From Patescibacteria group bacterium (GTDB taxonomy: Bacteria > Patescibacteriota > Minisyncoccia > UBA6257 > GWB1-50-10), in contig JASEIC010000008.1 of NCBI GenBank assembly GCA_030017555.1, forward strand, positions 1 to 34,714: a stretch of DNA of 34,714 bases, in the 5' to 3' direction. Each line of letters begins with the position of its first letter. Position 1 is the stretch's first letter. A program made the position numbers and the translations under genes. This document shows positions 1 through 34,714 of the stretch, one piece after another. Below the pieces are notes generated by a model. It ran no database searches and was not told the DNA's origin. It saw only the letters and a program-made list of their open reading frames with translations.

Positions 1-330
1 TTTAATCGTGTTTTGAGATGAGCCCAAGCTTTCAATCGCGTTTTGAGATGAGCCCAAGCTTTCAATCTTGTTTTGAGATGAGCCCAAGCTTTCAATCGTG
101 TTTTGAGATGAGCCCCAGCTTTTAATCGTGTTTCGAGATGAGCCCAAGCTTTCAATCGCGTTTTGAGATGAGCCCAAGCTTTCAATCGTGTTTTGAGATG
201 AGCCCAAGCTTTTAATCGTGTTTTGAGATACGTCCCAGCTTTCAATCGCGTTTCGAGATGAGCCCAAGCTTTTAATCGTGTTTCGAGATGAGCCCAAGCT
301 TTCAATCTTGTTTTGAGATGAGCCCAAGCT
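1..330. repeat. 30-bp tandem repeat, 11 units (no spacers), coding on minus strand
   Basis: Consensus ttyaatcgygtttygagatgagcccaagct repeated head to tail with few substitutions; 30 bp = 10 codons. Confidence 0.97.
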
Positions 331-483
331 TTTGATAAAACAATTTTCCAATCCTAAAATTGCCTTTGGATAACTTTTATTTATATTGATTATTTCTATC
401 GTGTCCTTAAAAACGATATTTCCCTTAAAATCATTTTTTATTTTATCAAACTCTTTTTGAGTTTTTATTATTATTTTCTTCAT
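1..483 (-). CDS. N-terminal part of end-spanning decapeptide-repeat protein (continues at 34665 down to 34012 if circular)
   Basis: ATG at 481-483 (minus) preceded by AGGAG. Reads MKKIIIKTQKEFDKIKNDFKGNIVFKDTIEIININKSYPKAILGLENCFIK and then in-frame repeats SLGSSQNKIE SLGSSRNTIK... with no stop to position 1. The frame is preserved across the 49-nt terminal overlap into ORF 34012..34692. Confidence 0.85.
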   Translation of the reverse strand, partial: MKKIIIKTQKEFDKIKNDFKGNIVFKDTIEIININKSYPKAILGLENCFIKSLGSSQNKIESLGSSRNTIKSLGSSRNAIESWDVSQNTIKSLGSSQNTIESLGSSQNAIESLGSSRNTIKSWGSSQNTIESLGSSQNKIESLGSSQNAIESLGSSQNTIK

Positions 484-502
484 ATTTTTATATTACTCCT
501 TT

Positions 503-552
503 CTTTTATAAATTCCTGTCTTTTATAAATTCCTGTCTTTTATAAATTCCTG
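503..552. repeat. 17-bp tandem repeat x3 at the gene 3' end
   Basis: cttttataaattcctgt at 503-519 and 520-536, and 16/17 at 537-552. Contains the stop codon of ORF 523..915. Confidence 0.95.
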
Positions 553-915
553 ATTCGGGAGGGAATTGCTGTAAAGTAAAACTTCCGCCTCCCCGAATTT
601 ACACCAATTTTTCTCGACCTTTACTAATTTACAAAATTCCTTATTAACTTCCTCGATCCTATCTAAATAATCCCTTCCTTCTTTGATTAAATTTTCAATA
701 CTCTTTACTTCGTCGCCTCTTAATCGGATATTTCCATTTGCCAGCAATTCGCTAAAATCTCTTACTTCTCTTTCTAACAAACCCACAATCCCGAAAAAAA
801 CCTTATAAAAACTTAATTTTTTATCTGAAGTATCTCCCATTAGATTTTTATTATCGCCCAAATAAATAAGAATATCCCGATTGAAACTTGAAAATACTCC
901 CAAACTCTTACCCAC
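523..915 (-). CDS. hypothetical protein
   Basis: 130-aa ORF in the co-oriented minus-strand gene series; no family recognised. Confidence 0.7.
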   Translation of the reverse strand: MGKSLGVFSSFNRDILIYLGDNKNLMGDTSDKKLSFYKVFFGIVGLLEREVRDFSELLANGNIRLRGDEVKSIENLIKEGRDYLDRIEEVNKEFCKLVKVEKNWCKFGEAEVLLYSNSLPNQEFIKDRNL

Positions 916-940
916 TTTGACCTCGGTGATTTTATTTTTA

Positions 941-1129
941 TCATTTTTGGTTTTGTTTTGCGACCTTTGCGTTTATTCCCCGATATCTAATAAAATGATA
1001 TCTCGCTAATTGTCTGCTTTTTATACCAAGTATGTTGGCTATCTCTTGATAAGAAAAGCCGTTTTGAACTAATTTATTTATCCTCCCGCCAATATCTCTT
1101 ACTTGTGATTTCATTCTGCGTTTAATCAT
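941..1129 (-). CDS. small helix-turn-helix protein
   Basis: RDIGGRINKLVQNGFSYQEIANILGIKSRQLARYHF has a sigma-like/resolvase-like HTH pattern. Confidence 0.7.
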   Translation of the reverse strand: MIKRRMKSQVRDIGGRINKLVQNGFSYQEIANILGIKSRQLARYHFIRYRGINAKVAKQNQK

Positions 1130-1204
1130 ACTTTAATTTTAGTCCCTTTCATATATTTGTCAATAGTAGATAAAATCTACCTATTTCGAGCTATCCATAG
1201 ACTC

Positions 1205-1213
1205 TGTGGATAA
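1205..1213 (-). promoter_or_regulatory. DnaA-box-like 9-mer (TTATCCACA on minus)
   Basis: TGTGGATAA on the plus strand; part of the inverted repeat TATCCA-tagactctg-TGGATA (1192-1212). Confidence 0.5.
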
Positions 1214-1265
1214 GTTTTTGTTAAGTTAGAGCAAAATATCTTGAGCTAAACGCTGTTTTGTTATC

Positions 1266-1406
1266 TCACAATACTTCTAATTTATTTATATACTTTTTTA
1301 ATAATTCGTTATTTCCAATTCCATCAAATTGTATTCTAAATCCGATTTTAATATCCTCTATTTCTTTTTGTAATTCCTCGCAATTTTCGCAAGTATTTTT
1401 TTCCAT
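1266..1406 (-). CDS. small hypothetical protein with CxxC (below ORF-track cutoff)
   Basis: MEKNTCENCEELQKEIEDIKIGFRIQFDGIGNNELLKKYINKLEVL*, 46 aa, co-oriented. Confidence 0.5.
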   Translation of the reverse strand: MEKNTCENCEELQKEIEDIKIGFRIQFDGIGNNELLKKYINKLEVL

Positions 1407-1437
1407 TTATTTTTTATTATGAAGCAATCCTTTTGGT

Positions 1438-1590
1438 TTAAAATTTAATTCTTTGTTCGTTTTGTTCTTTTATGTCCGCTTTTCTAACACAATCAGGACA
1501 AATTCCCCGTATACTAATCTCTTCTATTATTTCTTTGTAATCCCAAAATGGCTCTCCGCATATTCTGCATTTTTCAATTTGTTTATTCAT
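1438..1590 (-). CDS. small zinc-ribbon protein (below ORF-track cutoff)
   Basis: MNKQIEKCRICGEPFWDYKEIIEEISIRGICPDCVRKADIKEQNEQRIKF*, 50 aa, two CxxC motifs. Confidence 0.6.
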   Translation of the reverse strand: MNKQIEKCRICGEPFWDYKEIIEEISIRGICPDCVRKADIKEQNEQRIKF

Positions 1591-1640
1591 TATTTAGTTT
1601 ATTTATTATTTTCGTTTATTTTATTTTTTCTTTTAAGTTT

Positions 1641-1976
1641 CTATTTAAATTCCGCTTTTTGGTAGTAGCACGCTTCTCCACAATAAATTCTCTTTCTTTT
1701 CTTTCTCTCCATAAAAGATTTGCCGCAGGTTTTACATTTAATCGTTTCGCATAAATCTTTATTGATTTCTCTTTTTTTATAAGGCTTATGGTCTTTGCGG
1801 TTCATTTTTTTAAACATAGGACAACTCCTGTTATGAATTATTCCTCTTTCTGTCCCCCAATATCTTTTTAATTCTTCGTATGAACAATTACATCTTTCGC
1901 AATTTTCACAGATACTTCTAAAATCATTTAGCATATCAAATTCTCTTTTACATTTTTTACAAGCGGCCTTTTTCAT
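1641..1976 (-). CDS. zinc-ribbon / zinc-finger protein
   Basis: Multiple Cys pairs: ACKKCKREF, CENCERC, CKTCGKSF, YCGEAC. Confidence 0.7.
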   Translation of the reverse strand: MKKAACKKCKREFDMLNDFRSICENCERCNCSYEELKRYWGTERGIIHNRSCPMFKKMNRKDHKPYKKREINKDLCETIKCKTCGKSFMERKKRKRIYCGEACYYQKAEFK

Positions 1977-2093
1977 ATAAACATATAAATTTAGTTTTGG
2001 CTTGGCTTATTTTCCACAGAAATAATCCCAATTTATTTTGCGTCCGATTTTAGTTTTATAAATACTTCTGACACATTTCTCCATTTAAACTTA

Positions 2094-2232
2094 TCATCTG
2101 CCCATCATAATTCTTAAGTTCAATCTCTTATTAAAATATTCATATATTTCCTCAGCTAAAATCAGCTAAAACTTGAGCGGAATTAACTTTCTTTATAACA
2201 AATCTTCTTCTATTAAATAACGCTTGTTCCAT
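2094..2232 (-). pseudogene. small ORF split by a 10-bp tandem duplication (frameshift)
   Basis: ATG at 2230-2232 overlaps the RNase H stop (TAATG). Reads MEQALFNRRRFVIKKVNSAQVLADFS*. Removing one copy of tcagctaaaa (2152-2161/2162-2171) restores MEQALFNRRRFVIKKVNSAQVLAEEIYEYFNKRLNLRIMMGR*. Confidence 0.5.
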
Positions 2233-2642
2233 TATAAAGAGTATCTTCCTTCTATTCCTTCTATGTAATGTCCGGCCAAGCTTTCTTCTCTCGGGATCCA
2301 AACAAAACTTACTAAAATGCCTTTCATTAGCGCTCTAATTATATCTCTAATCGTTGTAGTAAGTTCTCGATTATTCAAATGCTTGCCTAATTTTTTTGAA
2401 TGTATCCAAGTAAGAGCAATCTTACTGTCGGTTTTAATTAGAACATTATCAACCTTATTAACCGAAATCCACATAAGAGCTTCTTTAATAGCTAAAAGTT
2501 CAGCGATATTATTTGACCCCTCTTCTTGAGTCTTTTCAACTAAAACATTACCGCTTTCATCGGTTACAACCATTACCATTTTTCTGATGGCTTGATTCTT
2601 CTGATTAGAATTTGAACATCCGCCATCAACATATAAAATCAT
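2232..2642 (-). CDS. RNase H-like (RNase HI family) protein
   Basis: MILYVDGGCSNSN..., NNIAELLAIKEALMW, VLIKTDSKIALTWI, HYIEGIEG match the DGG / AEL-E / TDS RNase H signature. Confidence 0.85.
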   Translation of the reverse strand: MILYVDGGCSNSNQKNQAIRKMVMVVTDESGNVLVEKTQEEGSNNIAELLAIKEALMWISVNKVDNVLIKTDSKIALTWIHSKKLGKHLNNRELTTTIRDIIRALMKGILVSFVWIPREESLAGHYIEGIEGRYSL

Positions 2643-3124
2643 AATTTATGAGGACAAATTTTATAGTATTGTTTTGCTAAATTACAGTTATAACAAAGTA
2701 CCTGATAACCTTTCGGAAAACTCATCTTCCGTAAATAACGAAGTATAGAAACTTGACTCCCAAACTTCTTTCTTTCTGCTTTACCATCATTATTTATATG
2801 GTCAATGCATAAAAATTTTATTTCAGTTTCACCACAACAATTACATTTAGGTTTTTCTCCTCCATAACCTTTTAATACATCAAACCGCAGTTCTTGATGA
2901 TGTTCGCGATTTAATTTCCTATACAGTTCGGGATTTTTCCAATACTTCTTTTTATAGCCGTCTCCTTGTCTTGTAGGAAATCTTTTATAATATTCTTTTT
3001 TACACTTAATAGTTATTTGATTAGCGCATTTCTTACAGTAAGAAGCAATTCCATCTTTATTCCTTTTATAAAAATAAAAATCTTTTTCGTTTTTTGCTTT
3101 CTTACACTTGAAACAGGTTTTCAC
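2639..3124 (-). CDS. HNH endonuclease (phage free-standing type, N-terminal zinc ribbon)
   Basis: CFKCKKAKNEKDFYFYKRNKDGIASYCKKC...CNCCGETEIKFLCIDHINNDGKAERKKFG...FPKGYQVLCYNCNLAK. GTG start after AGGT. Confidence 0.88.
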   Translation of the reverse strand: MKTCFKCKKAKNEKDFYFYKRNKDGIASYCKKCANQITIKCKKEYYKRFPTRQGDGYKKKYWKNPELYRKLNREHHQELRFDVLKGYGGEKPKCNCCGETEIKFLCIDHINNDGKAERKKFGSQVSILRYLRKMSFPKGYQVLCYNCNLAKQYYKICPHKL

Positions 3125-3142
3125 CTACTAAGTTAGGTCTGT

Positions 3143-3191
3143 TTTGGCGAAATCTTCTCACGACAAGGTTTTGCCAAAGCAGATTTTTTTT
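3143..3191 (+). terminator. 14-bp hairpin followed by a T8 tract (terminator-like on +, or 5' leader structure of the HNH gene on -)
   Basis: TTTGGCGAAATCTT (3143-3156) pairs with AAGGTTTTGCCAAA (3165-3178), including G-U pairs; T-run at 3184-3191. Confidence 0.45.
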
Positions 3192-3365
3192 AGGGTTCGC
3201 ATCGGCAGAGTCGTGTAGCGATTAAATGGATATAAAGTTCGGTATCAGCCCTTTTATACTATGAACGAAAATAAATATAGACCAATAAAACAGAACGGAC
3301 GGCCTTAGAAAGGTTAGTTGTTGAAAGAATGTTAAGCGCTTTGCCCCAAATTATGCTAAAAAGAC

Positions 3366-3374
3366 TTATCCACA
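3366..3374 (+). promoter_or_regulatory. DnaA-box-like 9-mer TTATCCACA
   Basis: Exact match to the classic consensus, in an intergenic region. Confidence 0.45.
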
Positions 3375-3411
3375 GATAGGGGTTTGGCAATCTTTTATAA
3401 TTTGCTATGCT

Positions 3412-3417
3412 TATAAT
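3412..3417 (+). promoter_or_regulatory. putative plus-strand promoter -10 (TATAAT in tatgctTATAATac)
   Basis: Consensus -10 hexamer upstream of a plus-strand terminator and a structured RNA; no convincing -35. Confidence 0.35.
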
Positions 3418-3454
3418 ACAAAATAACTTAATCTATGTGGACTTGATTGAGAGT

Positions 3455-3510
3455 AAAATCCTTAACCTTAGTCCATATAAGTCCATATAGGGTTAAGGAT
3501 TTTGTTTTTA
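3455..3510 (+). terminator. strong plus-strand intrinsic terminator
   Basis: AAAATCCTTAACC (3455-3467) and GGTTAAGGATTTT (3491-3503) form a perfect 13-bp stem followed by GTTTTT; the loop carries the direct repeat agtccatataagtccatata. Confidence 0.75.
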
Positions 3511-3514
3511 AAAC

Positions 3515-3785
3515 CGAGAGTGAAGCCAGCAGATTAAAATCGTGGCAAGAGGGCAATGTCGACGACTGACAACCCTGAAGCCTTAGAATGTAAGATGTTG
3601 TAGCTTCTAAGGTTGAGATATCCCACCGTAAAGGTGGCTCTGAAAGTGGCAATGAAATCTTTTGTGAGCAACAAAAGTTCTGGGGGCGATGTTATCCCGT
3701 CCAAAGAAGTAATTGCTAACATCACGTAAAACGGCAAAGCCGAAAGGCGAAATAGCGAAGGTTTTAAAACATTTGCTCACTATAT
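3515..3785 (+). ncRNA. highly structured noncoding RNA; tentative HEARO/omega-RNA-like
   Basis: Nested stems: CCTTAGAA/TTCTAAGG (3581-3588/3605-3612), CCACC/GGTGG (3623-3627/3633-3637), CTTTTGT/ACAAAAG (3659-3665/3671-3677), GATGTTA/TAACATC (3688-3694/3717-3723), CGGC/GCCG (3732-3735/3739-3742). Loops are purine-rich on the plus strand and there is no credible ORF. Confidence 0.6.
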
Positions 3786-4007
3786 TTATTTAATAAAAGA
3801 AATTTGTTTCTCTAAAAGTCGTATTAGCAAATTAATATTATGATACTTTATTGTGGCGGTATTAAATTTTCAACTAAAATCGCTATTAGGGGCGTTTTCA
3901 CCTGCTCCCCTGCCCAAAGATACCTTTTTAATGCAAATCGTTAAAATAAGCGATTCTGTTAGTTTTAGGATTTTAGAGAGAATACGGTGGATCATTTTAA
4001 AATTAAT

Positions 4008-4457
4008 TCATAACCAACACTTCTTCGACCAAAACCATATCTTGTCGGCTCCTTCTGTTTCTAATAAATATCGGGCATAAGTTTCATTATCTTTTTCATT
4101 AAATAAATTTAATCCTAACTTATCGGCAGTTTCTTTATGATAAAATAAGTTAATTTGAAAACGCCCTATATCTAAATTATTTATCCTTCCACGCAAAACT
4201 TCGCCATTCTTGTAATGAAGGTCGTTACTTTCACAAATCGCTATTCTTTTAAGCAGGTCATTATTTTTATCTTCAATAGGTTCTTTCTCGCTTGTGATAG
4301 ACTTTATCGGTTCTTGGATTGTCGGGATCGGCTCAATCGTAAAAGTTCTTGGGGATAGCCAGAAACCAAGTATTGCTATACTAAGACAAGATGAAGCTAT
4401 TAAAGATTTTAAGTTTCGTATCATTTTGGCGGTTTTGCCTACCGCCGAAGCATACAT
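4008..4457 (-). CDS. membrane-anchored lytic transglycosylase/lysozyme-fold (SLT-like) protein
   Basis: N-terminal hydrophobic segment, then RIAICESNDLHYKNGE...DIGRFQINLFYHKETADKLGLNLFNEKDNETYARYLL...IWFWSKKCW. Start is probably the internal MIRNLK. Confidence 0.75.
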   Translation of the reverse strand: MYASAVGKTAKMIRNLKSLIASSCLSIAILGFWLSPRTFTIEPIPTIQEPIKSITSEKEPIEDKNNDLLKRIAICESNDLHYKNGEVLRGRINNLDIGRFQINLFYHKETADKLGLNLFNEKDNETYARYLLETEGADKIWFWSKKCWL

Positions 4458-4623
4458 CTCAATCGTAAATTCAAAGCCTTATAAGTATAATATATTTAGA
4501 AAGCGGATTTCAATAAAGATATGCACAGGTATTATTATAGCATTTTATTGACTTATCTGTATAATTTGTAATAAAGTAGTTTGCTAATTCGTTATATTTA
4601 TTGTAAAGTAAAGGACGCTTTCA

Positions 4624-4660
4624 CCGCTGTCTGGGGTCTTATGGCAGGACAGCGGTTTTT
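4624..4660 (+). terminator. plus-strand intrinsic terminator
   Basis: CCGCTGTC (4624-4631) / GACAGCGG (4648-4655) followed by TTTTT. Confidence 0.75.
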
Positions 4661-4681
4661 GTTTCCAGCCACTTTTTGTTA

Positions 4682-4690
4682 TGTTATAAT
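4682..4690 (+). promoter_or_regulatory. extended -10 promoter (TGTTATAAT)
   Basis: Perfect TGnTATAAT with a weak -35 TTTCCA 17 nt upstream. Confidence 0.55.
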
Positions 4691-4696
4691 TATATT

Positions 4697-4790
4697 GAGG
4701 TGATAACATCTCTCACCTTACGCTTGATAAAAGTCTCGTAAGGCAAGCAAGAAATTACCCGCGCCTATATGCGTGGGCTTTTCTTTTAAA
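4697..4790 (+). ncRNA. candidate small RNA of ~95 nt with its own promoter and terminator
   Basis: Extended -10 at 4682-4690; hairpins AGGTGA/TCACCT (4698-4703/4713-4718) and CCTTACG/CGTAAGG (4716-4722/4737-4743); terminator CCCGCGC/GCGTGGG (4758-4764/4771-4777) + CTTTTCTTTT. Confidence 0.55.
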
Positions 4791-4814
4791 GAAATATTTG
4801 AATTTTTTACAAAC

Positions 4815-4836
4815 AAAAACCGCTATCAAGCGGTAA
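4815..4836 (-). terminator. minus-strand terminator downstream of the lysis genes
   Basis: ACCGCT-atca-AGCGGT; followed by TTTTTG on the minus strand. Confidence 0.5.
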
Positions 4837-5001
4837 TTGCTAATATTAGTGACTCCCCAAGTTTTAGCCTGATATCGGCTAGAACGAGTTACGAGTATAA
4901 TATTAAAAACTTTAAAATGGCGAGACGAGCTAAATTAAAAAATATATTACTTAATCTCGTTCACTCATTTCGCCAATTATACCATGCTGAAAAAAATAAT
5001 G

Positions 5002-5190
5002 CTACTTTCTTCTTCCGATCGGCGTTAAATCTCCCTTTCTAAATCTCCCATACCAAGAAATAGCCAAACCTACAAGAACAAAGACGGCCGTAAACGCCTG
5101 CGAAAGTTCTTCTGTGGCGATATTTATCTTAAACAGGCCAAGAATAAATGAAGTCAAAGCCACGTAATTACCTATTTGAGTTACACTCAT
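5002..5190 (-). CDS. small two-helix membrane protein (holin candidate)
   Basis: Two hydrophobic segments separated by IATEEL, basic C-terminus, adjacent to the amidase gene. Confidence 0.55.
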   Translation of the reverse strand: MSVTQIGNYVALTSFILGLFKINIATEELSQAFTAVFVLVGLAISWYGRFRKGDLTPIGRRK

Positions 5191-5212
5191 ATTTTATTTA
5201 ATTTAACGACCT

Positions 5213-5800
5213 TTAACCCTTGGCGATATCTTCGCATCTGCCGCTAATTTTCCCGAATCTTATTTTGTTTATAAGTTCATTATAATATATTTTAAGCCGT
5301 TCTAAAAGAGTCAAAGTTAATTGATAATCTTCAAACATAATCCTGTTAAAATAATTATCTGGCAATCCTAAACCATAACATTCCGTTGGATTAAGCCTGC
5401 GATGAGGAATAATTTGGATTAGAGGGTTTTTTTGTATAAGCTTTGCATAGATTGTCTTTAAAGCAGAAATCTGTGAAGAGGTCGGCGTATCTATTCCTTT
5501 ACTAAAGTTCCCGGCTAAACAAACCGAAATAGCCACGCCACCAAAATTCCAATTTCTGTTAGCGATTGTTTCTTCTCCTATTAATCTGAATTGAGTAATA
5601 ATCCCATCCTTATCTATAAAGAAATTATATCCGCCATAATTCCCTAAAGAAGAAATCATATCCCATTTATACTGATGGGCGGCGTTTATGTTCTTGGCAG
5701 TTAGGTTTTGAGTTGAGACATTTTGATTGCCGAGCCAACCGGTATGATGGATGCATAAATATTTACTTTTGTCAGAATTGTAGGATTTAGAGTAAATCAT
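5213..5800 (-). CDS. N-acetylmuramoyl-L-alanine amidase (amidase_2/PGRP-like) endolysin
   Basis: YLCIHHTGW...NYGGYNFFIDKDG...GVAISVCLAGNFSKG...TPTSSQISALKTIY...IPHRRLNPTECYGLGLP. Confidence 0.87.
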   Translation of the reverse strand: MIYSKSYNSDKSKYLCIHHTGWLGNQNVSTQNLTAKNINAAHQYKWDMISSLGNYGGYNFFIDKDGIITQFRLIGEETIANRNWNFGGVAISVCLAGNFSKGIDTPTSSQISALKTIYAKLIQKNPLIQIIPHRRLNPTECYGLGLPDNYFNRIMFEDYQLTLTLLERLKIYYNELINKIRFGKISGRCEDIAKG

Positions 5801-6576
5801 AAGCCATGGAATAATCTTTTAAGCCATTCCACGAATTTTTGAAACCAATTCTTTTTTTGCGTTTCCCATACTTCTTTTTTCCGAAGATAATATCTCTTAA
5901 CATAATTAAATCCAAAATTCCAAGTTAAATATTTTATGCTTTGATCGTAGGAATCAAAAACTTTCCAATAAAGTCCGTCAACATATCCAAAAAGAACGCA
6001 CCAGTGGCTATCTTTTGCTCCCATAGGTCTATAGAATAATCCTTCGCTATTTACAGCCCAAGCATAGACGGCAATTCCGAAGGGTGAATATTTTAAAGCT
6101 TCTTTTAATCCTTCAAAGGATTTATCGCTAACCCATTCGTGTTTTATCTCATATTGAGATAACCAATCTTCGCCTTTACTTAAATAAAGTTTGGACATCG
6201 GATCAGGTTTAATAAATTCCTCATAAGTTTCGGTTATAGGCAGTTCTTCTTGATTTATCAATCCATTCTTTCGTATAGTTTCGGCTATTAAATGAGGCGT
6301 GGAACCCGGCTCTCTTACGCCCGCCAAAATATAAAGGAATCTTTCAGAATAATTAGGTTCAATATTAAAAAGTCTTTTATGGAGTATTTCGATTGCGTTG
6401 AGCGTTCCCCAAACCGTGCAACCCCAAGTTTCAAAATTCTCAAATTGAGGTTCATAAAGAGGTAAGTATTTATCCCATTGGCTATTCTCTTCAAGAATTA
6501 TCTGCGGAATAGAGCTTGACCCAAAAATATAATGTTCAGGTTCAATCTTGTCCGGAATAAATCCATAATTTTTCAT
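5797..6576 (-). CDS. C1 (papain-like) family cysteine peptidase
   Basis: FETWGCTVWGTLNAIE (Cys nucleophile region) ... SHWCVLFGYVDGLYWKVFDSYD (His/Asn region). Confidence 0.72.
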   Translation of the reverse strand: MKNYGFIPDKIEPEHYIFGSSSIPQIILEENSQWDKYLPLYEPQFENFETWGCTVWGTLNAIEILHKRLFNIEPNYSERFLYILAGVREPGSTPHLIAETIRKNGLINQEELPITETYEEFIKPDPMSKLYLSKGEDWLSQYEIKHEWVSDKSFEGLKEALKYSPFGIAVYAWAVNSEGLFYRPMGAKDSHWCVLFGYVDGLYWKVFDSYDQSIKYLTWNFGFNYVKRYYLRKKEVWETQKKNWFQKFVEWLKRLFHGL

Positions 6577-6608
6577 ATTTTAACTGCTAACTCGTTGTTG
6601 CGACCTTT

Positions 6609-6827
6609 TTATTGTATTTTATATTCCTTTTTCAGAATTTCCTTAATCCATTTTACATCGGTTTTCACCTCTGAAATGTCCGCTCTTAAATTAGCCACTT
6701 CCAATTTGGCTTCATTTGCGTTATTGTCTGCCGACTTTGAAACAGAAAATACATATCCAAATACCGAGAGGACAATACTTGAACCTAATATGGCTGAAAT
6801 TAATGATATTGAACCTATTTTTTCCAT
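6609..6827 (-). CDS. small TM + coiled-coil protein (XhlA/holin-accessory-like)
   Basis: One TM segment then ANEAKLEVANLRADISEVKTDVKWIKEIL coiled coil; in the lysis region. Confidence 0.5.
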   Translation of the reverse strand: MEKIGSISLISAILGSSIVLSVFGYVFSVSKSADNNANEAKLEVANLRADISEVKTDVKWIKEILKKEYKIQ

Positions 6828-7590
6828 TTATCTTGTTATGCCTGTTCCTCGAATCCTTCTTGTTGCGGGCGTTTCATAAGTTATATCTATAACAACTCTA
6901 TCCTGCTTTAATCTGACATATTCATTATAATTTCCTGAAGTCGCCGGAGTTAAATTTCTTAGTCTAAATTTAATTGTTGTATTGGATGGTTGTTGAGCTG
7001 AAGGCACATTTACCTCTGCTCCGGCCGCTATGCCCCAAGTAATCGGTGTTTCCGAAATAGGATATTCAGTTGCTTGGGAACCTCTCACATAGTTAGGATC
7101 TTGCGGGTATCCTGTCCATAAATTTGCGGCGGTTCTATTTATTGAATTTATCCTGGCAGAAAATATGCCTAATAATGTCCCGCTGCTATCCCTTAATTCA
7201 AATGGTCCCATCCCAGTATCTGTTCCTTTAAACTCGGCTGTACTTTGTGGTACCTTACCTACCTTTTTTCTAAATGACCACCTATAAGAATATTGCGCAT
7301 TAACTTTGGTTACTATCGTTCCGGGAGGTACGCCTAAATCTTCCCAAGTTTTAGTAAGCTCCCAGTAATTCTCTGATTGCGCCACTGCGCCGCCACCACT
7401 TCCTACTGTCGTTCTTAAACATCCTCCATAAGAAGATACCGGCGGATTTGGTCTTGTTAATTTGTTATGAATGTTTCCCCAATCCATATAACCGCCACCA
7501 AATGGAAATCCACCGCCGCCTAAAACTTCTGTAGAAGCGGGTATCCAACCCTCGACAGAAAGAACGAAATGATATTTTTTTTGTATCATA
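6828..7590 (-). CDS. hypothetical structural protein (start reassigned to MIQKKYHF...; ORF track extends to 7706)
   Basis: Residues before MIQKKYHF are low-complexity repeat (IINKIINKIIN) plus a hairpin region; AAGGGG lies upstream of the internal ATG. Beta-rich, Gly-rich composition. Confidence 0.55.
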
Positions 7591-7643
7591 GTATTTTTAT
7601 GCCCCTTCACCTGAGCTCGTAAGTCCAGGTGGCGAGGCACAAA

Positions 7644-7679
7644 ATTGATTATCTTATTGATTATCTTATTGATTATTTT
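7644..7679. repeat. 12-bp tandem repeat x3
   Basis: attgattatctt x2 then attgattatttt. Confidence 0.95.
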
Positions 7680-7729
7680 AATAACATATTTTTTTTGTGA
7701 ACCCATTATTGATTATTTCGATAACATAT
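7666..7729. repeat. 24-bp direct duplication (2 mismatches) of the upstream gene 3' end
   Basis: 7666-7689 ttattgattattttaataacatat versus 7706-7729 ttattgattatttcgataacatat. Confidence 0.9.
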
Positions 7730-9685
7730 TGTAATCCCCCATTGCGATGAGGAAGCCGCTGAAGTAATTAACCTCATAACCATATTAGCATTTAAGGTCG
7801 AAGAAGCAAATGAAGTATAAATATCAGGAGTAGTCGTGGCGGTTGAAGTCTGATTTGTTGAAAAGAGATGACGGGAAGTTGAGCTTGCGTTAGTTCTGCT
7901 TGCTTCCCATATTATGTTAAAAGTAGCCGTATCGCCCGCTGATTTATGAACCGAATAAAGCTTGGTAATAGTGGAAGTAGCGTTAAAAGTTCGAAGGTAA
8001 TTATCTTCTACTGCCGGGTTTTCTAAAACAAAATCTATATCACATTTTTCAGAGTTTAAATATCTTTGCGCTGCGCCGTCGTGAAAAGTGAACGAACCCG
8101 TAGAAGTAGCAATCGCAATAGTCCCTGTAGCAGATAAGATAAGTGAAGTTGGAATTCGTAATACACCGGCAAAGGTGGAAGTTCCTATAACGTGAAGAGT
8201 TGAACTTGGGGCGATAGTTCCAATCCCGACATTACCGGCAAAATAGTTGATATCCGATGTTCCTGCCTGATAAATCCCAAAAGCATTTGTTATAGCCGCA
8301 GTTTTAATTGGTTCAATATAAACTCCGTAGATATCTGAAATCGTTGTCGGCGAAGTCCAACCCTTAAAATCCATTTTAAGACCATAAATGTTGTTTATTG
8401 TTCCGCCCGTAGAGTCGTACCCTCTAACTTCAGCTTTTAACCCCGTTAAACTGCCTCCACCGGTAATGTTTCCCTCGCCCTTTTTATTGACTGCGGTATA
8501 AAGGCCGATTGTAGCATCACTATAATTTACTCCGCCCGAGATATTTGTTACGGCGCGTTGATAAGAGCTAATGTTTAAATATGCGCCAGTTGAGGTTACA
8601 TCAAGGAGCGCTTCATTTTCTGCTCCGACATTATGGGAATTAAGTTTTTTAGAAACGAATTGAGTGGTTGCTGGTATCCAACCCCAAGCAAGTCCAGTAC
8701 TTGGCCCCATTTTTAAAAACTGGCCTGATGTATATATATCTTCATCTCTTATGCTTAATGCCGCTGTCGGTGTTATTGTCCCGATGCCAATATTAGTACT
8801 CGATTGAAAAATAATCGAATTAGTGATCGACGAAGAAGAAATGGCATAAGGAATATAGCCAGCAGTGAAAGGATTAGTTGAACCGATTTTTGCATTCCAA
8901 GTTGCCGCAGAACTTATGTTGGCATCGGTTAAAGGAGTATTCAAAGTCAATGCCCCCGTAAATCTTCCCGCGCCTATAACATCTAATTTATAAGACGGAG
9001 TAGTAGTCCCGATACCGACGTTGCCAAACGATACCGTCTGCTCCGCGCCGCTTACGGCAAAAGTGCCGCTAAGATCAGGAAAGACAAAGGTTTGATCTGC
9101 GTTGAGATTTTGTGGGTCTAAGGAAGCGGTCAAACCTCCAAAGTTTATAAGAGCAAGAGAAGAGGTTGAACTTCCTCCCAATTCATTTACGATTGAGTTT
9201 TTTAAACTATCGAAAGAGATAGTGTAAGTCCCGCCATTCTCCCCATCAAGAACAAGCTGGTTATCTGGAGAAAGTTGAAGATACCCTCCAATAATTGAGG
9301 TAGTCCCATCTCCCGTAATCGTGGAAGTGGCTGTGCCGCCAATAATTAGAGGTGAAGTAATGCCTAAATTAACTGTTCCCGGCGAGGAAGTGGAAAAAGT
9401 CAATCCACTAGAACCCGTAAAAGTATAGTCAGCCGTAGAAAGTCCATTTATGGTTGTGGTCGTGAAAGAGCCGCAAGTCGTGGTCGCTAAAGTTCCTGAA
9501 GCATTAGTTTTTAAGCAAAGATTGGAGGAGGCGAGAGAAGGAATTTGAACAGAACTTGAATTTATTAAAGTCTTCACTATATTGCCTGAACCAAATATCC
9601 AAGGGCTAATCGGAGATATCGTTTGAGAACCAACGATAAAAGGCAGTATTAAAGCTATTAAGAGTGGAATAATTAGTTTTTTCAT
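7706..9685 (-). CDS. tail-fibre/surface protein with repeated GIGTTxPSYKLDV modules and N-terminal signal peptide
   Basis: MKKLIIPLLIALILPFIVGSQ signal-like; motifs VGIGTTTPSYKLDVIGAGRFTGAL, IGIGTITPTAALSI, VGIGTIAPSSTLHVIGTSTFAG; Ser/Thr-rich. Confidence 0.7.
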   Translation of the reverse strand: MKKLIIPLLIALILPFIVGSQTISPISPWIFGSGNIVKTLINSSSVQIPSLASSNLCLKTNASGTLATTTCGSFTTTTINGLSTADYTFTGSSGLTFSTSSPGTVNLGITSPLIIGGTATSTITGDGTTSIIGGYLQLSPDNQLVLDGENGGTYTISFDSLKNSIVNELGGSSTSSLALINFGGLTASLDPQNLNADQTFVFPDLSGTFAVSGAEQTVSFGNVGIGTTTPSYKLDVIGAGRFTGALTLNTPLTDANISSAATWNAKIGSTNPFTAGYIPYAISSSSITNSIIFQSSTNIGIGTITPTAALSIRDEDIYTSGQFLKMGPSTGLAWGWIPATTQFVSKKLNSHNVGAENEALLDVTSTGAYLNISSYQRAVTNISGGVNYSDATIGLYTAVNKKGEGNITGGGSLTGLKAEVRGYDSTGGTINNIYGLKMDFKGWTSPTTISDIYGVYIEPIKTAAITNAFGIYQAGTSDINYFAGNVGIGTIAPSSTLHVIGTSTFAGVLRIPTSLILSATGTIAIATSTGSFTFHDGAAQRYLNSEKCDIDFVLENPAVEDNYLRTFNATSTITKLYSVHKSAGDTATFNIIWEASRTNASSTSRHLFSTNQTSTATTTPDIYTSFASSTLNANMVMRLITSAASSSQWGITICYRNNQ

Positions 9686-9724
9686 TTTATAAGTTTTTCT
9701 TTTTCCTTGCGGGGAAAAAAGTAA

Positions 9725-12700
9725 TTATCTGAATATCTCTTCCAACGATCTTCTGCCAGAAAAAATATCTTCTAAAGTTCTTTTTTCCGGTTTCTTTTTA
9801 ATAGCATTATCAAGTTTTTTCTGTTGGGCTTCGCTTAAAAACTCCTTTAATTCTTTCTGTTCTTCAACATTAAACTGTCCATATAAATCCGCCTTCCTAT
9901 CATAATCCCCATTCTGTAAAAATTCAACCTGCGGGACAAACCATCTGCGATTTTCCGATTTTTCGCCTATATTTCTTACCCAATCTTGAGCGGCGATAGA
10001 ACCATATTTTCCCCTTAAAAACGAACGCACTATTTCTATTGTATCTTGAACCGGAGCGAGCATTTTACCTTCATTGTCGGTAATCCCGCCTGCTTCCATT
10101 ATTTCCATACCTTCCCGTAACCGACGGAACGTTTTAGGAATGCCAAGCGTTGTGCCAACCGACCACAAAAATTTTTCCTTATCGTCTTTAGAAAAATCTC
10201 TGACGATTGAATTTATATTTCCAATAACAGGAGAAACATTTATTTCTTTTTCGTTAAGAAACGCATAAACAACATTGCTTACTACTGGGATATTCCCAGT
10301 TAAAGATTGTAAAATATCTCTGGTCATACCAACCTTATCGCTCCACTTTGGGGATAAATTTTCAATCACTTGTTCTATATAAGCAATAACTGTTGCCGCT
10401 GTTAATACTTCGGCAATAGCAATCACTGTTTTTGCCGTTCCTTCGCCAGCTTGGTATCCAAGATATCCACCCGTCTTTATAATGTGCCGGTAAAATCCGT
10501 TTAACTGTGAAGTCAAAGGATAAAGAAACATTAAAATAAAATTACCGGTCTCTCTCTTAAAAAAATCAGGGCGGTCTCCTTGGTAAAAACTGCCATACCA
10601 TAAATCCACCCTATCTTGGGAAGTTTTAACAACTTGATCAATTACTTCTTGTTGCGGTCGTATTCCTGTTTTTTCCCATTGCTTGTATGTTTGAGCACCA
10701 AATTTATCCAAATATCCATTTAGAGATACTTGAGCATTTTTCCTATCAAATTCAGTAAGCGGCCCGGTAAATGTTCTACCAATCTTTCCCTGTAAATCCT
10801 GAATAGCAATATCGCCCTTTCTAATGGTTATACTTGGAAGTTGCGCAACATCTATACCAAACGCTTGAGCAAATTTGCTTTTTGTTTTTGGAACAGCCTT
10901 ATCAATTATCATTATTGGAATTTGAGTTAATGCCTGCTTTAATACAGAAGCATAATTTAATCCCAAAGCACCCATTGCTCCCGCTTTTCTTCCAAATTTA
11001 GAAAGTGCGGTTAATGCCATCTCACCCTCCACTTGTGAAACATAGGGCGTAGTAATTTCCTGAAGCCATTTATTTACATACTTCCAATCAGATTCTTTGA
11101 CGATATTTTTGAATTGGTTGCTGTTTGTGAGATATTTCAAATGATTAGTTGTCTCACTTATATGAATAAAGTCAGTAATTCCATCTATCCATCTCGCCAC
11201 CACTTTCCTATAATCAAGTTCATAAAGTTCAATCGGGGCTTTTTTCATTCTTTCTTTTAAGGAAAAAAATGCGGGATGATTTCTGAAAAGCCAATTCATT
11301 GCTCCGCCTTTATCAATCAATTTAATATCTTCACTGGTCATTAGAGGAGCATAATTTTTAACTTTGCCCGGAGTTTTGCCCATCTTCTTGGCAGTTTCAT
11401 AAAATCTGCCTTCGGTTTCTTTAATAATATTATCAAAAATTTCCACGAATTTTCTGCCTTTTTCGCTTAACTGCTCCAAAGGTATTTCCGCTCCCTTACC
11501 TTGTCTGCCAAGATAATACTTTGCCACACCTTCGGCTTCATTTTTGGATAAAGTAAATCTATCAGCGGTCAATAAACCAGCATCTTTTGCTAATCCCGCT
11601 TCCTTAAATCTGTTTATAAATCCTGTTTTAGCAAGTTCACCTTTTATGCCGTATCCTTTGGATGCCCTTTGCGCGCCAATAATAGAATCCCTTAAATAAC
11701 CAATTCCCTTACGCTCAAAAAATACCGCTGGAGTTTCAATTCCTCTTGCCACTTTAATTGGAATTTCCACACCCTCAACCAATACCGAGCGTTTCTCCCA
11801 TTTCTGTTTGGGAATTTTATCAGTATAAGATTTAGCAATGTCGTCTATTTCTTTTCTGGTAATATAAGTAGATAAACTTCTGTCAGGATTTCTTTTGACT
11901 TTAATGACATCGGTAAATTTTGTGCCATCTTCTAAAACAATATTGGCAATATCCTCATCTACAAGATAACGGGATTTTAATAATTTTGTAATTCTTTCCG
12001 TGTCGCCGTGAAAACGATTGATATTCTTAATGGTGTCCTGCCTAATTTTCTGCTGTTTGGCTTCAAGTTTAGCGACTTTCTCGGCGGCAATTTCAGCATT
12101 CTTGATTTCCTGTTTAGTGGCTTTAATTTCCGCTTTCAATCCAGCTCGCAGTTCTTTTATGGTTGGTTGGATTGTTTTAAACTCGCCCAAAGTGAAGGTT
12201 TCACCTTGAATGACTGCTGGCAAACGAGTTGGTATTTCTTCTGTTATCTTTTTTACTCCCTTAAGAGGTTCAAGTTCTTTGGGGATAAAGGTTTCGGCTT
12301 TTCTTAAATCCTGCATTCCTTTGAATTTTACCCATTGCTCAAAAGAGACTGGTTCGCTTCCTGCCTTTTTTAATTCGGCAACATAATTTCTATATCCCTC
12401 TAAATACTCCTGACTGATTTCTGCTCTTAATCCTTTGGGAACTTCTGGCACTCCTCCGACTTTCTTAACTGGTCTTATACTTAATCCAAAAGCGGGTTGA
12501 GGTTCGCCAGCAATAGCTTCGCCAGGCAGTTCTCTGACTAGGGTAAGTGGTTTTGGAAATACTATCTTGCCAAAATTCTCAATAGGAGTAGTTAGGGTAC
12601 TTCCTATTTTTTGTATCACTTTACCTAATGGATTTAAAGAAACCTGCCCACCCCTTACTGTAAGTTCGGAATTTATAGTCATTCCAGAAGCCATTATATC

Positions 12701-13831
12701 GTTTACGGCTTTTCTATCACCTGCTTTTACGGCAGTTTCTAAAGACTTAATAAAGTTATTTTTAAGTTGATCCCAAGTAAAATTATCTTTTAATGATAGG
12801 GTTTTAAGAGCATTGCTATATTCTGTGGAATAAGTGGCTTTTAATGCTTGTCTTGCTCCCAAATTTATAACTGCTTCTGCTATAAAAGCATCAAATACAT
12901 CGGGGATAATCACATCCTTTGAAGCTAATAAGGCATTACGCCATACATCAATAGTTTTCTTTGGCGGGGTTTGTTTGTTTAATTCATCATACCTTTCCCA
13001 TAATCTCTGCCCGGTAGTCTGAAGTCTGCCATTTATTCCTATTGCTTCAGGATTTATGGAAGATAAAACCTTTTCTACGGCAGGTGATCTTGGCTCTCTA
13101 AGAGTTAAAGCATTTAAATTCTTAGCTAACTGAACCCCGAGTCTTGCTACCGTATCAATAGTTACTGAACCCAAAGCATAAGCCACATTTAATGGGTAGG
13201 TTTGAGAAATTACTTCCGGTGCTTTTGCGGTAAAAAGAGGTTGTTTGATTGCGGGAAATTCTGTGGTAGCAAAGGGAACTGTTGATTGTGCGGTTCTTAA
13301 TTCGTCAGGAGTTTTTACTTGTCTTGACTGATAATCATTTAGCCTTGCCTGAACTTGCTGGGCAGTTCTGGCTGATTCTGCCTCTTTTTTTTTAGCAGAG
13401 AATAATTCGGGTATCTTTTTAAATTCTCCGATTATATCGGTAAAGATATTTGCCATATTAAAAACTCTCAATAATTCATCCCACAAATCTCCAGGAGCAA
13501 AAAATCCTCTCTTTGTTTGTGGTTTGGGTGAAACATTTATCTGAGCTTTAAGAGATTCTATTTGAGCCGTAGTTACTGCATCAATTGATTTAAAAGGTTC
13601 AACTAATGGTTTAAATAGCGGCGAAGGCTCATAGGGCTTCTTTTCGCCAATGGTTTTTAGCGGAGCATAGGAGATTTTCGGCTGGATAAGAGCCGATAAA
13701 TTGAGTTCTCTTTCTTTTCTGGCAAGTTCTGCTTCTATTTTTGATTTAGCCGCCGCTAATTGCTTGCCTAATTCTGGAAGCAATTCTACTCGTTTTTTTG
13801 TTTCTTGTAAGAGGGCAGATAGATTTAACAT
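9725..13831 (-). CDS. very large virion/ejection-type protein
   Basis: 1368-aa ORF between tail genes, charged/helical; size and position typical of internal virion or ejection proteins. No catalytic domain recognised. Confidence 0.6.
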   Translation of the reverse strand: MLNLSALLQETKKRVELLPELGKQLAAAKSKIEAELARKERELNLSALIQPKISYAPLKTIGEKKPYEPSPLFKPLVEPFKSIDAVTTAQIESLKAQINVSPKPQTKRGFFAPGDLWDELLRVFNMANIFTDIIGEFKKIPELFSAKKKEAESARTAQQVQARLNDYQSRQVKTPDELRTAQSTVPFATTEFPAIKQPLFTAKAPEVISQTYPLNVAYALGSVTIDTVARLGVQLAKNLNALTLREPRSPAVEKVLSSINPEAIGINGRLQTTGQRLWERYDELNKQTPPKKTIDVWRNALLASKDVIIPDVFDAFIAEAVINLGARQALKATYSTEYSNALKTLSLKDNFTWDQLKNNFIKSLETAVKAGDRKAVNDIMASGMTINSELTVRGGQVSLNPLGKVIQKIGSTLTTPIENFGKIVFPKPLTLVRELPGEAIAGEPQPAFGLSIRPVKKVGGVPEVPKGLRAEISQEYLEGYRNYVAELKKAGSEPVSFEQWVKFKGMQDLRKAETFIPKELEPLKGVKKITEEIPTRLPAVIQGETFTLGEFKTIQPTIKELRAGLKAEIKATKQEIKNAEIAAEKVAKLEAKQQKIRQDTIKNINRFHGDTERITKLLKSRYLVDEDIANIVLEDGTKFTDVIKVKRNPDRSLSTYITRKEIDDIAKSYTDKIPKQKWEKRSVLVEGVEIPIKVARGIETPAVFFERKGIGYLRDSIIGAQRASKGYGIKGELAKTGFINRFKEAGLAKDAGLLTADRFTLSKNEAEGVAKYYLGRQGKGAEIPLEQLSEKGRKFVEIFDNIIKETEGRFYETAKKMGKTPGKVKNYAPLMTSEDIKLIDKGGAMNWLFRNHPAFFSLKERMKKAPIELYELDYRKVVARWIDGITDFIHISETTNHLKYLTNSNQFKNIVKESDWKYVNKWLQEITTPYVSQVEGEMALTALSKFGRKAGAMGALGLNYASVLKQALTQIPIMIIDKAVPKTKSKFAQAFGIDVAQLPSITIRKGDIAIQDLQGKIGRTFTGPLTEFDRKNAQVSLNGYLDKFGAQTYKQWEKTGIRPQQEVIDQVVKTSQDRVDLWYGSFYQGDRPDFFKRETGNFILMFLYPLTSQLNGFYRHIIKTGGYLGYQAGEGTAKTVIAIAEVLTAATVIAYIEQVIENLSPKWSDKVGMTRDILQSLTGNIPVVSNVVYAFLNEKEINVSPVIGNINSIVRDFSKDDKEKFLWSVGTTLGIPKTFRRLREGMEIMEAGGITDNEGKMLAPVQDTIEIVRSFLRGKYGSIAAQDWVRNIGEKSENRRWFVPQVEFLQNGDYDRKADLYGQFNVEEQKELKEFLSEAQQKKLDNAIKKKPEKRTLEDIFSGRRSLEEIFR

Positions 13832-13875
13832 ATTATATATTTTTCTGTAAATATTTTACCAATGCTAAAAGAAAT

Positions 13876-15411
13876 TTAGATAGCCAAATACCTTAGGATC
13901 TCATCGTCGGAATATCCTTGTTGTTTTGCGTCTTCAACTTTTTTCATCGCTTCTGTCAAAAATCTGTTTATATCCCAAGTAGCGGGCGACCACCATTTTG
14001 AAGTTCCTAATTTATTAGACATTGCTTTTAATTCAGCATTAGTAAAGTTCTGTCTAAACCATTCTTCCGATAAATATCTTTTGGGTTCTTTAAACTCAAC
14101 TCCTTGCAATTGAGCTGACGCTTTTTTCGCTCCCGCTTCAAGTTGTTCGGGCGTTGCGGTCGGGTTATCTTTCATAAATTGAAAAAGTTGAGATTCAGTA
14201 AACCCATAAGGGGGCGTCCAGTCGTAATTCCTTCTAAATTCGGAAATTTCCCATATTGTTAAAAATTTCTCTTTTCCTTTTCCGTCTTTCTTCCCCTCTA
14301 TTATTTTTCGAGTTCTAGCTTCTAAGTTTTCTATTTCTGCTTGAGTTTTTTGAGGTTTTAAAACATTAGGCACAATCACTTTATAACTATTATCGGGCAT
14401 TAACTGGACCAAGCCGACATCCGGCACATTTACGTTTTTACCTTCAACATATCGTTCAAATGGCGTTCCGACATCATAGCTTTCTTCGCTCATTTTCTTT
14501 GTGGACGGATTATAGGTAATCCTATACATTTCAGCATTTCCGCCTGCTCCTTTACGAGTCTTCCATTCGTTTACAATCGGTCTATACGCTTCAGGAATCG
14601 CCTCGCTCCATTTTTGCCTTAATCCATATAAAGTAATCCCCGCTTCTTGAGCGGCTTTTAAATTAGCCTGAATATCGGGATCGTTTTGATGAACTCTAAG
14701 AAATTCATCAAAATCTATTGTCTTACCGGCTTGCCCCGCCGCGCTTGCGTAATTCTGAAATACACTCATTGCGTTATCAGCCACCCTTTTAAGTTTTTCC
14801 TGCCTATTGGTTATATCTTGGGCTTGTAAAAGCTTATAATACTCAATGGCATTTTTTTCAGCCTGGCTATAAACGCCCTGAATTTCCATTTGCATTTGAG
14901 TATTTATTCTACTGGATATATTCGCGCTTGCACTTTGGCTTATTCCCTGTTGTTCCGCCTGACGAGATTCTGCGGCTGATGAACCGGCTAATCCCATTAA
15001 AGAAGATAAAGCCGATGTCCGAGCTTCGGCTCTTCTGCTTATATCTGATTGAACTCCTAATTCCTCGCTTAATTTCTGATTATAATAACTTTGTATGGCG
15101 GTTATCCTTTCTTGCTGTCCTTCCATAGCCATACCTCTGGCTTCTTGGTCTAATTGTTGAGGAGTTTTTTCTGGAGCTATTGACGGAGTATATCTGCCTG
15201 CCCTGCTATAATAAGGGTCTTGATAGGGACTGGTTCCGGGAGTTTCACTTGCTCTTTTGCCTGTTAAGGGAGATATTGGGTCGAGTCTGCCCTGTAAATT
15301 AAAAGGTGAAACGGGAGTCGGTCCCGGAGGTAATTGAGCCGCTGGCCCGACATAGGTCGGGGAGTTATAAAGATTTAGTCGGTTATATTTTTCTTGTTCT
15401 TGTGGGGTCAT
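13876..15411 (-). CDS. putative internal virion/structural protein
   Basis: 511 aa, Ala/Gln-rich helical core (SALSSLMGLAGSSAAESRQAEQQGISQSASANISS...). Confidence 0.5.
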   Translation of the reverse strand: MTPQEQEKYNRLNLYNSPTYVGPAAQLPPGPTPVSPFNLQGRLDPISPLTGKRASETPGTSPYQDPYYSRAGRYTPSIAPEKTPQQLDQEARGMAMEGQQERITAIQSYYNQKLSEELGVQSDISRRAEARTSALSSLMGLAGSSAAESRQAEQQGISQSASANISSRINTQMQMEIQGVYSQAEKNAIEYYKLLQAQDITNRQEKLKRVADNAMSVFQNYASAAGQAGKTIDFDEFLRVHQNDPDIQANLKAAQEAGITLYGLRQKWSEAIPEAYRPIVNEWKTRKGAGGNAEMYRITYNPSTKKMSEESYDVGTPFERYVEGKNVNVPDVGLVQLMPDNSYKVIVPNVLKPQKTQAEIENLEARTRKIIEGKKDGKGKEKFLTIWEISEFRRNYDWTPPYGFTESQLFQFMKDNPTATPEQLEAGAKKASAQLQGVEFKEPKRYLSEEWFRQNFTNAELKAMSNKLGTSKWWSPATWDINRFLTEAMKKVEDAKQQGYSDDEILRYLAI

Positions 15412-15413
15412 AA

Positions 15414-16925
15414 TTAATAATTTATTATTACTGCTCCTCCCCTTCCACTCCCACCAGCTCCACCTGTACTATTTGCTCCACATCCTCCCCCTCCACCACC
15501 GCCGCCATAACCATATTGTCCTAAAGTGCTTGAAGCAGAAGAACCACTAGAACCATGACCATCGCCAATAATTCCTCCAAGACCTCCGGTTAATATTTTA
15601 TAAAAATATATTCCAGAATTTGTTGAAGCTCCGCTTGGAGCACGATCTGGAGAATTACAGGTATTACTAGCAGAACCATTATTTCCTGCTACTCCGTTTG
15701 GAGTGCCTGCCGCTCCAGCAATAGTCCCGCTTGCTGAAGTTCCTTTAATAGCTGTTAGTCCAAAAGCAGTTGTGTCTCCAGCTATCCCACCAACTGTTAT
15801 CGTATAAGATTGAGTAGGAGTAACAAGAACTGGAGTTGGGAAAATTTGTCCTCCAGAACCACCAGAACCTCCAGATGCTCCTCCATAATCATTAGGAGAC
15901 GAATACCATCCATTCGCTCCAGCCGCACCATTGCCACCACCACCTATTAACTGAACTCTTATAGTTGTTACTCCAGCTGGAGGCACAAAAGAGCCAGAAG
16001 AGGTATAAATTATAGTTCTTGAAACTCCCATAGGATAAGAACCAAAAGTCCAGTTGCCATCAGCGGTAATTGTCTTCCCCGAAGTGAAAGTAACCGATCC
16101 GCCAAAAGTAGAAGTTCCACTCTGAACTAATGCCCCCGTACTCGTCAATCCCCCGCTAAAAGTAAATCCTTCGGTTAAATCCAAAAATCCTTGAGAAAGC
16201 TTGCCTCCCTCTTTTGTAACCGGCACTAATCTATTTGCCGAGCTTGTGGCGTTAAAGAATAAATTAGGAACTCCTAAATAAGCTCCGGTTGTTCCGGTTG
16301 CCGTGCCTGCAATAAGTTCTGATGTGGTGGCTAATTGTATTATTCCTTTTGTGGAGAAATTCGCATCCGAAGTTCCCGCATAAGAAACCGAATCCGTATA
16401 ATCCTTGCTCTTATCCCAAGTAACCAACTGATGAGTTCCATAATTCCAGGCAGGCTCGCTTGAATAAATCAAAGCGTTATCCAAACTGTCTACTCCGTTC
16501 ATTTTTCTCACCAAAAACTGAATTGTCGGATAATCAGTAGTCTGAACCGAAGCAAAACGCCTATGTGAATAAACATAAGTCGTGGTGGCGTTAGGATTAA
16601 GCAAATTCACTCCCCTCGTAAGAGAAGTGATTGAAGTCCCCGAAGCATTACCGCATACAAATTCCGTATTAGGTTGATTGGCGTCTAAAGTAAAACATTG
16701 AAAACCCGTTAAAGTTTGTTTATCTCTTGTGGTTCCTACCGCTAAAGTCATTGAGGTTGCGCTGTCTGAAATAGGCGAAACCAAGTAAGTGTCGATCAAA
16801 CTCGGAGAACTGGGAACAAGTATCCCAAGATTATGATTATCTGATGGGACGCCGTTAATTAAACCCAGCGATGTGAGTAAAACAATTACAGAATATGCAA
16901 CTTTACTCAAGAGATTATTTATCAT
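15414..16925 (-). CDS. tail/receptor-binding type protein with Gly-rich C-terminus and N-terminal hydrophobic segment
   Basis: C-terminus GSFVPPAGVTTIRVQLIGGGGNGAAGANGW...GGGGGGGGCGANSTGGAGGSGRGGAVIINY. Confidence 0.65.
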   Translation of the reverse strand: MINNLLSKVAYSVIVLLTSLGLINGVPSDNHNLGILVPSSPSLIDTYLVSPISDSATSMTLAVGTTRDKQTLTGFQCFTLDANQPNTEFVCGNASGTSITSLTRGVNLLNPNATTTYVYSHRRFASVQTTDYPTIQFLVRKMNGVDSLDNALIYSSEPAWNYGTHQLVTWDKSKDYTDSVSYAGTSDANFSTKGIIQLATTSELIAGTATGTTGAYLGVPNLFFNATSSANRLVPVTKEGGKLSQGFLDLTEGFTFSGGLTSTGALVQSGTSTFGGSVTFTSGKTITADGNWTFGSYPMGVSRTIIYTSSGSFVPPAGVTTIRVQLIGGGGNGAAGANGWYSSPNDYGGASGGSGGSGGQIFPTPVLVTPTQSYTITVGGIAGDTTAFGLTAIKGTSASGTIAGAAGTPNGVAGNNGSASNTCNSPDRAPSGASTNSGIYFYKILTGGLGGIIGDGHGSSGSSASSTLGQYGYGGGGGGGGCGANSTGGAGGSGRGGAVIINY

Positions 16926-16965
16926 ATTATTTATATTTTATATTATTTGACCTTTTGAGCTATTA

Positions 16966-18921
16966 TTAAACCATACGAGCAGGCATTACTTTATGAGATT
17001 TATAACGAATATCCTTAAACTCATAGAAATTTATCTGGGTATATCCGCCGCCAATCGCTTCAAAACGAACTCTTATATACTCATATCTGTCGGAATTTAA
17101 TGGAAATTCTATTTGAAAAGGATTGGCATAAACCGTAGCGCCGCCGCCTAAAATCTTGCTTCCTAAAACATAAGAACCTACCGCAATAGACTTACCCGTA
17201 TCAACATAACTTCCGGTTCCTTCAATCGTGTAAATATCAACAAAATTACCGCCATCATAAGAAATTGAAACCTTTATATTTTGGGCTTGCTGAATTAAAC
17301 CGTCCACCACCATTTTATTACATCTCTTTTGTCCCTCTATGCCGTGATTGGTTTGGCCGGAAGTCCAATAATTCTGAATTATCTCGCCGTCATCATCGAA
17401 TCCCGAAAAAAGAGTATAAACATTATTAGAAATTGAATCCCCGGCAATTAAAGTCCCGTTATATTCAGCCAGTCTTGAAGAAGGATAATCCAATAAATCC
17501 CAAACCCCGCTTCTTTTGTTATAAACAAATGTTCTTGAATTAAAATCATCAGCCACGCCATTTCTTATCTGCTGACAACATACCAATAAATAATTACCCC
17601 AATCAAATACCACCGCTTTATTAAAAGCATAATTAGAAAGATTAAGAACTTCTGAAATAAGCTGGGGACTGGCTATATTCGCCGCTGTAGCTCCAGTAAA
17701 TAATCTAAGAGCATAGATCTCGGGATTATTAGGATTGGCGTTATTTATGTACCAAATCTCGGAAGTAGAACCAAAAGCCGAATAAGGATAACTGACGCCC
17801 ATTTTTTCTCTAAAAGGCAGATTAGTCGCAATGGCTGAACCGCTTACATCGTCATCGTCCGTAGGAATTGAAGTTTGCCAAGTTTTCAATTCGTGAAAAC
17901 AATAAAATATATTGGCTAACGGAAATACGGAATTTAATGAACCCCCGCCGTCAAATTGTGAAAAATATCTGCCTGAACCCGCTACTCTTGGGCTCGCAAA
18001 ACTAAAATCGCAAACACCTTCAATAGTGGCGTCTTCATAATAATAAGAACAGGTTACATTTCCTGTCGTAACAGCCGAGAAAGTAACATTTATCGCTCCG
18101 GTAGCATAATTAACCGTTCCTGTCCCGCTGTAATTAGAAGTTAATACTCCGTTTTTATCATCGTTAAAGGTTTCCGTTCCAGCCGCTACGGTTGCCACTA
18201 CTTGAACCTGTCCAGCCGTTCTTTTGCCTGTAATTTGAACTAATGTATGAGTATAATTCTGTGAACCAGAAGAACCTACCGCTTCATTTGTTACTTGTGT
18301 ATAGTTATTTAAATTCGCTTTATCCACATAAGACATATAAAGACCCGTTAAGTCTTTAAAACCATTCGTCCCGTATCTATTTATTAAAATCGAACGAGAT
18401 TGACCGAATTTTAAAAATCCTCTATAAGTCGTTGAAGATTGGTCTACCGCGCTTCCCGGATTGGCTACCGGGATTTTATAGATGCTTGAATTTATAGAAC
18501 TTAGATAAATATAAGCTCCTAAAAGATTTTGATATGGGAATATAGAAACTTCATCATCAGCTATGGGCAATAAATCAGTTCCGATTTCTATATTATCATC
18601 GGCAACTAAATTATAATACTTAACCTTTCTTCCATAACTAAAAAATGGAATTTGAACACCGTTATATTTAGTTCCTACCCCAAGACCGGTAATCTTACCG
18701 GCTCCTTCAATTCTTGTCTTCCCCAATAAAGCGCTTCCTCGCCTTAAAATAATACAATCTTTTTCATTGCCGGTTATCCAATTCATAGCATCCGGCGCAT
18801 AGCCGTCGGGCATCGATTTAATGTCCGAAATAGAAGTATTTAAACCAAAAAACACAGAAATCCTATGAGGATTTATTATTCCTTGATTTACTTTTCGTGT
18901 TGATTGTTTAACTTTTGGCAT
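16966..18921 (-). CDS. tail tubular/stopper-like structural protein
   Basis: NPHRISVFFGLNTSISDIKSMPDGYAPDAMNWI...ILRRGSALLGKTRIEGAGKITGLGV resembles podovirus-type tail proteins. Confidence 0.6.
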   Translation of the reverse strand: MPKVKQSTRKVNQGIINPHRISVFFGLNTSISDIKSMPDGYAPDAMNWITGNEKDCIILRRGSALLGKTRIEGAGKITGLGVGTKYNGVQIPFFSYGRKVKYYNLVADDNIEIGTDLLPIADDEVSIFPYQNLLGAYIYLSSINSSIYKIPVANPGSAVDQSSTTYRGFLKFGQSRSILINRYGTNGFKDLTGLYMSYVDKANLNNYTQVTNEAVGSSGSQNYTHTLVQITGKRTAGQVQVVATVAAGTETFNDDKNGVLTSNYSGTGTVNYATGAINVTFSAVTTGNVTCSYYYEDATIEGVCDFSFASPRVAGSGRYFSQFDGGGSLNSVFPLANIFYCFHELKTWQTSIPTDDDDVSGSAIATNLPFREKMGVSYPYSAFGSTSEIWYINNANPNNPEIYALRLFTGATAANIASPQLISEVLNLSNYAFNKAVVFDWGNYLLVCCQQIRNGVADDFNSRTFVYNKRSGVWDLLDYPSSRLAEYNGTLIAGDSISNNVYTLFSGFDDDGEIIQNYWTSGQTNHGIEGQKRCNKMVVDGLIQQAQNIKVSISYDGGNFVDIYTIEGTGSYVDTGKSIAVGSYVLGSKILGGGATVYANPFQIEFPLNSDRYEYIRVRFEAIGGGYTQINFYEFKDIRYKSHKVMPARMV

Positions 18922-18944
18922 TTAATGAAGATAATTTTCGCTTC

Positions 18945-19595
18945 TCAGCAAGCTCCGAATGGGTCAATTCCCCTCGTCATACTATTTTGTAAATTTGAAT
19001 CCCATCGAGTCATAAGATTTAAAATGGCATTGGCTTGACTTGCTTGCGCGTCAGCTTGAGCATTCGAGACAATATCGTAATCAACCCCTAATTTATAGTA
19101 GACCGCCACCAATAAAGCCAAAACCTTATGAAATCTTGAAGGAAATATCCAAGAATTTGAATTATCTGCGGAAACTAATGCCGCAATTTTGATATAATTC
19201 TGATAAATCGCATATGTTTTGGTTAAAGTTCCGCATATATAAAGATAACTATTAGAATAATCAACATAAAATACCCCGCTATCGTTTTTATAGGCGAATT
19301 TTTGAGCTATCGGAATTTGTCTTAAATGAATCGGATTATTATTAGAATCCACTAAAACAATAGAAGAATCATCATCGTAGAATCTTGAGAAATCCGATGC
19401 TAATGCTTTCGCAGTCGTGAAAGTATTAGAAGCTCCCGCTGTTTGAGCTGAATTGGTCGCCCTTAACCACACCCAAGGCCTTATATCTTCAATATTCATC
19501 TGGGCAACATCCAAAAAAGAGCCAAAAAGGCCATGATCCATTTGAACTCCATTAAGAAGTTGCATTGTTAAGGAATATAAATCGGCTTTTGTCAT
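18945..19595 (-). CDS. head-tail adaptor/connector-like protein
   Basis: 216 aa; position between MCP and tail genes; MNIEDIRPWVWL...WIFPSRFHKVLALLVAVYYKLGVDYD. Confidence 0.55.
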   Translation of the reverse strand: MTKADLYSLTMQLLNGVQMDHGLFGSFLDVAQMNIEDIRPWVWLRATNSAQTAGASNTFTTAKALASDFSRFYDDDSSIVLVDSNNNPIHLRQIPIAQKFAYKNDSGVFYVDYSNSYLYICGTLTKTYAIYQNYIKIAALVSADNSNSWIFPSRFHKVLALLVAVYYKLGVDYDIVSNAQADAQASQANAILNLMTRWDSNLQNSMTRGIDPFGAC

Positions 19596-20500
19596 ATTTT
19601 TAATAATTTATATATAGCCAAACGGCGATTACTTATTTTGTCGGCTTTTTCATTATTTATTTCTTTAATTTGTTTAACCTCTTTCTCTTTACTTTCTATC
19701 GGCTCCTGATAATTCCTGATAACCGAAAGAGCGTTTATAACTTTATTCACCTTATCCATTTGTTCCTTAAACGAAGCAGAAATTGAAGCAATAAAATCTT
19801 TTAGTTTTTTATCCTGCTCGGGTATAAATTCTTTTATAAAAGCATAAATTTCATCGTCGGACATTACCAATTTCTTAAATTCCGTTCTTAAATCGTCCAA
19901 GTTTAATTTTTTATAATCAACAGCCCTTTTCTCAATTTCCATCAAAACTTCTTTAAATTTATTCTCAAATCTTTTTACTAACTCGGAATTTGCTGAAACC
20001 GCGTCATAATTTTCTTCCTTGATTAAGTTAGTTAATTCTTTCTTCAAACTCTCTTTAATTTCTTCTATTTTAACTAAAACCAAACTATCATCATCTTTCG
20101 GTATTTTTATCTCGTTAATAATTTCTTTAACTATCTTTTCAATCTTCTTATAATCAGTTTCATCCCTGTATATAGTAAATCCTGTATTTCTAAGCAGATC
20201 CCTCACAATATAATCCCTTAAATTAGTTTCATACTGCGGCGCGGGACTTGTATAAGCGGAATCGGTATAAATCGTAACAAATATCTTAATTTGCAATCCT
20301 GTCCCCGAACCATCTCTTGGAGTAATCCAGCTTTTTTTAAAATACCCGCTTCCCGCATCGATAAGATTAAGCGTATCAATAACGGTTCCCGCTACCGCAT
20401 CGATAATTACGGCTTGCACATAAGCAGGGCTTAATACATTCGGATTAACATAAGCATCGATTATATGTTCTTTTAATTGGGCGATTATACCTCCAATCAT
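19592..20500 (-). CDS. hypothetical structural protein with helical C-terminal region
   Basis: 302-aa ORF, charged coiled-coil C-terminal half. Confidence 0.55.
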   Translation of the reverse strand: MIGGIIAQLKEHIIDAYVNPNVLSPAYVQAVIIDAVAGTVIDTLNLIDAGSGYFKKSWITPRDGSGTGLQIKIFVTIYTDSAYTSPAPQYETNLRDYIVRDLLRNTGFTIYRDETDYKKIEKIVKEIINEIKIPKDDDSLVLVKIEEIKESLKKELTNLIKEENYDAVSANSELVKRFENKFKEVLMEIEKRAVDYKKLNLDDLRTEFKKLVMSDDEIYAFIKEFIPEQDKKLKDFIASISASFKEQMDKVNKVINALSVIRNYQEPIESKEKEVKQIKEINNEKADKISNRRLAIYKLLKI

Positions 20501-20503
20501 AAT

Positions 20504-20905
20504 TTATTTATAAAATATACCGACTGAAGTTGTGGCTGCTGCCAAGCAATTTACCGTTCCAACATAAGGAAGACACCCAAAAGCATATCCAAAACAAGCC
20601 CAAGTATTAGCCGTAATAACCACTCCTTTATTGATGGCGACGCTTGAAGAAGCCGCTGTTTGACCGTCGGCATAACAAGAAATGGCTGTTCCGCCGGTTG
20701 TTATCCGGCTATATAAACCCCAATTACTCCCTAAAACCTGCGTTGAAGTGGTATTTACCGTTACTGAATTATGGGTCATACCGGAAGTAACTAAACTTTG
20801 CGAAATTACTCCTCCCAATTTATCTAATTTATCTGACGAGGAAAAGAGTAAAATACCTAATGCGGTAACTGTTATTATGCCTAAAACAATTATTAATTTA
20901 TTCAT
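20504..20905 (-). CDS. N-terminally membrane-anchored small beta-rich protein
   Basis: MNKLIIVLGIITVTALGILLFSSS then Thr/Ser/Cys-rich domain. Confidence 0.6.
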   Translation of the reverse strand: MNKLIIVLGIITVTALGILLFSSSDKLDKLGGVISQSLVTSGMTHNSVTVNTTSTQVLGSNWGLYSRITTGGTAISCYADGQTAASSSVAINKGVVITANTWACFGYAFGCLPYVGTVNCLAAATTSVGIFYK

Positions 20906-20961
20906 ATTTTGTTTAATTAACGACCTTTATTCATCGCTTATCCCCGCTCTCAAGGAATGAG

Positions 20962-20999
20962 CGGAGTAAGCAATCAATTACGGAGTAAGCAATCAATTA
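20962..20999. repeat. 19-bp perfect tandem duplication including a stop codon
   Basis: cggagtaagcaatcaatta at 20962-20980 and 20981-20999. Confidence 0.97.
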
Positions 21000-21452
21000 T
21001 TGCCAATAACAAATTTTTGCCGTGCCTGTTGCCAAATCAAGGGCCGATGCGGATACATTCGTTAAGTAAACAGTTCCTACTGCCGCCGCAGTAATACCGC
21101 AATCAATCATTGCGCCTGTTGTTGTCGCCGACGACAAAGAACCGATGCATCCATTTCCCATTTGCGCTCCCGTAAGAGCAATGTTGGTTGAAGTTACCGT
21201 TGCGCCGTTAAGAGTTGATGTTGCAATGCTTCCTGGATTCCAAGTAGCGGTATTGCAAAAAAACCTCGTCTGGGCTGTTCCTGCGCCAATTATTAAAGAA
21301 TTTGTTGATAAATCTTTAATTGAGGCCGAAATAAAATCTGCTTGTTGATAATAAACTCCTCCTAACGAAGATTGCTTAACACCATAGACGCCTAATACAA
21401 ATCCCACAACTAAAATCGCTATGGCACCAATGATATATATTATTTTAGTCAT
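20997..21452 (-). CDS. N-terminally membrane-anchored small beta-rich protein (architectural relative of 20504..20905)
   Basis: MTKIIYIIGAIAILVVGFVLGVYGVKQSSLGGVYY then Ser/Thr/Ala/Cys-rich domain. Confidence 0.6.
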   Translation of the reverse strand: MTKIIYIIGAIAILVVGFVLGVYGVKQSSLGGVYYQQADFISASIKDLSTNSLIIGAGTAQTRFFCNTATWNPGSIATSTLNGATVTSTNIALTGAQMGNGCIGSLSSATTTGAMIDCGITAAAVGTVYLTNVSASALDLATGTAKICYWQ

Positions 21453-21470
21453 AGATATTTTAATTAAGGA

Positions 21471-22784
21471 TTAATATAAGGCCGCCTGTGGATTACTGTA
21501 TCCCGTAGTAGAGATTAAAACATCGACTAATTGGAAAGTATGAGTCTTAAAGACTTTCCATCCCCCCAAAGTCCATGTTACGAAATCTTTAGCCACATAA
21601 CCGCCCGTTGCGCCGTTCCCTATAATATCGCCTGAAACTGTAAGTTCGGGATATCTCTGCATTACTAATGCGATTGACTGTGAAGTTCCAAATAAGGCAT
21701 GCACCGCCTGATTTGCAATCACGGAGCCTGACTCTGTCGTTGAAACAGTTATCCGTCCATGTCCATAGACATAGATTACACAAGTGCCATCTAAACCATC
21801 AACAGCATATAACATATCAGCAACCATCCTCTGAGCAATCGACAAATCGCTTCGAGTAAATGAATACCCATAAGCCGTTGCCGAACCGGTTGATGCTACA
21901 ACTCCTGCATTAATAAAAGTGCAAAGATTAGTGATTGAAACAGTCGCTGAAGTCGCCGCTTTCACTTTACCAGCCGCATCTAACGCGCCCGTTTCCCAAG
22001 CAAAAACTACTCCGCCAATCGTCAAGGTTGTCCCATCAACTGGAACTCCTGTCTGCGTAATCTTAAACGAAAACGGAAGAGCTGTAGAAACGAAAGTATT
22101 AAACCCGAAAAGCATATTAATATACCCGCGAGTTAATACTTGATCGCCTACATCGCCTGGTTTAAAGCCAATAGCTAAAAGAAGTTGCTCTTCTAATTCT
22201 GCCGGGATAGCGCAAGCTGGATATTTCGCCATCTTATCGAGTTTTACATCACCAGTCCATTTTTTATTTTCGTCATAAATAATGTTCTGGTTCCGTAATT
22301 TCCGGCGAGCGGCGGTAAATATCGCTGACGCGTTGGAACTTGAAACGGTAATCGGAGTGCCTGCCGCGCTTGAACCAATCGCCGCGTCGCTTGCATCCAA
22401 GCTGGAAGCGGCATTAATTACCATCTGACCTAAAATTTTCGAATCAATCTTCCAAAAAATCTTATTCATCGCCTTCATAGCCCATTTTTGCTGGGTCGGA
22501 CGATGATCTTGGATTCTTTGAGGAGCTGGAATACGAAAAGTGGCATTCGGTAATTGATTAACGGTCAAAATTTCATCGGTAACCGTCCGATTTTCAACCG
22601 TGTAAGAACCATCCGTGCCTAAATCACCTGAATCAATATCAGCATCATAAGACCATTTAATAGTTGCGCCTTCCGCCAAGACATTCGCAAACTTTTCATC
22701 TGCGAATACTGGGAAGATAGGCTGTTTATAATGGGTTTCCTGATACGCTTTTATCCATTCGGTTTTATACTTTTTGTTACTCCA
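21471..22784 (-). CDS. major capsid protein, exon 2
   Basis: The open frame extends upstream of the called TTG start: WSNKKYKTEWIKAYQETHYKQPIFPVFADEKFANV-LAEGATIKWSYDADIDSGDLG..., an MCP-type N-terminal region; TAG immediately upstream is the intron end. Confidence 0.85.
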   Translation of the reverse strand, partial: WSNKKYKTEWIKAYQETHYKQPIFPVFADEKFANVLAEGATIKWSYDADIDSGDLGTDGSYTVENRTVTDEILTVNQLPNATFRIPAPQRIQDHRPTQQKWAMKAMNKIFWKIDSKILGQMVINAASSLDASDAAIGSSAAGTPITVSSSNASAIFTAARRKLRNQNIIYDENKKWTGDVKLDKMAKYPACAIPAELEEQLLLAIGFKPGDVGDQVLTRGYINMLFGFNTFVSTALPFSFKITQTGVPVDGTTLTIGGVVFAWETGALDAAGKVKAATSATVSITNLCTFINAGVVASTGSATAYGYSFTRSDLSIAQRMVADMLYAVDGLDGTCVIYVYGHGRITVSTTESGSVIANQAVHALFGTSQSIALVMQRYPELTVSGDIIGNGATGGYVAKDFVTWTLGGWKVFKTHTFQLVDVLISTTGYSNPQAALY

Positions 22785-23096
22785 CTAATAATTTATAAAT
22801 TTAGTATTTTTATGAACCCTACCTATGGATCAAATATAATACTATTTTAAAGAACTAATGTGGTTAAACCATTTCGGGTTTAACTCATAGGTTTCATTTG
22901 GTTATAGCCTATGGTCGGACTATTGCATCGCTCCTCATAAAAGCGTCCTCTCGCTTAGTCTCTGCAAGTCCAGTACAATTTAATATCTTAATCTTTTCAT
23001 ATGCAAACGATATTAAATTACAAAGGTTCTTGAGCGTTGCCTTCTTCAAGGTTTTCGCCATTGATTAGAGAGGATTTAGAGTTCCCTATAAAACTA
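22785..23096 (-). ncRNA. group I intron (~312 nt, ORF-less) in the MCP gene
   Basis: P1: exon GTTCCT with IGS AGGGAAC (U-G at the 5' splice site); P3 CCTCTC/GAGAGG; P4 GGCG/CGCT; P5 CCTT/AAGG; P6 AATTTAATATC/GATATTAAATT; P7 from conserved GCAGAGACTA and ATAGTCC; P8 CGCT/AGCG; P9 CATAGG/CCTATG; P9.1 GTTAAACC/GGTTTAAC; P9.2 TAGTATT/AATACTA; terminal omega-G at 22785. Confidence 0.93.
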
Positions 23097-23123
23097 AGGA
23101 ACTGTATTTCCTGTAAAAGCCAT
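23097..23123 (-). CDS. major capsid protein, exon 1 (MAFTGNTVP)
   Basis: ATG GCT TTT ACA GGA AAT ACA GTT CCT, then intron starting TAG. Ligation gives MAFTGNTVP-WSNKKYKTEWIKAY... in frame. Confidence 0.87.
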
Positions 23124-23149
23124 TCTGTATTAAATTTTTAATTATAACT

Positions 23150-24136
23150 CTATCCTATAAACTCCGGTTCCTCAGTTTGAAATTCTTTTTGCCTGCGTTT
23201 TTCATGCTTTTTCCATTTATCGGGAGTCATTTTTTCTGGATCTAAATCAATATCCTCTTCGTCTTCAACATCACCCATTTCTCTGCCCCCTATTTCGCCT
23301 GATTTCTTATTCGAGGCTACTTTTAGAATGGCAGTAAATTTATCTTTGTTTCTGAAAAGAATATAATCGAGGGAGTATGGTTTTAATATCTTATTTTTTT
23401 CATCCACTACTACCCCGCCTTCTTTTGAATGCGCCAATTTATCCATCAATTTTCTGGCTTCGGCATATTCACCCGCTCCCGCGAATGGAAACTGCTTTTT
23501 AAGAGCTGAAAGAAGTTCGTCCCATTCTTTATTAAAATGGTTAACTTCTTCAACTTGCCGTTCCTGAGACTTCTTTGATTCTTGTTCTTTAACCAAATTA
23601 TCCAATAATTTAAGTTTTTCGGAAACTTCAGGCAAATCCTTCTTCAGGATTCCTTTGGATTCCAATTCGCCTAAAAATTGTTTTTGAAACATTCCATAAA
23701 GCTTTTTAAGGCTTTCAGGATCTGCCCCGATTTCATCGGCTAAAACTTTTAAAGAATCATCAAATTCCTTAACAATCTCCTCTGTTTCAGGAGTTGTCTT
23801 TTTAAGCTCGGCAATCTCTTTACGCAATTCTCCAATCTGAGTAAATAAAGCTTTTAAAGGACGAGCTATTTTAGATTTGGAGGTCGACTTATCCCCCTCT
23901 TCTTTGCCTTCCTCCTCTTCCGATTCCTCTTCAGATTCCCCCTCCTCGGGTTCCTCTTTTAGAGTTCTCGTTGGTTCGGATTCCGGCTCTTCCTCTTTCG
24001 GTTCGGGTTGTTTTTCTTTTTCAACCTTTCCCTCTTGAGGTTCTTCGAGGTCTTTTACATCTTCCTCTTCGATGCCCATATTTGCTCTTGCTTTTGCAAG
24101 CGTGGAGTTGGGTTCCACAATAGGTTTATCACCCAT
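23150..24136 (-). CDS. capsid scaffold-like acidic protein
   Basis: Highly acidic, Glu/Lys-rich coiled-coil protein immediately upstream of the MCP. Confidence 0.65.
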   Translation of the reverse strand: MGDKPIVEPNSTLAKARANMGIEEEDVKDLEEPQEGKVEKEKQPEPKEEEPESEPTRTLKEEPEEGESEEESEEEEGKEEGDKSTSKSKIARPLKALFTQIGELRKEIAELKKTTPETEEIVKEFDDSLKVLADEIGADPESLKKLYGMFQKQFLGELESKGILKKDLPEVSEKLKLLDNLVKEQESKKSQERQVEEVNHFNKEWDELLSALKKQFPFAGAGEYAEARKLMDKLAHSKEGGVVVDEKNKILKPYSLDYILFRNKDKFTAILKVASNKKSGEIGGREMGDVEDEEDIDLDPEKMTPDKWKKHEKRRQKEFQTEEPEFIG

Positions 24137-24251
24137 AACTTTTTAGAGGTTAGTCCCTCTGTCTTTTAATGGTTTCGACATAACCATAAGCCCAGTTGAC
24201 AGCCGACTTCGCTGATTGGTGTTTTACGAGCTTTACCAATAGCTCAAGAAA

Positions 24252-24470
24252 TTAAATATACTTTCCTAAAAACTTATTCTTATACGCTTCGGCATATTCT
24301 CTATACTGCTCTCCGTTAACTTCTTTTGAAAAAACTTTTATTGTTCCGGCTGGCGAACTTCCTGCCCTTTCTTCTTCAATTAAAACTTTAATTTCTTTAT
24401 CTTCTTTATATGATTTAGACTCTATTTCTTTTTTATTTTTTAGTATTTTTGGCATCTTATTCAGACTCAT
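24252..24470 (-). CDS. hypothetical protein
   Basis: 72-aa ORF in the head gene cluster. Confidence 0.5.
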   Translation of the reverse strand: MSLNKMPKILKNKKEIESKSYKEDKEIKVLIEEERAGSSPAGTIKVFSKEVNGEQYREYAEAYKNKFLGKYI

Positions 24471-24726
24471 TTAATCTTTTATATCTTTCGACCCTTTTTT
24501 GTTCCTGAACTTTTTGTCCCTGCTGTCTATAATATTTATAAGCGCCCTTAATATCATCTTTATCTAATAACTTATTAATCGTAGCGGCGTGAATGTCATA
24601 ATTTCTTTGGCCAACTATCCCTTCATGACCAATCTCATCGGCTAATCCCAGAGCAATCTTCTTATTAGTCCACGTTTTCCTGACTTTTGACCTTATATAA
24701 CCTGTTATAGCTTTAGTTACACTCAT
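24457..24726 (-). CDS. hypothetical protein
   Basis: 89-aa ORF, overlapping co-oriented neighbour. Confidence 0.55.
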   Translation of the reverse strand: MSVTKAITGYIRSKVRKTWTNKKIALGLADEIGHEGIVGQRNYDIHAATINKLLDKDDIKGAYKYYRQQGQKVQEQKRVERYKRLNESE

Positions 24727-24744
24727 TTTTTAATTGTAATATAT

Positions 24745-25092
24745 TTAGTAATTTGAGCTATTATTTTCATCATCTACGGCTTTTTCAATAATTTCTAACT
24801 CTGGCCTTGGGTCTTTTTGTAGATAACCTAAATCAAATTCGTGAGCTTTCTTCTCGCCAAATAACCGCTGCCGCTGTTGGTCGGATAAATCAGGATTATT
24901 AGCTAATTGGCTATTTATTCTTTGGATTTCCATTATTTTGCCTTTTTTCCATTCTTGAGCGACAGGATGTTGAATAAAATCAAGTTGAGCGTTTAATTGT
25001 GAAATTCTATCTTTCCAATGCATAATTTCACTGCGAGAAGGTTCGTTATACTTATTTGGGTTTAAATGGCTTAATTTATCTTGTAAATCCAC
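24745..25092 (-). CDS. hypothetical protein (head cluster)
   Basis: 115-aa charged helical ORF directly downstream of the portal gene. Confidence 0.55.
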   Translation of the reverse strand: MDLQDKLSHLNPNKYNEPSRSEIMHWKDRISQLNAQLDFIQHPVAQEWKKGKIMEIQRINSQLANNPDLSDQQRQRLFGEKKAHEFDLGYLQKDPRPELEIIEKAVDDENNSSNY

Positions 25093-25093
25093 A

Positions 25094-27073
25094 TTAAATT
25101 GATTGTTCTATCCTTTTAGACATAGTTTGAGGATTTATCTGCATTGATTGGTCTTGAGGCATTGCTTCTGTGGTTTGAATAGGCATATTACCTTGCATAG
25201 CCATAGCATCTTTCTTGGCTCGCCTTGCTTCATTTTCCATAGCGATTTGAGTATGCTGTTCCAGATAAGCCATAAATTTACCTTCATTTTTCCTTATCTT
25301 GGCATCGTTCTTGTGTGTTTTAACAAAATCCAATATCTTCTGCAGAAAATAAGCAGTCGCATTATAGTTAATATCGGGCATTTTACCCAACATTAGATTT
25401 TGTATAGCCTCTGATGTTTCGGCAATGGTTCTCTTATCGGCTTGGCTATTCGGATCAAGCAATAAAGCTATCTCCGCCTCGCTATAACCGCCGACATCCC
25501 GTAAAGTATATTCATCGGCTATCTTGGTATTAACTCCGGGATTTGCCGGAGGAGTATTTCTTACCATTTGCAGGGCATTTAATTTGTTTTGCTTGCTTAG
25601 TTCGTTCATTTTATTCTCTTTAGCTTGTGAAGTTACCGAAATTTCAAATCCTTTCTTAGTATTTAAATCAATTCTTTTTAAAGTATCCCATTCATAACCT
25701 TCTTCGCCTAAAATCTTTATAGATAACGGTTCTCTTAGATAATCTTTCAAAGCTCCAAAATATCGCATGCCTAATTCTTGTCCGGCTTCTATAATAGGCT
25801 GGGAAGTAAATGATAATCTCTTGGAAATCTGACTTAGTTCCGCATAAGCCACGCCAACCCTCTTGCTCGCTGGTTGCGCGACTCCTTGTTGTATATCGGT
25901 TACTCCAAAACTCTTACCGGCAAGATTCTCAAGCCACGAGACAGTATCTAAAGTCCCTGATATTTCCGGTGTTTCAAAGGCATAAATACCTTCGCTTATT
26001 CTTCGGGTCCCGCCTTTCGTATCGGTTTCCACAAGCCTATCCCTGCCCATTTGAGCTTCATCTAATTGAGCCACATTTGGAAACATATCTTTATCATAAG
26101 CTCTCGCGTTAGAATTGCGCCGTTTCTTATTCTCTAAATCTTCATTAAATAAATCCATCGACGCTATTGCAATCGGATATAAATCATCGGCAAATCCTTT
26201 AGTAGCAAAATTCTTTTTATCGGGATGCGACGCAAATGAAACCCAAGGATAATAACCCGATGAATGAATATCGGTAAGTTTTTCAAATCTTACCCATTCG
26301 GAAACAAAAGCATCGAATAATAAATACCATCTCTCGCCTTTATAAGTTAAACACCATTCAATCAAGTGAAACATCTCTTCCCCGACATAGTTATTGGATT
26401 CCGAGGATAAATCTAACGAAGCAAATCTATTGGCATAGCCGCAATTATCCCAATGAGATGATCGCCTATATGTATTCCCGCCCGCAAAATCTAATAATCT
26501 TTTAACCTGTCTTGCGTCATAAATACCGCCCGCTTCGTTTTGCAATTCCTTTTTAGATTTCCATATATTGGATTGACCGCAAAATAAATGGCTTTCCAGA
26601 TTTCTTCCGCCTTTTGGTTCAAAATAAAAATCTTCAAAAGTCAAGTCTTCCAAATTAGTTTCAAAACCGTCTTCATTTGAAGCGGTAAGTTTCAAAATAC
26701 CCCTGCCGGTCATTATACACTCCTGCCTTGCGCCTCTTAATTTCTCATTCCATTTAGCGCCTGGACGCATCGATATTATTTCCTTCTTTAGAGCGGCATT
26801 GGCTTTAATGGCCGCTTTCCAATCTGCCGGGTCTTGTTCTTCGTATTTAAGAATTATTTGATCGTCTAAATCGGCTTGTAATGTATCTATCATACCGGCA
26901 AAAATAGGAATAGGCACATTATATCTAATCCTTAACTGTCTTTGCGTCTTTCCGTTATATAAATCGCGAAAGCGGCGAATTTGATTGATTCTCGGAAGTT
27001 TAAATTGATAACCTGTAGTTAACTGGCGTAAAGCAATGGCAGTAAGCTCCTGCGCCAGAGTATTCTCCTTCAT
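25094..27073 (-). CDS. portal protein
   Basis: 659 aa, between terminase and capsid genes; RRFRDLYNGKTQRQLRIRYNVPIPIFAGMIDTLQADLDDQ..., FGVTDIQQGVAQPASKRVGVAYAELSQISKRLSFTSQPIIEAGQELG. Confidence 0.8.
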   Translation of the reverse strand: MKENTLAQELTAIALRQLTTGYQFKLPRINQIRRFRDLYNGKTQRQLRIRYNVPIPIFAGMIDTLQADLDDQIILKYEEQDPADWKAAIKANAALKKEIISMRPGAKWNEKLRGARQECIMTGRGILKLTASNEDGFETNLEDLTFEDFYFEPKGGRNLESHLFCGQSNIWKSKKELQNEAGGIYDARQVKRLLDFAGGNTYRRSSHWDNCGYANRFASLDLSSESNNYVGEEMFHLIEWCLTYKGERWYLLFDAFVSEWVRFEKLTDIHSSGYYPWVSFASHPDKKNFATKGFADDLYPIAIASMDLFNEDLENKKRRNSNARAYDKDMFPNVAQLDEAQMGRDRLVETDTKGGTRRISEGIYAFETPEISGTLDTVSWLENLAGKSFGVTDIQQGVAQPASKRVGVAYAELSQISKRLSFTSQPIIEAGQELGMRYFGALKDYLREPLSIKILGEEGYEWDTLKRIDLNTKKGFEISVTSQAKENKMNELSKQNKLNALQMVRNTPPANPGVNTKIADEYTLRDVGGYSEAEIALLLDPNSQADKRTIAETSEAIQNLMLGKMPDINYNATAYFLQKILDFVKTHKNDAKIRKNEGKFMAYLEQHTQIAMENEARRAKKDAMAMQGNMPIQTTEAMPQDQSMQINPQTMSKRIEQSI

Positions 27074-27095
27074 ATGCGTAATTATACAATATTCC

Positions 27096-27449
27096 TTATT
27101 TCTTGCTATTATTCTTTGCCATTTCTTGGGTTCTATAATTAAAATTATAACAAGCTACGCATATAGAACCGTACCTTTTTCCTTGTTTATCTTTTTGTCT
27201 ATTCGCCATTGGTTCCGGCACATGACAAATATCGCAATGCCACGCTTTATTATATTCTTTATAAGAATCTGAATATTTTGTCCCGCAGTTCGGACAAATA
27301 GAGAATATTAATCTCCAATGCATCATCGGCTTATTAGACCCGCTTCTAATAAAATAACCTCTATTACAAGATTGGCAAATTACTGAAATAAGATGTTTAT
27401 TCGTATTCATTCCTTTCGTATTCCTTCTGAGTTTGAGGTAATACTCCAA
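27096..27449 (-). CDS. zinc-ribbon protein
   Basis: CQSCNRGYF...CPNCGTKY...CDICHVP...CVAC, four CxxC knuckles. Confidence 0.65.
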   Translation of the reverse strand: MEYYLKLRRNTKGMNTNKHLISVICQSCNRGYFIRSGSNKPMMHWRLIFSICPNCGTKYSDSYKEYNKAWHCDICHVPEPMANRQKDKQGKRYGSICVACYNFNYRTQEMAKNNSKK

Positions 27450-29106
27450 AATTAGGCGTTAGTCTTGCTTTTAAATTTTCTCCTTCAAATTCACTGGGAA
27501 TATAAGGTATTGGTTCATAAATATTAGATGGTCTTGCAACTTCCGCATAATTCCTCATAGCATAAGCTATTGCGCAAGAAATTATTAAATCAAAGTGCCG
27601 AGTGGTTTCAATACCGCTTAATTCTTCCAAATCCGCCTGATTATATTTCCTTGCTTCCTCTAATACTCTTCTGTCTAAAATCCTTAATCGCCCGTCTTCA
27701 ATAGCGCTCTTTAACTGGTAAATCATTTCAGGTTTTGTAGCCCCGTTAGTTTCCCAACCAAGCTTATCGGTCGGCTTATCCGCTATATCGGGCAATTTAC
27801 CGGCTTGTCTTTTCCTATAAATCTTATCGATTGGATAAATGGCTTTTAAAGAAGTGATTGTGGCGTAGCCGGTATTATTAAGTTCTGGGGCTATCAAACA
27901 TCCGCCGAATAACTCTCCTTGCCTTTTAAGTTCATATCCGAAAATATCGGGAGCCATTCTGTTATTCGCGTAAGTTCCCACTAATAAGTTCGGGGTTTGT
28001 GAAAAGTCTATTAAAGCGCTTGCATTGGCATCCCGCCCGACACCGGCGGAAGTATCGGCTCCAAGAGCATAACGATGCTTTGGATTAAACTCGTCCCATA
28101 ATAGAAATCCCGCTTTATCCTCTTTTGGAATATCGCAGAATTTAATCAATTCATCTATCTTACGCCTGTCAAATATTAAAAATCCCGAGCTTGCCGAATC
28201 GTTCATCATTTCAACCTCGAATATCCTTTTATTGTTTACATTCAACTCTCTTTTCTTGGTTTCTAGTGAAACATAAGGCAATCTATCCTTTAAATCTTTA
28301 TTCTTATCGAACGCCTCTTCGTCGGTCAAAACATACTTGTCTCCCCATACGGGCTTATTATCAACGATCACCGGCAAGAATCTTACCCGCCCGTTAGCCG
28401 CCTTCGTCATATCCATTATAAAATTTATTACTCCATCCTCTCTAATGTAGTTGCCTAATGATAAAATCGAAGCGTCTGAAGATAATCCAGCCATTAGTTC
28501 TGAAATATGGCTTATTATTTTTTCGGTAATCTTATTGCTAATAATCGTTTTAAAATTCTCGGTATCGTCCAATATAATCATGTCGGGCCTTTGGCTTTTA
28601 TAAATCCAGCCCCGCGGGCTTTCCTGCGTGGAAAAAGCTCTATTCATTACTTTATTATTAGTAATGAATTGGCTTACTCTTTTAATCTTCTTTTCCTCCT
28701 CGCTTCGTTGTTCGATATAAAGATGCCCAAAATCAGCTATTAAACGCTGATTAGTTTGTAATTCCACAATAATATCAAATAACGCCATTTCAGCGTTTGT
28801 TTTTTCATAAGAGTCCCAGCCAATATATCGTTTCTTTCTATAACAAATATTCCAAAGTATTGATAATTTGGCAAAAGTGGATTTAGCGCTTTCCCTAAAA
28901 GCGATCCAAGCGGCTTTAGTAATCTTACCCATACTTAAATCCTCTACATCGTTAATGAAATCATAATGGAAAGGAGCCAAACTATAAGTAAAATAGTCGA
29001 TAAAATAATAAACGCAGAATAATAGAAAGTTTTTAGAACATAAATAAACTCGTTCATTACGAGTTCCATTTATTAACTTATCCTTAAGCTCCCGGCTTAT
29101 TTTCAT
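27397..29106 (-). CDS. terminase large subunit
   Basis: AAWIAFRESAKSTFAKLSILW (Walker A-like), RPDMIILDDTEN (Walker B), HRYALGADTSAGVGRDANASALIDF (nuclease). Confidence 0.85.
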   Translation of the reverse strand: MKISRELKDKLINGTRNERVYLCSKNFLLFCVYYFIDYFTYSLAPFHYDFINDVEDLSMGKITKAAWIAFRESAKSTFAKLSILWNICYRKKRYIGWDSYEKTNAEMALFDIIVELQTNQRLIADFGHLYIEQRSEEEKKIKRVSQFITNNKVMNRAFSTQESPRGWIYKSQRPDMIILDDTENFKTIISNKITEKIISHISELMAGLSSDASILSLGNYIREDGVINFIMDMTKAANGRVRFLPVIVDNKPVWGDKYVLTDEEAFDKNKDLKDRLPYVSLETKKRELNVNNKRIFEVEMMNDSASSGFLIFDRRKIDELIKFCDIPKEDKAGFLLWDEFNPKHRYALGADTSAGVGRDANASALIDFSQTPNLLVGTYANNRMAPDIFGYELKRQGELFGGCLIAPELNNTGYATITSLKAIYPIDKIYRKRQAGKLPDIADKPTDKLGWETNGATKPEMIYQLKSAIEDGRLRILDRRVLEEARKYNQADLEELSGIETTRHFDLIISCAIAYAMRNYAEVARPSNIYEPIPYIPSEFEGENLKARLTPNFGVLPQTQKEYERNEYE

Positions 29107-29491
29107 TCTCAGCTTCTTTGGTTTCTAATAATTTATCTAATTTTGCTTTTTCTTCGGATGTTATATTTATTGAAATTACCTGACGTTTTTCAGGAGAATA
29201 ACCGCCTAACCTTTTATAGATTTGGTCTGATGCTTTTAATTTATTCTCGTCTTTGCCCGTTCGTAAGATTTTGCCTACAACCATATCAGCCGCTTCTATG
29301 CTAAATCCCAATTCCTTTAAAGCTAATTGAAATCCCTCGCTTCTAAACACCATCTGGGGATTCTTCGTTATCGATTCCTTATATCCGACCTCTTCCAATA
29401 TTTCCCCTCCTTCCATATACAAATTTTGCTCGAAAACATCCCTTAATTTACGGGCGGCTTTTCTTTGTTTAATTGAGGGGCTTCTATTCAT
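29084..29491 (-). CDS. terminase small subunit-like
   Basis: Helical DNA-binding-like protein overlapping the terminase large gene (KQRKAARKLRDVFEQNLYMEGGEILEEVGYKESITKNPQMVFRSEGFQLALKELG). Confidence 0.65.
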   Translation of the reverse strand: MNRSPSIKQRKAARKLRDVFEQNLYMEGGEILEEVGYKESITKNPQMVFRSEGFQLALKELGFSIEAADMVVGKILRTGKDENKLKASDQIYKRLGGYSPEKRQVISINITSEEKAKLDKLLETKEAENENKPGA

Positions 29492-29889
29492 TTATCTCTA
29501 GCTTCTTCTAATTCTTCGATGATTTGTTCAAGATAATAAATGCTTCCTTCTAATCCTGTTTTTTCAGCGACAATTTGTGATAATTCTTGTTGAACCGCCG
29601 CATTGTTTCCTTTTAAGTTTTGAGCGGTAAAAAACCTGTATTTTGGTTCTATGCTTAATCTTTTAATTTCGTGTTCAATTACCGCCTTTTTTAAAGCGCC
29701 GATTATTACCTTATTCCTTTCTTTCTCTTCGCTAAATTCGTCATCATAGAAAAATGCTATCTTTCCGGCCGTGCCAAAATGCACTTTATCTGCGACATTC
29801 CCGCTGTTTTCCTTTAAGAAAGCGTTAATTTCCTTTTCCTTATTTATATCGAAAATCTTGTATTTCATATTATCCTTTACAATCCTCAC
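29488..29889 (-). CDS. hypothetical protein
   Basis: 133-aa co-oriented ORF with 4-nt ATGA overlap. Confidence 0.55.
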   Translation of the reverse strand: MRIVKDNMKYKIFDINKEKEINAFLKENSGNVADKVHFGTAGKIAFFYDDEFSEEKERNKVIIGALKKAVIEHEIKRLSIEPKYRFFTAQNLKGNNAAVQQELSQIVAEKTGLEGSIYYLEQIIEELEEARDK

Positions 29890-30052
29890 AATTTACTTCA
29901 GGAAATTCTATAACTGCCGGTTGGTTTTGTTCTTCTTTCGGCACGATTTCTGTCTGCCAATCGGGTATTTCGGGAGTTTCTGATAAAAGATAAAAATAAA
30001 TGCCGATTACAAAAAGTATTATTAAAACCAAAACTATTATTATTGCTTTCAT
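29870..30052 (-). CDS. small membrane protein
   Basis: N-terminal TM, C-terminal CxxC (NCEDCKG). Confidence 0.5.
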   Translation of the reverse strand: MKAIIIVLVLIILFVIGIYFYLLSETPEIPDWQTEIVPKEEQNQPAVIEFPEVNCEDCKG

Positions 30053-30069
30053 ATATTAATTATAGCTGA

Positions 30070-30297
30070 TTATTTTACTTTTTTCAACTCTTCCGGCTTT
30101 TGAACAGCCTGATTAATATAATTTACTACATTATTCAGGTTTTGAGTGTTTTGATTTATCTGTATTACCAGGTTATCAATTTTGTTATCCAGTCCGCTGA
30201 TATAGTTCACCCCGAAATAGATCCCTCCTGCTATTAACAAAGCGGCTATTAAACTAAATATCAATTTTCCGTCAAATAAATTCTTAAATTTTTCCAT
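30070..30297 (-). CDS. small membrane protein with coiled coil
   Basis: TM segment then LDNKIDNLVIQINQNTQNLNNVVNYINQ. Confidence 0.55.
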   Translation of the reverse strand: MEKFKNLFDGKLIFSLIAALLIAGGIYFGVNYISGLDNKIDNLVIQINQNTQNLNNVVNYINQAVQKPEELKKVK

Positions 30298-30310
30298 ATT
30301 TACTGCTTAT

Positions 30311-30616
30311 TTACTGCTGATGTTTACCTTCTACCCCCCTTTTTTCTCTATCCACAGTTCGTACATTCAACCACATCAGCGCTTCCTGCATCTTGGTAAT
30401 TGCGATAGAGTTCTCGCGGCAAGCAAATCGGCTGTTCAGGTCTTGCAGACGCTCGATGGAAACACAAAGCATCTCCTCAAGCGTTGTGCCATTATCAAAC
30501 GACCCGTCTTCATGCAACTCGTAGAAAACTACGGGCTGAAAACGAAGAGTGCCGTCTGGCTCCGAATCCCTTTTGAAGTTCAATAGAGCGTATTCGTTTG
30601 ATTTCTTAATTGTCAT
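30311..30616 (-). CDS. Acb2/Tad1 hairpin-domain-like protein (candidate cyclic-nucleotide sponge)
   Basis: C-terminus SIERLQDLNSRFACRENSIAITKMQEALMWLNVRTVDREKRGVEGKHQQ resembles the conserved CRENxxAITKxxEALxWLxxRTxxRxxRGVEGxH pattern. ATG at 30616 has AAAGGA upstream; the ORF track starts at 30691. Confidence 0.65.
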   Translation of the reverse strand: MTIKKSNEYALLNFKRDSEPDGTLRFQPVVFYELHEDGSFDNGTTLEEMLCVSIERLQDLNSRFACRENSIAITKMQEALMWLNVRTVDREKRGVEGKHQQ

Positions 30617-30633
30617 ATTTATTTTCTGTCCTT

Positions 30634-30996
30634 TTAAAAAAGGTTTGCCTCTAATAGTTTTGTCGGCCTGTTTAAAATTTTCTTTCTCCATATTTCTGCA
30701 TCTTCACGAACATTTGGATTATATGATTTACTAAATGACCTTAAATGTCCAAAAAGTAAATGACATTGATTTTTTCTACAAAGGGATATAAGGTTATTGT
30801 AATCTAATTCAAATTTTCTATCAACATCAAACTGCACTGGTAAAATATGGTGTGGCTCAACACTTTTTTTAGTCCCGCAGACGGCGCAATAAGGATATTC
30901 TTTTAGATATTCCTTCCTAACTCCATTCCATCGCCCGCTTCTCGCCCCTAATGGATAGCCTCTAAATATATCTTTAAAAAATTGGATTATATTCAT
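30634..30996 (-). CDS. HNH endonuclease
   Basis: YCAVCGTKKSVEPHHILPVQFDVDRKFELDYNNLISLCRKNQCHLLFGH. Confidence 0.87.
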   Translation of the reverse strand: MNIIQFFKDIFRGYPLGARSGRWNGVRKEYLKEYPYCAVCGTKKSVEPHHILPVQFDVDRKFELDYNNLISLCRKNQCHLLFGHLRSFSKSYNPNVREDAEIWRKKILNRPTKLLEANLF

Positions 30997-30998
30997 AA

Positions 30999-31100
30999 TT
31001 ACAAATCTTCATAAATGAGCCAAAATATCATAAAGATATACGGAAATAGGACTATCCCTGTTAAAATTGCCCAAAACATGCCTTTAATTGTTTCTTTCAT
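30999..31100 (-). CDS. 33-aa membrane protein (below ORF-track cutoff)
   Basis: MKETIKGMFWAILTGIVLFPYIFMIFWLIYEDL*. Confidence 0.5.
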   Translation of the reverse strand: MKETIKGMFWAILTGIVLFPYIFMIFWLIYEDL

Positions 31101-31125
31101 TGCTCTTTACTAAACCGCCACCCAT

Positions 31126-31200
31126 TCATACTCTGTTATTACTGCGGCTTTTTCGGGTTGCCGCTCGCTTCACATGCGGATCATAGATTAATTGCGTCAT
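31126..31200 (-). CDS. 24-aa basic peptide, ATGA-coupled to the upstream gene
   Basis: MTQLIYDPHVKRAATRKSRSNNRV*; ATG overlaps the upstream TGA. Confidence 0.35.
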   Translation of the reverse strand: MTQLIYDPHVKRAATRKSRSNNRV

Positions 31201-31502
31201 TTTAATTTTTTGGCCCTTAAATCCAAACTAAACAATCTCGCTTCCTGCACATCTTTTAATCTTATTTCGCCTATATTCTGATAAGACATTACTGGCGCGC
31301 TTTCCAGTTCTTTTTCCCGAAAAATGAGTTTTAGTTCTACGGCTTTTTTATCATACATTGGCTTATCTTCGAGCGGGGCGGTATGTAGTTTAATCTCGGG
31401 CGGATAAATAACCCCAGACTTTTTAAGACCAAGCCAACTTTCGTGAGGGATATAAAGATAATATGTTTTAGTCATTTTCTTTTTTTTAGATACCTTGTGC
31501 AA
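31197..31502 (-). CDS. hypothetical protein
   Basis: 101-aa co-oriented ORF. Confidence 0.5.
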   Translation of the reverse strand: MHKVSKKKKMTKTYYLYIPHESWLGLKKSGVIYPPEIKLHTAPLEDKPMYDKKAVELKLIFREKELESAPVMSYQNIGEIRLKDVQEARLFSLDLRAKKLK

Positions 31503-31821
31503 CTCTCGACATCGCCTTACTAATCCTTACAAATTCCTCAATTCTCTTAATCTTTGCTTCTTGTTTTCTTAAATTAGTATATTCTTTAGCCGCCTCAATC
31601 TTTAAATTCACTTCCGAAACATTTTTGCTTTCTTTTCTAAACTCTAACTTCATTTCAGCAACCTTTTGTCTTAGATTAAAGTATTCATCTTGCTCATCTC
31701 CAAGCAATAAATTCAGTTTGGCGGCAGATTCAATCCAAAAATTTGCGTCAAACTGGGCTTGTTTGTTTTCTACTTTTTCTTTTAAGGTATTAAATATAAA
31801 ATCTGCTGTTATTTTATCCAT
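31486..31821 (-). CDS. hypothetical helical protein
   Basis: 111-aa charged helical ORF. Confidence 0.5.
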   Translation of the reverse strand: MDKITADFIFNTLKEKVENKQAQFDANFWIESAAKLNLLLGDEQDEYFNLRQKVAEMKLEFRKESKNVSEVNLKIEAAKEYTNLRKQEAKIKRIEEFVRISKAMSRVAQGI

Positions 31822-32215
31822 ATTTTTTAATTTCTTCCATTAAAGACTCCTTATCCCATTGAAAGTAATTTTTACTCATTTGTTTTAACGCTTCGTATTT
31901 TTCATCCCCCAAATATTTTTTAACCCATTCGCCTGCTTCTATCGGATTTTTATGCCAAAAGTAAATGTGATGCCAATGACAAAGTCCTATCATATTAAGC
32001 AGTTCAAACTGGATATTCTTATAAGTCCCTTCAGGATATATATGCGAAGCGCTTAAATATCCCCAACACTTTCTACCGTCTATTCCTTTCGCTTGACATC
32101 TCTTATCCCTTTTTCTTACAAATTCGTGGGATAATCTTTTTAATTCTTTTTTTAATTTGGGAATTTCTTCCTTACTCTCTTTTCTTAATTTGGTTCGTTT
32201 TAAAGATTTTTTCAT
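31814..32215 (-). CDS. HNH/NinG-like recombination nuclease
   Basis: FVRKRDKRCQAKGIDGRKCWGYLSASHIYPEGTYKNIQFELLNMIGLCHWHHIYFWHKNP. Confidence 0.65.
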   Translation of the reverse strand: MKKSLKRTKLRKESKEEIPKLKKELKRLSHEFVRKRDKRCQAKGIDGRKCWGYLSASHIYPEGTYKNIQFELLNMIGLCHWHHIYFWHKNPIEAGEWVKKYLGDEKYEALKQMSKNYFQWDKESLMEEIKKYG

Positions 32216-32378
32216 AATTCCTCCAAGTCCTATTAAAGGGCGAACATTCGGCTTTCACCTCCCGATACCACGCTGTTTTAGTTTTTTGTTTGGACTTTTC
32301 ATATTGTTCAAATTCCAAAATTGATAAAGGCTTACCATATAATTTCTCGGCTTCTTTTGCTTCTTTTTCTGTAAGCAT
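32172..32378 (-). CDS. hypothetical protein
   Basis: 68-aa ORF overlapping neighbours. Confidence 0.4.
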   Translation of the reverse strand: MLTEKEAKEAEKLYGKPLSILEFEQYEKSKQKTKTAWYREVKAECSPFNRTWRNYEKIFKTNQIKKRE

Positions 32379-32665
32379 TACATCATAGATAATATTAGGC
32401 GCTCTTCGGCTTCGGCCCTTAATTCTTCTTCGGTCTTTGGCTTTAAGGGTAAGTATCTATATTCAACATAACCATCTTTTATCCTGCCCTCTATTAACCC
32501 CTTTCTCGCTAATTCTCTGGCTCTACGCATTCCTGAAGCCCCCAACCAACCAAATGAGGTCTGCGCGCTTTGTAATTTATATCCCCTAACCCACGCCAAA
32601 TCCTTATCACCAACACTTTCGTAAATACTTTTTAGATATTTAATTATTATTCTTACATAGCTCAT
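32378..32665 (-). CDS. winged-helix-like DNA-binding protein
   Basis: SFGWLGASGMRRARELARKGLIEGRIKDGYVEYRYL. Confidence 0.5.
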   Translation of the reverse strand: MSYVRIIIKYLKSIYESVGDKDLAWVRGYKLQSAQTSFGWLGASGMRRARELARKGLIEGRIKDGYVEYRYLPLKPKTEEELRAEAEERLILSMM

Positions 32666-32673
32666 CAGCTCAT

Positions 32674-33027
32674 CTAAAAGTTTATATCTTCTATATCAGC
32701 TTCGGGGACTTCATCGCCCGCCTTATCAATGCCTTCCCAAACTTCAAAATTCTTGTAAATTCTTCCTGTCTTGTCCGACTTCTCTTGTCCTAAATAGATA
32801 ATCTTTACCATTTTGCCGATAGCAACTCTCGACATCTGGCTATCTATCACCGTAGAACCCCACACGCCGACCTTTTCATTGCCTGCTTCCAATACATACA
32901 TATTGGATTTGTTCTGCCCAATATTTTCATTCTTTTCAATATACCTTCCCTCAATATAATCGTTGGTTTTTTCTGCGTTCCAAGTTCTGTCGGTCTTTGC
33001 GCCTAATAAAACTTTTTTGTATTCCAT
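32674..33027 (-). CDS. OB-fold/ssDNA-binding-like protein
   Basis: GKMVKIIYLGQEKSDKTGRIYKNFEVWEG; adjacent to the recombination nuclease. Confidence 0.5.
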   Translation of the reverse strand: MEYKKVLLGAKTDRTWNAEKTNDYIEGRYIEKNENIGQNKSNMYVLEAGNEKVGVWGSTVIDSQMSRVAIGKMVKIIYLGQEKSDKTGRIYKNFEVWEGIDKAGDEVPEADIEDINF

Positions 33028-33028
33028 A

Positions 33029-33802
33029 TTAATTTATTCTTTGACCTTTACGATTTTCGACATAAATCGTCCACTTATAAACTTCTCTTAATTTTAAGAA
33101 TGTATCAACCTCGAATCCCAAATCAATATCCAATATCATTGCTTCAAACCCGCTGCCATCTTTAGGGATTCGAACGATAATCCTTTGCTCTGGCCTTTCT
33201 TCTCCTTCAAGGTTCTCATTTAAAAGAATGCAGTATGCCGCTGTCTGCAAACCATAGGCATCGCTCATTTGATTGCTTGTTTTAAAGTCAATTATGCTTA
33301 ACTTGCCATCTACTATCGCCACTGCATCAACCGTGCCTGCGAAAGTATGTATCACACTTGCCAATGGAATTTCTGAAGCCAACCATTCGATTTTATGCTC
33401 GGCTTCCCATTTTAAGAATGCCTGAACTGAACTATAAACTTTTTCATCTTGAGGCGAAGCGGGCGCAACAGTATTTTCTATCTTTGCCTTGATATAAGTT
33501 TCTATCCAATTGTGGGCTTCCTTGCCTATACTTGCTCCTTCTTTAGTCTTGATTGTATGGGCTTTCTTGGCTTCGGTTAAAATATCGTCCCACTCCTTTT
33601 TGGTGATACCTTGCACATCCTGAAGTTTCGGCAAAAGCGTTTCATACATTAGTTTAACAGTCCACCATTTAAGGAAAGGTTTATCAAGTATTCCTAAAAT
33701 TGTAGTAACGCCAGTCAATAATTTTCCGCCAAGTTCGTAAACGTGTCCATCTTCTGTAAATTTTAAGTCAAGGTTTCTTAATTTTAGTTTCATATTATTC
33801 AT
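33029..33802 (-). CDS. PD-(D/E)XK nuclease (RecB/Cas4-like exonuclease)
   Basis: TVDAVAIVDGKLSIIDFKTSNQMSDAYGLQTAAYCILL. GAGGAGG Shine-Dalgarno before the ATG at 33802; the ORF track starts at 33844. Confidence 0.82.
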   Translation of the reverse strand: MNNMKLKLRNLDLKFTEDGHVYELGGKLLTGVTTILGILDKPFLKWWTVKLMYETLLPKLQDVQGITKKEWDDILTEAKKAHTIKTKEGASIGKEAHNWIETYIKAKIENTVAPASPQDEKVYSSVQAFLKWEAEHKIEWLASEIPLASVIHTFAGTVDAVAIVDGKLSIIDFKTSNQMSDAYGLQTAAYCILLNENLEGEERPEQRIIVRIPKDGSGFEAMILDIDLGFEVDTFLKLREVYKWTIYVENRKGQRIN

Positions 33803-34007
33803 TTTTAATTTCCTCCTCGACAAAAGCTTCGTTAATGTTCTCAACTTTTATAATTCCCTTACATTCTGAATCTAAATTCTTCATAAATGATTCTCCGTCC
33901 TCGCCCAACTTCTCATATTCTTCCCAAGCCATTTCTTCGTTCTCGGCTTCTACTTTATAAAATAGTTCGTCAGTTCTGATAACTGCGAAAGTATATAATT
34001 TTTTCAT
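33795..34007 (-). CDS. hypothetical protein
   Basis: 70-aa acidic ORF. Confidence 0.5.
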   Translation of the reverse strand: MKKLYTFAVIRTDELFYKVEAENEEMAWEEYEKLGEDGESFMKNLDSECKGIIKVENINEAFVEEEIKNE

Positions 34008-34011
34008 ATTT

Positions 34012-34714
34012 TTATATTTTTCTCATATTTTTTGCCCAGATTTGTCCAAATTTGTCCACTTCATACAATACCCTTGCTCGTCTTACGGCTATCTTATGGG
34101 GATATTTCGGCTTATTCTTCCATTCAAATAAATCTTCCTTATCAACTTCTATGGCAATATATCTGTCGCCTAATTCGTTTCTAAACTCATCGCAGAAAAA
34201 TGGTCTTGAACAAGCGTGGAATTTTCCCTCGCCGCATTCGTTTTCTTTTGGATTCCAATTTTTATGTTCTACAATATCGCCAATATTCCACTTGATTCTA
34301 TTATCCGTATTCTCTTGTGTTTCAAAATTCTTTGAAACTTTTTTATAAAGTGTGAACTTCTTTAACTTTTTATCTATCCCATTAGTTTCAAACCAATTTA
34401 AATCTTTTTTAAAGATTATCGTATTATTCTTTGTTCTGCTTTTAACCTTAAAACCTATAGGTATTAAAACGACGGAGTATCCATTCGCCAATATATTATC
34501 CCTATTATTTGTTTTTATTATTGATAGAACAGAGTAGCCCCAGCTTTTAATCGTGTTTTGAGATACGTCCCAGCTTTCAATCGCGTTTTGAGATAAATCC
34601 CAGCTTTCAATCGCGTTTCGAGATGAGCTCCAGCTTTTAATCGTGTTTTGAGATGAGCTCCAGCTTTTAATCGTGTTTTGAGATGAGCCCAAGCTTTCAA
34701 TCGCGTTTTGAGAT
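34012..34714 (-). CDS. C-terminal part of the end-spanning decapeptide-repeat protein; C-terminal domain resembles phage DUF7666-type domains
   Basis: Same frame as 1..483. Repeats SWSSSQNTIK SWSSSRNAIE SWDLSQNAIE SWDVSQNTIK SWGYS, then a globular domain ending FHACSRPFFCDEFRNELGDRYIAIEVDKEDLFEW..YPHKIAVRRARVLYEVD. The ORF-track start at 34692 is an artefact of the contig end (internal TTG). Confidence 0.8.
   Translation of the reverse strand, partial: SQNAIESLGSSQNTIKSWSSSQNTIKSWSSSRNAIESWDLSQNAIESWDVSQNTIKSWGYSVLSIIKTNNRDNILANGYSVVLIPIGFKVKSRTKNNTIIFKKDLNWFETNGIDKKLKKFTLYKKVSKNFETQENTDNRIKWNIGDIVEHKNWNPKENECGEGKFHACSRPFFCDEFRNELGDRYIAIEVDKEDLFEWKNKPKYPHKIAVRRARVLYEVDKFGQIWAKNMRKI
34546..34714. 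repeat. Same 30-bp tandem repeat, 4 units plus the 49-nt terminal overlap
   Basis: Units at 34546-34575, 34576-34605, 34606-34635 and 34636-34665. 34666-34714 equals 1-49 exactly. Confidence 0.96.

Follow-up and report, generated by a model that had tools for sequence, protein, structure and literature searches.

A group I intron very probably interrupts the likely major capsid gene of a tailed phage contig after codon 9

The window analysed here, a stretch of 34,714 nucleotides, corresponds to contig C38 in a 674-kb assembly and belongs to a tailed phage, with terminase, amidase/endolysin and exonuclease found on it. On its minus strand, ATGGCTTTTACAGGAAATACAGTTCCT at 23123-23097 encodes MAFTGNTVP and is directly followed by an in-frame TAG, as an earlier note on this DNA had described in placing an insertion after codon 9. 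The relevant features are listed below.

27397-29106: terminase large subunit
23150..24136, minus strand: scaffold-like gene upstream of the capsid gene (BLASTP E 5e-5; same place in the intronless L055)
23097..23123, minus strand: capsid gene exon 1, MAFTGNTVP, 9 codons (sequence; spliced frame)
22770..23096, minus strand: group I intron, 327 nt, corrected boundaries (model match 22863-23074; conserved 3' end; P10)
23080..23103, minus strand: P1 by folding, exon AGUUCCU 23103-23097 with internal guide sequence (IGS) GGGAACU 23086-23080, U-G at the 5' splice site
23087..23094, minus strand: IGS strand of P10, GUUUUAUA, 8 bp with exon 2 bases 22769-22762, UAUAAAAC
23068..23074, minus strand: P3 5' strand UCCUCUC, partner GAGAGGA 22952-22946
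23031..23060, minus strand: P4 (UGGCG/CGCUCA, bulged U) and P5 (CCUU/AAGG), by model alignment
22967..23030, minus strand: P6, stem AAUUUAAUAUC/GAUAUUAAAUU at 23019-23009 and 22987-22977
22988..23008, minus strand: P6 terminal loop, 21 nt, probable C-terminal remnant of a LAGLIDADG ORF (anchored frame comparison)
22917..22962, minus strand: P7, G-A bulge-GACUA 22962-22956 with UAGUCC 22922-22917, enclosing the P3 3' strand and P8
within 22917..22962, minus strand: P8, CGCU 22945-22942 with AGCG 22932-22929
within 22863..22913, minus strand: P9, CAUAGG 22913-22908 with CCUAUG 22891-22886
within 22863..22913, minus strand: P9.1, GUUAAACC 22884-22877 with GGUUUAAC 22870-22863
22783..22860, minus strand: P9.2 hairpin, closed by CAUUAGU 22860-22854 with AUUAGUG 22789-22783
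22770..22780, minus strand: conserved intron 3' end GUAACAAAAAG, terminal (omega) G at 22770 (motif common to relatives)
21471..22769, minus strand: probable major capsid gene exon 2, 432 codons and stop, starting YKTEWIKAYQ (homology to intronless major head proteins; gene order)

Both contig ends (4-332 and 34536-34714) carry one and the same 30-bp tandem repeat in the same orientation, an array that encodes a portion of a repetitive protein. The contig, 34.7 kb long, probably represents an entire circular-mapping phage genome opened within this array. A 1368-aa protein encoded at 9725-13831 (minus strand) falls in no Pfam or PHROGs family.

The host gene is probably a major capsid gene, as the earlier note had held, on the basis of weak HMM matches and gene order. 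The window protein has no match in Pfam and a weak one in PHROGs to phrog_283 (E 0.003); phrog_544 is matched by four of the six alignment members (lowest E 7.8e-6). Both families are major head proteins. The gene comes after terminase, portal-sized and scaffold-like genes; the second of these, a 659-aa gene between the other two, resembles a portal gene in position and size only. A single-sequence capsid search of viral contigs found none, a PDB sequence search with the capsid protein returned one weak irrelevant match only, and the AlphaFold model of the protein (pLDDT 39.6) was unusable for the HK97 fold. The intronless capsid relatives L057 and L003 (G766, G075) come from bins belonging to the window bin's order and class, which points to related phages with one group of hosts.

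For the interrupting element, RF00028 gave no window match at its gathering score (cut-off 50). At an E-value setting it reached 11.9 bits with E 2.8 over the 701 bases searched, a lead only, in an alignment covering P7 GACUA/UAGUC, P3, P4 and the P5 region. The earlier note had named this search as a check and the absence of a match as a refutation, and literally no match at threshold was found, with a model that is insensitive to this intron family: in 15 relatives' contigs it recovered at threshold one family intron (L008, 50.2 bits) and a second intron in L013. RF00028 misses most relatives too.

Since Rfam alone left the matter undecided, relatives were sought in viral contigs through J6/7-P7 and J3/4-P4 signatures, the intron core and not the host gene being the criterion, which yielded 11 usable different elements. 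L021, L024 and L029/L030, which are more distant, did not enter the model; L004, L006, L007, L017, L019, L020, L023, L025 and L027 were chance pattern matches, had no R1 match and are not family introns. The covariance model R1 was built from the 11 viral relatives' cores, with P6 ORFs removed and the window excluded, and its structure was annotated by hand as group I, with P3 and P7 as the usual pseudoknot. In the relatives' alignment 97.2% of cells are paired, with double-sided changes in 27 of 40 pairs; none of 500 shuffles matched it on any of five measures, and when the pairing is shifted by 1-3 columns only 33-44% remains. Covariation across the 11 relatives backs both P3 and P7, P3 in seven of its seven pairs.

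R1 finds a single match in the window, at 22863-23074 on the minus strand, with 126.1 bits and E 1.3e-28, and no other at E<=10. The score falls within the range of its training members' best matches (82-156 bits). Across 380 genomes of the phylum R1 gave 20 matches with a maximum of 48.6 bits, far below the window. The intron core pattern was not found in the genome contigs, and blastn of gene plus intron against 50,697 phage records gave nothing significant. The R1 score and the covariation in 11 relatives bear out the group I identity proposed in the earlier note, and on this comparative evidence a self-splicing group I intron with corrected boundaries in a probable capsid gene is very probably the right explanation.

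All helices of the group I core, P3-P8 and P4-P6 with the P3-P7 pseudoknot, can be placed in the window by homology and the relatives' covariation, and the P1 with its U-G pair, P9 and P9.1 that had been drawn from the sequence are there as well. P7 holds the guanosine site, a G-C pair with the adjacent bulge (G-A-GACUA/UAGUCC), next to which the relatives switch between G-C and A-U. P1 (AGUUCCU/GGGAACU), with its U-G pair at the 5' splice site, folds at -10.3 kcal/mol (z -2.9). Minimum free energy folding of the whole stretch gives z -2.4 and, with the P3/P7 pseudoknot beyond the method, has no proof value. The 3' end offers a terminal G, G22770, with an 8-bp P10.

This 3' end differs from that of the earlier note, which stopped the intron at 22785 (312 nt) and read the product as MAFTGNTVP-WSNKKYKTEW.... 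That boundary is very probably wrong; comparison with relatives places the most likely intron end at 22770, for a length of 327 nt, with ...GUAACAAAAAG before the cut and UAUAAAACC after it. Frame alone is unable to separate the two sites, because both are in frame, and the base at 22785 is likewise a G. The relatives' introns, however, end in (A)GUAACAA..G or a near variant, which the 22785 site lacks, and joining at the conserved-end G gives a continuous capsid frame in L012, L026, L013, L009, L028 and L018 (in L012, for example, ...SNIPL-LWGEKINEFFKLKLLIADFF, LWGEKINEFF). Within the window GUAACAAAAAG occurs as a single copy, at 22780-22770, against 0.04 expected. The P10 formed with G22770 has 8 Watson-Crick pairs, UAUAAAAC against GUUUUAUA on the IGS side of the P1 loop; over 55 candidate terminal G positions 22770 is best, against 3 bp for the runner-up and 2 bp for 22785. 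Shuffled AT-rich sequences of 300 nt contain an 8-bp P10 somewhere in 11% of cases, so this pairing counts mainly at 22770, because the relatives already predict that site. Several relatives have a short P10 or no perfect one.

The 22785 site also falls inside the 3' strand of P9.2 (22789-22783), and the five residues that it adds (WSNKK) have no counterpart in homologues. Five intronless homologues (L003, L053, L054, L055 and L057), in which R1 finds no match, carry Met 3-5 residues ahead of [FY]KE.FDNAYQ, and exon 2 of the window, YKTEWIKAYQ, stands in register with that motif. In relatives such as L012 the equivalent of 22785 would lie 10 nt upstream and break the frame. Taken together, we consider splicing after 22785 very improbable. 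The predicted spliced junction is ACAGTTCCT-TATAAAACC with the 22770 site and ACAGTTCCT-TGGAGTAAC with the 22785 site. The shift of 15 nt is frame-neutral, and phase 0, already claimed for the longer product, is kept: joining at 22770 gives MAFTGNTVP-YKTEWIKAYQ..., 441 aa.

There is a similarly small chance that the intron is degenerate and splicing-defective, or an assembly artefact, and that the capsid gene is split or dead. The sub-threshold Rfam match fits such a reading, but the core helices are all intact, R1 gives 126 bits against the relatives' 82-156, exon 2 is open for 432 codons and the sole start codon of the conserved N-terminus is the one in exon 1. Translation of exon 2 alone from TTG 22679, the earliest ATG/GTG/TTG of its open frame, with the upstream ATG starting an unrelated leader peptide, is likewise very improbable, as it would lose ~30 residues homologous to the intronless capsid N-terminus (K.....AYQ....K).

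The spliced group I intron that we favour had been called ORF-less and minimal. The first part stands, in that no intact LAGLIDADG ORF was found in the window intron; the second fits less well, as P6 resembles what a deleted LAGLIDADG gene would leave behind, with a 21-nt loop resembling an ORF tail. In L005, L012, L013, L014 and L026 a LAGLIDADG-type ORF lies within the P6 loop (with Pfam LAGLIDADG_1 matches in L012, L013 and L010, the last being identical with the L005 element), and the relatives' P6 ORF runs into P7 (...LKILNQRGLAETKR); the ORF of L018 appears internally deleted (GFIDGFEDH...AEIYSKLRVLNKRGLAETK). Read in the relatives' ORF frame, the window gives FAYEKIKILNCTGLAETKR and its loop gives FAYEKIK. 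Outside the RNA stem this reading is AYEKIK, which fits the six relatives more closely than do 99.96% of shuffled loops, and the anchored frame comparison of the P6 loop has a shuffle p of 0.0004-0.002. Nucleotide alignment of the loop with the relatives' ORFs is weak (only L005, at p 0.03), and for that reason the remnant is argued from the anchored frame comparison, with about 6 residues in its support. On this evidence an internally deleted LAGLIDADG endonuclease in the window P6 is likely. By aligned cores the window is nearest L005 (77% identity), which carries a LAGLIDADG ORF; the core tree places the window without resolution. Full LAGLIDADG ORFs (L012, L026), an internally deleted one (L018) and the trace in the window may form a decay series.

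Two free-standing HNH-like genes lie elsewhere in the window, both on the minus strand: one at 2639-3124, recognized by eye only and with no Pfam match, and one at 30634-30996, with a Pfam HNH match at the cut-off. Action of one or the other in trans on the intron site is conceivable.

We infer self-splicing chemistry, splicing in vivo and a past loss of the endonuclease. The 5' exon end AGUUCCU would pair with the internal guide sequence (P1), and a guanosine bound in P7 would cleave directly 3' of the U in the U-G pair. In the second step the released end of the exon would attack behind the terminal G of ...GUAACAAAAAG while P10 holds exon 2 (UAUAAAAC), joining the exons in phase 0 into the 441-aa protein. 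An in-frame stop precedes the core in nine of ten members with readable exons, and in the window it is the first intron codon; a ribosome on unspliced RNA would halt at this TAG and leave the core undisturbed, and, judging from general knowledge of how translation and splicing are coupled, the stop may serve to keep ribosomes off the folded core. A LAGLIDADG gene would once have occupied the P6 loop and been deleted later, leaving mobility only in trans or none.

Most relatives interrupt capsid genes, usually close to the gene start. Capsid-type hosts are indicated by HMM matches, some of them weak, for L009/L011/L016, L010, L012, L013, L018, L021, L024 and L028, and by similarity to HMM-supported relatives for L014, L015 and L026; the host gene type is ambiguous for L008 and L022, and the host of L029/L030 is not obviously capsid. 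Two or three family introns per capsid region occur in L022 (6391-8541), L013 (6031-6861) and L005 (2850-4150). A speculative reading, which we hold to be doubtful as a whole, is an intron lineage specialized on phage major capsid genes that occupies early positions in genes of several unrelated capsid families with an in-frame stop ahead of the core, swaps or loses its endonucleases, and through splicing may time or limit capsid synthesis. Alternatively, capsid genes may simply be a favoured conserved target.

For annotation, a plain ORF search misplaces the capsid protein start at TTG 22679, and the intron is missed at the Rfam default threshold; hence counts of spliced capsid genes among uncultivated phages are probably too low. 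Such introns are detected by a covariance model made from the relatives named above.

Several known systems can be set beside the window. The major capsid gene of mycobacteriophage LittleE contains a spliced intron, probably group I, whose splicing was proven by RT-PCR and N-terminal sequencing (PMC3706429), so that an intron in a highly expressed capsid gene, which the earlier note singled out, is not unprecedented. The LittleE intron is ~820 nt long, carries an HNH gene and lies well inside the coding region (PMC3706429), whereas that of the window has 327 nt and no intact ORF and follows codon 9; the phage types also differ. The capsid subunit gene intron of lactococcal phage Tuc2009 is a further capsid-gene case, likened here as it is cited in PMC3706429. 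Gut Jug phages have short group I introns (~206 nt on average) in essential genes, terL, nrdD and others being emphasized, and splicing of many is visible in metatranscriptomes (PMC12363816); by description, these share with the window short length and essential phage host genes. Group I introns with LAGLIDADG genes, their partners being of the single-domain LAGLIDADG kind, are described from the rRNA of CPR bacteria (PMC11270868), the same intron class in rRNA rather than a capsid gene. The 16S rRNA gene of the window's own bin (L032, C2:25473-25584) has a group I-like intron of this CPR rRNA kind, only distantly like the window intron (37.9 bits with R1). With RF00028 the window has the core in common, but scores 11.9 bits against the cut-off of 50. 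Capsid-gene group I introns are thus already known, and the window adds one more; less expected are its position at the N-terminal end of the capsid gene, of a kind that recurs in unrelated phages, and the blindness of default Rfam to it.
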